A DNA stretch of 64,000 nucleotides from Planctomycetaceae bacterium. GTDB taxonomy: Bacteria; Planctomycetota; SZUA-567. Positions 1 through 64,000 of the stretch are shown here, in pieces (within the stretch, counting starts at the first letter, position 1; every line of letters begins with the position of its first letter). The notes under the pieces are model-generated. The model saw only the letters and a program-made list of their open reading frames with translations, was not told where the DNA came from and did not search any database. The stretch is from assembly GCA_021203245.1 (NCBI GenBank), contig JAJQBO010000217.1, forward strand, positions 1-64,000, in the 5' to 3' direction. The position numbers and the translations under genes are program-made.

Positions 1-415
1 TCCCACCGGGGGGGGTAATTAATTATGCGCCGTGGCACGGTTTCTCCCGAATTCCGAATCCGGTTGATTTATCGCTGCATCAGGTACACCGTGGGTGGTG
101 GTTGACGCGAATCAAATTCATCCCATCAATTCCTAACTCCCTGTGTACACAGGAAAATATACGTATTGTGCCTTTCTTTCGCGTCGCGATGCGGGTTGCT
201 TGGCTTGGAAAAAAGAAGTGGTTCAATTATGACGCGAAAAAGTCAAGTGGGAGTATACACGATGTTTATGGTAGGAATTCTCCTTGCTTAACCGTTGATC
301 GCATACTATAACACCTAATGAATGGCACGCGCGACTTGTACCGCCTCGGTGTATGATCCGCATTTAAACGATTTAGGTATATCATTCGCGGCAGCAGGCA
401 AGTAAAGGAAAGACA
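1..415. other. Non-coding left edge, upstream of chemoreceptor gene
   Basis: No convincing gene is seen. The stretch is clearly more AT-rich than the genes that follow. It holds a perfect 12-base palindrome (CTGTGTACACAG, 141-152), possibly an operator, and a plausible sigma70-type promoter (TTGCTT at 284-289, 17-base spacer, TATAAC at 307-312) facing the chemoreceptor gene. A short open frame at 102-311 has no ribosome-binding site or recognisable content. Confidence 0.5.
284..312 (+). promoter_or_regulatory. Putative sigma70 promoter of chemoreceptor gene
   Basis: TTGCTT and TATAAC are separated by 17 bases, about 100 bases before the ATG at 416. This is inferred from consensus match and position only. 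Confidence 0.4.
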
Positions 416-1963
416 ATGAATATCAAGACATTTGTCCGGCTTGTCACCTTCGGCGGAATCGTGCTGCTCGTCTTCTTTGTCGCCATGGTCCTGCTCCTGA
501 TGCGCGCGTCGATTTAGGCGCGGACGGTACAGCAGGCCCAGCTTCGCTCGCTCGCCCTGTCGCGGGAAACGGCCGACAACTCCTTCGGCCTGACGGCGAA
601 CGTCCGCAGCTATGTCGTTAGCGGCGAAGCGCTGTTCAAGGATGCGTATTTCAACATCATTAATGTCCGCTCCGGCCAGACGCCGCGCCCGGCCGATGCC
701 ACGGTCGCGCCGGGACGGTCGGTGCCGCTGGACGACCTCTACGTCGAAGAAGGCTTTACCGACGAAGAGCGCGGCAACCTGTCGGAAGCGAACCGCCTCA
801 GCGGCGAACCGGCCAAACTGGAGGTCGAGGCCATGACCATGGTGGAGGAGGCGACGCCGGAAGAGACGAATGACGCGCGCCTGCGCGCTTCCGCTATCCT
901 TCACGGGCCGGCCTACCTCGATGCCGCCATGGCGATCCAGGCCCCGGTGGGAGAATTCGAACGGTTGCTGTCGGTCCGGCTGGCGCGGCTCGACGCCGAG
1001 GCCGCCAACCTGACCAGGCTTAGCCACACCATCCTTTTCGCCCTCATCGGCATCACCCTGGTTATCGTCGCCGCGGCGGTCATATGGATGCGCCGGCGGG
1101 TTCAGGGCACCCTTGGGCTGATCGCCACCGACCTGGGGTTCAGTTCCGACAATGTCAGCAGCGCCGCCAACGAAATCCGCGATTCGGCCGACATGCTGGC
1201 GAAATCGACCACCGACCAGGCGTCGATGCTGGAAGAAACCGCCTCTGCCCTTGAAGAAATCGCCAGCGCGACCCGCCAGAGCGCCGACCAGGCGGAAAAG
1301 ACCCGCACCACCATGGACGGTGCGGCCGCCCTGTTCAAGGAAGGGGCCGACCACATGGAGGCCATGACCGGCGCGATGGCGGAGATCAGCGAATCGTCGG
1401 AGAAGATCGGCCACATCGTCAAGACGATCGAGGATATCGCCTTCCAGACCAACCTGCTCGCCCTGAATGCGGCTGTCGAGGCGGCCCGGGCCGGCGAGGC
1501 GGGAAAAGGCTTTGCCGTCGTGGCGGACGAGGTCCGCAACCTCGCCGGACGGTCTGCCCAGGCGGCCCGCGACACCACCGAACTGATCGAATTCACCATC
1601 CGCAGCGTACAGCACGGCGTCGACATTTCCACCAGGCTGGACAAAAGCTTCGCCTCCATCCGCGAGTCGAACGACACCGTGGGCGCCCTGGTGAACGATA
1701 TTGCCCGCGTCGTGTCGGAACAGGCGCAGGGGGTGGACCAGATCAACGCCGCCCTCGCCGAAGTCGACAAGACGACCCAGAACGCCGCCGCCGCGTCGGA
1801 AAACGAGGCCAGGGCCGCCGCCGGGCTGGCGGAGCAGGCCGACACCCTCGGCCAGGCGGTGGAGCAGCTCCTGGTGCTGGTGGGCGGCGACAAGCCGGCG
1901 GCGCGGCCGGAGGCGTCGGTTCGCGGGTCGTCGTACAGGATGCTGCCGCCGCCACTGGAGTGA
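416..1963 (+). pseudogene. Methyl-accepting chemotaxis protein, interrupted by an in-frame TAG
   Basis: This is a transmembrane chemoreceptor gene. An ATG at 416 follows an AAAGGA ribosome-binding site. It encodes a first membrane helix, then meets TAG at 515-517, codon 34. The same frame stays open afterwards through a periplasmic region, a second membrane helix at about residues 202-224 and a full cytoplasmic signalling domain. The domain includes the hairpin-tip block [20 protein letters not shown] and ends at TGA 1963. No clear HAMP domain is seen between helix and signalling domain. The residue pattern around the stop fits a Gln codon CAG changed to TAG. TAG ends other genes here (for example the binding protein at 3024), so general recoding is unlikely. 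The gene is either a recent pseudogene, a sequencing error or a readthrough case. Translation from an internal ATG would give a receptor lacking its first helix. Confidence 0.8.
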
Positions 1964-2027
1964 AGTCGGCCCTTGACTGCGGCGCCGGCGTTGCGAAACT
2001 TGATCCCGGGAGGGACCGGGATACAGT

Positions 2028-2561
2028 ATGAAGACAAAATTGTGCATTCTTATTCTTGCCGCTGCGACGGCAGTAACGGCCGCATGCGGCTTTGACGTGC
2101 CGGACGGGGTCAGCTTCCAGCTTGGCTTCCGCATCCGCGTCCTGCCGGGGCCGAAAGACACCTCGCGCCAGCGCGGTCTTATCGTCCAGGCGGACCGCAT
2201 CTACTCGGACAAGACCCGCCGCATCGCCGTGGCCGGGACTATCACCAACTTCTCGGACATCCCCTGCGAAAACGTGGACATGCGCTTTGCCGTCTCCAGT
2301 TACGTAGGCACCGGCTACGACCGGGGCAGGGCGACGGTGGAACCGACCACCATTATGCCCGGTTGCAGCGCAAACTTCAGCGTCCATATTTCACTCGGGA
2401 GCGAGCGGCCCCGCAACGCCCTCTATACCATCACCGCGACCAGCCCGGTACTGTTCCCCGACCTGCCGCCCGACGGCGCACCGGTGGAACTGGCCCCGGA
2501 AATCTTCGATGTGCTTATTTCGCCCGACAAGACCACCCCGGCGGTGGTACCGGCGGATTAA
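2028..2561 (+). CDS. Putative lipoprotein with FxLYD-like domain
   Basis: This 177-residue exported protein has a hydrophobic N-terminus ending in TAAC near residue 20, which could be a lipoprotein signal although the lipobox is not classical. The mature part contains a block with conserved pattern VAGTITNFSD near residue 69, followed by beta-rich sequence. That resembles the FxLYD/DUF-type beta-sandwich domain of bacterial surface lipoproteins. No catalytic motif is visible and the function is unknown. It follows the chemoreceptor on the same strand after 64 bases but need not be co-transcribed. The domain call is by pattern only. Confidence 0.6.
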   Translation: MKTKLCILILAAATAVTAACGFDVPDGVSFQLGFRIRVLPGPKDTSRQRGLIVQADRIYSDKTRRIAVAGTITNFSDIPCENVDMRFAVSSYVGTGYDRGRATVEPTTIMPGCSANFSVHISLGSERPRNALYTITATSPVLFPDLPPDGAPVELAPEIFDVLISPDKTTPAVVPAD

Positions 2562-2590
2562 TCGGCTAAGGGAACGAGTGGTGGTGAATG

Positions 2591-2684
2591 GGCTCGAGTC
2601 TGGTGCATTCACCGCTTTCTCCCGTGGACCCCGGCCGAACCGCCCGTTTTCCCCGCTGGTGGAGGTCCGCACGCCGGGGTGACG
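2591..2684 (-). repeat. Dispersed hairpin repeat, family A, copy 1
   Basis: One unit of an intergenic family. Read on the minus strand it begins CACCCCGGCGTGCGGAC, continues with a conserved core CGGGCGGTTCGGCCGGGG and ends with a tail like GTGAATGCACCAGACTC. Its ACCCCGGC and GCCGGGGT segments can pair. It is followed by a diverged copy in the opposite orientation (2753-2823). Confidence 0.8.
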
Positions 2685-2752
2685 GCAGGGTGAATGGAGA
2701 CGTTTCAAGAGTGATCACGTGGAGCTGAGCTGAACGGGCCGCGCCCACCCCA

Positions 2753-2823
2753 CCCGTCATTCCGGCGTGCGGACATTGAACAGGGCGAGTAACGGGCGGT
2801 TCGGCCGGAATCCACGGGCACGC
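2753..2823 (+). repeat. Dispersed hairpin repeat, family A, copy 2 (diverged)
   Basis: A degraded plus-orientation copy carrying CCGGCGTGCGGAC and CGGGCGGTTCGGCCGG. It forms an inverted pair with copy 1. The rest of the gap 2562-3023 holds a short hairpin (GCCAGCC/GGCTGGC, 2950-2968) in the probable leader of the next gene. Confidence 0.7.
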
Positions 2824-3023
2824 GCATTTCGCTACAACTACCTCAATCGTCTCCCTCGGCCGTTCCTTCTCCACACACGTTTTTTGTTGCCACATCCCCG
2901 TCGTTGGTTTACAGTTACCCCCTCGTACCGAGTGTGCTTTCACGCATGAGCCAGCCTCGACGGCTGGCGTCGTGCAGCTATGGTGTTATCTATTTTGGTG
3001 TATGACAGTAGGGGAGACAGGAA

Positions 3024-4151
3024 ATGCGCAGCACGTCCATTCTCGCATTGGTGGGTATCGCCCTTCTCGGATGCGCCTCCGCCGTCCACGCGGCCGAGCC
3101 GGTCCGCATCGGCGTCATGGGTCCGGTCACCGGCGCGTGGGCGTCGGAAGGCCAGGACATGGTCAACGTCGTCCAGACCCTGGCGGCGCAGATAAACGAC
3201 GCGGGCGGCATCAACGGCAGGCCCATCGAAATCGAGGTCGGCGACGACGCGGGCGATCCGCGCACCGCCACCCTGGCGGCCCAGCGCCTCGTCTCCTCCG
3301 GCGTGGTCGCGGTCGTCGGCACCTACGGCTCGGCCATCGCCGAAGCGGCCCAGGGCATCTACGACGACGAGGGGGTCGTGCAGATCGCCACCGGTTCCAC
3401 CTCCATCCGCCTGTCGGAAAAGGGCATGCCCCTGTTCTTCCGCACCTGCCCCCGCGACGACGACCAAGGTAAGGTCATGACCGCCAAGGTGAGCGAGATG
3501 GGCTATGAGAAAATCGCCCTCCTCCACGACAACAGCGCCTACGCCAAGGGCCTGGCCGAAGAGTGCAAGGGCCTGTTCGAAGCGGCCGGGGTCGACATCG
3601 TCTTCTACGACGCCATCACCGCCGGCGACAGGGACTACACCACCAGCCTGGTCTCGATGAAATCCAAGAATCCGGACATCATCGTCTTCACCGGCTACTA
3701 CCCCGAAGCGGCGATGCTGCTCCGTCAAAAGATGGACATGGGCTGGGACGTGGCGATGATCGGCGGCGACGCCACCAACAACACCGCGCTGATCGAAATC
3801 TCCGGCACGGCCGCGGCCGAAGGCTACATGTTCATCAGCCCTCCCGGCCCGCTCGATCTGACCGGCCCCGCCGCGCAGTCGTTCATGAAGACCTACCAGG
3901 AGAAGTTCAACAGCGTGCCCACCTCGGTGTGGTCCATAATGGCGGGTGACGCGTTCCTCACCATCGTCGAAGCGGCGAAGAACATCGACGAAGTCACCGC
4001 CGAAAACATCGGCGACTATCTCCACAACGATCTGAAAAACTTCCCCGGCTTTACCGGCGACATCTCCTACAACGAAAAGGGCGACCGCGTCGGCGACGTG
4101 TATCGCCTTTATCGGGTCGACGGGGAAGGGGTGTTTCGGCTTGTTCCGTAG
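3024..4151 (+). CDS. Branched-chain amino acid-type ABC transporter substrate-binding protein
   Basis: This 375-residue periplasmic binding protein belongs to the LivJ/LivK-type family (Peripla_BP_6). It has a signal peptide of about 23 residues, and the LLGC at residues 14-17 might make it a lipoprotein. The mature protein starts with the family pattern EPVRIGVMGPVTG and keeps typical blocks such as INGRPIEIEVGDDAGDP. The start is supported by GGGGAGACAGG just upstream. It lies before livHMGF, separated by 239 AT-rich bases holding an inverted-repeat element, so it may be transcribed separately. Ligands in this family include branched-chain and other amino acids, amides and aromatic acids, so the true substrate is not fixed. 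Confidence 0.9.
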   Translation: MRSTSILALVGIALLGCASAVHAAEPVRIGVMGPVTGAWASEGQDMVNVVQTLAAQINDAGGINGRPIEIEVGDDAGDPRTATLAAQRLVSSGVVAVVGTYGSAIAEAAQGIYDDEGVVQIATGSTSIRLSEKGMPLFFRTCPRDDDQGKVMTAKVSEMGYEKIALLHDNSAYAKGLAEECKGLFEAAGVDIVFYDAITAGDRDYTTSLVSMKSKNPDIIVFTGYYPEAAMLLRQKMDMGWDVAMIGGDATNNTALIEISGTAAAEGYMFISPPGPLDLTGPAAQSFMKTYQEKFNSVPTSVWSIMAGDAFLTIVEAAKNIDEVTAENIGDYLHNDLKNFPGFTGDISYNEKGDRVGDVYRLYRVDGEGVFRLVP

Positions 4152-4154
4152 CTT

Positions 4155-4379
4155 TAATGAACAATTAACAATGAACAATGAACAATTATGTGAGACTTAT
4201 CGAATGCACATTGTGCATTAACCAAGTGATCCATAATTGTGAATTCGGAATCGCTCTTGTCTAAAACAGTGTCGCCGTGCGATTAGAACGGTAAGCCCAT
4301 AGCCATTATAGGGGCAGGCGGGTTGATCTTTGCTACGGGATTGTTTTGGACAGAAGTAATTGTGTATTGTGAATTAACT
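4155..4379. repeat. AT-rich inverted-repeat (MITE-like) element with internal palindrome
   Basis: The left end (4155-4190) is built from repeated ACAAT/TGAACAA units. The right end (4355-4379) is a similar sequence in inverted orientation (AATTGTGTATTGTGAATTAA). Between them is a perfect 17-base palindrome AATGCACATTGTGCATT (4203-4219). The base composition is far more AT-rich than the flanking genes. It separates the binding-protein gene from livH. It could be a small non-autonomous mobile element, a regulatory region, or both. Confidence 0.5.
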
Positions 4380-4390
4380 AGAAGGTATCG

Positions 4391-5296
4391 ATGGAAATTT
4401 TTATCCAACAACTCACCAACGGCCTCGCCGTCGGCGGCATTTATGCGCTTATCGCCCTCGGCTATACCATGGTGTACGGCGTCCTGAAGCTGATCAACTT
4501 CGCCCACGGCGACCTCTTCGCCCTCGGGGCCTACCTCGGCTTTACCCTGCTGGTCTCCTTCGGGATGGGCGGAGCCATCGGCACCGGGCCGGCGCTCCTG
4601 GTCATCGCCGTCATGGTCATGGGGATGTCGGCGCTGGTCGGCTATCTGCTCGAACGGGTCGCCTACCGGCCGCTCCGGAAATCCGACCGGCTCTCCGCCG
4701 TGGTGTCGGCGCTGGGCGCGAGCATCTTTTTTCAGAACGCCATCATGCTTATCTGGGGCGCGCAGTACCACGCCTATCCGGCCGGCATCATTCCCAACCT
4801 GACGATTCAAATCGCGGGGCAGAACGTGCCGCTGATCCGCATCTTTGTCCTGGTGTGTTCGGTCGTCGTCATGCTTGTCCTCTACCTTTTTATCAACCGC
4901 ACCAGGATGGGCCTGGCTATCCGCGCCTCCGCCATCGACCAGGGCGCGGCAAAACTGATAGGCATCGACGTGCGCCGGGTCATATCCATCGTCTTCATGA
5001 TCGGTCCCGCCCTGGGCGGGCTGGCCGGGGTGATGGTCGGCATCTACTACGGCCAGATCAATTTCAACATGGGCCAGATGTACGGCCTCAAGGCCTTTAC
5101 CGCCGCCATCATCGGCGGCATCGGCAACATTCCCGGCGCGATGCTGGGCGGATTGCTGCTGGGGCTGGTCGAGGCGTTCGGCGCGGCCTATGTCTCGCTC
5201 GCCTGGCGGGACGCCATCACCTTCGCCGTCCTTATCCTTATCCTCGTCGTCAGGCCGACCGGCATCCTGCGTGAACGCGTGGCGGAAAAACTATGA
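4391..5296 (+). CDS. livH: Branched-chain amino acid ABC transporter permease LivH
   Basis: A 301-residue inner-membrane permease of the LivH family with about eight hydrophobic segments. The N-terminal block NGLAVGGIYALIALGYTMVY is the family hallmark, and the length is normal. With LivM it forms the channel of a high-affinity amino acid importer driven by LivG and LivF. An AGAAGG ribosome-binding site precedes the start. The gene overlaps livM by ATGA (5293-5296), which implies translational coupling. Confidence 0.95.
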   Translation: MEIFIQQLTNGLAVGGIYALIALGYTMVYGVLKLINFAHGDLFALGAYLGFTLLVSFGMGGAIGTGPALLVIAVMVMGMSALVGYLLERVAYRPLRKSDRLSAVVSALGASIFFQNAIMLIWGAQYHAYPAGIIPNLTIQIAGQNVPLIRIFVLVCSVVVMLVLYLFINRTRMGLAIRASAIDQGAAKLIGIDVRRVISIVFMIGPALGGLAGVMVGIYYGQINFNMGQMYGLKAFTAAIIGGIGNIPGAMLGGLLLGLVEAFGAAYVSLAWRDAITFAVLILILVVRPTGILRERVAEKL

Positions 5297-6255
5297 CGAC
5301 GAACCAGCGGAAAATCCTTGCCGCCATCGGCGTCGTCCTCTTCTTCGCCCTGCCGGAATTGGGCCTCGGCACCTACTGGCTGGGCGTCCTCAACCAGGTC
5401 GGCATCTATGCGGTGCTGGCGTTGTCCCTTAACATCATCCTCGGCCACGCCGGGATGTTCCACATGGGCCACGCCGCCTTCTTCGCCGTCGGCGCATACG
5501 CCACCGCCATCCTGAACACCCACTACGGCGTCCCCATCTTTGCGACCATACCGGTGGCCGGCTTCGCGGCCGGGCTGTTCGCCCTCGCCGTCGCCGCGCC
5601 TATCATCCACCTGCGGGGCGATTATCTCCTCATGGTGACGATAGGCATTGTCGAGATCGTCCGCATTGCCCTCATCAACGACATCTTCGGCCTGACAGGC
5701 GGCGCGAACGGCATCGTCGGCATTCAGCGGCCGATGCTGTTCGGCCTGCGGCTGACCAAGCCGTGGCAGTTCTTCTACCTGATCTGGGGCTTTGTCGCGG
5801 TGTCGATGTTCCTGTTCCGCTGGCTCGAACACAGCCGCTTCGGCCGCGCCCTCAAGTTCATCCGCGAAGACGTGGTCGCGGCCGAAGGGATGGGCATCAA
5901 CACCTCCCGCTGCAAGCTGTCCGCCTTTGTCATCGGCGCGGTGTGGGCCGGCTTTACCGGCACCATCTTCGCGACGCAGATGCGCACCATCTCGCCCGGG
6001 TCGTTTTCGTACTGGGAGTCGGTGGTGCTGTTCATGATCGTCATCTTGGGCGGGCGCGGCAGCCAGCGCGGCGTGCTGATCGGCTCGTTCCTGGTCATCG
6101 GCCTGCCGGAACTGTTCCGCGGCTTGCAAAGCGGGCGCATGCTGATCTTCGGCGCCGCCCTCGTCGTCATGATGATCTTCCGGCCGCAGGGCCTGTTCCC
6201 TGCGCCCCGGCGGCACTACAACCTGCCGGAACCGTATCGGGACAAATACCTATGA
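5293..6255 (+). CDS. livM: Branched-chain amino acid ABC transporter permease LivM
   Basis: A 320-residue multi-spanning permease, partner of LivH. The segment LALSLNIILGHAGMFHMGHA near residue 40 and the C-terminal block ending in FRPQGLFP are characteristic of LivM. It overlaps livH by ATGA at its start and livG by ATGA at its end (6252-6255), so the four transporter genes form one tightly coupled unit. Confidence 0.95.
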   Translation: MTTNQRKILAAIGVVLFFALPELGLGTYWLGVLNQVGIYAVLALSLNIILGHAGMFHMGHAAFFAVGAYATAILNTHYGVPIFATIPVAGFAAGLFALAVAAPIIHLRGDYLLMVTIGIVEIVRIALINDIFGLTGGANGIVGIQRPMLFGLRLTKPWQFFYLIWGFVAVSMFLFRWLEHSRFGRALKFIREDVVAAEGMGINTSRCKLSAFVIGAVWAGFTGTIFATQMRTISPGSFSYWESVVLFMIVILGGRGSQRGVLIGSFLVIGLPELFRGLQSGRMLIFGAALVVMMIFRPQGLFPAPRRHYNLPEPYRDKYL

Positions 6256-7013
6256 TCCTCCTTTCCATATCCAGCTTGACCAAAAGCTTCGGCGGCCTGG
6301 TGGCTGTGGGGGGCGTGTCGTTCGAGGTCACCCAGGGGGACGTCCTCGGCCTGATCGGCCCGAACGGCGCGGGCAAGACCACCGTCTTCAACCTGGTGAC
6401 CGGCATCACCCCGCCGGACTCGGGCGACATCTTCTTTGCCCAGCGCCGCCTGGCGCGGCTGAAGCCGCACAAGGTGGTCGAGCTCGGCCTCGCCCGCACC
6501 TTCCAGACCATCCGGCTGTTTCCGCACATGTCTGTCCTCGAGAACGTCCTCTCCGGCAGGCACTGCCGCATGCGGACCGGCATCGTCGCGTCGATGCTGT
6601 CCCTGCCCGGCAAGGCCTTGGAGGAGCGCAACGCCATCGCCCGCGCCATGGAGGAACTGGAGTTCGTCGGCCTGGCCGATCGCTGGCGCGCGCCGGCGGG
6701 CGGTTTGTCGTACGGCGATCAGCGGCTGCTCGAAATCGCCCGCGCCCTCGCGACCGACCCGCGCATGGTGGTCCTTGACGAACCCGCCGGCGGCATGAAC
6801 GACCAGGAGACGGTGGAACTCCGCAGCCTCATCCGCCGCATCAAGAAACGCGGCATCACCATCATGCTTATCGAACACGACATGGGGTTTGTCATGCGCG
6901 TCTGCAACAAGCTGGTGGTGCTGGAAAACGGCCTCGTCATCGCGCGGGGAACGCCGGAGGAAATTCAAAAGGATCAACGCGTCATCGAAGCCTATCTGGG
7001 AGTGGACGACTGA
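6252..7013 (+). CDS. livG: Branched-chain amino acid ABC transporter ATP-binding protein LivG
   Basis: A 253-residue ATPase. The start at 6252 is chosen because it overlaps the livM stop and gives the normal LivG length; the frame is open further upstream only as a shadow of livM. Walker A is GPNGAGKT (residues 36-43), the signature is LSYGDQR, and Walker B VVLDEP leads into AGGMN, the LivG variant of this region. A C-terminal tail typical of LivG ends in EAYLG. It energises LivHM together with LivF. Confidence 0.95.
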   Translation: MILLSISSLTKSFGGLVAVGGVSFEVTQGDVLGLIGPNGAGKTTVFNLVTGITPPDSGDIFFAQRRLARLKPHKVVELGLARTFQTIRLFPHMSVLENVLSGRHCRMRTGIVASMLSLPGKALEERNAIARAMEELEFVGLADRWRAPAGGLSYGDQRLLEIARALATDPRMVVLDEPAGGMNDQETVELRSLIRRIKKRGITIMLIEHDMGFVMRVCNKLVVLENGLVIARGTPEEIQKDQRVIEAYLGVDD

Positions 7014-7014
7014 C

Positions 7015-7737
7015 ATGCTGGAATTGAAGGATCTGAGCGTCAACTACGGCCCGGTGGGCGCGCTGCACAATATCAACATCACCGTCGAAAAGGGGGAGCT
7101 CGTCTCCATCCTCGGCGCGAACGGCGCAGGCAAAAGCACCACGCTGATGGCGATCAGCGGCCTGGTGCGGCCGACCGGCGGCTCCATCCATTTCAACGGC
7201 ACGCGCATCGATCTCCTGAAAAGCCACGAGGTGGTGCGCCTGGGCATTACCCAATCGCCCGAGGGACGGCGCGTGTTCGGCCCGCTCTCGGTGCGGGAAA
7301 ACCTGCTCCTGGGCGCGTTCACCCGCATGGACGACGAATGGATCGACACCCGCCTGCGCTGGATCTACGACATGTTCCCCCGGCTCGAGGAACGCAATTC
7401 GCAAATGGCCGGCACGCTTTCCGGCGGCGAACAGCAGATGCTGGCGATCGGCCGGGCACTCATGGCAGACCCGACCCTGCTCCTCCTGGACGAACCCAGC
7501 CTCGGCCTCGCGCCGCTCGTGGTCAAGTCAATCTTCCAGACCATAAAGGAGATCAACCGCTCCGGCGTCACCGTCATCCTGGTCGAGCAGAACGCCAAGG
7601 CCGCCCTCAAACTCGCCGACCGCGCCTATGTCCTCGATGTCGGCCACCTGGCGATGCAAGGGAAAGCGGCCGACCTCCTTAACGACCCGATGGTACAGAA
7701 GACATATCTTGGAGGCGTTGACGCGGGGACGCATTGA
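7015..7737 (+). CDS. livF: Branched-chain amino acid ABC transporter ATP-binding protein LivF
   Basis: A 240-residue ATPase with Walker A GANGAGKST, signature LSGGEQQ and Walker B LLLLDEP followed by SLGLAP, the usual LivF sequence. The ATG at 7015 lies one base after the livG stop; an upstream extension of the frame overlaps livG and is rejected. It is the last gene of livHMGF. Only 58 bases separate it from the next binding-protein gene, so readthrough is possible. Confidence 0.95.
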   Translation: MLELKDLSVNYGPVGALHNINITVEKGELVSILGANGAGKSTTLMAISGLVRPTGGSIHFNGTRIDLLKSHEVVRLGITQSPEGRRVFGPLSVRENLLLGAFTRMDDEWIDTRLRWIYDMFPRLEERNSQMAGTLSGGEQQMLAIGRALMADPTLLLLDEPSLGLAPLVVKSIFQTIKEINRSGVTVILVEQNAKAALKLADRAYVLDVGHLAMQGKAADLLNDPMVQKTYLGGVDAGTH

Positions 7738-7795
7738 CGGCAACCGCCCGAGGCGGTACCATGCGCGTGTACATCCTACCTACAAGGAGAAGCGT

Positions 7796-8803
7796 ATGCG
7801 TCCATCCGTATTGACCTCATTGTTTGGCGTGGTTGCGGCGGTTGTCCTGTCGGTGTCGTCGGCCTTCGGCGGCGAGGTCCTCAAGGCCTATGCCGGCACC
7901 GAGGAACCGGTCGCGAAAGAACTGTTCGACGCGTTCGAGAAAGAGACCGGCATCAAGGTCGAATGGGTGCGGCTCTCCGGCGGCGAAGCGGTCGCGCGTA
8001 TCGAGGCCGAAAAAGCCAACCCGCAGGCGGCCATCTGGGTCGGCGGCGTCGGCACCATGCATATCGAACTGAAGAACAAGGGCTTGACCGCCCCCTACGC
8101 CTCGCCGGTCGCCCGCAATATCCCGCCGAAATACCGCGACAAGGACAATTACTGGATTGGCCTCTATGTCGCGCCGATTTCCTTCTGCTACAACAACAAA
8201 CGCATGGCCGAACTCGGCCTCACCCCGCCCGAAACCTGGGCCGACCTGATCAAGCCCGAATACCGCAAACAAATCCGCGTCGCCCACCCGTCCACCTCCG
8301 GCACCGCCTACAACATGGTGACGAACATCATCCGCCTCTTCAACGGCGACGAGGACCAGGCTTTCGCATTCATGAAAAAGCTGGCCGACAACATCGACCA
8401 GTTCACGAAGTCCGGTTCCGCCCCGGGCAAGAGCTGCGCCATCGGCGAAATCCCCATCGCCATCGGCTACCGCCACGACCAGCTCCGCCTGGCGAGCCAG
8501 GGCGCGGACCTGGGCATCGTCGTTCCGTCCGACGGCTCGGGGTACGAGACCGCCTCAATGTCTCTCGTCAAGGACGGCCCCAACCCGGTCGCGGCGAAAA
8601 AACTGTACAACTGGATGATTTCCAGCGAGCAGGCCAGGAACGTGTTCAACAACTGGCAGATGATTCCCCTTGTCGACAGCCAGGACCCGGACGGGTTCTT
8701 CCAATCCCTCAACTTGGTGGACCAGGACGATGAATGGGACGCGGCGAACAAGATCCGCCTGCTTGACCGGTGGAACCGGGAAATCACGTCGCAGTATAAT
8801 TAA
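7796..8803 (+). CDS. Fe3+/polyamine-type ABC transporter substrate-binding protein
   Basis: A 335-residue exported binding protein (signal peptide about 1-22, cleaved near AFG). The fold family is that of iron(III), thiamine, putrescine and 2-aminoethylphosphonate binding proteins (SBP_bac_6/8). The mature protein begins VLKAYAGTEEPVAKELFDAF, and a later YRKQIRVAHPSTSGTAY block is typical of the FbpA/AfuA group. The start at 7796 has AAGGAG six bases upstream. It is followed by a two-domain permease and an ATPase, which completes the importer. The closest known group transports ferric iron, but the ligand is an inference. Confidence 0.85.
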   Translation: MRPSVLTSLFGVVAAVVLSVSSAFGGEVLKAYAGTEEPVAKELFDAFEKETGIKVEWVRLSGGEAVARIEAEKANPQAAIWVGGVGTMHIELKNKGLTAPYASPVARNIPPKYRDKDNYWIGLYVAPISFCYNNKRMAELGLTPPETWADLIKPEYRKQIRVAHPSTSGTAYNMVTNIIRLFNGDEDQAFAFMKKLADNIDQFTKSGSAPGKSCAIGEIPIAIGYRHDQLRLASQGADLGIVVPSDGSGYETASMSLVKDGPNPVAAKKLYNWMISSEQARNVFNNWQMIPLVDSQDPDGFFQSLNLVDQDDEWDAANKIRLLDRWNREITSQYN

Positions 8804-8853
8804 CGAGTATGGGCTTGGGGACGTCTACCGGGAGACAGTGGTATTCACCCCTT

Positions 8854-9037
8854 CGTCACCCCGGCGGTGCGGCGTCGAACCGGGCGAGGGGCGTGTCCTT
8901 GTGCCGGGGCAATCGTGGACGCGCTTGGCTACACGTGCACCGAAAGATGAATACTATCGCGCAGCGAGCGTTTATCCGGCTGCCCCGGCACAACCACCCG
9001 TTTGCCGCACGGCGGACATGTGCACGCCGGGGTGACG
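8854..9037. repeat. Long palindromic repeat, family B, copy 1
   Basis: The outer arms GTCACCCCGGCG and CGCCGGGGTGAC, and inner arms TTGTGCCGGGGCA and TGCCCCGGCACAA, are arranged as a nested palindrome of about 184 bases with a variable loop. It lies between the binding-protein and permease genes of one transporter, so it could affect mRNA stability or polarity. Confidence 0.8.
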
Positions 9038-9102
9038 TCCAAAGTGGTAATAACGGCAATGGCAAGTTGTTCCGTTCCTGAACGCACCATTTCGGAGGTA
9101 GC

Positions 9103-11298
9103 ATGTTCACGCGAAAGCGTCTCATAGCTTACGTCGCCCTCCTGCTGGCGTTCAGCCTCTTCGCCTGGTGGGCCTGGAGCAACCTGTCGTCGGCGTTCGT
9201 CGACCTGACGGAACGCCAGGCCCGCTCCACCACCGCCGCCATTGTTTCGAACGCGCCCGCCGACCCGCAGGAGATGGCGGCGTGGCCGAAACATCACTCC
9301 GACGGCGACACGCAGATCGCCCTCTATGACGACTTCCCCGGCTACGGCGACGCGCCCCTGCACGCCGGCACGGACGCGCTCGCCTCATACCTGAACGATC
9401 CCGCCAACAAGGGGACAGTCGACCAGGGCGTCGAATCCGCCATGTACGAGGAGGTGTTCCAGGTGCCGGGGCGGGTGACCCTGGACGGGCGGGCGCATAT
9501 GGTCTTTTTTCATCCCGTCTTCGACGAGGAGACGCGCGAGGTGCGCGGCGTGGGCGTGGCGGCCGCCGACTTCTCGCGCGGGGCCGAATACCTGCACTTG
9601 ATGGGGTTGGTGTTTATCGCCGCCGTCGTGGTGTTCGCCTTTGTCGCCGGCGTGCTGAAGTTTGTCCGGGACGCCATCACCGGCTTCGCCGTCGTCGGCA
9701 TGTTCGTCATTGTCGGCGTCTTTGTCGCCTATCCGCTGTTTGAGGCGGCGCGGCTCACATTCATGTACAACGGCGAATTCTCGCTCGATACCTGGCGGGG
9801 CGTCTTGGCGTCGAAGCAATATATGGCCGCCCTCAAGCGAAGCCTGTATTTGGGCGTCCTGACCGCCAGCATTTCGACCGTGATCGGCTACCTCTTCGCC
9901 TTTGCGCTGTCGCGGACCAACGTGCCGTGGAAGCGCTTCTTCGCCGCCATGGCGACCCTGCCGGTGATTTCGCCGCCGTTCACCCTCACCCTGTCCATCA
10001 TCCTCCTGTTCGGCAGGAACGGGCTGGTGTCGAAACAACTCCTCGGTCTCGACTTCGATGTCTACGGCCTCACCGGCCTGGTGCTGGCGCAGGTTATCGG
10101 CATGTTCCCCATCGCCTTCATGACCCTGTCGGGCGTGCTGGCGGCTATCGACTCGACGATGGAGGAAGCCGCCCTCAATCTTTCGGCCAGCCGCTTTACC
10201 ACCTTCACAACCATCACCCTGCCGCTGTCGCTGCCGGGCATCCTGAGCGCGTGGCTGCTCGTTTTCGTCAACTCGCTCGCCGACTTCGCCAATCCGCTCA
10301 TCCTTGGCGGCAACTATTACGTGCTTTCGGTCGAAGCCTACAACGAAGCCATGGGCATGAACCGGATGGATTGGGGCGCGGCCTTGTCGTTCCTGCTGCT
10401 CATGCCGACCATCACCGCCTTCTTCATCCAGCGCTACTGGATCAGCCGCCGCTCGTTCGTCACCGTGACCGGCAAGCCGTCGGGCCGGCTGATTGAACTT
10501 GTCGGCCGGGGCGGCAAGGCGGGGCTGGTGTCGGTGATGGCGGCGATCTCCATCTTTATCGTGCTCCTCTACGCCACCGTCGTCGCCGGGTGCTTTGTCC
10601 GGAATTGGGGCATCGACTACTCGTTCTCGACCGAGAACATCGTCGAAGCGGTGCAGCGCGGCTGGGATTCCATCACCGCCACCGTCACCCTCGCCGCCGC
10701 CGCGACGCCGGTGGCCGGCCTGCTCGCGATGATCGCGGCGCTCCTGTTGGCGCGGAAGCGCTTCCCGCTCAAGCGGCTGCTTGAAATCCTCATCATGACG
10801 CCGTTCGCGCTGCCGGGCACGCTCCTTGGTATCGCCTTCGTCATGGCGTTCAACAAGCCGCCGCTGCTGCTGGTCGGGACCGGCCTCATCATCGTCATCA
10901 ACTTTGTCGTGCGCGAATTCCCCGTCGGCATGGAGGGAGGCATCGCCAGCCTGAAGCAGATCGACCCTTCCATCGAAGAAGCGGCGATGAACCTCGGGGC
11001 CGATACGTCCGTCGTGTTCAAGGACATGGTCCTGCCGCTCATTCGGCCGGCGTTCATCTCGGCCTTGTCGTACACCTTCGTCCGCTCGATGACGGCGGTG
11101 AGCGCGGTCATCTTCCTCATCTCCGCCCGCTGGCAGCTCCTGACCATGCAGATTTACAATTTCTCCGAAAACACCCGCTTCGGCCTCGCCAGCGTGTTGT
11201 CGACGATTCTCATCATCATTGTCTTCTTCGTCTTCTGGCTGATGCGGCGGCTGCTCCGAAGTTCCGAACACCTGGACAAAACCATCACGTCAAACTGA
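9103..11298 (+). CDS. Fe3+/polyamine-type ABC permease with extra N-terminal extracytoplasmic domain
   Basis: This 731-residue fused permease carries two BPD_transp_1 domains. Each has its EAA loop: EEAALNLSASRF near residue 350 and EEAAMNLGADTS near residue 627. This layout matches the FbpB/AfuB group. Unusually, residues 1-190 hold an extra module: a membrane helix (about 8-28), roughly 130 residues of predicted periplasmic sequence, then a second helix leading into the permease. The module resembles the extracytoplasmic part of sensory receptors more than any transporter segment, and it makes the protein longer than usual. GGAGGT six bases before ATG supports the start. Partners are the binding protein at 7796 and the ATPase at 11312. 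Ferric iron, polyamine or phosphonate are the likeliest substrates. Confidence 0.85.
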   Translation: MFTRKRLIAYVALLLAFSLFAWWAWSNLSSAFVDLTERQARSTTAAIVSNAPADPQEMAAWPKHHSDGDTQIALYDDFPGYGDAPLHAGTDALASYLNDPANKGTVDQGVESAMYEEVFQVPGRVTLDGRAHMVFFHPVFDEETREVRGVGVAAADFSRGAEYLHLMGLVFIAAVVVFAFVAGVLKFVRDAITGFAVVGMFVIVGVFVAYPLFEAARLTFMYNGEFSLDTWRGVLASKQYMAALKRSLYLGVLTASISTVIGYLFAFALSRTNVPWKRFFAAMATLPVISPPFTLTLSIILLFGRNGLVSKQLLGLDFDVYGLTGLVLAQVIGMFPIAFMTLSGVLAAIDSTMEEAALNLSASRFTTFTTITLPLSLPGILSAWLLVFVNSLADFANPLILGGNYYVLSVEAYNEAMGMNRMDWGAALSFLLLMPTITAFFIQRYWISRRSFVTVTGKPSGRLIELVGRGGKAGLVSVMAAISIFIVLLYATVVAGCFVRNWGIDYSFSTENIVEAVQRGWDSITATVTLAAAATPVAGLLAMIAALLLARKRFPLKRLLEILIMTPFALPGTLLGIAFVMAFNKPPLLLVGTGLIIVINFVVREFPVGMEGGIASLKQIDPSIEEAAMNLGADTSVVFKDMVLPLIRPAFISALSYTFVRSMTAVSAVIFLISARWQLLTMQIYNFSENTRFGLASVLSTILIIIVFFVFWLMRRLLRSSEHLDKTITSN

Positions 11299-11311
11299 GT
11301 GAGAGGATCGT

Positions 11312-12511
11312 ATGGCCTTATCGAAATCGGTGCTGCTTCAGGATGTCCGCAAAACCTTCCGCGAGCCGAAGGGCGGGGCGGATGTCCACGCGGTCGACGG
11401 CGTGTCGTTCGAAATCGCGCCGGGCGAACTGGTGACCCTGCTCGGGCCGTCCGGTTGCGGCAAGACGACGGTGCTGCGCATGGTCGCCGGGTTCGAGATT
11501 CCCAGCGCCGGCCACATCGCCATCGGCGGCACCGACGTCACCGCCCTGCCGCCGAACAAACGTGACACCGCCATGGTGTTCCAGTCCTACGGCCTGTTCC
11601 CGCACATGAACGTCGGGGACAATATCGCCTACGGCCTGAAGCTCCGCGGCGTGCCGCCCGGAGAGCGCGCGAAAAAGGCGGACGAGTTCCTCGCCCTCGT
11701 CGGGCTGGAAGGGAAGGGCGACCGCTCGCCGTCGCAACTCTCGGGCGGCCAGCAACAGCGCGTCGCCCTGGCGCGGGCCCTCATCGTCGGGCCGTCGGTG
11801 CTGCTCCTGGACGAACCGCTGTCCAACCTCGATGCGCTCCTGCGGGAACAAATGCGGGTGGAAATCCGCCGCATCCAGAAGACCCTGAACATCACCGCCA
11901 TCTACGTCACCCACGACCGGACCGAGGCGATGAGCCTGTCGGACCGGATCATCGTCATGCGCAGCGGCAAAATCGCGCAGATCGGCCCGCCGCCGGAAAT
12001 CTACGCGAATCCGGCTTCGGTGTTTGTCGCCGGTTTCATCGGCAAGGCGGCGTTCTTCCAGGCGACGGTGACGGAGATTGACGAGACGTGCCGCGTGGAG
12101 GTGAACGGCCACCGCCTCGCCATCCCGCGCTGGTCGCCGGAACTCCGCCCGGGAGACAGGGCGAAAGTGATGTGCCGGCCGGAATCGCTCACCTTTCTCC
12201 CGGCGGGCCAGGGCGTCCTCGACGGGCGGGTGACGACAAACATCTATCTCGGCAATACCCTCGAATCGTACATCGCCACCGAAATCGGCGAAATCCTCGT
12301 TCAGGTCGACAATCCGGCCGGCAAAACCATCCCCGCCGAAGGCGAAGGGGGTGAGCATCGCCATCCGCCCGGAGCTGTCCAAGGCGCTCGTCGACGACGA
12401 GGACGATCGGTAACAGGCGGCAGCGAAGCGGGAAACCGACTGGTATTCTTTTCCAAACCGCGATATAGTGGAGACACTGTCACCCGAAGAGGTACGCCAC
12501 TATGTCACTGA
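11312..12511 (+). CDS. Fe3+/polyamine-type ABC ATPase, C-terminus frameshifted
   Basis: An ATP-binding subunit of the FbpC/PotA class with Walker A GPSGCGKTT, Q-loop VFQSYGLFPH, signature LSGGQQQR and Walker B LLLDEPLSNLDA. A TOBE-like region follows from about residue 240. The open frame as given runs to 12511 and ends in Arg/Gly-rich nonsense. Removing one G from the five-G run at 12347-12351 restores a normal ending (VSIAIRPELSKALVDDEDDR) with TAA at 12411-12413, giving about 366 residues and no overlap with the next gene. The extra G is therefore either an assembly error or a real late frameshift. The catalytic core is intact. It completes the importer with the genes at 7796 and 9103. Confidence 0.85.
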   Translation: MALSKSVLLQDVRKTFREPKGGADVHAVDGVSFEIAPGELVTLLGPSGCGKTTVLRMVAGFEIPSAGHIAIGGTDVTALPPNKRDTAMVFQSYGLFPHMNVGDNIAYGLKLRGVPPGERAKKADEFLALVGLEGKGDRSPSQLSGGQQQRVALARALIVGPSVLLLDEPLSNLDALLREQMRVEIRRIQKTLNITAIYVTHDRTEAMSLSDRIIVMRSGKIAQIGPPPEIYANPASVFVAGFIGKAAFFQATVTEIDETCRVEVNGHRLAIPRWSPELRPGDRAKVMCRPESLTFLPAGQGVLDGRVTTNIYLGNTLESYIATEIGEILVQVDNPAGKTIPAEGEGGEHRHPPGAVQGARRRRGRSVTGGSEAGNRLVFFSKPRYSGDTVTRRGTPLCH

Positions 12512-14529
12512 AGCGGCAAATCGTCCTGATTATCTGTCTGCCGCTGGCGCTCATGAGCCTGTGCGTCGGGGTGTACAATTATTACTCCACCCGCACCCTC
12601 GCCCTCGAGAATGCGGAAGTGATGATGGACCTCCTGTCCACCCATATCACGTCGGAAATGGACACGCGCTTTCGCGCCATCGCGCAGATCGGCACCGCCC
12701 TGTCGCGGCACTTCACCGCCAACCGCACCGAAAACGCCGACCAAATCTATGCCGCGCTCGAATACGCCTACGATAGCTCCGACGCCATCTACGGCGGCGC
12801 GGTGATTTTCGACGAATACGCGTTTTCCGACGACAGGTGCTTGTTTGCCCCCTATGTGATGCGCCGCGGCAACGTCGGCTTCACCCGCACCGAGATTGCC
12901 TACGACTACACGGTCCAGGGCGATCCGAAAACCGCCTGGTTCACCGAGCCGAAACGGACCGGCCTGCCGCACTGGTCCATGCCCTATTTCGACGAAGGCG
13001 CAGGGAACGCCCTGATGGTCACCTATTCGGTGCCGTTCCAGCGAGTCGGCATGTTTTCGGGCGTGGTCGGCATCGACGTCAGTATCGACTGGCTGCAGGG
13101 CGCGATTGCCAGCATCCCCGGCTCCATGGCGAGATACGGCTATTGTTCCATCGTCAACCCGGACGGCATTTTTATCGCACAGGAGGATGAAGAGGCGGTC
13201 GCGAAGGGCATGTCCCTTTTCAACCCGGCGAACATTCCCGACTCGGACGAGGGCCACGCGCCATGGGACAGGCTCCGGGACGACATGGCGAACAACCGCA
13301 AAGGCATCCTGCGCCTGCATTCGCCCAGCATGGACAACGACGAATGGGTTATCCTCACCTATGTGCCGATGCAGACGACGGGCTGGTACGTGCTGACGGT
13401 GATTATGGAAAACCGGCTCATGGCGCCCATCTATTACCATGCGGCGACGGAAGGGAGCATCCTCCTGGCGGCGACGCTGGCGGTGGCGATTGTGGCCGTG
13501 TCCCTCATCAGCAGGCTGGTGCGGCCCATCCGCGCGGCGGCGCGGTTCGCGCTGTCGGTCCGCGACGGCGACTACGGCGGCCACATGGAGGTGCCGCGGC
13601 AAAAGGAGGCGGCGCTGCTGGTGCAGGCCCTGAACGACATGGCGGCCGAACTGGGCCGGCGCGAACAGGAGGCCGCCCAGCACCTGGACGACCTGCGGCG
13701 GATCTTCGGGCAGATCGCCGCCACCGCCGGCGAACTCAGCCGCGTGTCGGAACACGTCAACGAATCAAGCCAGGAACTGTCGTCCGGAGCGGAAGAGCAG
13801 GGACAGGTCTTCGACCAGTTGGCGTCGGCGACATCGATGATTTTCGACAAGGCGAACGACAACGCCGGCTATGTGGAAAAAGCCAACGCCATTCTGGAAA
13901 GCGCGAGAACGGACACGGTGAAGGGTAACGCCGACATGGCGGAGATGAACCGGGTCATCGACGAAATCTCCAAGTCGGCCGAGCAGGTCGCCACCGTCAT
14001 CAAGACGATTGACGACATCGCCTTCCAGACCAACCTCCTCTCCCTCAACGCCGCCATCGAAGCCGCCCGCGCCGGCTGGCACGGCAAGGGCTTCAGCGTC
14101 GTCGCGGAAGAAGTGCGGCGACTGGCGCGCCATTCGGCGAACCACGCGACCGAATCCGACGCCATGCTGAAGGACGCGGTGGAAATCGCCAGGCGCGGCG
14201 TGGAGATGGGCGTCAAGACGGCGACGATGCTGGAGGCGGTGCACCAATCCCTGGAAACGCTGACCGAATACATGCGGGACGTCATGCGCTCGTCGTCCGA
14301 GCAGTTCACCGCCCTGTCGGAAATCGTCGCCGGCCTGCAACAGGTGCGCCAGGTCGCGAACAACAACGCCGAGCGGGCGGGCGCGAACGCCCAGGCTTCG
14401 GCGGAACTGCAGGCCACGGCCGAATCGCTGTGGCAATTATTGCAAACCTACCGCAAGGAAACAGGCGTCAGCGTCCGGAAACAGGATATGGCGCTGCCGC
14501 ACTCCCCCGAAGAATATCCCGGACAGTGA
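12502..14529 (+). CDS. Methyl-accepting chemotaxis protein with dCache-like sensor
   Basis: A 675-residue chemoreceptor. Helix 1 spans about residues 7-27. A large periplasmic region (about 28-315) has the look of a double-Cache ligand-binding domain, with a central FSGVVGIDVSIDWL block. Helix 2 lies at about 318-340, followed by HAMP and a signalling domain whose tip includes [20 protein letters not shown]. dCache receptors commonly bind amino acids or other small nutrients; the ligand here is unknown. GAAGAGGTACGCCACT precedes the ATG. It lies directly behind the iron/polyamine-type transporter, which may hint at shared substrates, but that is inference. Confidence 0.93.
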   Translation: MSLKRQIVLIICLPLALMSLCVGVYNYYSTRTLALENAEVMMDLLSTHITSEMDTRFRAIAQIGTALSRHFTANRTENADQIYAALEYAYDSSDAIYGGAVIFDEYAFSDDRCLFAPYVMRRGNVGFTRTEIAYDYTVQGDPKTAWFTEPKRTGLPHWSMPYFDEGAGNALMVTYSVPFQRVGMFSGVVGIDVSIDWLQGAIASIPGSMARYGYCSIVNPDGIFIAQEDEEAVAKGMSLFNPANIPDSDEGHAPWDRLRDDMANNRKGILRLHSPSMDNDEWVILTYVPMQTTGWYVLTVIMENRLMAPIYYHAATEGSILLAATLAVAIVAVSLISRLVRPIRAAARFALSVRDGDYGGHMEVPRQKEAALLVQALNDMAAELGRREQEAAQHLDDLRRIFGQIAATAGELSRVSEHVNESSQELSSGAEEQGQVFDQLASATSMIFDKANDNAGYVEKANAILESARTDTVKGNADMAEMNRVIDEISKSAEQVATVIKTIDDIAFQTNLLSLNAAIEAARAGWHGKGFSVVAEEVRRLARHSANHATESDAMLKDAVEIARRGVEMGVKTATMLEAVHQSLETLTEYMRDVMRSSSEQFTALSEIVAGLQQVRQVANNNAERAGANAQASAELQATAESLWQLLQTYRKETGVSVRKQDMALPHSPEEYPGQ

Positions 14530-14719
14530 TCAGCCGCTCGCGCCCGGCGGCAGATCCCGCCGCCCCGCATTTCGGTGGCAAACTCCGTGGACGATGTCCT
14601 GAATCAAACAGACAAAAATCGCCCCACCGCCATCGCCGAAAATCCGGCCTGTCCGCCCACCATGCCGGCCCCGCCGATGACCGCTGCCTCGGTGACTGTC
14701 AGCGACTTCCTCGCTGTTA

Positions 14720-15540
14720 TCAGGCGCGCGAAAGCAGGGCGCGGGTCTTGGCGAGCGCGTCAACGGCTACCTGGAGAGGCGGCAGCTTGTTCAGTTCATG
14801 ATTGAACGTTTCGACCGATGCGTAGCCGGAATAGCCGATGCGCTTGAGTTCCCGTATTATCTCGAGGGCTGGCGCGGCTCCGTCGCCGGGGAGGACGCGG
14901 TCGTAAGTGCCCATGTCGGCCTTGGGCATGTCGGGCAGGTCGTTGGCGTGGAACATGGTGACGGCGTGAGCGGGCAGGGCGGCGATTTCGCCCAGCCGGG
15001 CGGGGCCGCAGTGGAAATTGGCCACATCGACGGTGATGCCGAGGTTGCCGCGGTTGGCGGCCTGGACACAGCCCAGGCTTCGGCAGGCGTTTGTATCGAA
15101 CACCAGTCGAAGCCGAGGAATTCGAACGACAGGTGGACACGGTGCTTCCAGGCGACGTCGGCGAGACGGGCGAGGGTGGCGGCGGAACGGGTGACGACTT
15201 CGTCCCAGGTGTGTTCCGGCTGGATGGCGCCGGGACACATGATGACGAGTTCCGATCCGAGGGCGGCGGCGGTGGCGGCGAAACGGTCGACTTCGGCGGC
15301 GATGCCGTCCTCGTAGGCGGCGTCCCCCAGGGTGCAGCGTTCGATGGAGTTGACGCTTGCGGCTCGGAGACCGTTCTTTTCCAGCAGATCGCGAAGGTCG
15401 CGCAGGCTGCCGGTTTTACAATATGCCTCGATCTTCGGCATCCGCAGTTCAATCGCCTCGTAACCGGCCTCGGCGGCGATGGCGATGTCATCCTGTTGGG
15501 AGCATAATTCGGTGGTGGAGCCGTTGATGGCCGGACGCAT
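14720..15540 (-). pseudogene. Sugar phosphate isomerase/epimerase (xylose isomerase-like TIM barrel), frameshifted
   Basis: The ATG at 15540 follows a GAAAGGATT ribosome-binding site. The first half (AAEAGYEAIELRMPKIEAYC, then IMCPGAIQPEH and LSFEFLGFDW) is a typical AP-endonuclease-2/xylose-isomerase-like barrel. At about 15103-15107 the frame shifts. The rest of the barrel (FDTNACRSLG, ITVDVANFHCG, MFHANDLPD, then SGYASVETFN near the C-terminus) continues in another frame to the stop at 14720. Together the halves give a normal length of about 273 residues. A missing base or a small insertion would explain it. In an intact form such proteins isomerise or epimerise sugars, inosose or hydroxypyruvate in catabolic pathways. 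Whether the lesion is real or a sequencing error cannot be told. Confidence 0.75.
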
Positions 15541-16244
15541 GGTGAATCCTTTCAAAAAACCGCTACCGGATACCCACTTCCTCAAGCCGCACCGGACGAT
15601 TTTCCGCCGCCGACTTTTCGCCGCCAATCCCATCAGCACCGCCTGGGCCGTCGAAACCGCGGGGGGCGGGTGCGGTTGTTCCTGACGTAATCGGCGAAGA
15701 TGCGCCTCCCCTTGCGGTTGCTCTGGACGGAGCGGTCCATGAAAAAGTTGAGGGTGGGCGGGCGGTGTAACCAGGAATCAATTTTCCAAAAACATTCTGA
15801 CACCCACCATATTGTCATATGATACTATAAAAATCTGTGGTGGCAAGAAATAAACAGAGAGTGAGATGAAAAGATTGGGATTATTGTCGGAACAATTTTT
15901 ACAGAAAATTGTGCGGCCTACCATTTTTCGCATCAGCTCACCCCCCGCCCATCAGGTCAGCAAGGTATTCGGCGTCGAGGTTCCGACCGTGCCGCAAGAG
16001 GGAGAGGTCCCCCCGATTTGCGCATGGACAAATTTTGCGGCAATGGATGTAGTGGGACGGCTTATTCTCTGTGGCCGGTGGGAAGGATGCGCCCGATTGT
16101 CCCGCCACCAGAACCCATCCCGGCATCGTTTGTCGCGTTCAGGACGAGAGGTCGCCGTCGAGACGCGGCGGCTTGATCAAATCGGGCCAACGCCGGGATG
16201 CGCGGCCGTTTTTGTCGTCGTTTTTGAAAGAATTCCAACAAGCC
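15541..16244. other. 700-base stretch without a confident gene
   Basis: Composition shifts from GC-rich (15541-15770) to AT-rich (15770-15920). On the minus strand a possible small gene remnant can be read in two frames (MDRSVQSNRKGRRIFADYV in one, then a second frame ending at 15563). The frames join at the run of six G near 15660, which suggests another broken frame. A plus-strand frame at 15866-16261 has unremarkable codon use and overlaps the next gene, so it is not called. Confidence 0.35.
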
Positions 16245-17624
16245 ATGGCATTATGGCATAAAGCGGCATCCATTACCGTCCTCTCCCTCGGCCTGGCCCT
16301 TGCCGGGCTGGGCTGCACCGCCTTTCCGATGAAGTCGCAACAGGTGTGGCGATCGTTTGTGGAATACGAGTACCCCTCCGCGCCCGTCGGTTCGGCCGAG
16401 TTCGAGGCCGCCCTCGACCGCTACACCGGCAGCGTCGCCCGCCCGGTGGAAGAATCCCGCCTGCTGCAAAACGGCGCCGAAGCCTACCCGGCCATGCTGG
16501 AACTGATTGACGGGGCACGGGAAAGCATTTCCTTCGAGACGTATATCATTGAAAACGACGATACCACCGACAGATTCTTCGCCGCCCTCAAGGCGGCGGC
16601 GGCCCGGGGCGTGCGGGTGCGGGTGCTCGTCGACGCGGCAGGCTTCCACCGGGGCTTGATCGCCCAATTGAACGAGTTGTCCGAGGCCGGCGTCGAGGCG
16701 CGGGTTTTCAACCCGTTCTTCGCCTCCTGGACCATCGTGCGCGGCAACAACCGCGACCACCGGAAAATCCTGGCCGTCGACAGCCGCCACGCCATCCTGG
16801 GCGGCATCAACCTCTCCGACATCCAGACAGGCGACGGCATCAGCGGCTGGCGCGACACCGCCCTGTTTGTCTCCGGCCCGGCCGCGCTGGATGCGGAACG
16901 CGTGTTCGACCAGACCTGGCGCCAGGGCGGCCGGGGCTGGGTCGGGAAAACCCTGCCGGTGGTGTGCCTGAATCCAGTCAAACAGGCGCTGGAACGGCCG
17001 TTTGTGGACGATGACGCTCCGGCGGAAAGCCGGTCCGGCGAGGCGTTGGCCTCTCCCCTGCTGCCGACGGACGGGCAGGCGACCGTGCGGGTCATCGCCT
17101 CCACGCCGGACGCCAGAAACAGCACGACGTACGACATGGCCATACTCGGCGTCGCCGGCGCGCGGGAACGGCTCGACATCGCTGTCGCCTATTTCGTGCC
17201 GCCGCTGAATCTGCGCCGGGCGCTCCTGGACGCGGCCGGGCGGGGCGTGCGGGTGCGGCTGCTCCTGCCGGGCGTGACCGATGTGCGGATGGTGCGGGAA
17301 ATGGGGATGCGCTTTTTCGGGGAACTGCTCCAGGCAGGTATCGAGATTTACGAATGGCCGTACCTCATCCTCCACGCCAAGACGATGGCGGTGGACGGCC
17401 GCTGGCTGGTGGTCGGCAGCGCCAATATGGACAGCCGCTCCTATTTCCTCAATTACGAAGCGTGCCTGGCCTTGTCCAGTCCGGAGGTGGCGGGTCAGGC
17501 CCATGAGCAATTCGACCGCGATCTCCTGCACGCCAGCAGGGTCACGCTGGAATCCTGGCGGGCGCGGAGTGTGAAACAGAAGATCCTGGAACCACTCCTC
17601 ATCCCTGCCGCCGGGCAGTACTAA
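16245..17624 (+). CDS. Phospholipase D-family protein (cardiolipin synthase-like)
   Basis: This enzyme of about 459 residues has two HKD motifs: HRKILAVD near residue 170 and HAKTMAVD near residue 376. Each is followed by the expected Gly/Ser-Asn residues (GGIN, GSAN). These form the paired active site of the cardiolipin synthase/phosphatidyltransferase branch. The ATG at 16245 gives a hydrophobic N-terminus (SITVLSLGLALAGLGC) that would act as a signal peptide or membrane anchor; the open frame begins at 16071 but that extension is not protein-like. It probably acts on membrane phospholipids, joining two phosphatidylglycerols to make cardiolipin. A related role such as N-acyl-phospholipid turnover cannot be excluded. 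Confidence 0.88.
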   Translation: MALWHKAASITVLSLGLALAGLGCTAFPMKSQQVWRSFVEYEYPSAPVGSAEFEAALDRYTGSVARPVEESRLLQNGAEAYPAMLELIDGARESISFETYIIENDDTTDRFFAALKAAAARGVRVRVLVDAAGFHRGLIAQLNELSEAGVEARVFNPFFASWTIVRGNNRDHRKILAVDSRHAILGGINLSDIQTGDGISGWRDTALFVSGPAALDAERVFDQTWRQGGRGWVGKTLPVVCLNPVKQALERPFVDDDAPAESRSGEALASPLLPTDGQATVRVIASTPDARNSTTYDMAILGVAGARERLDIAVAYFVPPLNLRRALLDAAGRGVRVRLLLPGVTDVRMVREMGMRFFGELLQAGIEIYEWPYLILHAKTMAVDGRWLVVGSANMDSRSYFLNYEACLALSSPEVAGQAHEQFDRDLLHASRVTLESWRARSVKQKILEPLLIPAAGQY

Positions 17625-17662
17625 AGCATTTTAAAAACATACGTGAACGCAGCCGATGGCTT

Positions 17663-17755
17663 CGTGAGTTCGGTGCATTACCCGTCTATTCCCGTGGACC
17701 CCGGCCGAACCGCCCGCTTTCTCCGCTGGTGGGGTGTCCGCACGCCGGGGTGACG
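17663..17755 (-). repeat. Dispersed hairpin repeat, family A, copy 3
   Basis: A single minus-orientation unit with CACCCCGGCGTGCGGACA, the CGGTTCGGCCGGGGTCCACGGG core and the tail TGCACCGAACTCAC. It starts about 40 bases after the phospholipase D-family gene. Confidence 0.8.
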
Positions 17756-18156
17756 TTAGGTGAGGTGGTGCGGTTTTTATCAATCCGAGTAGCTCCTCTC
17801 CTGCCGCGCGGTTCCGGAAATTCACGGTATCACTGCTCCGCCGCTCGACCTTTAGGACGGTTATGTCGTCCCGGGGAGGTCGAGGTAGGCCACGAGGTCG
17901 GCGGGCGAGAAGATCCAGCTCCGGAAGGGGGATGAGGACGTCCACGCCAGACGGGCGGGTAAGACGCCTTTGCCGGAAAAAATGAGTGGTCCTGCGATGG
18001 AGTGGGACGGTCTTCCACAATGCCTCCTCCGGTATCAGTTCGTCTGGAACCGGTGCAACGGACGCGGGAAGGCTCTGCCAGTAAATGGTGAATGGTTATA
18101 TTTAATAAGAATACGTAACTGGGGTAATTTTATTAAATAAATGCGATATATAAAAT
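17756..18156. other. Non-coding or degraded stretch upstream of the URO-D-family gene
   Basis: No gene is called. A minus-strand frame across 17770-18020 contains DDITVLKVERR, which recalls the end of SpoIIE-type phosphatases. It has no start or conserved core and runs into the repeat, so at most it is a remnant. From about 18080 the sequence becomes very AT-rich, as expected for a promoter region. Confidence 0.3.
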
Positions 18157-18175
18157 GCATATATTGAAAATATGC
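18157..18175. promoter_or_regulatory. AT-rich inverted repeat upstream of URO-D-family gene
   Basis: GCATAT and ATATGC flank a 7-base centre, about 40 bases before the chosen start. It may be an operator or a leader hairpin. No regulator gene is adjacent. Confidence 0.35.
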
Positions 18176-18213
18176 GGTACAATAGGGAATATAAAGCCCT
18201 GTTGGAGATGATG

Positions 18214-19497
18214 ATGTATTCACAACACGACTGCGATGTCCTCCGCCGCCTCGGCGAAGAAAAATTCCGCATTGGTTCCCTCCCCGAACAGGCGGCCAGG
18301 GCCGAGCGCTGGCGCAAACTCAATGCGCTGGAAGCGGAACGGCCGCTGATATGGGTCAATGAAGTGCCCTGGCACGAAATGAACGTCGACGACGAACTCA
18401 CCCTTCTGTGTGAAGACCCGTGGCTCCGTGACGTGGAGGAAGGCCTGCGGCAGGAATTGTACCAGTGGCGGCACTTCCCCGGCGACATGGTGGTCGACCC
18501 CGTCGTCTTTGTGCCATACGTGTGCAGCCCCACCAGCAACTTCGGCGATTATGGCGTCAAGCGGGCCATCAAGGATATCGACGGCAGCAAGACCGGCCTG
18601 GAGGAGGCGGGGCGCAACACCGTTATCGAACATTCGGTGGGCTGGGTCAATGTCATCAAGGAGATGGCGGACGTCGAGGTCATCCACACCCCCGAGGTGA
18701 CGTTCGACCGGGAACTGACCGAGCATCGCGTGGCTGCCCTGTCGGCCATCATGGACGGCGTGACGCCGGTCGTCGGCAGAGGCATGCCGCACTGGTGGTG
18801 CTCGCCGTGGGATCAGATGGCGGAGTGGTACGGCATCGAAAACCTCTATATCGATATATACGAAAACTCGGAGTTGATCCACGCACTCTGCCGGCGCTAT
18901 ACCAAGGCGCTGCTCGAGATGATGGACAAGTTCGAGGCGATGCAGATTATCGAGGTGTCGAACGGCAACCACCGCGTCGGCTCGGGCGGCCTGGGCATCA
19001 CCGACCAGCTCCCCGGCCCGGAGAACCGTCCCGATCCGGTGCGGCTGGAGCATCTTTGGGGCAGTTCCACCGGGCAGATTTTTTCCGAAGTCTCGCCCGA
19101 CATGCACGACGAATTCTGCCTCCAGTACGAACTGCCCTATCTCGAACGCTTCGGGCTCAACTGCTACGGCTGTTGCGAACCGCTCCACAACAAAATGCAC
19201 CTTCTGCGGAAAATTCCCCGGCTGCGCCGGGTAAGCATGAGCCTGTGGATCGACGTCGACAAGGCGGTGGAGGAAATGGGGACCGACTACGTCTTTTCCT
19301 ACAAGCCGAGCCCCGCCATTTTCGCCTATGGCAAATGGGATCTGGACGGCGCGCGCAAGGAACTCGCGCCGGTCCTTGACACGATTCGCGGCTGCCGCAC
19401 CGAAATTATCATGAAGGATATTTCGACCGTTCTTCACGACCCGAAACGGCTGTGGGAATGGACCGCGATGGCGACCGAGTTGGCGTGCGAGGGGTAG
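18214..19497 (+). CDS. Uroporphyrinogen decarboxylase-family (methyltransferase-like) protein
   Basis: This 427-residue soluble protein is of the URO-D/cobalamin-methyltransferase superfamily. The C-terminal half keeps the superfamily layout, including CYGCCEPLH (Cys 317, 320, 321) and a final DISTVLHDPKRLWEW block. The cysteines resemble the zinc/thiol site of MtaA-type methyltransferases, and the protein is not a haem-pathway HemE, which is shorter and lacks this block. Three ATGs stand in a row; the third (18214) is chosen because GGAG lies seven bases before it. Such proteins in gut and sediment anaerobes often sit with sugar transport or kinase genes. Here a convergent FGGY kinase follows. 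Substrate and reaction are unknown. Confidence 0.75.
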   Translation: MYSQHDCDVLRRLGEEKFRIGSLPEQAARAERWRKLNALEAERPLIWVNEVPWHEMNVDDELTLLCEDPWLRDVEEGLRQELYQWRHFPGDMVVDPVVFVPYVCSPTSNFGDYGVKRAIKDIDGSKTGLEEAGRNTVIEHSVGWVNVIKEMADVEVIHTPEVTFDRELTEHRVAALSAIMDGVTPVVGRGMPHWWCSPWDQMAEWYGIENLYIDIYENSELIHALCRRYTKALLEMMDKFEAMQIIEVSNGNHRVGSGGLGITDQLPGPENRPDPVRLEHLWGSSTGQIFSEVSPDMHDEFCLQYELPYLERFGLNCYGCCEPLHNKMHLLRKIPRLRRVSMSLWIDVDKAVEEMGTDYVFSYKPSPAIFAYGKWDLDGARKELAPVLDTIRGCRTEIIMKDISTVLHDPKRLWEWTAMATELACEG

Positions 19498-19498
19498 G

Positions 19499-19631
19499 AA
19501 ACATGCTCCCTCATCCCGGAGGGGGAGGGTTGGGGTGAGGGGTGTTTGCCACGGTTTTTCCCGCCGCAGCGAGAAAACGCTGTTCGAAGCACCCTCACCC
19601 CGGCTCTCTCCCTCAAGGGGAGATCATGTTT
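19499..19631. repeat. Long inverted repeat between convergent genes
   Basis: Arms of about 43 bases (19499-19543 and 19589-19631, the outer ends reading AACATG...GGGGTGAGGG on each strand) flank about 45 bases. The transcript could form a long hairpin on either strand. It fills the whole space between two converging genes and may act as a bidirectional terminator. Its form also fits a small palindromic mobile repeat. Confidence 0.6.
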
Positions 19632-19635
19632 ATAC

Positions 19636-21237
19636 TTAGCGCAAGCTTTCGACCGCCGCCTTTTCGACCGCCAGGCCGGCCCGGTAGCGTTCCATAAAGC
19701 TGAGGAAGCCGGCGCGGTCCCCGGCGTTCGGGCTGACGCAGTCTTCCTTGAACGCGGCAAAGACCTTTTGGGCGAGGAACGCTTCGAGCGGTTCGCCTCC
19801 GTCCCGGCCGTGCATGTAGGCAGCCAGCAGCGCGATGCCCCAGGCCCCGCCTTCGCCCGCCGATTCCATCACCGCGACCGGAACGTTCAGGGCGTTCGCC
19901 ATAATGCCCTGGCCGACGCCCTTTGTTTTGAACAAACCGCCGTGGCCCAGCATTTTTTCCAGCCGCACCTGCTCATCGTCCAGAATGTCCATGCCGATTT
20001 TCAGGGTGGCGACGGTGGCATAGAGGAGGACCCGCATAAAGGTGGCGAGGCTCATCGGGCAGTCGGGCTGGCGGACGAACAGCGGCCGCCCTTCCTCGAT
20101 GCCGGTGATGGGTTCGCCCGAATAATAGTTGTAGGAGAGCATGCCGCCGCCGTCGGCCGCGCCCTCCAGGGCCTTGCGGTAGAGCGTTTGATAGAGGCTT
20201 GTCTTGTCGACGTTCGTGCCGAAGGCGGCGAGGACTTCACTGAACATGTTCGCCCATGCGTCGAGGTCGGAGGTGCAGGAATTGCAGTGCACCATGGCGA
20301 CGGGCGCGCCCGCCGGTGTCGTGACCATGTCGATTTCCACGTAGCGCCTGGACAGGCTTTTTTCCAGCACGACCATGGCGAAGACCGAAGTGCCGGCCGA
20401 AACGTTGCCGGTGCGGGGCGAGACGCTGTTTGTCGCGACCATGCCGGTGCCGGCGTCGCCTTCGGGCGGGCACAGGGGAATGCCAGCCGTGAGGCCGCCC
20501 GTCGGATCGAGCAGCTTCGCCCCTTCGGCGCTCAAACGTCCGGCCGCTTCGCCTGCCGCAAGAACCTTCGGGAGAACGTCCCGCAGCGTCCAGCCGTAGC
20601 CTTTGTGCTCCACCAGAGAGGCGAATTTCCCCAGCATGACGGCGTCGTAGTCGTTTGTCCCGCTGTCGATGGGGAACGTTCCGGAGGCGTCGCCGACGCC
20701 AAGCACCTTTTCGCCGGTGAGCCGCCAGTGGACGTAGCCGGAAAGGGTGGTCAGAAACGCGAGGTCGGCGACATGGGATTCGTCCTTGAGGATGGCCTGG
20801 TAGAGGTGGGCTATGCTCCAGCGCTGGGGAATGTTGAAGTCGAACCGCTCCGACAGAATCGACGCCGCCTCTTCCGTGATGGTGTTCCGCCAGGTGCGGA
20901 AGGGCGCGAGCTGTGTGCCGTCCTTGTCGAAGGGGAGGTAGCCGTGCATCATGGCGGAGACGCCAATCGCGCCGACGCCGCCCAGGGCCACGCCATAGCG
21001 CGACTGCACGTCGTCGGCCAGGCTCGTGTACACGCTCCGCAAGCCGGTCCAGACGTTGTCCATACTGTAGGTCCACACGCCGTTTTCGTATCTGTTTTCC
21101 CAATCATAACTGCCGGAGGCGATGGGGGAATGGTCGGGACCGACGAGAACCGCCTTGATGCGGGTGGAGCCGAGTTCAATGCCGAGAACGGTTTTGCCTT
21201 CGCGTATGGCCTGCGTGGCCGATTCCTGCGTGTTCAT
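19636..21237 (-). CDS. FGGY-family carbohydrate kinase
   Basis: A 533-residue sugar kinase with the two-domain FGGY fold. The phosphate-binding loop [17 protein letters not shown] is near residue 17, the substrate-domain block [12 protein letters not shown] near 110, the glycine-rich [11 protein letters not shown] near 280, and GGLFKTKG...[11 protein letters not shown] in the C-terminal lobe. GGAGGAGGG precedes the ATG. It phosphorylates a sugar or polyol with ATP in the cytoplasm. It is longer and more diverged than the xylulokinase at 46261, and resembles the ribulokinase/xylulokinase-like group, but the substrate cannot be assigned. It lies downstream of ilvA on the same strand, behind a conserved 110-base element. 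Confidence 0.85.
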
Positions 21238-21382
21238 GCCGCACCCTCCTCCAGGACGAATTGTGGCGGAAAACGGTCGAAAATCACCGCGCGATGGCGA
21301 TATTGTATGGCCTTTGTCTCGCCGTGCACAGCGTAAAAACCGGCGCGCGGACGAATTGGCCGCGCCCTGCGGGCGTGCGCGG

Positions 21383-21492
21383 GAACGGTTTAGCGCTTTT
21401 TAAAGAATGACTGGTCCATGCCTGCGTTTTACGGTTATTCCTGGAATACGCCGAAAAGCGAAGGGAAGATCCATTCAATGTAAAACGCTCTA
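21383..21492 (-). repeat. Conserved ~110-bp element with terminal inverted repeats, copy 1
   Basis: On the minus strand it runs from AGCGTTTTACATTGAATG to CATTCTTTAAAAAGCGCT, with conserved blocks GCTTTTCGGC, ACCGTA and AACGCAGGCATG inside. The ends are imperfect inverted repeats (about 12 of 18 positions match). It aligns over its whole length with 44416-44527 in the other orientation. It sits about 20 bases behind the ilvA stop and about 145 bases ahead of the kinase. Confidence 0.7.
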
Positions 21493-21512
21493 GCCAGACC
21501 GGACGCGCGTTC

Positions 21513-22715
21513 CTATTCCTTGGTGATTTCGTAGCCCGCCTCCTTCAACCGGCGGAACAGTTCTTCGCCGTGTTCGCGGCCGCCGACCTCGCAGGCCATG
21601 TGGAGGATGGCGTCGTTCAGGCCAAGGCCGGGACTGAGGCGGTCATGCTGCACCATGATGACGTTGGCGCGGCAGGCGGCGACGATGGATGAAAAATGGG
21701 TGAGGCTGCCCGGCAGGTCCGACATGATGGTGCGGAACTTGATCTGCCTGCCCCGGGTGATAAGGCCTTTTTCCACGATCTTGTGGATAAAGCTCACATC
21801 GATGTTGCCGCCCGACAGAACGCAGACGGTCCGCAGCCCGGCGATCTCCACTTTTCTGCTGAGCGCGGCGGCGAGGGATACCGCCCCGGCCGGCTCGACC
21901 ACCATCTTGTTCCGTTCCAGCAGGAGGAGGATGGACTCGGCGATTTCGTCGTCGGAGACGGTGACCATGTCGTCGACATAGCGCTTGATAAAGTCGAAGG
22001 TGAGGCCGCCCGGCTGTTTGACCGCGATGCCGTCGGCGATGGTGTGGACGGTGGAGGTGGACTCAAGCCGCTCGGCCCGGAACGACCGCACCAGCGCGTC
22101 CGCGCCTTCAGCCTGGACACCGATGACCCTAACCCTGGGGTTGATGCTTTTTATATAATAGGCGATGCCGGCCAGGAGGCCGCCGCCGCCGGCCGGCACC
22201 AGCACCAGGTCGACGGTCGGCATGTCGCGGAAAATCTCGATAGCCACCGTGCCTTGTCCGGCGATGATGTCCTCGTCGTCGAAGGGATGGACAAAGGTCG
22301 CGCCCGATTCTTCCATGATTTCGCAGGCCTTGGCGTAGGCGTCGTCGTAACACGCGCCGTGGAGGACGACGTTGGCCCCGTAGTCCTGGGTGGCGCGGAT
22401 TTTGGCGATGGGGGTGGCGAGCGGCATGACGATGGTGGATTCGACCCCAAGGGTGGAGGCGGAGAACGCGACGCCTTGGGCGTGGTTGCCGGCGCTCGCC
22501 GCCACCACCGACGGGCAGTCGCCCCGGTTGGCCAGTTTGGAAATCTTGTTGAACGCGCCCCGTACCTTGAACGACCCGGTCTTCTGCAGGTTTTCGCATT
22601 TCAGGAACAGTTCCGCCCCGCTCATCTGCGAGAAGGTCCGCGACGACGAAAGCGGGATGGCGTGCAGCACCTTGTGCAATGTCGCGTGCGCCTGTTCGAT
22701 GTCTCTGACGTTCAT
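21513..22715 (-). CDS. ilvA: Threonine dehydratase with C-terminal ACT domain
   Basis: A 400-residue PLP enzyme that deaminates threonine to 2-oxobutanoate, the first step to isoleucine. The PLP lysine is K50 in SFKVRGAFNK. The phosphate loop is GGGGLLAG, and SGGNIDVSF near residue 310 leads into an ACT-type regulatory segment (KFRTIMSDLPGSLTHFSSI). The length matches the one-ACT class, which includes both catabolic TdcB-like and biosynthetic enzymes. The ribosome-binding site GTGGAG is six bases from the ATG. The upstream leader codes for an Ile-rich peptide followed by a terminator, which argues for a biosynthetic role controlled by isoleucine supply. No other ilv genes are adjacent. Confidence 0.93.
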   Translation of the reverse strand: MNVRDIEQAHATLHKVLHAIPLSSSRTFSQMSGAELFLKCENLQKTGSFKVRGAFNKISKLANRGDCPSVVAASAGNHAQGVAFSASTLGVESTIVMPLATPIAKIRATQDYGANVVLHGACYDDAYAKACEIMEESGATFVHPFDDEDIIAGQGTVAIEIFRDMPTVDLVLVPAGGGGLLAGIAYYIKSINPRVRVIGVQAEGADALVRSFRAERLESTSTVHTIADGIAVKQPGGLTFDFIKRYVDDMVTVSDDEIAESILLLLERNKMVVEPAGAVSLAAALSRKVEIAGLRTVCVLSGGNIDVSFIHKIVEKGLITRGRQIKFRTIMSDLPGSLTHFSSIVAACRANVIMVQHDRLSPGLGLNDAILHMACEVGGREHGEELFRRLKEAGYEITKE

Positions 22716-22742
22716 GGTGGCTCCACAAGAGGGCTAGGATTC

Positions 22743-22777
22743 AAAAGAAAATGCCTTTCGCCGTCGGGCGAAAGGCA
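22743..22777 (-). terminator. Attenuator terminator in the ilvA leader
   Basis: A perfect 11-base-pair stem (TGCCTTTCGCC/GGCGAAAGGCA) with a 4-base loop, followed on the minus strand by TTTTCTTTT. It ends 28 bases before the ilvA ATG and starts 27 bases after the leader-peptide stop, so it can only act on the ilvA transcript. Confidence 0.85.
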
Positions 22778-22804
22778 CAGGGGGTTTTGTCTTGTTTAAG
22801 GCCG

Positions 22805-22936
22805 TTAGTGGAAAGTGCCTGAACCCGCCGTGTGCTTTCGCCAGTCGGACATAATAATAATGGCCATAATGGGCGGAATCGACATTCCGCTTACGGGGTT
22901 CTGGCGCATGATTATGTCGAAGGGCAGATGGTTCAC
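22805..22936 (-). CDS. Ile-rich leader peptide of ilvA attenuator
   Basis: A 43-codon frame starts with GTG at 22936, five bases after GGTGGAG, and stops at TAA 22805-22807. Seven residues are Ile, including three consecutive ATT codons (residues 26-28). In the + strand 22835-22842 the codons just after these encode GGCGAAAG, which is identical to the core of the terminator's 3' arm and can pair with its 5' arm. A ribosome stalled at the Ile codons would leave this segment free to form an antiterminator. The same segment can also pair with CTTTC near the leader stop. The design matches leader peptides of amino-acid operons. The peptide itself probably has no function. Downstream in-frame ATGs are alternative starts. 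Confidence 0.75.
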   Translation of the reverse strand: MNHLPFDIIMRQNPVSGMSIPPIMAIIIMSDWRKHTAGSGTFH

Positions 22937-22965
22937 GGGTTCTCCACCGGTTTTTCAAGGAGACA

Positions 22966-22995
22966 ACTATACATCGATGGAACGAGACATGTCAA
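22966..22995 (-). promoter_or_regulatory. Strong sigma70 promoter of the ilvA leader
   Basis: TTGACA (plus coordinates 22990-22995) and TATAGT (22966-22971) are separated by 18 bases on the minus strand. Transcription would begin near 22958, about 20 bases before the leader GTG. Confidence 0.7.
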
Positions 22996-23030
22996 GGGGG
23001 TTTTGGGAAAAAGAAATGCTGGTGCGTCTG

Positions 23031-23120
23031 TTTGAGTTTGGTGCCTTCGCTGTGTATCCCGTAAACCCCGGCCGAACCGCCCGTTTGCCCGCTGGTGGAT
23101 GTCCGCACGCCGGGGTGACG
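23031..23120 (-). repeat. Dispersed hairpin repeat, family A, copy 4
   Basis: A single minus-orientation unit with CACCCCGGCGTGCGGACAT, CGGGCGGTTCGGCCGGGG and the tail GAAGGCACCAAACTCA. It lies between the sugar-transporter terminator and the ilvA promoter. Confidence 0.8.
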
Positions 23121-23151
23121 CGTGGGGGGAGGCGGGGTGCGTGTTTTGGAA

Positions 23152-23182
23152 ATGAAAACGGCGTCGCCTGTTTGGCGACGCC
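23152..23182 (-). terminator. Intrinsic terminator of the sugar ABC operon
   Basis: A 9-base-pair stem (GGCGTCGCC/GGCGACGCC, 23160-23182) is followed on the minus strand by GTTTTC. It lies about 30 bases after the binding-protein stop. Confidence 0.7.
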
Positions 23183-23214
23183 GCGCATGGTAATGATGCC
23201 GTTGCAACAACCGC

Positions 23215-24462
23215 CTACTTCTCGCGGTCGAGCAGTTCCTGGAAGCGCTGGTTGGCGCGGGCGGCGGCGCCCTTGAAATCCTTGCCGTCGATGGAGAGGG
23301 TGACCGGTTCCGAGAGGATGTCGCGGGCCTGCGCCACGGCGGTCAACTGCGGGCGGTCGTGGCCAACGCCGATGGGACCGGTTTCGGAGACGGCCTTGAC
23401 CCAGTCGGCGGGCAGCTTCTTGATGCCTTCAGGCGAGTTATAGATGGACATGCGGGCGCACTGGTTGGCGTATTCGCCCTGGAGAATCAGCGTGCGGTCC
23501 TTGTCCGTCATGTAGCGGACGAACTGCCAGGCGGCGTCCTGGTTCTGGCTGTTCGAATAGATGCCGATGGCCCAGGCGGTGATGTCGTAGACGGCGTGGG
23601 CCGTGGGGCCGGCCGGGAACATGGCGACGCCGGTGACGTCGGCGACCGACGACTTGGTCGGGTCGAGCATGCTCGGGTACTGCGACGACGCGTCGATGTA
23701 CATCGCGCCTTTGCCTTGCTGGAAGATGGCGGCGGCCTGCGGCCACGACATGTTGTGCACGCCTTCGGGACCGTAGAGGCGGAGCATGCGGCCGTAGTAG
23801 TCGATGGCGGCGTGGGCTTCGGGCGTGTCCATAAGCGCCTGGCCGTCCTTGGAGAAATCGCCGCCGAAGCCGTAGAGATAGCTCGAGAACTGGGTGATAA
23901 GGGCGTTGCGGGCGCCACGCGAGACAAAGCCGTACCTCTCGTTCGACTTGTCGGTTACGGCGGCGGCGACCTTTTCCAGTTCTTCGAACGTCTTGGGCGG
24001 CTGGACGCCGGCCTTCTCGAACACGTCCTTGCGGTAATAGATGACCTGGCACTCGTTGATGAGCGGGATGGAGGTCTGGAAGCCGTCGACGCTGGTGCAC
24101 TGAATCGAGCCTTCGGAATAGTCGGCGAAGTCGTAGTCGGCGTCGTCCTTCAGCCATTTGCTCAAATCGACGGCCCAGCCGTTACGTTTGAGCATGCGGG
24201 CTTCGTCGAGGGGACGAATCATGAAGACGTCGATGCCGGAGCCGCCGGAGGCGAATTCGACGGTGAGCTTTTGCGACAACTGTTCATTGCCGAGCTGCTC
24301 CATCTCGACCGTGATGCCGGTTTCCTTTTCGAAATCAGGCAGCAGCGCGCGGATGGCGTCGGCGACAGGGCTGACCGAGGCGACGAAGCGAATGCTCTGG
24401 CCGGCGGACGCCATGCCCGCCAACAGGCAAAAGGCGAGGACGGGAGCGAGGAATTTCTTCAT
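23215..24462 (-). CDS. Sugar ABC transporter substrate-binding protein (MalE-like)
   Basis: A 415-residue exported binding protein of the extracellular solute-binding family 1. The start at 24462 (AAGGAG upstream) gives a clean signal peptide of about 20 residues (MKKF...GMASA); a start 12 codons earlier lacks these features. The mature protein has the family pattern FEKETGITVEMEQLGNEQLS near residue 45 and a FPAGPTAHAVYDITAWAIG block. It is the last gene of an operon read leftwards: ATPase (27447), permease (26289), permease (25366), binding protein. The sugar is not known. Confidence 0.9.
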   Translation of the reverse strand: MKKFLAPVLAFCLLAGMASAGQSIRFVASVSPVADAIRALLPDFEKETGITVEMEQLGNEQLSQKLTVEFASGGSGIDVFMIRPLDEARMLKRNGWAVDLSKWLKDDADYDFADYSEGSIQCTSVDGFQTSIPLINECQVIYYRKDVFEKAGVQPPKTFEELEKVAAAVTDKSNERYGFVSRGARNALITQFSSYLYGFGGDFSKDGQALMDTPEAHAAIDYYGRMLRLYGPEGVHNMSWPQAAAIFQQGKGAMYIDASSQYPSMLDPTKSSVADVTGVAMFPAGPTAHAVYDITAWAIGIYSNSQNQDAAWQFVRYMTDKDRTLILQGEYANQCARMSIYNSPEGIKKLPADWVKAVSETGPIGVGHDRPQLTAVAQARDILSEPVTLSIDGKDFKGAAARANQRFQELLDREK

Positions 24463-24511
24463 ACTGTCTCCTTGTAATCGAAACGGAAAGCGGTTCATGC
24501 GACAATGCCAT

Positions 24512-25366
24512 TTAGCCCTTGACCGCGCCGGCGGTCAGGCCGCGAATCACGTACTTCTGGGTGACGATGGTGATGACCAGAACCGGCAGGGTAATGACCA
24601 CCGCCGCCGCCATCAGACCGCCCCAGTCGATCTGGGCGTAGGAGATGAAGTTGAAGATGGCGACCGGCACGGTCTTGGTCCGGTTCGACGCCAGCACCAC
24701 CGAGAACATGAAGTTGTTCCACGAGAAAATGAACGAGAGGATGCCGCCCGTCACCACGCCGGGGAGCGATATCGGCAGGATGATTTTGATAAAGGTGGCG
24801 AAGATGGAGCAGCCGTCGACGCGCGCGGCTTCCATCAGGTCGTTCGGGATGGATTCGAAGAACGGCACCATGACCCAGACGATGAACGGCAGCCCGACCA
24901 GCAGGTGGGCGAGAATCAGGGACGTGTAGGTGTCGACCATGCTGAAGGTGCGGAACATGATGAACAAGGGCAGCAGAAAGGTGATGCCCGGCACCATGCG
25001 GGAAATCAGGATAAACACGGCCAGCTTTTTCTGCTTGTAGCGGGCGATGGAAAACGCGGCCGGCAGCCCGAGCACCAGCCCGAGCACGGTCGAACCGGCG
25101 GCGATGACCAGCGAGTTCCAGATATAGCGGAGAAAATTCTGCTGGTTGAAGACATTGCGGAAGTTGTCGAGGGTCGGCTCGAAAATGAGCTTCGGTGGCA
25201 ACTGCACGATCTGCAGCGGCGTCTTCAGCGCGTTCAGGAGCATCCACAACAGCGGCAACAGGAAAAAGAACATGCAGACGATGATGGTCAGGTAATACAG
25301 CGCGCTCATCAGCTTGCGGCCGGTGCGGGACGACCGTTCCTGCTGCGGCAGCGGTGCGGTAGACAT
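24512..25366 (-). CDS. Sugar ABC transporter permease (MalG-like)
   Basis: A 284-residue inner-membrane protein with six hydrophobic segments and the EAA loop EAARVDGCSIFATFIKIILP near residue 190, as in carbohydrate-uptake family 1 permeases. The start at 25366 has GAGGAGG upstream; an in-frame ATG five codons earlier lies over the ribosome-binding site. It pairs with the permease that ends at 25378. Confidence 0.92.
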   Translation of the reverse strand: MSTAPLPQQERSSRTGRKLMSALYYLTIIVCMFFFLLPLLWMLLNALKTPLQIVQLPPKLIFEPTLDNFRNVFNQQNFLRYIWNSLVIAAGSTVLGLVLGLPAAFSIARYKQKKLAVFILISRMVPGITFLLPLFIMFRTFSMVDTYTSLILAHLLVGLPFIVWVMVPFFESIPNDLMEAARVDGCSIFATFIKIILPISLPGVVTGGILSFIFSWNNFMFSVVLASNRTKTVPVAIFNFISYAQIDWGGLMAAAVVITLPVLVITIVTQKYVIRGLTAGAVKG

Positions 25367-25377
25367 GGGTGTCCTCC

Positions 25378-26289
25378 TCAATCTTCAAGGCCGCGGCGGA
25401 GATAGGTGACGATAAGGCTCACTCCCAAAACCAGGGCGAAAAACACCACCAGCAACGCCGACGCATATCCGAAATTGAAATACTGGAACGACGTCTGGTA
25501 GGTGTAGATGTTCAGGGTCTCGGACGAATAGCCCGGTCCTCCCATGGTCATGGTGTAAATGATGTCGAAGGTCTTCAGGCAGTCAACCAGCCGCAGCAGG
25601 GCCGCGACGCCGATAGTGGGCGCGATCATCGGCAGGGTGATGCGGAAGAAGATCTGGAATGAACTCGCCCCGTCCACCATCGCCGATTCGTAGGGCTCGC
25701 GCGACAGGGTCGACAGCCCGGCAATGACGATAAGGGAAATGAGCGGCGTCCATTCCCAGATGTCCACGAGGACAAGGGAGGGAATGACGGTCACGCCGTC
25801 GGTTATCCACAGGATCTTGCCGATTCCCACGGTGTCGAGAATGCTTTGGAAGCCGGTGGCGCGGATGATGTAGTTGAGGATGCCGGCCGTGGGCTCGAAG
25901 ATGAGCATCCACACCATGGCGACGGCGACGGGGGTGGCCATCATGGCCATCAGGAAAATCGACCGCACCACCCGCTTGCCGCGAAAATCCTTGGCGTCGA
26001 ACAGGACGGCAATAAGCACCCCCAGCACCACCTCCACCACCATGGCGAGGGCGGTGAAGTAGAAGGTGCGCCAGACCGAGCCCCAGAAACGCTCGTCGTT
26101 CGTGAAGATTTCAATATAATTCCTGAACCCGACCCACGACGCGCCATAGCCCGAGGTCAGGCTCCAGTCGGTAAACGAATTGTAGATGGTGTAACCGAGG
26201 GGGAACACCATCAGGAGCAGGATGACGAACACCGCCGCCGACGGGAACAGCCAATAGGCGTTGCGGTCGTTCCAGCTTCCGGTTCTCAT
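25378..26289 (-). CDS. Sugar ABC transporter permease (MalF-like)
   Basis: A 303-residue permease with about six membrane segments. The EAA-type loop, here ESAMVDGASSFQIFFRITLP near residue 205, and the GGPGYSSETLNIYTYQTSF block are typical of the MalF/UgpA-like partner. It starts 12 bases after the ATPase stop and ends 11 bases before the next permease, so all four genes are one operon. Confidence 0.92.
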   Translation of the reverse strand: MRTGSWNDRNAYWLFPSAAVFVILLLMVFPLGYTIYNSFTDWSLTSGYGASWVGFRNYIEIFTNDERFWGSVWRTFYFTALAMVVEVVLGVLIAVLFDAKDFRGKRVVRSIFLMAMMATPVAVAMVWMLIFEPTAGILNYIIRATGFQSILDTVGIGKILWITDGVTVIPSLVLVDIWEWTPLISLIVIAGLSTLSREPYESAMVDGASSFQIFFRITLPMIAPTIGVAALLRLVDCLKTFDIIYTMTMGGPGYSSETLNIYTYQTSFQYFNFGYASALLVVFFALVLGVSLIVTYLRRGLED

Positions 26290-26301
26290 GTCGTTCTCCT
26301 C

Positions 26302-27447
26302 CTACTCGGCCTGCCGGCGGCTGGACATGCGGATTGGCCCGATGACGCCCAGGAGCGCACGCCCCGTCTCGCCGTCGAAGTAGCGGACCGCCGACGCTTC
26401 GGGCGTGATCTTCACCGTGTCGTCCATCTTGTAGCCGTGGCGCTGATCGACGCGGGCGATGAGGTTTTCGCTGTCGTCGGCCGCGCGGGACATGTAGATG
26501 TGCGCTTCGGCCCCGAGTTCTTCGATGACGGTGATGTGGGCATTGATGACGTTGTCTTCCTGCTCCCGGGGCGCAATCATCATGTGCTCGGGGCGGATAC
26601 CGATGGAAACGGTCTTGCCGACATGCGCCGCGAGCGAATCGCGGTGCTCGGGCGCGACGGCGAAGGAAAAGCCTTCGCCCTTGACCCGGAGCGGCGTGCC
26701 GCCTTCGATAACGCCTTCGAGGAAGTTCATCGGCGGCGAGCCGATAAAGCCGGCCACGAACTTGTTCGCCGGGTGATCGTAGAGAAGCAGGGGAGAACCG
26801 ATTTGCTGGATAAGCCCGTCCTTCATGACGACGATCTTGTCGCCCATGGTCATGGCTTCGACCTGGTCGTGGGTGACGTAGATCATGGTCGCCTTGAGGC
26901 GGTGGTGCAGCTTGGCGATTTCGGTGCGCATCTGGACGCGCAGTTTGGCGTCGAGGTTGGACAGCGGTTCGTCGAATAGAAACACCTTCGGGTTGCGGAC
27001 AATGGCCCGGCCGACGGCGACGCGCTGGCGCTGGCCGCCGGAGAGCGCCTTCGGCTTGCGGTCGAGCAGCATTTCGATGGAGAGGATTTTCGCGGCGGCG
27101 CGGACGCGGCTGTCGATTTCGGCGTCCGGGAGCTTGCGGATACGCAGGCCAAAAGCCATGTTTTCGTAGACGGTCATGTGGGGGTAGAGGGCGTAATTCT
27201 GGAACACCATGGCGATGTTTCGGTTCTTCGGCGGCAGGTCGTTGACGCGCTCGCCGTCGATAAGGAGATCGCCGGAACTGATGTCCTCCAGGCCCGCGAC
27301 CATGCGGAGCGTCGTCGACTTGCCGCAGCCGGACGGCCCGACAAAGACCACGAATTCCTGATCTTCGATGACGACATTGGCTCCGTGAACCGCCTTGACG
27401 CCGCCTTCATAGACCTTTTCGATGTTCTTCAGTTCCACTCGTGCCAT
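26302..27447 (-). CDS. Sugar ABC transporter ATP-binding protein (UgpC/MsmK-like)
   Basis: A 381-residue ATPase with Walker A GPSGCGKST, Q-loop VFQNYALYPH, signature LSGGQRQR and Walker B VFLFDEPLSNLD. A TOBE/OB regulatory region from about residue 235 contains IGIRPEHMMIA. It is the first gene of the sugar operon. Homologues energise import of sugars, glycerol-phosphate or polyols and can sometimes be shared between importers. Confidence 0.93.
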   Translation of the reverse strand: MARVELKNIEKVYEGGVKAVHGANVVIEDQEFVVFVGPSGCGKSTTLRMVAGLEDISSGDLLIDGERVNDLPPKNRNIAMVFQNYALYPHMTVYENMAFGLRIRKLPDAEIDSRVRAAAKILSIEMLLDRKPKALSGGQRQRVAVGRAIVRNPKVFLFDEPLSNLDAKLRVQMRTEIAKLHHRLKATMIYVTHDQVEAMTMGDKIVVMKDGLIQQIGSPLLLYDHPANKFVAGFIGSPPMNFLEGVIEGGTPLRVKGEGFSFAVAPEHRDSLAAHVGKTVSIGIRPEHMMIAPREQEDNVINAHITVIEELGAEAHIYMSRAADDSENLIARVDQRHGYKMDDTVKITPEASAVRYFDGETGRALLGVIGPIRMSSRRQAE

Positions 27448-27520
27448 GCCTGACTCCTTCTGTTATTGCGCAAACGATTTTTCGCAGTTCGTCAGATCCA
27501 AACGTCTCAATCTCCCTTAA

Positions 27521-27612
27521 TCGTCACCCCGGCGTGCGGGCCTCCACCAGCGGGAAAAGCGGGCGGCTCGGCCGGGGTCCACGGGGAAAACCAGTGAAGG
27601 CATCAAACTCAC
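27521..27612 (+). repeat. Dispersed hairpin repeat, family A, copy 5
   Basis: A plus-orientation unit: GTCACCCCGGCGTGCGGG, GGGCGGCTCGGCCGGGGTCC and the tail GTGAAGGCATCAAACTCA. It pairs with an inverted copy 36 bases further on. The stretch 27448-27756 holds nothing else recognisable. Confidence 0.85.
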
Positions 27613-27647
27613 GCAGTCGCTTTCAGGTTATTTTCATAGCCCCTTTT

Positions 27648-27715
27648 CAGCCCCGTGGACCCCGGCCAGACCGCCCGTCTATCCCCCTGTTGGACGTGGT
27701 GACGCCGGGGTGACG
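27648..27715 (-). repeat. Dispersed hairpin repeat, family A, copy 6
   Basis: A minus-orientation unit with a slightly diverged core (TGGCCGGGGTCCACGGGG), making an inverted pair with copy 5. Confidence 0.8.
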
Positions 27716-27756
27716 TCTGGGGAAACCGGCTGGTTTTATCCGGGCCATTCCCGCCG

Positions 27757-28752
27757 TTACCACGCGCGCGGCACAAAACCCTCCTGGTTGACCCACGATT
27801 TGGGCCTGCCTTTGAGGAAGGTGTCGGCAATCGCCTCCGCCCCCAGGACGCGGAGCGCGCGGTCGGATGCGGTGGAATAATAGGCGGTGTGCGGGGTGAG
27901 AATGATGTTCGGCAACTCGTTGAACGGCGACGGCTGGTGCGGCGGCTCGTCCACCTGCACGTCAAGGCCGGCGCCGGCGATGACGCCTTCCTTCAGGGCG
28001 GTGTACAGGTCGGCTTCGTCGACGACCGCTCCCCGGGCGGTATTGATGAGGAGGGCCGACCGCTTCATCTTCTTGAGCCGGTCCATGTTGATCAGGCCCT
28101 TGTTTTCCGCCGTGGCGGGAATGTGCAGGGAGATGAAATCGGCCTCGCCCAGAAACGCGTCCAGGTCATCCACCTTGCGGATGCCGTTGGCGGCCAGATA
28201 GTCGGCAGTGAGGAACGGGTCGTAGCCGATCGTCTTCATGCCGAAGGCGCGGGCGCGTTCGGCGGTGGCGCGGGCGATAAAGCCGCAGCCGAGCAGGCCG
28301 AAGGTGCACTCGGACAGGCGCGGCGTGTCGGGGTGGAGGATGGTGTCGTTCCACACGCCGGCCCGCACCTGGCGGTCGGCCAGGACGATGCGGCGGTGAA
28401 GGGCAAGGAAAAGGGCCATGGCGTGATCGGCGACCTCGCCCTGGCAGTAGTCGGGCGTGTTGGCGACGCAGATGCCGCGCTTGGCCGCAGCGGCTGCATC
28501 GATGTTGTCGTAGCCGATGCCCATCTTGACGATGATGCGGCAGCGCTGCATCGAGGCGATGAGGGTTTCGTCCAGCACAACCAGCGGATCAAGGATGCCG
28601 TCCGTGTCCACGACCGCTTTCGCGACGGCGGCGGCGTCCTCCTGGTTGACGCGGACGATATCGACGTCGCCCTGGAGCAGGTCGCGGATGGTGGCGTCGA
28701 ACTCCTTCATATCCTTTTCGTCGTCAAGAATAAGGACGTTCCAGCGTGCCAT
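27757..28752 (-). CDS. D-isomer-specific 2-hydroxyacid dehydrogenase
   Basis: A 331-residue NAD(P)-dependent oxidoreductase of the phosphoglycerate/glyoxylate reductase family. The nucleotide fold has GLLGCGFIA near residue 150. The catalytic Arg is in NTARGAVVDE near 237, and the His pair is in TPHTAYYS near 290. It lacks the C-terminal ACT domain of SerA, so a catabolic or reductive role on 2-oxo or 2-hydroxy acids (such as glyoxylate, hydroxypyruvate or tartronate-type compounds) is more likely. An IclR regulator and an HpaI-type aldolase lie just upstream, which supports a sugar-acid pathway. Confidence 0.88.
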   Translation of the reverse strand: MARWNVLILDDEKDMKEFDATIRDLLQGDVDIVRVNQEDAAAVAKAVVDTDGILDPLVVLDETLIASMQRCRIIVKMGIGYDNIDAAAAAKRGICVANTPDYCQGEVADHAMALFLALHRRIVLADRQVRAGVWNDTILHPDTPRLSECTFGLLGCGFIARATAERARAFGMKTIGYDPFLTADYLAANGIRKVDDLDAFLGEADFISLHIPATAENKGLINMDRLKKMKRSALLINTARGAVVDEADLYTALKEGVIAGAGLDVQVDEPPHQPSPFNELPNIILTPHTAYYSTASDRALRVLGAEAIADTFLKGRPKSWVNQEGFVPRAW

Positions 28753-29074
28753 GGTTGTTCTCCTCGGCGGTCAGGGGCAAGTATTTTCGCAAACGGTCGA
28801 CTTATCGGCGGCAACGGAAACGGGATTCCGCCGTGCTGCGTCACTGTTTCTTCGGAGGAACGGTATAAGGCAAAAGCGAGCGGCAAAGGGTAGTCGGGCG
28901 TTGCGCAGGGAATTCATTATTGATGAATTGCATTTCGTAATAATATAATACCTCGAAAATTCAACGGTGTCAACACACTTATTTCCCGCTTTGCTGGAAA
29001 AATTGTGTATCCACACGTGGATTTCGGCCGTCACCGAGAATGACCAGCGGCCCCAGTATCGCAGCGGCGTCGAT
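28753..29074. promoter_or_regulatory. Intergenic region with IclR-type operator candidate
   Basis: AT-rich between 28905 and 28975. It contains a perfect interrupted palindrome AATTCAT-5-ATGAATT at 28911-28929. Just beside it, CGTAATAAT (28936-28944) is the inverse of the ATTATTACG found upstream of the IclR gene. No gene is seen here. Confidence 0.5.
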
Positions 29075-29833
29075 TTATTGCAACTGCGGCTGCAATTCCG
29101 CTGCCGCCTGCAGAAACTTGTCGGCGAAAAAGGTGACCCGGTCGTCCATGACCCGCAGGGACGGCCCGCTGATGCTTAGGCCGGCGACGACGTCGCCGTG
29201 GTAATTCCGCAGCGGTACGCCGACGCAGCGGATGCCGTATTCGTGTTCCATATTGTCGATGGAATAACCGCGTGCACGGGTTGCCTCGAGATCGTCCCGG
29301 AGCGCGTCCGGGTTGGTGATGGTGTAGGGGGTACAGCGTGGCAGGCCAGCCTGGACAACGGTGGCGAAGACGTCGTCGCCCATAAAGGCGAGCATGGCTT
29401 TCCCGATCCCGGTGCAGTACATTTTGGCGCTGAGGCCGGAGATGACCCGCGCAAACATGGAGCCGGGCGGGTAGGAACTGTCGAGATAAATGATCTGCGG
29501 CGCATCGGGCCGGGCGAGATAGACCACTTCGCCGCATTCCCGGGCCAGACTGTCCATGTACGGTTTGGTGGATTGGCGCAGTTGGTCCGTGTTCAGGAGG
29601 GTGTTGGCAAGCTGGAGAATTTTTTTGCCCAGACGATATTTGCCGGTCTGGGGACTTTTTTCGATAACGCCGCACTGGCGGAAGGTGCTCATGATGTTGT
29701 AGGCCGAGCTCTTGAGCATGCCCGATGCCTCGGCCAATTCGTTGATGCCGCGCTCGGGATGCGCAGCGTCGAACAGGTCGAGCAGCTTTACCGCTTTATA
29801 GAGAGATTTCACCTTGGGCGTCTGTTCGTCCAC
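29075..29833 (-). CDS. IclR-family transcriptional regulator
   Basis: A 252-residue DNA-binding regulator. The N-terminal winged helix-turn-helix (residues about 8-70, with INELAEASGMLKSSAYNIMS) is followed by the IclR effector domain (about 75-250), including GKAMLAF near residue 145 and CVGVPLRNYHGDVVAGLSIS near 205. Such regulators respond to small organic acids. It is transcribed away from the aldolase gene, and TTCATTATT repeats in the shared promoter region are also present before the dehydrogenase. It therefore probably controls both neighbours as well as itself. Confidence 0.9.
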   Translation of the reverse strand: MDEQTPKVKSLYKAVKLLDLFDAAHPERGINELAEASGMLKSSAYNIMSTFRQCGVIEKSPQTGKYRLGKKILQLANTLLNTDQLRQSTKPYMDSLARECGEVVYLARPDAPQIIYLDSSYPPGSMFARVISGLSAKMYCTGIGKAMLAFMGDDVFATVVQAGLPRCTPYTITNPDALRDDLEATRARGYSIDNMEHEYGIRCVGVPLRNYHGDVVAGLSISGPSLRVMDDRVTFFADKFLQAAAELQPQLQ

Positions 29834-29863
29834 AACCTTCCTTTATGTCAGCGGTACGTCAAC

Positions 29864-29896
29864 TTTTCATTATTATACACCCCGATTCATTATTAC
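29864..29896. promoter_or_regulatory. Direct repeat operator candidate between IclR gene and aldolase
   Basis: TTCATTATT occurs twice (29867-29875, 29886-29894), 19 bases apart, in the divergent promoter region. The same motif is the left half of the palindrome at 28911. Confidence 0.4.
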
Positions 29897-29987
29897 GCAA
29901 ATTTTTATGGCAAAAACCATCGTCGAGGGGTATAGTGGATCTATCTAGGCTGTGGTTACCTGCTCCCTTTTTCTTTGGAGGAATACG

Positions 29988-30752
29988 ATGGTTCCCGATA
30001 CGCTGGTAAAACGCTTCAAGGCCGGTGAGACGCTGTACGGCACGTTTGCCGATTTTCTGTCCCCCGATATTGTCGAGATGTTCGGCCTGGCCGGCTTCGA
30101 CTTTACCGTCGTCGACTGCGAGCACGGCGCGAGCGGGCCGGATCGCGCCGTCGACATGGTCCGCGCCGGCACGGTGACCAATATGCCGACCATGGTCCGC
30201 GTTCCGAACGCGCTCCCGAGCACCATTCTCAAACACCTCGATATCGGCTCGGCCGGCATCATGGTGCCGCTGGTCCACACCCCCGACATCGCCAAAACCG
30301 TGGCCGAAGCCGCCCGCTACTATCCGCGCGGCCGGCGCGGCTATGCCGGCATGCGTTCCGCCAATTGGGGTTTTCTCACCGTTGAAGAACATATCGAACG
30401 CTGCAACGCCAACACCTTTGTCCAGGTGCAGGCGGAAAGCGTCGAGGCGGTCAAGAACATCGACGCCATCGCCTCGATTGACGGCATCGATTCGATCTTT
30501 ATCGGCACCTTCGACCTGTCGCAAAGCTTGGGCATCCCCGGCCAGGTGAACGATGCGAAAATGGTCGACGCCATCGGCACCGTCCTGAAGGCGGTCAAGA
30601 ACGCGGGCAAGGTGGCGGGCATCTTCGCGGGCACCTTCGAAAACGCCAAGCGCTATGCCGATATGGGCTTCCAGTTCATTATCTACGCCGGCGACGTCAT
30701 CATGATTCACCAGGCTGCCACCGCCGCCGTCAAGGCGTTGAAGGGCAAGTAA
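29988..30752 (+). CDS. HpcH/HpaI-family aldolase
   Basis: A 254-residue class II-type metal-dependent aldolase of the 2-dehydro-3-deoxyglucarate / 4-hydroxy-2-oxoheptanedioate family. It shows FTVVDCEHGASG near residue 40, MVRVPN near 70, GSAGIMVPLVHTP near 88 and the Arg-rich YYPRGRRGYAGMR. Related enzymes split 2-keto-3-deoxy acids into pyruvate and an aldehyde such as tartronate semialdehyde. The start at 29988 follows TTGGAGG; an earlier frame start is not preceded by one. The IclR gene is divergent, and the AroE-like gene follows after a hairpin. Confidence 0.88.
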   Translation: MVPDTLVKRFKAGETLYGTFADFLSPDIVEMFGLAGFDFTVVDCEHGASGPDRAVDMVRAGTVTNMPTMVRVPNALPSTILKHLDIGSAGIMVPLVHTPDIAKTVAEAARYYPRGRRGYAGMRSANWGFLTVEEHIERCNANTFVQVQAESVEAVKNIDAIASIDGIDSIFIGTFDLSQSLGIPGQVNDAKMVDAIGTVLKAVKNAGKVAGIFAGTFENAKRYADMGFQFIIYAGDVIMIHQAATAAVKALKGK

Positions 30753-30771
30753 CGGGCGACTCTTTCCACGC

Positions 30772-30800
30772 CGCCTCCGCCTTCGCCGGCGGAGGCGTTT
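30772..30800 (+). terminator. Hairpin with short T-run after aldolase
   Basis: A 10-base-pair stem CGCCTCCGCC/GGCGGAGGCG with a 6-base loop, followed by TTTTC. It lies between the aldolase and the AroE-like gene and may reduce readthrough rather than block it. Confidence 0.6.
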
Positions 30801-30826
30801 TCATATCGTTCGACAAAGGTGTAGCC

Positions 30827-31720
30827 ATGCATTTCGATAACCTGCGCTTCAATCCGGATACGCGCCTTTTCCCCATCATCGGCTATCCGATGGGACAAAG
30901 CAGCGCCTCGCACGCCTACAATCCGCTGTTCGTCGCCAACAACCTGAACGAAATCATGTGGCCGGTGGAGATTCGACCCGAGCAGGTGGGCGATTTCATG
31001 GCTGCCGCCAGAACCCTCGGCATCCGCCACTTCACCCTCACCATGCCGCTGAAATCGGCCATCATTCCCCATTTGGACGTGGTGGACGCGGACTCGCGTT
31101 TTTTCAATTCCGTCAATATCGTCCGCTTCGACGGCGAGGGCCGTTCCCACGGCGCGGGCATGGACGGCAAAGGCAACCTCGCCGCCATCCAGGCGGCCGG
31201 CGTCGACGTGCGGGGCATGCGGGTGGTCATGCTGGGGGCCGGGGCGATTGTGGGGGCGATTACGTTACAACTGGCGGGCGCGGGCGCGGCGTCCGTCCGT
31301 ATTCTCAACCGGTCCGCCGACAAGGCGGCGGCGCTGGTCGAGCGCCTGCGGCCGCGCGTCGGGGCGATGCAGCTTGAATCGGGCCCGTTTACGGACGCGG
31401 CTCTCAACGATGCCGCGGAAGGGTGCGACTTCCTCATGCAGTCGACGCCCCTGGGGATGTACGGTTATGATCGCGATTTCGACGACCTGTCGTTTATCGA
31501 CCGATTGCCCGCCCATGCGGTGGTGATGGAAAATATCGTCAACCCGCCCGAGACCCGGCTGGTCAAGGCGGCGTCGGCGCTGGGGCTGAAGACCATCGCC
31601 GGCATCGATATGCTGCTGGGCCAGCTTGGGGCGATTTTCAATTTCTGCTATGGGTTTACGCCGCCGCCGGAACAGTTGCTGCTGGCGAAGGCGGGGATTT
31701 ACGGGTATTTCGGGATATAG
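30827..31720 (+). CDS. Shikimate/quinate dehydrogenase-like protein
   Basis: A 297-residue member of the AroE superfamily. The catalytic Lys is in FTLTMPLKSAI near residue 70. The Asp position is in GAGMDGKGNLAAI near 105, where AroE usually has TDxxG. The nucleotide loop VVMLGAGAIVGA and the STPLGMYG block are also present. True biosynthetic AroE is possible. The catabolic setting (aldolase, hydroxyacid dehydrogenase, IclR) instead suggests one of the AroE paralogues that oxidise quinate, shikimate or similar hydroxyacids. Ribosome-binding sequence before the ATG is weak (AAAGGTGTAGCC). Confidence 0.8.
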   Translation: MHFDNLRFNPDTRLFPIIGYPMGQSSASHAYNPLFVANNLNEIMWPVEIRPEQVGDFMAAARTLGIRHFTLTMPLKSAIIPHLDVVDADSRFFNSVNIVRFDGEGRSHGAGMDGKGNLAAIQAAGVDVRGMRVVMLGAGAIVGAITLQLAGAGAASVRILNRSADKAAALVERLRPRVGAMQLESGPFTDAALNDAAEGCDFLMQSTPLGMYGYDRDFDDLSFIDRLPAHAVVMENIVNPPETRLVKAASALGLKTIAGIDMLLGQLGAIFNFCYGFTPPPEQLLLAKAGIYGYFGI

Positions 31721-31779
31721 GTGTGCGGTATTACACGAGATGTCGAGTGCCTCAAAAACTCCGTTTCGCCTCCCCCAAA

Positions 31780-31955
31780 GTCACCCCGGCGGTGGAGCGT
31801 CGACCAGCGGACACGCGTGTGGTTGTGCCGGGGCAGGGCGAATGACCCTGTGCTGCAATGCGATGCAGGGTTCCCTGCCGTTCATGTCCGGCCCGATTGC
31901 CCCGGCACAACTTCCCGTTTGGGATGTAGCGGACGTTTCTCCCGCCGGGGTGACG
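31780..31955. repeat. Long palindromic repeat, family B, copy 2
   Basis: Outer arms GTCACCCCGGCGG / CCGCCGGGGTGAC and inner arms TTGTGCCGGGGCA / TGCCCCGGCACAA. It lies between two converging genes and could terminate both. Confidence 0.85.
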
Positions 31956-31989
31956 GATGGGGGATGGCGAAGCGGAAGTGGTTGGCCCT

Positions 31990-32808
31990 CTACCGCCTCC
32001 GCGCCCACACCACCCAGCCGGCCGGCAACTCCCGTCCGGGGCCGTCGGGAGCGAGCCGCAACGCTTCCGTTTCGGCGTCCTCCCATCCGGGGAAATCGGC
32101 GAGGAGATGAAGCAACCGCTCGCCATCCCAGCCCTCGCTGTGCACGGTGAGGCAGAACAGCCCGTCGGGAGCGGTCAGCGGGATGACGTCTGCGAACAGG
32201 AGCGGCAGATCCCGCTTCAGCTTCCATTCCCGCTTGCCGGCGCGGCCATAGGCGGGCGGATCGGCGAGAATGGCGTCGTAGACGCGGCCGCGCCGAGCGT
32301 CCCGGAGCATAAAGCCCCGGGCGTCGTCGACCAGCCAGCGCACCGGGGCGTCGGCCAGACCCGAAAGCGCCGCGTTTTCCTTGGCGGTGCGGACCGCGGC
32401 CGGGGCGGCGTCGACATGCACGACAGATGCCGCGCCCGCTGCCGCCAAGCGCAACGTGACGAGGCCGGTGTGAGCGAAAAGATTGAGAACTCGCGCCTGC
32501 GGCACCGTCTCGCCCAGCCGGGCAATCACCCCGTCGGCGACAGCGCCGTGTTCGGGGAAGATTCCCACCTGACCGCCGGACGCGGGTCGAAGCCGCATGG
32601 TAAGCGCGCCGAGTTTTACGTGCCAGTCATCAGGCGCATCCCCCTGCCAGCCGCCGTCACGGGAATACACGAGAGCGGCAGCATCCCAGGCGCTCCGGTC
32701 GAGACCGGCCGGAAAGCGGGCGGCCGGGGCTGGACGGTCGACGACGATGTCGCCGAAGCGTTCGAGCCGGCGTTCGTTGCCGCAATCGAGGAGGGCGTGG
32801 CCGCTCAT
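31990..32808 (-). CDS. Class I SAM-dependent methyltransferase (RlmI-like)
   Basis: A 272-residue protein. The start at 32808 overlaps the stop of the upstream acyltransferase by ATGA; the longer open frame is a shadow of that gene. The SAM-binding motif is VLNLFAHTGLVTL near residue 112. The catalytic motif is AILADPPAYGR near 195, in the form used by RlmI/RlmK-type rRNA cytosine methyltransferases. The N-terminal part is shorter than in RlmI and has no clear PUA domain. It probably methylates RNA, but the target is not known. It is the last gene of the purC-acyltransferase operon. Confidence 0.8.
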   Translation of the reverse strand: MSGHALLDCGNERRLERFGDIVVDRPAPAARFPAGLDRSAWDAAALVYSRDGGWQGDAPDDWHVKLGALTMRLRPASGGQVGIFPEHGAVADGVIARLGETVPQARVLNLFAHTGLVTLRLAAAGAASVVHVDAAPAAVRTAKENAALSGLADAPVRWLVDDARGFMLRDARRGRVYDAILADPPAYGRAGKREWKLKRDLPLLFADVIPLTAPDGLFCLTVHSEGWDGERLLHLLADFPGWEDAETEALRLAPDGPGRELPAGWVVWARRR

Positions 32809-33467
32809 TCCTTGACCTCGCGGCCCGACAGCATGCCGATGGCGCGGACAATGCGATGGCCGAGGTTTTTGATCATCTGGGCACGTTCGTCCTTCGGCAG
32901 GCGGCGGTAGAGATATTCCTTGTCCATGAGCGGCACCGGCCGGCCGAAATGCACCTTTACCCTGGGGCCGAGGCGCGGCAGCCGTTTGCCGGGCGGCATG
33001 ACTTCGGACGAGCCGATGATGGCGGTGGGGATAATGGGAAGTCGCGTCTCGAGCGCCAGCAACGCCGCGCCGGGCCGGGCGCGGTTCATGCGCGGGCGCG
33101 GGTTGATGTGGCCCTCGGGGAAGATGCCGACGGCCTCGCCCGCCTTCATCCAGCCGAGGGCTGTCGCGAGCATTTTCGCCTGCGACGCGCGGTCGCCACG
33201 GCGAAAGGGAATGGCGCCGCCGGAGCGGAGAATCCAGCCCATAAGCGGATGGTGGAACGGCTCCTCGTAGGCAATCATGTGCAGCGGTTTCAGCCGCACC
33301 CTGCAATAGGCGAGGGCGAGAAGGGGACCGTCCAGAAAGCTGGAATGGTTGGCGGCGACGATGCAGGGGCCGTCCGGGAGGTTGCCCGCGTTTTCGACCC
33401 CGTCAAAAAAGGGCAGGGCGACGGTGGAGATGACGCCCGCCGCGAGATAGTAACTTTTCCAGGCCAT
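32805..33467 (-). CDS. plsC: 1-acyl-sn-glycerol-3-phosphate acyltransferase family protein
   Basis: A 220-residue membrane-associated acyltransferase with the HX4D motif NHSSFLDG near residue 40, the substrate-binding IPFRRGDR near 90 and FPEGHINPR near 118. This is the PlsC family, which adds the second acyl chain in phosphatidic acid synthesis. The N-terminus has one short hydrophobic stretch. It follows the lipid A acyltransferase-like gene by 30 bases and overlaps the methyltransferase, so co-expression is expected. A different lysophospholipid acyltransferase role is possible. Confidence 0.87.
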   Translation of the reverse strand: MAWKSYYLAAGVISTVALPFFDGVENAGNLPDGPCIVAANHSSFLDGPLLALAYCRVRLKPLHMIAYEEPFHHPLMGWILRSGGAIPFRRGDRASQAKMLATALGWMKAGEAVGIFPEGHINPRPRMNRARPGAALLALETRLPIIPTAIIGSSEVMPPGKRLPRLGPRVKVHFGRPVPLMDKEYLYRRLPKDERAQMIKNLGHRIVRAIGMLSGREVKE

Positions 33468-33497
33468 AATACTTCCATTATTACCCGCTGCGCGGGT

Positions 33498-34409
33498 TTA
33501 CCCCCACTCACCCACGCTTTTCCACCTGCGGTGAATCCACATCCATTGTTCCGGCGCGCGCATGATCATGTCGGAGACGTCGCTGTTGATCGCGTCCACC
33601 AGCCGCTTGACCTCGGCGCGCCGGTCGGCCTCCGGATCGGGCCGGTGAATGGCGGGCTGGACGACGATGCGGAGAATCCGCTCGCCCTCGTTTACCCGCA
33701 TCGCCCCCATCACGCACATCGGGCAGCCGAAGCGGACCGCGAGTTCCACCGGCGCCGTGATGGTGCTGGCCGGCTTGCCAAGGAACGGCGACATCACTCC
33801 GAGCCGGCCGCCGTCCTGGTCGGGCAGGACGCCGACCGCGCCTTTTTTCCGCAATATCGACGCGGCCCGGCGAATCGCCCCCTGCTTGTCGAGTATCGGC
33901 CCGCCAAGCCGCTCGCGGATGCTTCTGACTATATCGTCGATGCGGGGATTGTCCAGAGGACGCGCGAGCGAGCCGCTATTTACCCCGATGACGCGGATGG
34001 CGGTATTGCACCATTCCCAATTGCCGAAATGGGCGGTGAACAACACCATGCCCTTGTTTTCCGCCTTGAGGGCATAGACCCGTTCCCGGAAGGCGTCGAC
34101 GTCGACGCGGCGCAGGAATTCCTCGTTCGTCATCCGGCCGAGGCGGCAGAACTCGGCCATGGTCATGCCGTAGTTCTGGAAATTCGCCCTGACGAACGCG
34201 TCGAGGGCGGTTCCCTCAAGCCCAAGCCGGTCGTGGACCTGGTCGCGGGCGCGCTGGCGGTGGCGTTTGTCCAGCGCGCGGGCAACATCGCCAAGCCGCC
34301 GGCCGACCCAGTGGGCGGCGGGCAGGGGCAGGGCGGACAAGGTCAGCATCGCCGCCTTGGCGGCTGCGTACTCGGCCGCGTGCCGGAGCGGCCTGGCCTG
34401 TTTCGCCAT
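33498..34409 (-). CDS. Lipid A biosynthesis acyltransferase (LpxL/HtrB family)
   Basis: A 303-residue membrane-anchored acyltransferase. The active-site block is FTAHFGNWEWCN near residue 105, followed by VGVLPDQDGGRLGV near 165 and a C-terminal PEQWMWIHRRW, all hallmarks of the HtrB/LpxL family. It transfers a secondary acyl chain to lipid A, so it supports an LPS-bearing outer membrane. The start at 34409 overlaps the purC stop by one base (TGATG), which implies translational coupling. Confidence 0.9.
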   Translation of the reverse strand: MAKQARPLRHAAEYAAAKAAMLTLSALPLPAAHWVGRRLGDVARALDKRHRQRARDQVHDRLGLEGTALDAFVRANFQNYGMTMAEFCRLGRMTNEEFLRRVDVDAFRERVYALKAENKGMVLFTAHFGNWEWCNTAIRVIGVNSGSLARPLDNPRIDDIVRSIRERLGGPILDKQGAIRRAASILRKKGAVGVLPDQDGGRLGVMSPFLGKPASTITAPVELAVRFGCPMCVMGAMRVNEGERILRIVVQPAIHRPDPEADRRAEVKRLVDAINSDVSDMIMRAPEQWMWIHRRWKSVGEWG

Positions 34410-35305
34410 CAGTCCAGCGTTTTCCCGGTGAGGATGCGGTAGGCCTCGAGGTACCGGTCCCGGGTCGCGGCGACAACCGTCTCGGGCAGGCCGGGGGCCG
34501 GCGGTTCCTTGTTCCACGCGCACTCGCGCTCGAGCCAGTCCCGCAGATACTGCTTGTCGAAGGACGGCGGGTTGTGGCCGGGTTGCCAGGCGTCGGCGGG
34601 CCAGAAACGGGACGAGTCGGGCGTCAGCACTTCGTCGATGAGGATGGGCTTGCCGTCGTAAATGCCGAATTCGAACTTGGTGTCGGCGATGATGATGCCC
34701 TTCCCCCGGGCGTATTCCGCCGCCTTGGCGTAAAGCCGCAGGGCGGCGTCGCGGACCGTGCCGGCCAGCCCTTCGCCCAGCCGCTTCGCCATCACTTCGA
34801 AAGAGACGTTTTCGTCATGGCCGACGTCGGCCTTGGTCGAGGGGGTGAACAGCGGTTCGGGCAGGCGGTCCGCCATCTTGAGGCCTTCCGGCAGCTTGAT
34901 GCCGCAGATGCCGCCGGTGGCGTTGTACTCCTTCCAGCCGGAACCGATGATATAGCCCCTGACGATGCACTCGAAAGGAATGACCTCGGCCTTTTTCACC
35001 AGCAGCGACCGGCCGGAAAGCTGCTTGTGGATGTCGGCCGGCAGCTTCAATTCGTCCAGCGAGGTCGAGATGAGATGGTTCGGGATGACGTCGGAAAGCA
35101 GGTCCAGCCAGAACAGGGTCAACTGGGTCAGGATGCGGCCCTTGTCCGGGATAGGGGTGGGGAAGACCACGTCGAAGGCGCTGATGTGGTCGGTCGCGAC
35201 CAGCAGGATGCGGTCGCCCAAATCGTAGACATCCCGAACCTTGCCCCGCTTGGGCGCGGGCAGGCCGGGTATGGAACTTTCGAAAACGGCGTCGTTCATG
35301 TTCAT
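34409..35305 (-). CDS. purC: Phosphoribosylaminoimidazole-succinocarboxamide synthase
   Basis: A 298-residue SAICAR synthase that joins CAIR and aspartate with ATP in purine synthesis. It has the N-terminal block RGKVRDVYDLGDRILLVATD, then DHISAFDVVF, the VRGYIIGSGWKEY segment and DTKFEFGI near residue 205. Its length and sequence match the long (yeast Ade1-like) type rather than the ~240-residue E. coli type. The start at 35305 is chosen because the protein homology begins there; the frame is open 26 codons further. A second ATG two codons later is possible. It heads the operon with the two acyltransferases. Confidence 0.94.
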   Translation of the reverse strand: MNMNDAVFESSIPGLPAPKRGKVRDVYDLGDRILLVATDHISAFDVVFPTPIPDKGRILTQLTLFWLDLLSDVIPNHLISTSLDELKLPADIHKQLSGRSLLVKKAEVIPFECIVRGYIIGSGWKEYNATGGICGIKLPEGLKMADRLPEPLFTPSTKADVGHDENVSFEVMAKRLGEGLAGTVRDAALRLYAKAAEYARGKGIIIADTKFEFGIYDGKPILIDEVLTPDSSRFWPADAWQPGHNPPSFDKQYLRDWLERECAWNKEPPAPGLPETVVAATRDRYLEAYRILTGKTLD

Positions 35306-35412
35306 GCAAATCCCCCGTGGGCGTACGGCCGCCGTAACAGCGGTCCGGCCATCATTTTTTATCGGAAAAGCCCGTATTGTCAACCATTATCAGATATACT
35401 CCGGGTAAAACC

Positions 35413-35441
35413 TTGCCGTTTTGTCCAACGGGAGGTATAGT
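35413..35441 (+). promoter_or_regulatory. Putative sigma70 promoter of FHA-protein gene
   Basis: TTGCCG, a 17-base spacer and TATAGT, about 45 bases before the ATG at 35488. The region is shared with the divergent purC gene. Confidence 0.5.
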
Positions 35442-35487
35442 TACAGAGTCTCTACCACGGAACGGCAGACGCTAATGGATTGGCGTT

Positions 35488-38151
35488 ATGATTACCGCAG
35501 AGCTTACCCTGAAAACTGGCACCGGCGACAAGGTCGTCGAGGTGCGGGAGGGCATGCCCCTTTTCGCCGGCCGTAGCGTCGAGTGCGACGTGTATCTGCC
35601 GTCGCTGGCCGTGAGCCGCCGCCATGCCGTCTTCCTTACCTTGCGAGGACAATGCGGTCTGAAAGACCTCGAGTCGGCGAACGGCACCTACCTGAACGGC
35701 AAACGCATCACCCGTCCCATGCGGCTCAAGGACGGCGACACCATCCAAATCGCCAACTTCATCATCGAATACAAAAAACTCTCCGGCGAGCGGTCAAAGA
35801 CCGCCAGCCGCACCGCCGTCGTCGGCGAGGACGACGCCGAACGGTTGCGCGAGACGGTCGACGCTGCCTTCGGCCTTTCCGTCACCGAAACAGACGCCCC
35901 GTCCCCCGAAATGGAGCGGGAACTCGAATCGGTCCGGCGCGAGCGCGGACCGCTGGCGGGCGCCGATTCCGAAATCACGGAAGCGGTCGATTCGGACGTG
36001 TTCGCCCACGATGAGGAGACCGACGACATTCCCGAAAGCGCCGACGATTTCTCGGCGCTTCTCGGTCCGGCCATCGACGCCGCCTTCGAACCCGCGTTCA
36101 CGGAAGAACCCGAACCCGAAGGGGAAGGTGGACCGGACGCCGCCGTCCCGCCCATCCGGATTGATGAAGACACGGTGCGCCGCACGCGCGAATCCGTCAG
36201 GCTCATGCCCAAGCCGCCGCCCATGCCCAGGCTGGCGGAAATCGAGGATATCGAGGTCGGCGACGGGCGCGGCTATGTCGACGCCATCGAACCGGAGGAG
36301 GAGGACGGCGTCGATCCGGAACTGGCCCTGTCCAAGGCGGCGGCCGAAGCCGGCCTGGTGGGTGAATTCAACCCCGAGCCGGAAGCGGAGCCTGCTCCCG
36401 TCTCCGCGTCGGCGGTGCCGGTGACCATCCCCGGCATGGCCGAGGTCCCGGGCGAACGCGAAAAAGACCCGAACGCCATCCCCATTTCGGACGAATTCCG
36501 CGCCGCCATCGAGTCGCGGCTGTTCGTCTATTCCTTCCTGGCCGACTTGAAGGTCGAGCGCGACGAACTGCGCGCCTCCAAGCCGTCCATGCTGGATGCG
36601 GTCAAGTCGGAACTGTCGCGGATGGACCGGGAAATGGAGAAAATGCCGACCCCGGAAAAAGCCGAGGAGATGATCGAAAAGCGCACGCAAAAGCGGCGCG
36701 ATCTGAAGCAAAAGGTCAAGGAGGCGAAGAAAAAAGGCACGGCCCTGCCGCCCCTGCCGTCCAAGGAGATGCGCGCCGCCGAAGACATCGCCATCAACCA
36801 GTGGACCATTATCGCCCAATCCGGCCGCGAAGCGCTGCCCGCCGCCTACGCGCACGGCTATAAACTGATGGAGAGCGAACTGCTGGCCGGGGAACTGGAA
36901 AAGGCCGGCATCGACGCCAAAACCCTGCTGGGCGGCGCGGCCTATGTCCTCGCCCTCTACGAACTGCTGGAAGAGGCGAAGTTCAACCGGTCCGTCACCA
37001 AGGCCCGCCTGGCCAGCCTCCAGAACCCGGGCGATAAAAAAGGCGGCAAAAAACTGCTCGGCTTCCTTGGCAAAAAGGACGACGGCGTCGAGGACGAAGA
37101 CGAGGAAAACGGCGGCGTCGAGGAGAGCTACGAAGAACTGGCTGAATTGGATAGCCTGCTCGGCAGCCGGGTGGCCTGGATAAACCAGGAACTGGCGTCC
37201 ATCGAATTGGCGCTCATCAAGGAGTTCTGGGTCGTCTACACCAAGGTGGCCAAGCACTACATCGTGGGCAAGCTGGAAATCCCCATGGCGGTCCGCGCCT
37301 TCCTCCGCTACGGGGCGGTCGGCTTCAACCGCTGGTGGATGGACGACACGGTGCGCCAGCACGTGGTGGACGAGTGCACCAAGGACGTCCTGGACCATAT
37401 GGAAATCTCCCTCAAGACCACCAACGTGGTCTATGCGGACGAATACCTGGCGGCGGTGATGAACCTCGAATGCACCCCGTCCATGGACGAAAATTTGGAG
37501 ATGAACGGCCGCAATTCGCCGGAGTGGAAGGCGGACAAGGCGCTCCGCAAACTAATCCACTCTCGCTCGCAGAAAATCCGCCTGGTCGAACTGTGCGACA
37601 GCCTCCAGGGCAGGGTGGAGGTCCTGGAACAACAGGCGGCCACCCTCGACAAGCGGCTCAAGAACCTGCTCCCCGGCAGCCGCAACTACAAGGCCCTGAA
37701 ATCGGAACTGTCGATGGAGCGGCAGGCGCAAAAGGTGGAAATTTCCAAACTCACCAAGCTGCAGGAAAAGATCAAGACAACCACCCTGGGCGAACTGCAG
37801 GAAGCCATCGACGAGACGGAAGAACGCTTCGCCTCCAACGAACTGCCGAGGCCGACCCCCGAATTCCTGGTGGAACGCGAGTGCGAGGCGGTGCGCCGCC
37901 TCGGCCGCCTCCTCGCCAACCTGAAGGAGCGCTTCCTGCCGCTGGTCCTGAAGGAAAACTTCATGCCTGATACCGACGCCTGCAACGACCGGGCGTCCAT
38001 CATCGGCGAAATGTGCGATATCGAACGCCGCGATCCGGCGATATTCCTGGAGACCCTTATCCCGTCGAAGAAACGGGCCAACCGGGTGGATCTGCGGCTC
38101 AGCCCGGTCATCACCCTGTTGCCGTCGGCCGGCCTGCTGGCCTTCAGTTGA
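35488..38151 (+). CDS. Large FHA-domain protein with coiled-coil region
   Basis: An 887-residue predicted cytoplasmic protein. Residues about 1-95 form a forkhead-associated domain with the phosphothreonine-binding pattern: GRS at 30, SRRH at 48-51 and SANGTYLNGKRI at 70-81. Residues 100-330 are acidic and low in complexity. Residues about 340-560 are rich in Lys/Glu helices, probably coiled coil, and about 690-830 form another charged helical region (LEQQAATLDKRLKNLLPGS). No enzyme motif is seen. The frame ends at TGA 38149-38151, but the coding pattern (C/G at third positions) continues in the same frame after it; see the next entry. FHA proteins often serve Ser/Thr-kinase signalling or secretion systems, yet no kinase is adjacent. 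Function unknown. Confidence 0.8.
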   Translation: MITAELTLKTGTGDKVVEVREGMPLFAGRSVECDVYLPSLAVSRRHAVFLTLRGQCGLKDLESANGTYLNGKRITRPMRLKDGDTIQIANFIIEYKKLSGERSKTASRTAVVGEDDAERLRETVDAAFGLSVTETDAPSPEMERELESVRRERGPLAGADSEITEAVDSDVFAHDEETDDIPESADDFSALLGPAIDAAFEPAFTEEPEPEGEGGPDAAVPPIRIDEDTVRRTRESVRLMPKPPPMPRLAEIEDIEVGDGRGYVDAIEPEEEDGVDPELALSKAAAEAGLVGEFNPEPEAEPAPVSASAVPVTIPGMAEVPGEREKDPNAIPISDEFRAAIESRLFVYSFLADLKVERDELRASKPSMLDAVKSELSRMDREMEKMPTPEKAEEMIEKRTQKRRDLKQKVKEAKKKGTALPPLPSKEMRAAEDIAINQWTIIAQSGREALPAAYAHGYKLMESELLAGELEKAGIDAKTLLGGAAYVLALYELLEEAKFNRSVTKARLASLQNPGDKKGGKKLLGFLGKKDDGVEDEDEENGGVEESYEELAELDSLLGSRVAWINQELASIELALIKEFWVVYTKVAKHYIVGKLEIPMAVRAFLRYGAVGFNRWWMDDTVRQHVVDECTKDVLDHMEISLKTTNVVYADEYLAAVMNLECTPSMDENLEMNGRNSPEWKADKALRKLIHSRSQKIRLVELCDSLQGRVEVLEQQAATLDKRLKNLLPGSRNYKALKSELSMERQAQKVEISKLTKLQEKIKTTTLGELQEAIDETEERFASNELPRPTPEFLVERECEAVRRLGRLLANLKERFLPLVLKENFMPDTDACNDRASIIGEMCDIERRDPAIFLETLIPSKKRANRVDLRLSPVITLLPSAGLLAFS

Positions 38152-38549
38152 AACCCGAGGCAAAAGCCGGAGGACGGCCGCCTCGCCATCCCCACCTGCT
38201 TTATCCGGCCGCGCCTGCGGAGCGGCAGCTTATCTACCTGATGTCCGATTTCCGCTGGGACACGTCCAAGGCCTCGGCCGGCATGGACGTCATGAACTCG
38301 GAGGCCATCGTCGCCGCCTTCATGGGGGTGCGTTGGGACTGGCGCAAACGCTCGCGCGAAGGCAGGGAAAAAGGGCTTATCTATACCGAACAGAACGACC
38401 GCACCAACTGGCGGCGCGTCTACGAAGCCTACATGACCACCGCCTACGATGCCGGGAAAAAACTTTACAACCGCAACTACGATTTCTACGAACGCATCAT
38501 CGGCAAATACTTCGACCTGCCCGAGGGGCTTGAACTGCTCCGCAAATAA
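38152..38549 (+). pseudogene. Detached C-terminal part of the FHA-domain gene
   Basis: After the TGA the original frame still reads NPRQKPEDGRLAIPTCFIRP, with strong third-position C/G preference, until about 38225. There the coding pattern moves to another frame (LIYLMSDFRWDTSKASAGMD), which runs to the stop at 38549. One TGG-to-TGA change plus one missing base (AGCCTT read as AGCTT) would restore a single protein of about 1,020 residues. The tail is not credible as a separate gene because it lacks a start with a ribosome-binding site. Confidence 0.65.
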
Positions 38550-38571
38550 TCGCCACCCGTCGACGCAACCC

Positions 38572-38600
38572 TTGACTCCCGCGCCACGGCACGGTAAAAA
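38572..38600 (+). promoter_or_regulatory. Putative sigma70 promoter of thioredoxin-TPR gene
   Basis: TTGACT, a 17-base spacer and TAAAAA, about 75 bases before the ATG at 38677. Confidence 0.5.
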
Positions 38601-38676
38601 TGATGTCTGGTGTAATAGTCGTTAACGGCCCTGTCCGTCCGACGGGCGGTGCCAAATCTCATAGAATGGAGAACTT

Positions 38677-39708
38677 GTGAAAAGAACCCTCGCGTTCCTC
38701 CTGGCCTGCGTCGTCATGGCCCTTCCCGCCGTCGCCCTTGACCTTGGCGACCCCGCGCCCGCCCTTTCGGTTGATAAATGGATCACCGGCGAACCGGCCG
38801 ACCCGACCCAGAACGACGGCAAGACCTTCTACCTGGTCGAGGTATGGTCTGTCACCTGCCCGCCCTGCGTCCAGTCGATTCCGATTATGAGCGATATCCA
38901 GAAACGCTATGGTGACGAAGGTTTGAAGATCGTCTCCTTTACCACCGACGCGGAGGAGGACGTCACGCCGTTCCTGGAACAGCACCCGATGGAATATTCC
39001 TCCTTCCTGGACAAGGAAGGCGGGTCGATGGTCAGCTACATGGCAGCCGACAACCGCAACACCATTCCCCACGCCTTCCTGTTCGACCGGGAGGGAGCGC
39101 TTGTGTGGATCGGCAACCCGCTGGATAACCTCGAAAACCGGGTCAAGGACGTGCTCTCGGGCCGCCTGAACCGCGAGCACGCCATCGCCGTCCGCGACGC
39201 CCGCGAAGACCTCCAGGACGCCTTCACTGCCCAGAACATCGCCGGGATGCTGACCACCCTCACCACCCTCGAAGGCCTCGAACCCGACAACGGCCAGTAC
39301 TACCAGGTCCACTATCGCCTCCTGACCGAATTGGGCGCGGGCGATGAAAACGACGTCCAGGCCTTGCTCGGCCGCTGGTACGCCGGGTCGGAAAGCAGCC
39401 CCGAAGGCCTGATGATCCTCTCCGTCCTGGCCATGGACCAGGGCCACCCGTCCATGCGCAATCCCGGATTGGCTGTCGCGGCCGCCCGGCGCGCCTATGC
39501 CCTCGACTCCGACCTCAAGGTCCAGGCCGGCCTGAACCTGGCCGAGACCTACAAGTCCATTGGCCGCTTCGATTTGGCCAAGGAGACGCTGAACGAGATC
39601 GCCGGCATGACAACCAATGACGACGAACGCGCCATGATTGAAGCGGTGCAGGAGTTCTTTACCCGCATCGAGGAAGTGGCAAAGGACCCTGCCGCGGCGC
39701 AACCGTAG
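38677..39708 (+). CDS. Exported thioredoxin-fold (TlpA-like) protein with helical repeats
   Basis: A 343-residue protein. A signal peptide (about 1-20, ending PAVA) sends it to the periplasm. Residues about 22-165 form a TlpA/AhpC-TSA-type thioredoxin domain with the redox motif WSVTCPPCVQSIP near residue 60. The cis-Pro region IPHAFLFDREG lies near 122. Residues about 170-335 are helical and look like TPR repeats (YALDSDLKVQAGLNLAETYK). A periplasmic thiol-disulfide reductase or a cytochrome/protein maturation role is likely. The repeat region suggests it docks to another protein. Confidence 0.85.
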   Translation: MKRTLAFLLACVVMALPAVALDLGDPAPALSVDKWITGEPADPTQNDGKTFYLVEVWSVTCPPCVQSIPIMSDIQKRYGDEGLKIVSFTTDAEEDVTPFLEQHPMEYSSFLDKEGGSMVSYMAADNRNTIPHAFLFDREGALVWIGNPLDNLENRVKDVLSGRLNREHAIAVRDAREDLQDAFTAQNIAGMLTTLTTLEGLEPDNGQYYQVHYRLLTELGAGDENDVQALLGRWYAGSESSPEGLMILSVLAMDQGHPSMRNPGLAVAAARRAYALDSDLKVQAGLNLAETYKSIGRFDLAKETLNEIAGMTTNDDERAMIEAVQEFFTRIEEVAKDPAAAQP

Positions 39709-39767
39709 GCCTGGTTTTTTGTTTCAAGGTTATGCAAAAAGTGTATAATCGGCCGATACTGAATCAC

Positions 39768-39806
39768 GAAGAAGCCGTCTGCCGAGGGGCGGGCGGCTTC
39801 TTCTTT
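39768..39806 (+). terminator. Hairpin after thioredoxin-TPR gene
   Basis: A 10-base-pair stem GAAGAAGCCG/CGGCTTCTTC, about 60 bases after the stop, followed by only three T. It is a weak intrinsic terminator on the plus strand. Confidence 0.5.
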
Positions 39807-39832
39807 ATGGCTAAGCGATGCCGGAATATGGG

Positions 39833-40420
39833 TCAGGCGTGCACGTCGACCGAACGGGCGGTTTTTTCCGTCTGCTTCGCGGATGCCAGGACGGCGAGCG
39901 ACTCCCGCGTTGTTTCCTCGAGGCGCTCCGCCTCTTCCGCCTCTTCCGCCTCTTTCTTCCGTTTTTCCTCCACCTTTTTGGCCAGCGCCTCCCGCGATTT
40001 CCGGGACATGGACAGCATGCCCTCGGACGAGGTGGAGGTCTTGGACACGCACCAGGCGTTGAGGTTGCCGTCCTTGTCGATGACGGCGCCGCTGGCGATA
40101 AGGGTGGTGTTGGGGTTTTTGCTGATCTCGCGTTCGAGCCAATCCTCGTTTTCCTCGACGCCGCCGAGAATGCCGTGGATTGTGGCGGCAAACTCGCTGT
40201 CTTCGCCCATGCGGTCAATCGCCCTCGGGTCGATGGCGATGTTGTATTTGCCGGTCTGGTTCATGGCGTAGTCGCGCTGGGCGTCGGCGCTGCCGAAGGC
40301 CTGGGCAGACAGTTTGAGGCGCGGATACTGCCGCTGTAGGTCGCGCAGGGTGACCTGGGTGGAGGCGGGGGCGGCGGAAGCCGTCCGGGGGGATTGGGTG
40401 ACGGAGCCGATGGTATCCAT
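39833..40420 (-). CDS. Hypothetical protein with charged C-terminal helix
   Basis: A 195-residue soluble protein without signal peptide or membrane segment. The middle (about 30-135: LSAQAFGSADAQRDYAMNQT, then NIAIDPRAIDRMGED) looks like a compact domain. Residues about 140-180 are a long Glu/Lys/Ala helix rich in repeated EEAE units. I do not recognise a family with certainty; it recalls small proteins of unknown function linked with flagella or chemotaxis genes. A chemoreceptor gene lies upstream on the same strand, but a terminator separates the two. The start at 40420 is uncertain because the frame is open 24 codons further and no good ribosome-binding site is seen. Confidence 0.6.
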   Translation of the reverse strand: MDTIGSVTQSPRTASAAPASTQVTLRDLQRQYPRLKLSAQAFGSADAQRDYAMNQTGKYNIAIDPRAIDRMGEDSEFAATIHGILGGVEENEDWLEREISKNPNTTLIASGAVIDKDGNLNAWCVSKTSTSSEGMLSMSRKSREALAKKVEEKRKKEAEEAEEAERLEETTRESLAVLASAKQTEKTARSVDVHA

Positions 40421-40494
40421 GGAAAAATTCTTATGCCTGTCGCGGTGTCTGCCAGAAATATTATCGGATGTCGGCGGCGCGGATTGAGGCACGG

Positions 40495-40535
40495 TGCAAA
40501 AAAAACGCCCCCGGTCCCGCCGGGGGCGTTTTTTA
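40495..40535. terminator. Bidirectional intrinsic terminator after third chemoreceptor
   Basis: A 9-base-pair stem CGCCCCCGG/CCGGGGGCG with a 5-base loop. It is flanked by a run of A before and six T after, so it works on both strands. It terminates the chemoreceptor gene (minus strand). Confidence 0.8.
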
Positions 40536-40557
40536 TCCTGATTAATGCCCTGGCACT

Positions 40558-42597
40558 TTACTCCTCGTCGAATTCGAGCACCATGTCGGGACGCATGATG
40601 CGCTCGCCGCCGGGACCGGCGACCGGCCGGGCGACGTTGCCGGACGCGCCCTTGTAGCCGAGGCGCTTTTTGCCGTTGCCGCCGCCGGTGAGGGCGGCGC
40701 GGACCGACGATGCGCCCTTGCCGTGGACCACCCGCAACAGTTCGCCGATATCGTTCCGGAGCCCGTTGACCTGGCCTTCAAGGCTGGAGGACGCGCCGGC
40801 GGTGGCGGAGGCGGCAGAGGCGTTGGCCTGGGTCACCCTGTCCATCATCGCCACCGAGTTGTTGACCTGGTCGACGCCCTGGGCCGCTTCCTCGGCGGCG
40901 CTGGCGATGCCCCTGATGGTGTCGCCGATGCGGCTGGTGCCGTCCTGGATGGCGCGGAAGCTTTCGCCCAGGCGGGTGGTTATGGCGTTGCCGTGGCGGA
41001 CGCTTTCCACCGTGTTCTGGATAAGGGACTCGGTGTCGCGGACCGCCTGGGCCGAGCGTTGCGACAGGTTGCGGACTTCGTCCGCGACCACGGCAAAGCC
41101 CTTGCCGGCCTCGCCGGCGCGGGCCGCCTCGACGGCGGCGTTGAGGGCGAGCAGGTTGGTCTGGAAGGCGATGTCGGAAATCGTCTTGATGACGTTCTGG
41201 ACCTTGTCGGAGCTTTCAGAAATATCCACCATGGCCTTGCCCATCTCCTCCATGGCGGCGGAGCCGGTGTCGACCGCCTCGGTGGTCTGTTCGGTCAGGC
41301 TCTTGGTGTGATCGGCGTGGTCGGTGCTCTGGCGGGTCATGGAGGCCATCTCCTCCATGGCGGCCGACGTTTCCTCGAGGGACGACGCCTGTTCCGTCAC
41401 GCCGGCAGCCAGGGTCTGGGACGCTTCGGCGATTTCGGTGGTGGCGCGGGCGATGTCGTTCTCGGCGGCGGTGAGGTTTTCAATAACCCGGTTGATGGGG
41501 CTGGTCACGGAGTTCGTGATAATAATGGCGCAGGCCGCGCCCAGGAGGACGGCGGCGGCCGCGACCGCCCAGCACACCATCGCGCAGCGGTCGACCAGCG
41601 CGTCAATGTCCACGGTGGTGGCGGCGAGATGGGCGGTGGCGTTGACCATGTTGCCGGCGGTAAAGCCGGCCAGGCCGTTTGTGAGGGCGAGAAGCCGGCC
41701 GGACGCCTCGGTGATGCGGGCGCTGATGCTGTCCGTCGTCTTTGCAGCCTGGGAAAAGGTGTTGATGCTCTCGACATACTGGTTGATTTCGGAGGCGAGG
41801 TCCAGGTACGCGACCTTGGTCTCGGCGCGGCGGCCGATGCGGGCCGGGTCGTTGGCGTAGCCGGTGACGTCTTCCGAGACCTCCTTCAGGATGGCGATGG
41901 CCTGCTGGTACCGGGCTTCCGCGTCTTCGCCGAACAGGCTCTGTCCGATGCGGAACGCCATCTGGCCGTTCGTCATCCTGTCGGAGACGGTGTCGAGATA
42001 ATCGGCGCGGGCGAGGCGGCGCTGGGCGAGAGGGGTGAGTTCGGTCATGCCGGTCTCGGCGTCGGAAATCATGACGTCGCGAATCGAGCCCATGGCTTCG
42101 TCCAGGAGCTCGTTCATGATGGTGTTCATGTTGGCGACCTGCTGTTCGACCCGTTCCTTGTGGACGTCAAGGCCGCGCACCGAGCGCCGCAGTTCCGCCG
42201 TCTGGGCCCGGATGTCCGCCAGCATATCCTTGATGACGGGAAGATCGCGGCGGGTGTTGAGGAGGCGGTCGGAGCCGGTATGGGCGAGGATTGCCTCCAA
42301 TTCTTGTACCGCCCTGTCGCAATCGTTCAGGCGCTGCAGACCGGCGTCGAGGTCGGCGTCGCGGGTGTTGAAGGTGTAGGTGTAAAAGGTGCCGGCCGCG
42401 GCCGTGGTGTCTGTGGCGAGGGTGGCCAGGGAGACACTGGTCGGCGCCAGCGAGGCGGAGATATACCCGACCTGCTGCTTGGCCCCTTCGAGCATGGTCT
42501 GGGTGCGGGTAAAGGCGAACAGCGAGACGCCGCCGATGATGAGGGCGAGGGCAATCATAATTACAAAAGCGGAATACAATTTGGCTTTGATTGACAT
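40558..42597 (-). CDS. Methyl-accepting chemotaxis protein with large helical sensor
   Basis: A 679-residue chemoreceptor. Helix 1 is at about residues 7-29. The periplasmic part (about 30-330) is almost entirely predicted helix, resembling a long helical-bundle sensor (HBM/4HB type) rather than a Cache domain. Helix 2 is at about 337-360, then HAMP. The signalling domain has the tip block [20 protein letters not shown] near residue 485. The end is basic, then MVLEFDEE; no NWETF-like tether is present. GGGAGAAAAAACC precedes the ATG. The ligand is unknown. Confidence 0.93.
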
Positions 42598-43100
42598 GGT
42601 TTTTTCTCCCTATATGGAACACAGTCGCGATACGATGGCGACGCTTAAAACGCTACTGACGTATCAAGGCAGCAGGAGCGCTGCGATGCGCTCGAGGCGG
42701 GGGAAGCGATGAAGAGGGCAAGTTAAGTCGAAGTAACTATGCTACTGACTGCGGCCAGCGTTCTTGTGCTTCCCGGACCATACGAGGTACTATACACGAT
42801 AAAATAAAAGATATAAATGAAATATTTCGAATTGTTTGCCATGAATCGTGCCGCTAGACAGTTTTGCTCGGATTTGAAAAGAGAGAAGCGGTGCAGTATA
42901 AAAAGGATGGAAAATAGTTTCCTGTAACGTGAAGGATTAACCATGGCCACTGTGTGCGTTATTCTGAACTGCTTCACCATTGATGAATAAGAATGGCGCG
43001 TTAAATATTTGTATCTGACATATTACGATGCAATTAATGCACTGTTCAATTATTGGCCGGATGGAAACCGAAACCGCGCGCCGGCACGCGAGCATGGCAA
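42598..43100. other. AT-rich non-coding stretch upstream of third chemoreceptor
   Basis: About 500 bases with lower GC than the genes on both sides and no frame with a ribosome-binding site and coding pattern. It presumably holds the chemoreceptor promoter. No repeat of the families seen elsewhere was recognised here. Confidence 0.5.
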
Positions 43101-43126
43101 CAAAAACCCCGGCTTGACGGCCGGGG
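43101..43126 (-). terminator. Intrinsic terminator of CdaR-like gene
   Basis: A 7-base-pair stem CCCCGGC/GCCGGGG (43107-43126) is followed on the minus strand by TTTTTGTTG. It lies about 50 bases after the stop. Confidence 0.7.
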
Positions 43127-43178
43127 ATGGAACGATGAGCCTGCGAGAGCTCACCCGTATGGTTGCCGCTGCGAGCGG

Positions 43179-44330
43179 TTATTTGCGGGAGGAATGGTTG
43201 AGCAGAAGCAGCCGGAGGAAAAATTCCCTGACAAAGGCGTTCTGGTTCTCCAGCCCGAGCAGGGCGAGGATCTTGTTCATCCGGTAGTTCATGGTGTTTT
43301 TGTGGATGCCGAGATCGGCAGCGGCCTTGCCGCCGCTGCAGTCCGCCTTGCAATAGGCGTGAATCGTTTCCATGATGCGCGCCATATGCCTGGCTCCAAA
43401 GCCGCGCCGCAACTTTTCCTCGAGGACGCGCAGGTGGCTGGCCGATTGTGCCAGACACTCCTGCAGCAGGCAGGTCACCTCGGCTTCGGGCGAATCGATG
43501 CACAGGCACTTGCCGTCGGCAAGGCGCGCCAGGGCAATGGCTTCCCGCTTGGCCCGCGCCGCGCCGCGCCATTCGGCGCATTCGCTGCCCAGACCGATCG
43601 ACACCGGCTGGTTCAGTTCCCTGCACAAGGTTTCGTGAATCTCCGACGATCGGGCAACCGGGTCGACCCCGGGCTGGATGTGGTGGCACACCATTACCAT
43701 GTCGTCGAACACCTCGGCGATGTCGTGGCGTTCGTTGACAGGGGTGCGGCTGACAAGGAGGTTTCTGAGGCGGGTCAGTTGCTCGAACCAGTGTTTGCGG
43801 CCTTCGCCGTTGGTGGCGGGCATTATGGCCATGACCCTGACTGGAAGCTGCGGCTCGACGCCGGCTTCCCGGGCGGCGGCCGCGAGGTCTTCGGCCTCGG
43901 CAGCGTCGTCCAGCAGGCGGCGGAGCAAGTCGACGCGAAGGTGGCGGACGAGCTGGTTTTGCCGCGACGACAGCGTCTGCTCGAGATACAGTTCGACGCA
44001 GGCGTCGACCAGCCTGATATACTGCTCCAGATCCTCCGGTCTGCCGTGGATGCCGACCACGCCCAGCACCATGCCGTTCTTGACCACCGGCAGGCTGATT
44101 CCTTCGCGCTTTTGCGAATCCGGCGGCAGGTCGTCCTGCCGTATGCGAATAACACGGCGACTGGCGGCCGCCTCCGCGGCCCCGCTGTGGTAAGTGCCGA
44201 TCCAGGCCGGGTCGGAAGAAGCCACGATCGTACCGCCAGTCTCCATAAAGTTCACCGTATGGTCGCCGACCAACGGGCGTAACACAGTCACCATTTCCTT
44301 ACCCAGGGTCTGCGGCGTCATGGTATTCAT
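43179..44330 (-). CDS. CdaR-family sugar diacid regulator
   Basis: A 383-residue transcription regulator. Residues about 1-135 match the sugar-diacid recognition domain (LGKEMVTVLRPLVGDHTVNF, then GTIVASSDP and LPVVKNGMVLGVVGIHG). The C-terminus (about 310-370) has the PucR/CdaR helix-turn-helix (AADLGIHKNTMNYRMNKI). CdaR activates glucarate, galactarate and glycerate genes in E. coli. Here no such genes adjoin it, but an HpaI-type aldolase cluster is 13 kb away. The start at 44330 is chosen from homology; the frame extends 31 codons upstream without protein-like content. Confidence 0.87.
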   Translation of the reverse strand: MNTMTPQTLGKEMVTVLRPLVGDHTVNFMETGGTIVASSDPAWIGTYHSGAAEAAASRRVIRIRQDDLPPDSQKREGISLPVVKNGMVLGVVGIHGRPEDLEQYIRLVDACVELYLEQTLSSRQNQLVRHLRVDLLRRLLDDAAEAEDLAAAAREAGVEPQLPVRVMAIMPATNGEGRKHWFEQLTRLRNLLVSRTPVNERHDIAEVFDDMVMVCHHIQPGVDPVARSSEIHETLCRELNQPVSIGLGSECAEWRGAARAKREAIALARLADGKCLCIDSPEAEVTCLLQECLAQSASHLRVLEEKLRRGFGARHMARIMETIHAYCKADCSGGKAAADLGIHKNTMNYRMNKILALLGLENQNAFVREFFLRLLLLNHSSRK

Positions 44331-44415
44331 AGTGGCATTTCCCCGATAGAGGCGTTTCCCACAAAAGGGACCCGGCAGGAGGTTCGTTCCCTCCAAAGCA
44401 TAGGTACATTCGTTA

Positions 44416-44527
44416 AAGCGCATTACATTGAATGTGAACCTTCTCCTGCGCTTTTCGGCTTATGCCGGCGAAAACCGTACAACGCAGGCATGAACTAATC
44501 ATTCTTTACAAAGCGCTAAGCGATTCA
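44416..44527 (+). repeat. Conserved ~110-bp element with terminal inverted repeats, copy 2
   Basis: Runs from AGCGCATTACATTGAATG to CATTCTTTACAAAGCGCT, with GCGCTTTTCGGC, ACCGTA and AACGCAGGCATG inside. It matches the inverse of 21383-21492 over its full length, including the spacing of blocks. It lies between the divergent CdaR-like and peroxiredoxin genes. The remaining parts of 44331-44930 are AT-rich and non-coding. Confidence 0.7.
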
Positions 44528-44844
44528 CGGGCGTCATAGTGACGTCCTAGCTTTCACCCGTCCCGTAGCGTCAGACGGTTTGGTTTGCGTGAACTTCTTA
44601 TACGATGGCTACACAATTGTCATTGTTTGTAAACATGAAAAAAAAGAAGAAAAGGAATACGGTATTTTTACGTTACTCTCCCACGTATCTGTATCGCCTG
44701 TTTAACCACTTATAGTGTCATGGAGTTCGGTGAATTTATAGAGGCTTTACATTCCGACTGGTCGGTCCAATACTTTTTTATTTTTATTGGGTCGCAAGCG
44801 CGGTTCTGACGATCATCATGGATAGATTTTGCCGCCAAATTCCC

Positions 44845-44874
44845 TTGATTGCGAGTGACTCCTTGAGGTACAAT
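44845..44874 (+). promoter_or_regulatory. Putative sigma70 promoter of peroxiredoxin gene
   Basis: TTGATT, an 18-base spacer and TACAAT, about 57 bases before the ATG at 44931. Confidence 0.5.
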
Positions 44875-44930
44875 ATGTGCACCGCGTTTTTCTGGCGCGG
44901 CAGGCGAGGGGCAGCATGAGAGGAGTCCGC

Positions 44931-45365
44931 ATGTCGGTATCCGAGTTTGTCCTCAAGGACCAGTACGACCGGGAAGTCAGCTTTGCCGATTTGGAGGGAA
45001 AGCGGTTTCTCCTGTCGTTCCATCCCATGGCCTGGACCTCAATCTGCACGGTGCAGATGCAGGACCTGGAGCAGTGCCATGATCAATTCACCGCCAGGGG
45101 CATCACCCCCTTCGGCCTGTCCATCGACCACCAGCCGTGCAAAAAAGCGTGGTCCGATTCGCTCGGGCTGAAAAAGCTGCTCCTGCTCTGCGATTTCTGG
45201 CCCCATGGCGCGCTCGCCCGGAAGCTGGGCTGCTTTATCGAAAAGGCGGGGTTCTCGGGCCGGCAGAACTACCTCATCGGTCCCGACGGCGAGGTGCTCT
45301 GGACCAAGCGCCACGAGATCAAGGAGCAGCCCGATTTCGACGCCATCCTGCGGGAACTGCCGTAG
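44931..45365 (+). CDS. Peroxiredoxin (AhpC/TSA family)
   Basis: A 144-residue cytoplasmic thiol peroxidase. The active-site motif PMAWTSICTVQM places the peroxidatic Cys at about residue 42 in the PxxxTxxC frame. A second Cys lies within LGCFIEKAGF near 103, and CDFWPHGALA around 87 has the usual peroxiredoxin layout. It reduces hydrogen or organic peroxides using a thioredoxin-type donor. The start at 44931 has GAGGAG six bases upstream; two earlier in-frame ATGs lack such a site. A small unknown gene follows. Confidence 0.9.
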   Translation: MSVSEFVLKDQYDREVSFADLEGKRFLLSFHPMAWTSICTVQMQDLEQCHDQFTARGITPFGLSIDHQPCKKAWSDSLGLKKLLLLCDFWPHGALARKLGCFIEKAGFSGRQNYLIGPDGEVLWTKRHEIKEQPDFDAILRELP

Positions 45366-45460
45366 GCCGGGACACTGACTACTGCGTACCGGTCAATCGG
45401 CACGCGGCATGACTTCGCATGGGTGACGGGGAGAAACGCGGTCGATATGGAGGTTCTCCC

Positions 45461-45709
45461 ATGAGTGAAGGCAAGCAGGACCCGCGGGGCGAACGAGTGG
45501 ACTATTCCGACGTGACCCCGGCGACGGGGACGCATCCAGATAACAAGGCGATTACCCAGACGTTGGCCAACAACATGCCGACGGCGGACATGCCCGCCAA
45601 CGGCGGCAATCAGCGATCCGATCCGGACAAGGTGATTCCCGGGCCGGAAGCGGCAACGGCTATCGATTTGCTTGAACAGGATCAGTCGAAGAAGGACACG
45701 CGCGGCTGA
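45461..45709 (+). CDS. Small hydrophilic protein of unknown function
   Basis: An 82-residue protein, very polar and rich in Pro, Asn, Asp and Gln (for example TLANNMPTADMPANGGNQRS), probably unstructured. ATGGAGG ahead of ATGAGTGAAGG is a good start, and a strong terminator follows 30 bases after the stop, so it is likely a real gene. No family recognised. Confidence 0.6.
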   Translation: MSEGKQDPRGERVDYSDVTPATGTHPDNKAITQTLANNMPTADMPANGGNQRSDPDKVIPGPEAATAIDLLEQDQSKKDTRG

Positions 45710-45734
45710 CGCCGCATCGTGAGGTACCTGAACG

Positions 45735-45766
45735 ATAACCGCCCCGGAATCCCGGGGCGGTTTCTC
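45735..45766 (+). terminator. Intrinsic terminator after small protein gene
   Basis: A 9-base-pair stem CCGCCCCGG/CCGGGGCGG with a 4-base loop, followed by TTTC. Confidence 0.7.
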
Positions 45767-45837
45767 ACGTTTGGCTTTTTGGCGTCACCATTCCACTGGC
45801 AATTTATGCCCGTAAACGCTCGATTCTCGCAAAAAAC

Positions 45838-46049
45838 GTCACCCCGGCGTTCCCGACCATCGCCTTCGGGAATGACGGCGATTACACACGGGCGAGGGGC
45901 GCGAAGTTGTGCCGGGGCAGTCGGGGCGCGGTCGCATTTATGGTACGGCTCGGTACGGTAAAAGAAGCCTGCAGCACGTGTCAATCCCGCCTGCCCCGGC
46001 ACAACCGCCCGTCACTTTCACGGCGCGACGTCAAGACGCCGGGGTGACG
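45838..46049. repeat. Long palindromic repeat, family B, copy 3
   Basis: Outer arms GTCACCCCGGCG / CGCCGGGGTGAC and inner arms TTGTGCCGGGGCA / TGCCCCGGCACAA, longer than the other copies because both arms carry inserts. It lies between converging genes. The rest of 45710-46260 is AT-rich without a gene. Confidence 0.8.
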
Positions 46050-46227
46050 TGTGGGGGTGCTGATATGGACGCTTTTGCGATGATTGGCTACAATTATATG
46101 GATGGTTCAGAATAACTCATAAAAGCCAATCAACCCCACTTCATATGCAAATTCCATCCCACAATTACCTCGTTTTTATTACATAAATAGTTATTTGATA
46201 TGACGGAAAAAGGCCAAACTTGAGTAA

Positions 46228-46256
46228 ACGCCCCCGCATCCCGGGGCGTTTTTTCC
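46228..46256. terminator. Intrinsic terminator after xylulokinase
   Basis: The hairpin ACGCCCC/GGGGCGT is directly behind the kinase stop codon. T-runs exist on both strands but the plus-strand run (TTTTTT) is stronger. Confidence 0.6.
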
Positions 46257-46260
46257 CTTA

Positions 46261-47769
46261 TCAGTTCGCGTCTTCCAGTATCGCCAATCTCGCAAACGTT
46301 TCCTTGTTGTCGCGGTAACAGTCGTGGAAGACGGCGTAGAATTCAGCGTATCTGGCGGCAGCATCTTTGGACGGGACGTAGGTCCGGGGGTCGAACCGCA
46401 CCAGGGCGTCGCAGGCTTCGGGAAAACCCGGATACACAGCCGCGCCGACGCCGGCGGTGATGGCGGCGCCGAGGCAGGCCTGCTCGTCGTTCAAGCTGCG
46501 GACAACCTCACGGTTAAAGATGTCTGCCTGAATTTGCAGCCACACGGGCGAATTGGCGCCGCCGCCGGAGGCGATCATCCGCGAGCACGGGATGCCCATC
46601 TGCAGGATGATTTCCAGACTGTCCCGGAGGGCGAAGGCCACCCCTTCCATCACCGACCGCAGCAGATTAGCCCGGCCGTGTCCCAGGGTGAGGCCGCAGA
46701 ACATGCCCCTGGCGTCGGGGTCGAGGTGCGGGGTGCGCTCGCCCACGAGATAGGGAAGAAACACCAGCCCGCCGCTCCCGGCCGGGACCGCGCCGGCCAG
46801 GGCGTCCACCTCGCCGAAGCCGTCCATGGCCAGAATCCGCTGCGACAGCCATTTCATCGCCGCGCCGGCCGACAGGGTCGCGCCCATCAGGGTCCAGCGG
46901 CCAGGGATGACGTGGGCGATGGTGTTAGTTTGGAAGGCAGGGTCGTAGAGCGGTTTGTCCGCGATGGCCGATACCTGGCCGCCGGTGCCGATGTTGGACG
47001 AGAACACGCCGGAACGGACAATTCCGTTCCCCACCCCCTGCATGCACTGGTCGGCGCCGCCGTTGACGACGACGGTGCGGGTCGACAGTCCGGTGCGGGC
47101 CGACGCCTCGGGCGTGACCGTCCCCACCCGCTCGGTCGCGGGCAGGCAGGGCGGAAACAGGCGCGGGTCGAGGTCGAGGGCGGACAGGAGCTCGCCCGAC
47201 CACGACAGGGCGGCGTTGTCGAAGGCGGCGCTGCCGGCGGCATCGGAGTAATCGGTGGCGACGACGCCGGAGAGCCGGTATTTGAGATAGTCTTTCGGCA
47301 GCATCACCATGTCGATGCGGGAATATACGTCCGGTTCGTTCTCCTTCAGCCAGACGAGCGAGGCGACGAGGAATCCGGCGGCAATGGAATTCTGCACCCA
47401 GCCGCCTACCCGGTCCCGGCCGAAGCGTGCATAGATCGATTCGATACAGCCCTTGGAGCGCTGATCCTGCCAGATGATGGCGGGCCGAAGCGGCATGCCG
47501 GTCTTGTCGACGCAGACCAGGCCGTGCATCTGGCCGGAAAAACTCAGGGCGGCGATGTCGCCCGCGTCCACCCCCGGTGCGCCGAGAACCTCGCGAATCG
47601 CTTCCTCGGCTCGCGCCACCCACATCTCAGGCTGCTGTTCGGCCCGGCCGGGTGCGGGAATGTCGACGTCATACCCCCTGCCGGCGAGGCCGAGGCGGGT
47701 GCCGTCCGACCGCATAAGCATGGCCCTGACGCTGGAGGTGCCGAGGTCGATGCCGAGAAGGCTGGTCAT
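46261..47769 (-). CDS. xylB: Xylulokinase
   Basis: A 502-residue FGGY kinase that phosphorylates D-xylulose to xylulose 5-phosphate. It starts with LLGIDLGTSSVRAMLM, has SFSGQMHGLVCVD near residue 75 (the QMHG motif of xylulokinases), VVNGGADQCMQGVGNGIV near 245, GERTPHLDPDARG near 340 and SGGGANSPVWLQIQADIF near 415. Length and motifs fit XylB well. The start at 47769 has GGGAGG upstream; an earlier ATG eight codons before lacks it. No xylose isomerase is next to it. It is separated from the RND pump by a terminator. Confidence 0.9.
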   Translation of the reverse strand: MTSLLGIDLGTSSVRAMLMRSDGTRLGLAGRGYDVDIPAPGRAEQQPEMWVARAEEAIREVLGAPGVDAGDIAALSFSGQMHGLVCVDKTGMPLRPAIIWQDQRSKGCIESIYARFGRDRVGGWVQNSIAAGFLVASLVWLKENEPDVYSRIDMVMLPKDYLKYRLSGVVATDYSDAAGSAAFDNAALSWSGELLSALDLDPRLFPPCLPATERVGTVTPEASARTGLSTRTVVVNGGADQCMQGVGNGIVRSGVFSSNIGTGGQVSAIADKPLYDPAFQTNTIAHVIPGRWTLMGATLSAGAAMKWLSQRILAMDGFGEVDALAGAVPAGSGGLVFLPYLVGERTPHLDPDARGMFCGLTLGHGRANLLRSVMEGVAFALRDSLEIILQMGIPCSRMIASGGGANSPVWLQIQADIFNREVVRSLNDEQACLGAAITAGVGAAVYPGFPEACDALVRFDPRTYVPSKDAAARYAEFYAVFHDCYRDNKETFARLAILEDAN

Positions 47770-47790
47770 TATGCCCTCCCTGTCATGAGA

Positions 47791-47827
47791 CAAAAAAAGT
47801 GGAGCGGCCGCCGGGCGACCGCTCCAC
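47791..47827 (-). terminator. Intrinsic terminator of the RND pump operon
   Basis: A perfect 9-base-pair stem GTGGAGCGG/CCGCTCCAC is followed on the minus strand by seven T. It lies about 45 bases after the pump stop codon. Confidence 0.85.
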
Positions 47828-47872
47828 CATACCTATCGTAAACCTGCCTTTTTGACAAGGCGCTGTTCGCGC

Positions 47873-50800
47873 TTATTCGTGCTTTTCCCGGCCTTCGAGA
47901 ATGCGCGTCGACGTGAAGCGGCGGGTGATGTTGGTCGCCGCCTGCTGGGTCCAGCGCATCTTTGCCTTGACCCATTCGCGCCAGCGCTGGCACGCCGCAT
48001 ACAGGGCGGGGGTGAAGACGATGCCGACCACCGTCGCCATCAGCATGCCGGAGAAGGTGGTGACGCCAATCGCCACCCGGCTCGCCGCGCCCGCTCCGGT
48101 CGCCACCGCCAGCGGCAGCACGCCGAAGAGGAAGGACAGGGCCGTCATCAACACGGCGCGGAAGCGCAGGTCGGCGCCGTTCATCGCCGCCTGTGGGATG
48201 GACAGGCCGCTCTCCCGCTCGGTTTTCGAGAACTCCACCATAAGGATGGCGTTCTTGGCGGCGAGGCCGATAAGCATGACCATGCCAAGCTGGGCATAGA
48301 TGCTCAGGCTCATGCCTGTTACCCACAGGCCGAGGGACGCCCCAAGCAGCGCGAAGAGGACGGACATCATCACCGGCACCGGAATCCACCAGCTTTCGTA
48401 CTGCGCCACCAGGAACAGGTAGGCGAAGGCGATGGCCATGGCCATCAGACCGACGATGCGGCCGGCGTTCTCCTTTTCCTGATAGGACAGGCCGGTCCAC
48501 TCGACGTGGTAGGCCGGGGGCAGGTCCATCTTTTCGACTATGTCCATCAACTGGCCGCTGGTGGCGGCGGGCGAGGTCTGGGCGGTCATCTCGGCCGCGA
48601 CCATCTTGTTGAAGCGCTGAATCTGCTTCGGCCCGACGAAGAAACGGAGCGTGCCGACCGAACTCAGCGGCACCATGCCGCCGTGGTTGTTGGCGACCAT
48701 GATTTCGTCGATGTTCCGGAGCATCGCCCGGTATTCGGCCGTCGACTGCATCTTCACTTTGAAGGTGTCGCCAAGCATGTTGAAGTCGTTGATGTAGTAC
48801 GACGCCAGGTTGCTCTGCAGCGTCTCGTAAATCCGCGATGTCGGCACGCCGAGCGTCTCCGCCTTGTCCCTGTCGATGTCGAGGAACAGTTGCGGCGTGT
48901 CGGCGTTGTACATGGACATTGCGTACAACGACTCGGGCCTGCCGCCCAGTTCGAGGGCGAATTTTTTCGCCGTCAGGGACAGCTCCTGCGAATCGATGTC
49001 GCCTTCGCCGGCTATCATGAACGACAACCCGCCGGTCGTCCCCAGCCCCATGATGGCGGGAGGGGTAAAGGCCATAATCTTCGCCGACGAGATGCGGCTG
49101 GTCCGTGCCTGGACCTCGGCCAGGATGGACTGGAGGTCGAGGCCGTCGCCTCCGCGCAGATCCCAGTTGTCAAGGGTGATGATACCCATGGCGACGTTCT
49201 CGCCAGTGCCGCTCATCATGCTCCAGCCGGAAATGGTGAGGACGCCGTCGATGCCGTCCATTTCCTCAAGCATGGGACGCAGCCGTTCGAGCGCATGCTC
49301 GGTCCGCGTCAGGGTTGCTCCGGGCGGCAGCTCGATGTTCAGGAAGATGGTGCCCTTGTCCTCGTCCGGCAGGAACGCGCCGGGAATGCGCGCGTTCGTC
49401 ACGTACAGCGCCGCGCCGGCGAGGCAGAACAGGACGAGCGTCAGCCCTGCCCGGCGCACCAGCAGCCCGACCGTGCGCAGGTAGACCGCGCGGGTCTTGT
49501 CGAGGACGAAGTTGAACGGCCGGAAGTGCCAGGGCGACTTCTCCGGCGGTTTCTTGAGGATGAGTGCGCACAGGGCCGGGCTTAAGGTCAGGGCCACCAC
49601 GGTGGAGAAGCACAACGCGACGCACATCGTGACCGAGAACTGGATGTAAATCGTCCCCACCATGCCGCCGTAAAAGGCGAGCGGCACATAACAGGCGAGA
49701 GTGACCAGCGTCGTCGCGATAACCGCGCCGGTTATTTGCTTCATCGACCTTATCGCCGCCTCGCGCGCCGGCAAGCCGTCACGCTCCATAATGGCCATGG
49801 TGTTTTCGACGACGACGATGGCGTCGTCGACCAGCGAGCCGATGACCAGGATTAGGCCGAACATGGTCAGCACGTTGATACTGAAGCCAAGGGCGAACAT
49901 CACCGGGAATGTGGCCAGGAGCGAGACCGGGATAGCCACCGTCGGGACAAGGGTGGCGCGCCAGTCCTGCAGGAAGACATAGGTGATGGCGACGACCAGG
50001 AGCAGCGCGACCACCAGGGTGACGACAATCTCCCGCATGGTGATCAAGATGTATTCGGACGGGTCGTAGACGATTTGGAAATCGACCCCGTCCGGGAAGC
50101 GTTCCGCCTGGGCGGAGAGCAGGGTCTTGACCGAGTCGAGGGTGGCGATGGCGTTGGCGTCGGAGTTTCGGTAAATGGCCATGGCGACGGAATCCTTGCC
50201 GCCCCAGGTCGCCCTGCCGGAGTATTTTTCCGCACCCAGTTCGATGTCGGCGATGTCCTTCAGCCGCAGGACGTATTCGTCGCCGTCGGTGCGGAGCACG
50301 ATGTCGCCAAATTCCTCGACCATCTTCAGGCGGCCGGCGACGTTCAGCTTGTATTCGAGATAATTGTTGCTGGCCTCCGAGCCGATGGCGCCGGCTGCGG
50401 CCTGGATGTTCTGGTTGCGAACGGCGGCGGCGATGTCTTTACTGGTCAACCCGAGCGCGGCGACGCGCATGGGGTCGAGCCAGATGCGCATCGAATATTC
50501 CTGCGCCGCCAGCACCTCGACCGACGCGACGCCGTCGACGCGGGCGACCGCGTCCTTGACCACGGTTGAAATGTAGTTGTTCAACTCGATGACCGGCATG
50601 GAGCCGTCGGTCGTAAAGGCGTAGACGCCCAGCATGTCGCTGTTGCGTTTTTCGACATTGATGCCGGTGCGGACGACGTCGTCGGGCAGGACCGATTCGG
50701 CCCGCTTGACCGCGTTCTGCACATTCACCATCGCCATGTCGGAGTTGACGCCGGACTTGAAGGTGATGGTGCAAATGTACATGCCGTTGTTGTCGGAGGA

Positions 50801-51043
50801 GGACGAGAAATAGAGAAGATCCTCGACCCCGTTGAACTCGGACTCGAGCGGCACCGCGACCGTGTCGGCCACGACCTGCCCGCTCGCGCCGGTGTAGTTG
50901 GTGTAGACATACACCTGCGGCGGCGCGATGTCCGGGTATTCGGCAATGGGTAGCCGCCCCAGGCTGATCAGCCCCGCCAGCATCAGCGTCAGGCTGATGA
51001 CCATGGCGAAACGGGGGCGGAGGATGAAGAATTTTGACAGCAT
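47873..51043 (-). CDS. RND efflux transporter, HAE1 (AcrB-like) family
   Basis: A 1,056-residue inner-membrane proton-driven drug exporter. It starts [17 protein letters not shown] and keeps the repeated RND fold with two large periplasmic loops. The proton-relay aspartates are in [16 protein letters not shown] near residue 400. [11 protein letters not shown] near 35 and [19 protein letters not shown] in the second half are typical of HAE1. The start at 51043 has TGGAG upstream; a start ten codons earlier is less likely. It works with the adaptor at 51345 and an outer-membrane channel that is not encoded here. Substrates are probably drugs, dyes or bile-like compounds. Confidence 0.93.
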
Positions 51044-51129
51044 AAATTTTCTCCAGATGGACGGGAACGACATTCCGTCCCGTTCATGTGCGGCCGGATT
51101 CTCACTCTTTTCGCAGCGTCTTGCTGCAA

Positions 51130-51214
51130 CGTCACCCCGGCGTGCGGACCTACATCAGCGAGCGGGCAGTTCGGCCGGGGTGCACGGGAAAAAGCGGTGA
51201 AGGCACCGAACTCA
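51130..51214 (+). repeat. Dispersed hairpin repeat, family A, copy 7
   Basis: A plus-orientation unit GTCACCCCGGCGTGCGGACC, GGGCAGTTCGGCCGGGGTGC and the tail AAGCGGTGAAGGCACCGAAC. With copy 8 it fills the space between adaptor and pump genes of one operon. Confidence 0.85.
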
Positions 51215-51252
51215 ATAATTCGTTGCGCGAGAACTTCCGTAGCGACTGTTCA

Positions 51253-51318
51253 TCCCCGTGGACCCCGGCCGAACCGCCCGTTTCTTTCGCTGATGAGCGG
51301 TAAGACGCCGGGGTGACG
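51253..51318 (-). repeat. Dispersed hairpin repeat, family A, copy 8
   Basis: A minus-orientation unit with the GGGCGGTTCGGCCGGGGTCC core and a diverged 5' part. It forms an inverted pair with copy 7. Confidence 0.8.
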
Positions 51319-51344
51319 TATGGCGGTAAATGGATAGTGTACGG

Positions 51345-52484
51345 CTATCCCTCCCGGCCTTCCGCGAGCGCGGCGTCGACATAGTCGGGTTCAATCGGAC
51401 TGCCCGGCACCACCTTGTGGGTGCCGTCGACGACGACGATCTCGCCCGGCTCGAGGCCGGAGAGAACCGTCTGCAAGCCGCCGGTGGCAAAGCCGAGGAC
51501 GATGTCCCGGCGCTCGGCCTGATTGTCGTCGCCCAAGACATAGACGTAGGCCGACCCGGCGTCGTGCATGACCGCCGAAGGCATCACCGCCGTGTGGGTG
51601 CCGCCGTTGCGGCGCGCCAGCAGCACGGTGACCGCGCTCCCCGGCACCAGCTTGCCGTCCGGGTTGTCGAACTCGGCAAAGACGCGGATGGCGTCCGTCT
51701 TCTGACTGGCCTGGTTGTCGAGGAATTTAATCCTGCCTTCATGTTCGTAGACACTGCCGTCGGCCAACCTGAGTTGGATGAGTGAACGCGCCTTGAGTTC
51801 CGCCTCCGACCCGAACAGGGCGAGGTAATCCTTGTTCGACATGGCGAAGGAGACGCGCAGCGGATCGACCTGGACGATGGTGGCGATGACGCCTGAATTG
51901 GGGGTCAGGTAATTGCCGCGCGTGTAGGCGGTGACGCCGATCTTGCCGGTGATGGGCGCGATGATGCGGGTGTTTTTGAGATCGTCCCGCACCGAGATAA
52001 GCTGCGCCTCGGCCGCCAGCAACGCCGCCTGGAACGCCTTGAATTCGCTCTCGGCGCTGTCGAAGGCTTCGCGGGTGTCGGCGCGGCTGTCGTAAAGGTT
52101 CTTGGCCCGGTCGTGGCGCTGGCGGGCGTAGGCGAGCTTTGCCTCGCTTTCGGCGATGCGCGCCTCCGCGTTCTTCACTTCCGCCTGGTAGCGGGTGTCG
52201 TCCAGTTCATACAGGACCTGTCCCTCGGTGACGAGGTCTCCTTCCTCGAAGCCGACCCGAAGCAGCTCGCCCGACACGCGGGCGACAAGGTCGACGGACG
52301 AGGTGGTGGAGATGTGGCCGGTGTACCGCTTGACGTCCACCGCGTCCGTGACGGTGGCCCGAGCCACGGCGACGAACGGGGCGGGCATCGCCATCCCGTC
52401 CATTTCCGCCGCGTGGGCGGCATAGGCCGGGATGCCCAGGCAGGCAAGGACGACAGGGATGAAGCGGAAAAGGCGCTGTAGCAT
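51345..52484 (-). CDS. RND efflux periplasmic adaptor subunit (AcrA-like)
   Basis: A 379-residue membrane-fusion protein. The signal sequence (about 1-26) ends AAHAAE; a Cys within VVLACLG could instead be lipidated. The lipoyl-type half VDLVARVSGELLRVGFEEGD is near residue 62, the helical hairpin at about 95-165, and the returning half IIAPITGKIGVTAYTRGNYL near 173. A beta-barrel domain follows. It bridges the AcrB-like pump and the outer membrane. It is the middle gene between marR-like and pump genes; the pump is 301 bases further, past two family-A repeats. Confidence 0.92.
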   Translation of the reverse strand: MLQRLFRFIPVVLACLGIPAYAAHAAEMDGMAMPAPFVAVARATVTDAVDVKRYTGHISTTSSVDLVARVSGELLRVGFEEGDLVTEGQVLYELDDTRYQAEVKNAEARIAESEAKLAYARQRHDRAKNLYDSRADTREAFDSAESEFKAFQAALLAAEAQLISVRDDLKNTRIIAPITGKIGVTAYTRGNYLTPNSGVIATIVQVDPLRVSFAMSNKDYLALFGSEAELKARSLIQLRLADGSVYEHEGRIKFLDNQASQKTDAIRVFAEFDNPDGKLVPGSAVTVLLARRNGGTHTAVMPSAVMHDAGSAYVYVLGDDNQAERRDIVLGFATGGLQTVLSGLEPGEIVVVDGTHKVVPGSPIEPDYVDAALAEGREG

Positions 52485-52518
52485 TTCGTATTCCTCCAGT
52501 AATCGGTTGGTGCAGGGG

Positions 52519-52968
52519 TCAGGCTATATCGAAAAACTCCCGCATGCATTCGTGAAAATACATGCCGTATTGTCGGGACGTTTCGATAAACCCGTTTCGC
52601 TGTTTCTCGGACAATTTCTCCATGGCCTGGTACTCGGCCTGGTGGATTTTCGGCACTATGGCCTCTGCGTACGACCTGCCCGCTGGGGTGAGGCAAATGC
52701 GCTTGTTGCGCCGGTCGGTGTCCACCTCCTCCAGGGTAATGTAGCCGAGACGCAACATGCTGGCGACGATGGCGTTGACCGACTGCTTGGGCAGAAACGT
52801 CTTGGCACAGATGGACTTCTGGGTACAGCGGCCGTCGTTGTCGGCAATTGCGGCCAATACCTGGAGCGAACTGAACGACAGGCCGAGGGATTTGGCGCAA
52901 TCCTCGTACACCATGGCGGTCGAGCGCCAGGCGCGTTCGAGTTCCTCACATTGTTGCTTGAGTTCCAT
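52519..52968 (-). CDS. MarR-family transcriptional regulator
   Basis: A 149-residue winged-helix regulator. The core (about 30-105) contains SSLQVLAAIADNDGRCTQKS, the recognition-helix region FLPKQSVNAIVASML, and a wing with VDTDRRNKRICLTPAG, the conserved DxRxxR feature of the family. It sits first in the operon with the RND adaptor and pump, the common layout for a local repressor that lets go of DNA when the pump's substrates are present. A palindrome at 53044-53068 is its likely operator. Confidence 0.92.
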   Translation of the reverse strand: MELKQQCEELERAWRSTAMVYEDCAKSLGLSFSSLQVLAAIADNDGRCTQKSICAKTFLPKQSVNAIVASMLRLGYITLEEVDTDRRNKRICLTPAGRSYAEAIVPKIHQAEYQAMEKLSEKQRNGFIETSRQYGMYFHECMREFFDIA

Positions 52969-53043
52969 AACATACCGTCCTCAGCCGGGATGCCCTCACG
53001 GAATCCGGCCATAATAGTCTGCGAACATGACAGTCTCACTTTG

Positions 53044-53068
53044 GACTATTATGAACATATCAATAGTC
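53044..53068. promoter_or_regulatory. Probable MarR operator
   Basis: GACTATT and AATAGTC flank 11 bases; about 75 bases upstream of the marR-like start. Outer CATGAC/GTCATG bases nearby extend the symmetry. Confidence 0.6.
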
Positions 53069-53225
53069 ATGTCAACCATGGCCGTGTTTCCTTCGTGTTG
53101 GCGGGAAAAAAAAGAACGGTACCCTTCCGGCGACAACCGGTCGGCCTGGTAGGTGATTGGCAGAGGATGGAATCGAGTGGGCAGAGAAAAATCGGCAAAA
53201 AAGTTTTGGAGACAAAACTTTATTC

Positions 53226-53253
53226 TTGACAACGCAAAGAATTGCGGTATAGT
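53226..53253 (+). promoter_or_regulatory. Strong sigma70 promoter of candidate small RNA
   Basis: TTGACA, a 16-base spacer and TATAGT on the plus strand. No plus-strand gene follows within reach. Confidence 0.65.
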
Positions 53254-53259
53254 CACTAT

Positions 53260-53410
53260 TGTTTTAGGGGTAAAACATCGCCGGCGGTTCGCGGTTGCTT
53301 CCACTACACAGAACGCCGGGGCGAAGGTCTGCCCTGCGAAGGTCTCTTCTTGCGTGCCGCCGGAACGGGTGGTGAAAGCGTGTGCTTTCTCCCGTTCCGG
53401 GGCTTTTTTT
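53260..53410 (+). ncRNA. Candidate intergenic small RNA
   Basis: An estimated 150-nt transcript lies between the promoter at 53226 and a strong intrinsic terminator (10-base-pair stem CCGGAACGGG/CCCGTTCCGG at 53360-53400, then seven T). It contains a GC-rich imperfect hairpin near 53280-53325 and two copies of GCGAAGGTCT close together. No coding frame with a ribosome-binding site is present. The next gene on the right (aspA) runs the other way. It does not match the sequence signatures I know for SRP RNA, tmRNA, RNase P or common riboswitches. A 6S-like RNA cannot be excluded. Confidence 0.5.
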
Positions 53411-53457
53411 ATGGCAGGGCGGTACCGCTCGCCGGATTTATCCAGTACGACGAAGCG

Positions 53458-54861
53458 TCAAGGCTTGACGAAGTGCGGATTGATCAGGTTTTCGAAGCAG
53501 AACAATTCGTCCCACTTCTCCTGGGACAGCAGCTTTTCCTCCACCACCACCACTTCGTGCAGCGACTTGTCTTCTTCATAGGCCTTTTTGGCCACTTCCG
53601 AACATTTCTTGTACCCGAGTATGGGCGACAACTGGGTGACGATGCCGATGGAATGCATCACCATCGCTTCGGTGTGGGCGGCGTTGGCGGTAATGCCGCC
53701 GACGCACTTTTCGGCCAGCGCCTTGACCGCGTTCTGCATCGTGTTGATGGACGTGAACAACGCGTGGCTGATGACCGGCTCCATGACGTTCAGTTGCAAC
53801 TGCCCGGCAGAGGCCGCCAGGGTGACTGTGGTGTCGAGGCCGATGACCAGGAACGCCGCCTGGTTCACAACTTCGGGAATCACCGGGTTGACTTTCCCGG
53901 GCATGATGGACGAACCCGGCTGCAGGCGCGGCAGGGTGATTTCGTGCAGGCCGCAGCGCGGGCCGGAGGCGAGCAGGCGCAGGTCGTTGCAGATCTTCGT
54001 CAACTTCACCGCCGTCCGCTTGATCACGCCGGAAAGCTGGATATAGGCTCCGGTGTCGGAGGTGGCTTCGATCAGATCGCAGGCGAGGGTAAAGTCGACG
54101 CCGGTCAGCCGGGCCAGGTGGCCGACGGCTCGCTCCGGGTAGTCGGGCGGGGCGTTGACCTTGGTGCCGATGGCTGTCGCGCCCAGGTTGATTTCGCTCA
54201 GGAGGTTCATGGACTCGCACGCCTTGCCGATCTCCTCGTCGATGTTGGTGGCAAAGCCGCCGAACTCCATCCCGAGAGACATCGGCACCGCGTCCTGCAG
54301 GTGGGTGCGGCCCATCTTCAGGACCCGGTCGAACTCGCGGCTTTTGGCGCGGAAGGCGTCGCGGAGCAGTTCGAGCGTATAGGCGTAGTGCCGGAGCCGC
54401 ATGACCAGCGCCAGCCGAAAGGCGCTGGGGTAGGTGTCGTTGGTCGATTGCGAGCAGTTGACGTGATCGTTCGGGTTAATGGTGGCGTAGTCGCCCTTGG
54501 GGCGGCCGAGGCTTTCCAGCGCAATATTGGCGATGACTTCGTTCGCGTTCATGTTGACCGAGGTGCCGGCGCCGCCCTGGATGCAGTCGACGATGAACTG
54601 GTCGATGAATTCGCCGTCGATAATCCTGTCGCAGGCGGCGACGATGGCCCTGCCGATGACCGGGTCGAGGATGCCGCACTCCATGTTGGCGAGGGCCGCC
54701 GCCATCTTGACATACCCGAACGCCTTCACCAGCGCCGGCTCGCGCGAAACCGGCAGGCCGGTGATGTGGAAGTTTTCCCAGCCCCGCAGCGTTTGAACGC
54801 CGTAGTAGGCGTCGTCCGGCAATTCGCGCTCACCCAGGGAGTCTCGTTCAATGCGGCTCAT
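53458..54861 (-). CDS. aspA: Aspartate ammonia-lyase
   Basis: A 467-residue member of the aspartase/fumarase superfamily that converts aspartate to fumarate and ammonia. It shows SLGERELPDDAYYGVQTLR at the N-terminus, GGAGTSVNMNANEV near residue 95, the T-H-S region GRTHLQDAVPMSLG near 185 and the signature GSSIMPGKVNPVIPE near 318. The start Y-G-V-Q-T and GGAGTSVNMN favour aspartase over class II fumarase. The start at 54861 has GAGGAGG upstream. It would feed fumarate to anaerobic respiration or the TCA pathway, consistent with the dicarboxylate symporter and aminotransferase further right. Confidence 0.92.
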   Translation of the reverse strand: MSRIERDSLGERELPDDAYYGVQTLRGWENFHITGLPVSREPALVKAFGYVKMAAALANMECGILDPVIGRAIVAACDRIIDGEFIDQFIVDCIQGGAGTSVNMNANEVIANIALESLGRPKGDYATINPNDHVNCSQSTNDTYPSAFRLALVMRLRHYAYTLELLRDAFRAKSREFDRVLKMGRTHLQDAVPMSLGMEFGGFATNIDEEIGKACESMNLLSEINLGATAIGTKVNAPPDYPERAVGHLARLTGVDFTLACDLIEATSDTGAYIQLSGVIKRTAVKLTKICNDLRLLASGPRCGLHEITLPRLQPGSSIMPGKVNPVIPEVVNQAAFLVIGLDTTVTLAASAGQLQLNVMEPVISHALFTSINTMQNAVKALAEKCVGGITANAAHTEAMVMHSIGIVTQLSPILGYKKCSEVAKKAYEEDKSLHEVVVVEEKLLSQEKWDELFCFENLINPHFVKP

Positions 54862-54963
54862 AGCGCCTCCTCGTGGCATGGTTGGTCCCGGCGATTGTAC
54901 CGGCTGACCAGCCCGGACCGAAGGAAAATACCGGGCAATGCCCACCGTGCCCGGCCGCTGCCA

Positions 54964-54992
54964 TGGACTTGCGGTGAAAACGCGGGTATAAT
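54964..54992 (+). promoter_or_regulatory. Putative promoter of HxlR-type regulator gene
   Basis: TGGACT, a 17-base spacer and a perfect TATAAT, about 110 bases before the ATG at 55104. Confidence 0.5.
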
Positions 54993-55103
54993 GGTGCGCT
55001 CGGACGCATCCGGAACACCCGGTACGCCGAGACAAGAAATCGGGCCGATTCTCTCTGATATCGAGATGGGATCTTTGCATATGGGCGAGGGAGGTAACGG
55101 GAC

Positions 55104-55514
55104 ATGGCGACTGAACAGCTCAGGGAATATTTGCGGCGACGCCTCCTGAACGGCGAATTCAATTGCGAGAAGGAACTGACCCTTTCACTCCTCAGCGGCA
55201 AGTGGAAGATCGTCATCCTCTGGCACCTTGGCCACGAAGGGCCGCACCGCTTTGGCGAATTGTTCCGGCTGTTCAAGACCATTTCCACCCGCATTCTCAC
55301 CAAGCAACTCCGCGAACTGGAGCAGGACGACATCATCGCGCGTATCGACTACGAGGAGAAACTGCCCCGCGTCGAATACTCCATGACCGAACGCGGCATG
55401 ACCCTGCTCCCCGTCGTCGACGCCATGTTCGACTGGGGGAAACAGAACATGGCCTATTACGCCGAAAAGGCCCGGGAAGGAAGCGGCAAAAAGGCCAGGC
55501 CGGCCAGGAAGTGA
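55104..55514 (+). CDS. HxlR-family transcriptional regulator
   Basis: A 136-residue winged-helix regulator. It has the family layout with a conserved Cys at residue 21 (GEFNCEKELTLSLLSGKWKI), then RFGELFRLFKTISTRILTKQ as recognition helix and the wing LPRVEYSMTERG. Some HxlR proteins sense aldehydes or redox state through that Cys. It is transcribed away from aspA and is followed by a terminator and the RbsABC-like operon. Either could be its target. Confidence 0.9.
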   Translation: MATEQLREYLRRRLLNGEFNCEKELTLSLLSGKWKIVILWHLGHEGPHRFGELFRLFKTISTRILTKQLRELEQDDIIARIDYEEKLPRVEYSMTERGMTLLPVVDAMFDWGKQNMAYYAEKAREGSGKKARPARK

Positions 55515-55836
55515 TTCCCCCCGGACGAGTTGCCACAAATCTCTCCTCTTTCTCCAGGGGAATTTGGTAACCGCGTCTGCGTGCCGCGCCCGTAGACACG
55601 GTTTTTCTGTTTTTTTTCGCAGAAATCATCCCGCCGAACCGGCGTGCGCAACACCTTCGCGCATCGCCTGTTGCACAAACAACAGCGAGAACGGCCGACA
55701 GTCCCGGCATCCTTTTCCCGAAAAAAATGAACCAGTTACATTATTGTGCGTACTTTACTATGCCCGGTTCATCCACTACAGTACCAGTATCACACGACAC
55801 CACGATTCCATCACAACGCCCACTGCCTGATCCCCT
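55515..55836. terminator. Intergenic region with intrinsic terminator after HxlR gene
   Basis: An imperfect hairpin near 55572-55603 (CCGCGTCTGCG pairing with CGTAGACACGG) is followed by long T-runs, a terminator for the regulator gene. The remainder is non-coding and probably holds the promoter of the sugar operon. No repeat family is recognised. Confidence 0.5.
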
Positions 55837-57354
55837 TTGGTCCCGAACCCTTTGCCCGAAAAGGTCTCCGCCTTGGACGATGTGTACCGGGTCATGATGA
55901 GCGGCGTTAAAAAGTCCTTCGCCGGCGTGAAAGCGCTCCGGGGCGTCGATTTTCGCCTGCGTCCCGGCGAAATCCACGCCCTGGTAGGCGAGAATGGCGC
56001 GGGAAAATCCACCCTTATGAAGGTTCTCGCCGGCGCGCATGCCATGGACGCGGGGGAGATTCGCATCGACGGCAAGCCCGTCGTCATCGGCACACCTCGG
56101 CGGGGCAAGGATCTGGGCGTCGGCATCGTCTACCAGGAGTTCGAACTGGCCGACGATCTCACCATCGCCGAAAACATCTTTATCGATCGGCTGGGGAAAG
56201 GCGGCATTATCCGCTGGGGCAAACTCTACCGCGACGCGGCGAAGGTTGTGCGCGATCTCGGCTTCGACCTGGATGTGCGCGCCAAGGTCGGTGACATTTC
56301 CGTCGCCTACAAACAGGTGGTCGAGATCGCCAAGGTACTGTCCGCCAACGCCAAAATCCTCATTCTGGACGAACCCACCGCCGTGCTTACCCCACAGGAA
56401 ACGGAAAAACTCTTCGCCACCCTCCGTTCGCTCCGCGATGCCGGCGTGAGCATCGTTTACATCTCCCACCGCATGGACGAGGTCTTCTCGCTGTGCGACT
56501 CGGTCACCATCATGCGGGACGGGGAGGTAACGGGCGGCGGCAGGATTGCGGACTTCACCGTCGACGGCATGGTGGAACTGATGATTGGCAGAAAGCTGTC
56601 GACCATGTATCCCCGCCGCGACCCGGTTATCGGGGAGGAGGTCCTGCGTTTGGAAGGCTTGTCGGGAGGAGATTTTTCCGGCGTCTCTCTCACCCTGCAC
56701 CGGGGCGAAATCCTCGGCCTCTTCGGCCTGGTGGGGAGCGGCCGCACCGAGGTGGTCCGCGCCGTGTTCGGAGCCGATCCCATGTACGGCGGCACGGTGT
56801 GGATCGACGGCCAGGCCGCGCGCATCGGCTCGCCGCACCAGGGGGTGGCGAGAGGAGTTGCGCTGATTCCGGAAAACCGCAAGGAACAGGGCCTGGTTCT
56901 GGACCTCCCCATCAGCCACAACATCTCCATGACCAATATGCAGAGCGTTTCCCGCTGGGGGGTCGTCAGCCGCGTACGGGAGGAGGAGTTGTCCCAACGC
57001 CTCTCGCGCCTGCTGACGGTAAAGTCGGACAACCTCGATAACCCGGCCGACAGCCTGTCCGGCGGCAACCAGCAGAAGGTGGTCATCGCCAAGTGGCTGA
57101 ACACAGGGGCCAAGGTGATCATCATGGACGAGCCGACCCGGGGCGTCGACGTCGGCGCCAAGGCGGAGATATACGGCATCATCAACGAACTCGCCGGGCG
57201 CGGCGTCGGCATCCTCATGATTTCGTCGGAACTGAACGAGATCATCGGCATGTGCGACCGGGTGGTGGTGATGGACAACGGCCGCACGCGCGGCGAACTG
57301 TCCAGGGACGACATGTCGGAACACAGCATCATGAAACTTGTAGTGGGAGGCTAA
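55837..57354 (+). CDS. Sugar ABC transporter ATP-binding protein (RbsA/MglA-like)
   Basis: A 505-residue double ATPase. The first half has Walker A GENGAGKST near residue 50 and Walker B ILILDEPTAVLTPQE near 175. The second half has the degenerate loop LVGSGRTE near 303, signature LSGGNQQK near 407 and MDEPTRGVDVGA near 430. This fused arrangement defines the ribose/galactose-type (CUT2) importers. The start is uncertain: TTG at 55837 and TTG at 55873 are both in frame, and the conserved region begins just after the latter. It is the first gene of an operon with permease, binding protein and aldehyde dehydrogenase. Confidence 0.92.
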   Translation: MVPNPLPEKVSALDDVYRVMMSGVKKSFAGVKALRGVDFRLRPGEIHALVGENGAGKSTLMKVLAGAHAMDAGEIRIDGKPVVIGTPRRGKDLGVGIVYQEFELADDLTIAENIFIDRLGKGGIIRWGKLYRDAAKVVRDLGFDLDVRAKVGDISVAYKQVVEIAKVLSANAKILILDEPTAVLTPQETEKLFATLRSLRDAGVSIVYISHRMDEVFSLCDSVTIMRDGEVTGGGRIADFTVDGMVELMIGRKLSTMYPRRDPVIGEEVLRLEGLSGGDFSGVSLTLHRGEILGLFGLVGSGRTEVVRAVFGADPMYGGTVWIDGQAARIGSPHQGVARGVALIPENRKEQGLVLDLPISHNISMTNMQSVSRWGVVSRVREEELSQRLSRLLTVKSDNLDNPADSLSGGNQQKVVIAKWLNTGAKVIIMDEPTRGVDVGAKAEIYGIINELAGRGVGILMISSELNEIIGMCDRVVVMDNGRTRGELSRDDMSEHSIMKLVVGG

Positions 57355-57360
57355 CCAGGC

Positions 57361-58320
57361 ATGAACAAGGCAGGTGGCGCGCGCACTTTTTGGGCATTGG
57401 CACGGGAGTCCCTCCCGGTGGCGGTGCTGGTAGTGCTGGTGGTGGTATCAAGCGTCCTGAACAAGAATTTCCTGACCGTCCAGAACGTCTTCAACCTGCT
57501 CCGCCAGAACTCCGGAACCATCGTGGTGAGCCTTGGCATGCTGATGGTCATCCTGACGGGCGGCATCGACCTTTCGGTCGGCTCTGTCGCCGCTTTCGCC
57601 AGCGTACTGTTCTCGACCCTTCTGGACGGGCGCGAGCACGACGCCTGGTCCCTCCCGGCCGCCTTCGTGTTCACGGCGGCGTGCAGCATGGGGTTCGGGC
57701 TGGTGGTCGGCTACTTGGTGGCCTACCGCAAAATGGCCGCGTTCGTGGTCACGCTCGCCTCCATGACGGCGGCGCGCGGCGTCGCCTACATGATCTCCCA
57801 CGCCAAGACCATCCCCATCGCCAACGAATGGGTCAACCTGTTCAACAAAGGGTCGTTCCACCGGATTCCCTACTCGGTGATGCTGGCCTTCGGCGTGTTC
57901 GTCCTGGTGGCGCTGGTGCTCCGCTTCACCGTCTACGGCCGCTACGTCAAGGCGGTCGGCAGCAACGAAACGGCCGTGCGCCTCTCCGGCGTGCGTACCA
58001 GCCTCTACGTGATGTCGGTATACGTCGTTTCGACCCTTCTTTGCACCATCGGCGGCATCATGGAATCCCGCACCGGCGTCGGCGACGCTCGGGTATGTCA
58101 AGGTCTTGAACTGGACGCCATCGCCGCCTGCGTCATCGGCGGCGCCAGTCTCTCGGGCGGCCGGGGGACGGCCATCAACACCCTGATGGGCGTCCTTATC
58201 CTGGGGCTGATCGGCAACATCATGGTGTTGATGAAAGTCGCGCCCTACCCGCAACAGGTCATCAAGGGCGTGATTATCATCGTGGCGGTCCTGCTCCAGG
58301 GCAGGGGCAAGAGCAGGTAG
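57361..58320 (+). CDS. Sugar ABC transporter permease (RbsC-like)
   Basis: A 319-residue inner-membrane permease with about eight to ten hydrophobic segments. It has the family blocks SLGMLMVILTGGIDLSVGSV near residue 60, TVYGRYVKAVGSNETAVRLS near 190 and AACVIGGASLSGGRGT near 255. It starts six bases after the ATPase stop, with GGAGG overlapping the end of that gene. Confidence 0.93.
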   Translation: MNKAGGARTFWALARESLPVAVLVVLVVVSSVLNKNFLTVQNVFNLLRQNSGTIVVSLGMLMVILTGGIDLSVGSVAAFASVLFSTLLDGREHDAWSLPAAFVFTAACSMGFGLVVGYLVAYRKMAAFVVTLASMTAARGVAYMISHAKTIPIANEWVNLFNKGSFHRIPYSVMLAFGVFVLVALVLRFTVYGRYVKAVGSNETAVRLSGVRTSLYVMSVYVVSTLLCTIGGIMESRTGVGDARVCQGLELDAIAACVIGGASLSGGRGTAINTLMGVLILGLIGNIMVLMKVAPYPQQVIKGVIIIVAVLLQGRGKSR

Positions 58321-58434
58321 CGCCGCGGCCGGAGAAACATTTCACGAAATTCGGAACGCTTTCGAGCGATGGGAAGTTCGCGTCCGTCTGGGCGAGCGGA
58401 CGGGATTTGGAATGCCCTGATATGGAGAACGACG

Positions 58435-59397
58435 ATGAAAAAGATCCTGATGGCGGCTTTGGCGGTTTTTGTGTTCGGTACCGCGATCGCCTGCGGCGGC
58501 GAATCGCTCAAGGGCAAGAAGATCGGCCTGGCCATGCAGACCATCAACGGCGCCTACTTCGCCGCGCAGGAGGAGACCTTTATCACGCTGTGCAAGGAAA
58601 AGGGCATCGACTACCAGACGGCGGACGCCAACGGCAACACCAACGTCGAACTGGCCAACGTGGAAAACTTCATCACGCAGGGCTGCGATGTGGTGGTCAT
58701 CAACCCGGTCCATCCGCAGGGAACCATCGAAGCGACGCGCAAGTGCGCCGAGGCCGGGGTGGCGGTGTTTATCATGGACAACTCCATCCTGCCTGAAGCC
58801 AACTACGTGTCCATGATTCAGTCGGACAACTACACCCTGGGCACGCTGGTCGGTGCGGATATCGGCAGACACTTCGCCGGCAAGCCGATCAAGCTCGGGA
58901 TGCTCAGCGGCAACACCGGCAACACCCTCGGGCTCGCCCGCCGCATGGGCGCCCTGGCCGGCCTGGTCGAGTACATGCTTGAACGCAGCGGCGAGGCCCA
59001 GGTCGACATCGTGGCGCAGGGCTGGGGCGGCTGGAACCAGGCCGACGGCCAGAAGGCGGCCGAAAATATGCTGACCTCCGCACCGGAGATGAACTGCATC
59101 TTCGCCGAGAACGACGACATGGCCCTGGGCGCGCGCGAAGCCTGCCAGGCCGCCGGCCGCGACGACGTGATAATCTGCGGCGCCGACGGCAACAAGACCA
59201 TGTACCGGTTGATCAAGGAAGGCGGCCAGATGCTAGCGACCGGGCGGAACGATCCGGCCGAGTGCGCCACCAAGGTCATCGAGACAATCGAAAAGTGGGC
59301 CGCCGGCGAGCCTGTGCAGCGCCTCGTCTACCTGACCCCGGTCAGCGTCAGCGCCCGCAACATCGATACCTACTACAACCCGGATTCGACTTTCTAG
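58435..59397 (+). CDS. Sugar ABC transporter substrate-binding protein (RbsB-like)
   Basis: A 320-residue periplasmic binding protein of the LacI-like fold (Peripla_BP_4). Its signal peptide of about 20 residues ends AIACGG, so lipidation is possible. The mature part has KKIGLAMQTINGAYFAAQEE near residue 28, GCDVVVINPVHPQG near 85 and DDVIICGADGNKTM near 240. The start at 58435 has TGGAG upstream; the frame extends earlier without protein-like content. The ligand could be a pentose, hexose, polyol or autoinducer-2-like sugar; the aldehyde dehydrogenase behind it may act on its breakdown product. Confidence 0.92.
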   Translation: MKKILMAALAVFVFGTAIACGGESLKGKKIGLAMQTINGAYFAAQEETFITLCKEKGIDYQTADANGNTNVELANVENFITQGCDVVVINPVHPQGTIEATRKCAEAGVAVFIMDNSILPEANYVSMIQSDNYTLGTLVGADIGRHFAGKPIKLGMLSGNTGNTLGLARRMGALAGLVEYMLERSGEAQVDIVAQGWGGWNQADGQKAAENMLTSAPEMNCIFAENDDMALGAREACQAAGRDDVIICGADGNKTMYRLIKEGGQMLATGRNDPAECATKVIETIEKWAAGEPVQRLVYLTPVSVSARNIDTYYNPDSTF

Positions 59398-59423
59398 AGA
59401 GACACCAGCGCGAAGGAAACGCC

Positions 59424-60860
59424 ATGAAAATGTTTATTGACGGAAACGCCGTCGACGCTTCCGACGGCGGAACGTTCGACGTTGTCAACTCCGCCACCCA
59501 GGAGTTCCTGGAGACGGTGCCCAAGGCGACAGCCCACGATGTGCAGCGGGCCATCGACGCCGCGCAGGCGGGCAAGGCGGCCTGGGCCGCCACCCCGGTG
59601 CACGAACGCGCGCGCCTCCTGCACGCCTGTGCCGACGCGATCGACGCCAGGCGGGAGGAACTGGCCCGGTCCCTCAGTACGGAGATGGGCAAGATAATCC
59701 GCGAGGCCCGCCCGGAAATCCGGGTCTGTGCGCAAATCCTCAGAGGCTTCGCCGAGATGGCCAGCCATCACTACGGCAGGACCCTGACCGATTACCAGAT
59801 CGGCACGGAAAACGACATCGTCTTCACCCGACGGGAGCCGCTTGGGGTGGTGGCGTGCATCTCGCCCTTTAATTATCCGGTGGAACTCGTGACCCAGAAG
59901 TTTGCCTCGGCCCTTGCCGCCGGCAATGCCGTCATCATCAAGCCGGCCTCGGACAACCCCCTCACCGTCATGAAGGTGGTGGAGATCTGCCTGTCCTGCG
60001 GCGTGCCCGGCAATGTGCTGCAACTCGTCACCGGGAGCGGCGGCACGGTCGGCGACCAGCTTGCCGGCAGCCCGCTCATCAACGCCATCAGCCTGACCGG
60101 CAGCACCGGGGTCGGCGTCAAGGTGGCGCAAACAGGCATGAAAACCCTCAAGCGGGTCTTCCTGGAGCTGGGCGGCAACGATCCATACATCGTCTTCGAC
60201 GACGCCGACATGGACAACGCCATCCGCGACGCGGTGATGGGCCGGGTCCAGAACGCCGGCCAGACGTGTTGCGCGCCGAAACGGTTTATCGTGCAGGATA
60301 CGGTGAAAAAGGCCTTCATCGACGGCGCGGTCGCGCGTATCAAAAATCTGAAACGGGGCAGTCCGCTGGACGACGCCACCGAGCTGGGCTGCCTAATCAG
60401 TGAAAAGGCGGCGCAGGAGGTCCAGCGCCAGGTGGAGCAAACGGTGAATCAGGGGGCGGCCCTGGTGCACGGCGGCACGCTCTATGACAAGACCTATTTC
60501 GAACCGACCATCCTGGATAACGTGACCCTGGGCATGGACGTGGCGACGGATATGGAAATATTCGGCCCCGTCCTGCCCGTCATCGCCTTTTCGACCGAGG
60601 ACGAAGCGGTCCGCATCGCCAACGCCACCTGCTATGGTCTGCAGGGCGGCGTCATGACCCGCGACATGGGGCGCGCCATGCGGGTCGCGTCGCGGTTGGA
60701 GTGCGGCGGCGTGGTGATCAACAGTTCCGGCAACTACCGCCACATGGACCAGCCATTCGGCGGCTACAAGATGAGCGGCGTCGGCCGGGAAGGGGTGTCG
60801 GTGACGCTGGACGAAATGACGCAGGAGAAGAGTTATATTTTGAAAAACATCCTGCAATAG
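59424..60860 (+). CDS. NAD(P)-dependent aldehyde dehydrogenase
   Basis: A 478-residue enzyme of the ALDH superfamily. It contains the nucleotide region ISLTGSTGVGVKVAQ near residue 222, the catalytic Glu in FLELGGNDPYIVFDD near 250, the catalytic Cys in NAGQTCCAPKRF near 284 and EIFGPVLPVIAF near 380. The sequence resembles the lactaldehyde/glycolaldehyde or succinate-semialdehyde group. The start at 59424 follows GAAGGAAACGCC. It lies 26 bases after the binding protein and before a strong terminator, so it belongs to the sugar operon. This suggests that the imported sugar or polyol yields an aldehyde that is oxidised here. Confidence 0.92.
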   Translation: MKMFIDGNAVDASDGGTFDVVNSATQEFLETVPKATAHDVQRAIDAAQAGKAAWAATPVHERARLLHACADAIDARREELARSLSTEMGKIIREARPEIRVCAQILRGFAEMASHHYGRTLTDYQIGTENDIVFTRREPLGVVACISPFNYPVELVTQKFASALAAGNAVIIKPASDNPLTVMKVVEICLSCGVPGNVLQLVTGSGGTVGDQLAGSPLINAISLTGSTGVGVKVAQTGMKTLKRVFLELGGNDPYIVFDDADMDNAIRDAVMGRVQNAGQTCCAPKRFIVQDTVKKAFIDGAVARIKNLKRGSPLDDATELGCLISEKAAQEVQRQVEQTVNQGAALVHGGTLYDKTYFEPTILDNVTLGMDVATDMEIFGPVLPVIAFSTEDEAVRIANATCYGLQGGVMTRDMGRAMRVASRLECGGVVINSSGNYRHMDQPFGGYKMSGVGREGVSVTLDEMTQEKSYILKNILQ

Positions 60861-60881
60861 GGTTGTGGGAATCATGAAATC

Positions 60882-60919
60882 GCGGTGGGTCGCCGGTAGC
60901 CGGTGACCCACCGCTTTTT
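60882..60919 (+). terminator. Intrinsic terminator of RbsABC-aldehyde dehydrogenase operon
   Basis: A 10-base-pair stem GCGGTGGGTC/GACCCACCGC with an extra inner GCCGG/CCGGT stem, followed by five T. Confidence 0.9.
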
Positions 60920-61105
60920 CTCCCAAGAGAAATCACATCGGCGGCGGATCGAAAACCGAATGCAGTCCGCGCCGGTTCGCATAACCACGCGTCGGCGGTG
61001 TGAAAAACCGCCGCGCGCTCGTACCATTCGGGAGGAAATTTCCCTGATGGGCGGAGAGCGCGGGCGCTACAGGAGACCGTCTTTATTGGACAGGGTGCCG
61101 ATTGG

Positions 61106-62353
61106 CTAGGCTTTATTGTCGGCATAAAACACCGTTTTATCGAGTTCGCCGAGGCGGGAAGCTATGGTGACCATGCCCACGGTGTCAGATGTCACGTTCA
61201 GGGTGGTTGCGCCGATATCGATGAGGGTATACATGCCTGCCACGAGAGGAACGATTATGTCCTCGGGAACACCCATGATGCCCATACTGATGGCGCACAT
61301 CATAATCCCGCCGCCGGGCACGCCCGCCGCACCCATTGACATGACAATGCAGAGAATGATCAGAAAGGAAATTTGCAAAATGGAAAAATCAATCCCATAC
61401 ATGTGGGCGGCGAAAAGAACGTACAGGGAGAACTCCACGCCGCCGGCATTCATATTGATGGTGGCGGCGGGTGCGCTGACCATGTCGACGATGTCTTCCG
61501 GAACGCCGCAGCGGTACTTCGCCGAATTCATGGTCACGGGAAGCGTGCCGACGCTTGAGCAGGTGGAAGCGGCCATGACCATGACAGGATAGATGTTCTT
61601 GAAATGCTGGACAGGACTGACGCCGGCGATGAACTTCAGGAAGAACGGAAGCATGATGAAAACGCAGAGGGAGATCGAAACATAGTAGACGCCAAGCATC
61701 TTGGCCGCGCTGCCGATCATTTCTATGCCGGTGGTTCCGACCATCACAGCCATGAGCGAAAAAACACCGTAGGGCGCAAGGCGAATGACCCAGCCGACCG
61801 TTTTGGTCATCACTTCATTCAGGGAGTCGAGAAGTTCGCGAATGGTGACTCCGTGGCGCGTGTCCTTCAGTGACGCGATAACGATGCCGACGATAAGGGA
61901 AAACACGATGATTTGCAGCAGATTTCCGTTGCTGAGCGCGGCAAAGGGGTTATCGGGAATCCAATTGATAAAACTTCCCGCCAGCCCTTCATGGCGCGAG
62001 ACGACGAGTTCCTGGCCGGGAGGCACCGGAAAGTCGCGCCCCACATCGGTGATGGTCGAAAGGGTGACGCCGATGACAGCGGCGATGCCGGTGGTGACGA
62101 CGGTATACAGGAGGAACCAGAAGCCGACCTTGCGCAAGCGGCGGATGTCGGCGACATTCGATACGCCGCACAGTATGCTGAAAAACACCAGCGGATAAAT
62201 ACACATACGCAACAGTCGCATGAAGATGGTGCCGACGAAACCGATGACGGAAATGTCCGGCCCGACGATTGTGCCGACAATGGCGCCCAGGATCATGCCG
62301 AGAACAATCTTCATCGGCAGACTCATTCCCTTGCGGTGTGTTGCCTCACCCAT
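61106..62353 (-). CDS. Dicarboxylate/amino acid:cation symporter
   Basis: A 415-residue membrane transporter of the DAACS (GltP/DctA) family. It has the serine-rich hairpin block ASTCSSVGTLPVTMNSA near residue 265 and about eight helices. The usual NMDGTA motif is replaced by NMNAGGVEF near 305, and GVPGGGIMM takes the place of the common AGIPGGG. It imports glutamate, aspartate or C4-dicarboxylates with H+ or Na+. The altered motif suggests a different selectivity. The start at 62353 is chosen from the family's N-terminus; the longer frame has no such content. The aminotransferase gene is 112 bases upstream on the same strand. Confidence 0.9.
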   Translation of the reverse strand: MGEATHRKGMSLPMKIVLGMILGAIVGTIVGPDISVIGFVGTIFMRLLRMCIYPLVFFSILCGVSNVADIRRLRKVGFWFLLYTVVTTGIAAVIGVTLSTITDVGRDFPVPPGQELVVSRHEGLAGSFINWIPDNPFAALSNGNLLQIIVFSLIVGIVIASLKDTRHGVTIRELLDSLNEVMTKTVGWVIRLAPYGVFSLMAVMVGTTGIEMIGSAAKMLGVYYVSISLCVFIMLPFFLKFIAGVSPVQHFKNIYPVMVMAASTCSSVGTLPVTMNSAKYRCGVPEDIVDMVSAPAATINMNAGGVEFSLYVLFAAHMYGIDFSILQISFLIILCIVMSMGAAGVPGGGIMMCAISMGIMGVPEDIIVPLVAGMYTLIDIGATTLNVTSDTVGMVTIASRLGELDKTVFYADNKA

Positions 62354-62465
62354 AAGACCCGTCCTTCCCTGATGCGCCCACTTTTTTGGGAAACGCGGAC
62401 CGCAGGCGACGACTGTCGGCCCGCACCGCCAAGACTGCGTTATCGTGGGCATAGGTAAAAAACGA

Positions 62466-63623
62466 CTATTTCAGGCCAAAGGCCTTTTCCAGTCTCTGGA
62501 GCGCTTCTTGTATGGATTCGTAGTCGTTGGCATAGGACATGCGCAGGTGCCCCTGTCCGCCAGGGCCGAATGCGATTCCCGGCGAGGTAACGACGTGCGT
62601 CTTGTCGAGGATCATATCGGCGACAGCGGTGGAATCGCTCCCCAGCCCCGTGACTTTCGGAAAGATGTAGAACGCGCCCTGCGGGTTGGGACAGGCAAAG
62701 CCGTTTATGGCGTTGAGCCCATCGACGATGAGGCGGCGGTTGCGGTCGTATGCCTGACGCATTTTCTCGACGTCCTCGTCGCCATGCTCAAGGGCCTCGA
62801 TGGCCGCCCACTGAAACGCTTCGTTAACACTGCCAATCATGTTTTCATGAAGTTTTACCATATTGGCGATCACGCGTTCGTTCGAACACGCATAGCCCAC
62901 GCGCCATCCGGTCATCGCATAAGCTTTGGAAAAGCTGTTCATGGTGATGACGTATTCCTCGATGCCCGGGAAGGACGCGAGGGACACATGCTCGTGGCCG
63001 TCATAGACGATTTTTTCATAGGGCTCGTCCGAAATAACGAAGAGCTTGCGGCGGCGCACGAGGTCGGCGATGTCCGCCATTTCAGCCCGGTTCAGCATGG
63101 CGCCGGTGGGGTTAGAGGGGGAGTTTATCATAATTAGCTTGGTTTTATCGGTTATGCACCTCTCGATAATGTCGGCGGTCGTTTTAAAGCCGTTTTCGGC
63201 GGTAACCTTTGCCCCAACCGGGACACCGTTCGCCATCACGACCTGTCCATAGTAGTCGGGCCAAGACGGATCCGGGATTATCACTTCGTCTCCCGGACTG
63301 ACCAAAGTCAGCACGCACAGTAGCAGCGCCTGCGTCGCGCCGGCAGTGACGATGAGTTCGGTGGCAGGGTTACAGCGTATACCGTTTTCCTTTTGGAGTT
63401 TGGCGGCGATGGCTTCGCGCAACGGCAGGATGCCGGCATTGGGCGTATATTTTGTTCGTCCGCGTAGGAGGTAATCGGCTCCGACCCGAATAATATTGTC
63501 GGGTGTGATGAAACCGGGCTCACCGAGGCTCAGATTGACGGAATCGTCGAATTCCCTGGCCCGCTCGAACATCTTGCGGATTGCGGACGGTTGCAGGTGG
63601 TTTGCGGCATTGCTGAGTTCCAT
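62466..63623 (-). CDS. Class I/II PLP-dependent aminotransferase
   Basis: A 385-residue fold-type I aminotransferase. It has LSLGEPGFITPDNI near residue 32, NSPSNPTGAML near 165, the PLP lysine in SFSKAYAMTGWRVGYAC near 230, and the Arg near the C-terminus in HLRMSYAND. These are the marks of the aspartate/aromatic aminotransferase Igamma group. The start at 63623 has AGAGGA upstream; the frame runs 55 codons further upstream without conserved content. With the symporter behind it, it may serve uptake and transamination of aspartate or glutamate-like compounds. Confidence 0.92.
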   Translation of the reverse strand: MELSNAANHLQPSAIRKMFERAREFDDSVNLSLGEPGFITPDNIIRVGADYLLRGRTKYTPNAGILPLREAIAAKLQKENGIRCNPATELIVTAGATQALLLCVLTLVSPGDEVIIPDPSWPDYYGQVVMANGVPVGAKVTAENGFKTTADIIERCITDKTKLIMINSPSNPTGAMLNRAEMADIADLVRRRKLFVISDEPYEKIVYDGHEHVSLASFPGIEEYVITMNSFSKAYAMTGWRVGYACSNERVIANMVKLHENMIGSVNEAFQWAAIEALEHGDEDVEKMRQAYDRNRRLIVDGLNAINGFACPNPQGAFYIFPKVTGLGSDSTAVADMILDKTHVVTSPGIAFGPGGQGHLRMSYANDYESIQEALQRLEKAFGLK

Positions 63624-63842
63624 GATAGTCCTCTGTTGACATATGGTAACGGGGCAATGGGTTACGTACGGGGCAGGGGGAAAGAATGGTGGATGAGAGC
63701 GTTCCGCAGAGCGGGCAATATTTTCTGTCGTAATACCATGATACCAGCGTAAAGGAGAAATGTCAACAAAAAAAATAAAAGTTATCATAAATTGGCATGG
63801 TCAACTCATGCAAATGTGCCAGGTCTTTTGCGTCGCAACAAA

Positions 63843-63880
63843 CAACCGGAGATCAAGCCTGCGCCTGATCTCCGGTCGTT
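63843..63880 (-). terminator. Intrinsic terminator for a gene beyond the right edge
   Basis: An 11-base-pair stem ACCGGAGATCA/TGATCTCCGGT (63845-63876) with a 10-base loop, T-rich on the minus-strand side (TGTTTGTTG). Confidence 0.6.
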
Positions 63881-63899
63881 CGTTCGACATACGGGAAGA

Positions 63900-64000
63900 T
63901 TATTTTCGTCTGCGGGTTTTGGGTGCGTTCTGCGTCGGTTTTGTTTTTTTGTTCCGGGTGGCGTGGTGTGACCCGACGGTACCGTACCGCTGCCTGAAGC
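63900..64000 (-). CDS. C-terminal fragment of an unknown basic protein (partial)
   Basis: The minus strand is open from the right edge to TAA at 63900-63902, coding a Lys/Arg/Thr-rich tail (HHATRNKKTKPTQNAPKTRRRK). A terminator follows 20 bases later. The rest is outside the window, so the family cannot be judged. Confidence 0.35.
   Translation of the reverse strand, partial: FRQRYGTVGSHHATRNKKTKPTQNAPKTRRRK

Follow-up and report, generated by a model that had tools for sequence, protein, structure and literature searches.

The leader of ilvA in a planctomycete genome is very probably a classical ribosome-mediated transcription attenuator that senses the supply of charged tRNA-Ile. This assignment was made from sequence and draws on parts in the right order and spacing, conservation of a reading frame and its Ile codons, mutually exclusive foldings at nine loci, and compensating changes. 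From these features, we infer the transcription start, translation of the leader, ribosome stalling, and the direction and size of the Ile response. The mechanism is a known one, and the interesting part is the planctomycete set to which the leader belongs and its sharing between phyla. We consider it somewhat probable that the planctomycete family runs a set of leader-peptide attenuators (Ile for ilvA, Ile/Val for ilvB, Leu for leuA, and Trp for trpE), one of which was exchanged with Clostridia in a whole ilvABC operon and still works across phyla.

The window, by which we mean the whole stretch of 64,000 nucleotides analysed, is part of a 4.09-Mb metagenome assembly (G000; 269 contigs, this one being contig 187). 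The leader locus consists of the following features.

22966..22995, minus strand: promoter, with TTGACA (22995-22990), an 18-nt spacer, and TATAGT (22971-22966); read directly
22942..22948, minus strand: Shine-Dalgarno sequence GGTGGAG of the leader ORF; read directly
22805..22936, minus strand: ORF of the putative leader peptide, with a GTG start, 43 codons, and 7 Ile; translation MNHLPFDIIMRQNPVSGMSIPPIMAIIIMSDWRKHTAGSGTFH
22904..22926, minus strand: segment 1, the 5' part of the leader ORF; its likely partner, by folding, is the Ile run plus the start of segment 2
22873..22890, minus strand: small hairpin GCGGAAT-GTCG-ATTCCGC between segments 1 and 2, by folding
22853..22861, minus strand: control codons ATT ATT ATT, leader codons 26-28; read directly
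22822..22842, minus strand: segment 2, GGCGAAAG (22842-22835) plus CACACGGCGGGTT, the 5' side of the antiterminator, by folding
22767..22786, minus strand: segment 3, AACCCCCTGTGCCTTTCGCC, the 3' side of the antiterminator, by folding and covariation; it contains GTGCCTTTCGCC (22778-22767), the terminator 5' arm
22742..22762, minus strand: segment 4, GGCGAAAGGCAT (22762-22751) plus a T-rich tail; intrinsic terminator, -21.1 kcal/mol, with covariation
21513..22715, minus strand: ilvA, threonine ammonia-lyase with one C-terminal ACT-type domain (TIGR01127, 503 bits)

Much of this had been described in an earlier note on the window. The promoter, the ribosome-binding site, and the 43-codon leader with seven Ile codons (five ATT, one ATA, and one ATC) are indeed read directly on the minus strand. 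As claimed, GGCGAAAG lies just beyond the ATT run and is able to pair with the terminator 5' arm, as seen both in the sequence and by folding, and ilvA is of the ACT class. The promoter matches the consensus at 11 of 12 positions, where 0.3 such sites are expected per 1.6 kb. The terminator is present between the leader ORF and ilvA, at 22778-22751 and 35 nt before the gene, but its stem has 12 pairs, not 11, with a 4-nt loop and the T-rich tail. This ilvA is the only gene of the TIGR01127 type in the assembly. A strong 11-pair terminator at 23184-23158 closes the upstream sugar ABC-transporter operon, and the ilvA leader therefore looks like a separate transcription unit.

In the proposed mechanism, RNA polymerase would start at TTGACA/TATAGT, and a ribosome would translate the 43-codon leader. 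If Ile-tRNA is plentiful, the ribosome would clear the Ile codons and reach the stop codon; segment 1 would then pair with segment 2 (or the ribosome would mask segment 2), segments 3 and 4 would pair, and transcription would stop before ilvA. If Ile-tRNA is scarce, the ribosome would stall at Ile codons 8-9 or at ATT ATT ATT (codons 26-28), and so disrupt the pairing of segments 1 and 2. At codons 8-9, the stalled ribosome would itself sit on segment 1. A stall at codons 26-28 would leave GGCGAAAG... unpaired, segment 2 would take segment 3, and polymerase would continue into ilvA. The ATT run occupies leader nt 76-84, segment 2 starts at nt 95, and the stop codon is at nt 130-132. By the rule of thumb for the ribosome footprint in E. 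coli, a ribosome whose A site is at codons 26-28 reaches to about leader nt 89-95. By this arithmetic on leader coordinates, a stall at the control codons should keep the antiterminator accessible. Once at the stop codon, a ribosome would already be past the core of segment 2; hence, termination must rely on the 1:2 pairing re-forming, which is a slight departure from the picture of trp attenuation.

Comparison of the leader across relatives reveals that frame and Ile codons are conserved and that compensatory stem changes are present. Within the same genus, all three ilvA relatives (L012, L013, and L014, with 97%, 73%, and 72% IlvA identity) have the leader and keep the frame, the Ile codons, and segments 2, 3, and 4. 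The leader is MNQLPVDIMMRRNPVNGISIPSIMAIIIMSCGRKHTAGSGVFH in L012 and MSAVSANFILMRVLRVVGIIIPIISIIMNENRRKEMPF in L014; L013, whose contig starts within the leader, has the same 3' half only. The promoter is also found in L012 (TTGACATGTCTCGTTCCAGGAGAGTATAGT) and L014 (TTGACA..TATGGT, 17-nt spacer), lies off the contig in L013, and is followed in L012 by an identical Shine-Dalgarno sequence. All four planctomycete leaders, which amount to two close pairs, share GGAATnnnnATTCC of the small hairpin, ATTATTATG at the control codons, GGCGRAAG, CTTTCGCC, and GGCGAAA. Between the window and L012, the leader differs by 17 substitutions and no indels over 132 nt. Six of the seven Ile codons stay Ile; an ATC has changed to ATG and an ATG to ATT, so that each leader has seven Ile. 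The peptide drifts outside its Ile codons. Such retention of Ile amid drifting residues is expected of a control peptide rather than of a small protein with a function of its own. The 150 nt upstream of the promoter are hardly alignable between the two (82 of 168 columns). Outside the genus, five Clostridia loci (L022, L027, L028, L036, and L097) have a promoter-like sequence, an Ile/Val/Leu-rich leader (for example, MLNLSVLLTAIIGIILGNIVLVTVILLVVVLVLGRRRNG... in L036), and three RNA segments, in the same layout but with different, compensating sequences.

For all nine of these loci, ViennaRNA predicts both structures, terminator and antiterminator, with segment 3 in common; antiterminator z scores are -2.5 to -5.2. 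In the window, the antiterminator is far longer than the 8 bp originally named; it extends through CACACGGCGGGTT / AACCCCCTGTG and reaches -28.8 kcal/mol (z about -3 to -4). Pair counts across loci are modest, being based on seven distinct rows with hand-cut segments: in the terminator stem, 92% of cells are paired and five pairs are changed on both sides, and in the antiterminator, 91% of cells are paired and two pairs are changed on both sides. The terminator covariation score is 0.41, compared with at most 0.26 for every slid register. Covariation in the antiterminator is weaker, with a score below that of the -1 slide, where only 61% of cells pair. A T-to-C change of segment 3 in Oscillospiraceae has its counterpart in segment 2 as well as in segment 4.

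The layout proposed in the earlier note holds for segments 2, 3, and 4 but missed the pairing of segment 1 with segment 2. In folding of the window, the first three bases of segment 2 are paired with a probability of about 1.0, and the same holds for the start of segment 2 in L012, L014, L022, and L036. The 1:2 pairing is also predicted in these four loci and in L028 and L097, with differing sequences (for example, TTGCCCG:CGGGCGA in L012, CTCCGCC:GGCGGAAG in L014, and CCGTTTTGC:GCGAAACGG in L036). Little such pairing was found in L013, whose contig begins inside the leader; the scoring covered all of the loci but L027. Segment 1 would thus complete the classical 1:2 / 2:3 / 3:4 design in most loci. 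The early Ile and Met codons of the leader then make sense, because they form segment 1.

Several counts indicate that the leader and its switch are unusual within the window. Among 553 window ORFs of 15-80 amino acids, only the leader ORF and one antisense ORF have at least five Ile per 12 residues. Triplets made of an 8-mer, then its reverse complement, then the 8-mer once more occur three times in the window, compared with 0.15 expected from Markov-simulated windows, and only the one in the leader precedes a T-run. Six window genes favor ATC over ATT (108:35), and the ATT run of the leader is therefore atypical. A search with the exact pattern of the planctomycete switch through 16 family genomes and the 7 genomes behind the loci found nothing beyond ilvA leaders, so the switch is not a repeated element. 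That three planctomycete metagenome-assembled genomes (MAGs) and five Clostridia keep the layout indicates, at the level of sequence, that leader and switch are not a product of chance.

These observations bear on other readings of the locus. If the terminator were constitutive, serving the upstream ABC-transporter operon or blocking read-in, the Ile-rich ORF would be a chance companion. Intergenic terminators are common, and a simple scan expects 1.7 in the region. However, the upstream operon ends at its own terminator, the promoter intervenes, and eight other loci have segment 2 and the Ile-rich frame in conserved or compensated form; we regard this explanation as extremely improbable. The same grade applies to a T-box or metabolite riboswitch, in which the transcript would sense uncharged tRNA-Ile or a ligand and the short ORF would be incidental. 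Another form of tRNA sensing does exist for this gene, as a T-box precedes the same IlvA family in Fusibacter paucivorans (L065 2697-2919). Yet the covariance-model method that detects this T-box (RF00230) yields no match in the leader, and neither does Rfam as a whole, whether at gathering or at relaxed thresholds. Moreover, the features kept are Ile codons and an open frame without indels, not a T-box core. Chance frame, constitutive terminator, and T-box were all dropped for the ilvA leader. At none of the leaders of interest did Rfam scans reveal a known family; they covered the whole window, the leader alone at a relaxed E-value, and 27 related loci. As an observation in its own right, the T-box of L065 in place of a leader peptide represents a sensor swap for one ilvA family.

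It is also very unlikely, if marginally less so, that the peptide acts in trans or that the leader governs ilvA translation, by coupling or reinitiation, instead of termination. Leader peptides in such roles are known, as with peTrpL (PMC7298713), and reinitiation near a start codon has been proposed (PMC4833913). In the ilvA leader, however, the peptide drifts outside its Ile codons, a strong terminator separates leader and gene, and the leader stop codon is 89 nt before the ilvA start, compared with 10-16 nt in the reinitiation proposal (PMC4833913).

Additional candidate attenuators were found by scanning regions upstream of ilvB, leuA, and trpE for runs of matching codons and then seeking terminators. 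In the window genome, an Ile-rich leader of its own, MFATLAIISVIIEPIAIGDAMHGPA, precedes the native ilvB (L140, G000:C266, about 1290-1470); it comes with a promoter, an alternative pairing (GCATGGGCC/GGGCTCATGC), and a terminator (AGCCCCGGGCTCATGCCCGGGGCT-T5). A Leu_leader match at this leader is sub-threshold (29 bits, cut-off 50) and was not counted. The ilvB leader of G005 (L141), MFSVVASISIIIEPIAIGDAMHGPA, is likewise Ile-rich, with a promoter and terminator, and a hairpin CCGATTGCGATCGG occurs in both native leaders, L140 and L141. Leaders rich in Val codons, each with a terminator, lie before ilvB in G007 (L133; MTSFKSNVVVLVTVHTVVSGVVLVGL) and G017 (L134; MLVVVVVVEVVVGLVT), which represent a different genus of the family and a different family of the order, and ilvB of G004 has a shorter Val-rich leader. 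Leu-rich leuA leaders that end in strong terminators are present in G000 (L151, G000:C131) and G005 (L153), both as LLGLLLGLLLIGSPGARG, and a similar one in G009 (L155). The Trp-rich trpE leader WWRGNWWRLTPPAVP is found in G000 (L179, G000:C242) and G005, and related WW..WW frames, all with terminators, in G001, G003, and G009. At trpE loci L179, L177, L175, L176, L178, L181, and L182, the leader repeats the 3' arm of a conserved terminator of the GGGACAGCC type. Folding predicts antiterminators for those ilvB, leuA, and trpE leaders that were checked. A chance origin of these leaders appears unlikely, because they are conserved across species and the codon matches the gene each time. In G018-G021, of the same class, the ilvB, leuA, and trpE upstream regions that were checked have no such leaders, and the homoserine dehydrogenase genes of the family have no Thr/Ile leader.

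Leader-peptide attenuation is a textbook mechanism that requires a ribosome close behind the polymerase. Like the enteric ilvGMEDA leader (ilvL, E. coli K-12 NC_000913; MTALLRVISLVVISVVVIIIPPCGAALGRGKA), the window leader combines a promoter, a short ORF rich in branched-chain amino acids, an antiterminator and terminator, and an ilv gene downstream. It differs in having mostly Ile codons, instead of Ile, Val, and Leu codons, and a single ilvA; relatives with ilvA-ilvB(-ilvC) are closer to the enteric arrangement. As the earlier note had stated, the leader is unrelated to the enteric sequence: the local score against ilvL is 17, where the shuffled mean is 16.6, so descent from the enteric ilvL family is not supported. 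The ilvB-OMG, ilvB, and ilvB-II RNA motifs, for which attenuation of branched-chain amino acid genes has been proposed in several phyla, also contain uORFs rich in these amino acids (PMC10272879). These motifs precede ilvB, whereas the window leader precedes ilvA and has no Rfam match. Outside Proteobacteria, runs of control codons with terminators are found in the trp, ilvB, and leuS attenuators of Actinobacteria (PMC1262725), which differ from the window leader in phylum, genes, and sequences and include no ilvA case. Classical leader peptides also include the histidine leaders of bacilli, for which horizontal transfer is possible (PMC2965389), and the Leu-rich attenuator peptide of Staphylococcus aureus (PMC5794164). 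Those concern another amino acid or gene, and the former report includes no Planctomycetota. No description of amino-acid attenuators in Planctomycetota turned up in the full texts searched, where leader genes of this phylum are handled only statistically (PMC4833913). The cell plan of Planctomycetota is disputed (PMC5394234, PMC5287468), and one classification of phyla with runaway transcription does not list it (PMC13323073). The conserved, compensated attenuator set is evidence, from sequence, of coupled transcription and translation in Planctomycetota.

The earlier note had placed the leader in a distinct lineage and in control of a single ilvA. The lineage is Planctomycetota, but the leader is shared with Clostridia; a lone ilvA follows it in just two cases, the window species and the closest relative. 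In L013 and L014, ilvB follows ilvA, with ilvC next in L013, and in the Clostridia loci L027, L028, and L036, ilvB again follows ilvA, with ilvC too in L028. The nearest non-planctomycete IlvA proteins are clostridial, with up to 66% identity. The planctomycete sequences of the IlvA tree cluster with L027, L028, and L097 (83/91), and L022 and L036 form a separate nearby group; leader presence requires two changes on this tree, compared with 8.5 in shuffles. The IlvB of L014 is 57-59% identical to the IlvB of these clostridial loci versus 45-52% to all native planctomycete IlvB, and the four IlvB proteins of attenuated operons form one group with 100/100 support. Because both trees group genes across phyla, operon and attenuator probably moved together. 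The simplest reading is that leader-ilvABC was probably transferred between Clostridia and the ancestor of the planctomycete genus, most likely into the planctomycete, and that the extra ilvBC was later lost in the window lineage, with leader and ilvA retained. The presence of the attenuator does not just track the gene family, since such a leader is missing from most Butyricicoccaceae with 62-64% IlvA identity. A kinase gene beside ilvA (19636-21237) has 66-89% matches in four other genomes of the genus, in three of which it is on a different contig from ilvA. These matches and the window GC content of 62% argue that the contig is not a stray clostridial piece.

If the attenuator set and the exchange are real, transcription and translation must be tightly coupled in these planctomycetes and in those Clostridia. 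Bacillota have been classed as having runaway transcription (PMC13323073), and the clostridial attenuators are therefore exceptions worth testing. The probable exchange of operon and attenuator also offers a concrete case for the question of whether leader peptides are transferred or arise anew (PMC2965389). Several gut Clostridia MAGs (L073-L084) lack an Ile-rich ORF and have another conserved hairpin, TCCTGTCTCTTT..AAAGAGACAGGA (no Rfam match in L074), which is followed by a T-run and lies 75-80 nt before ilvA.
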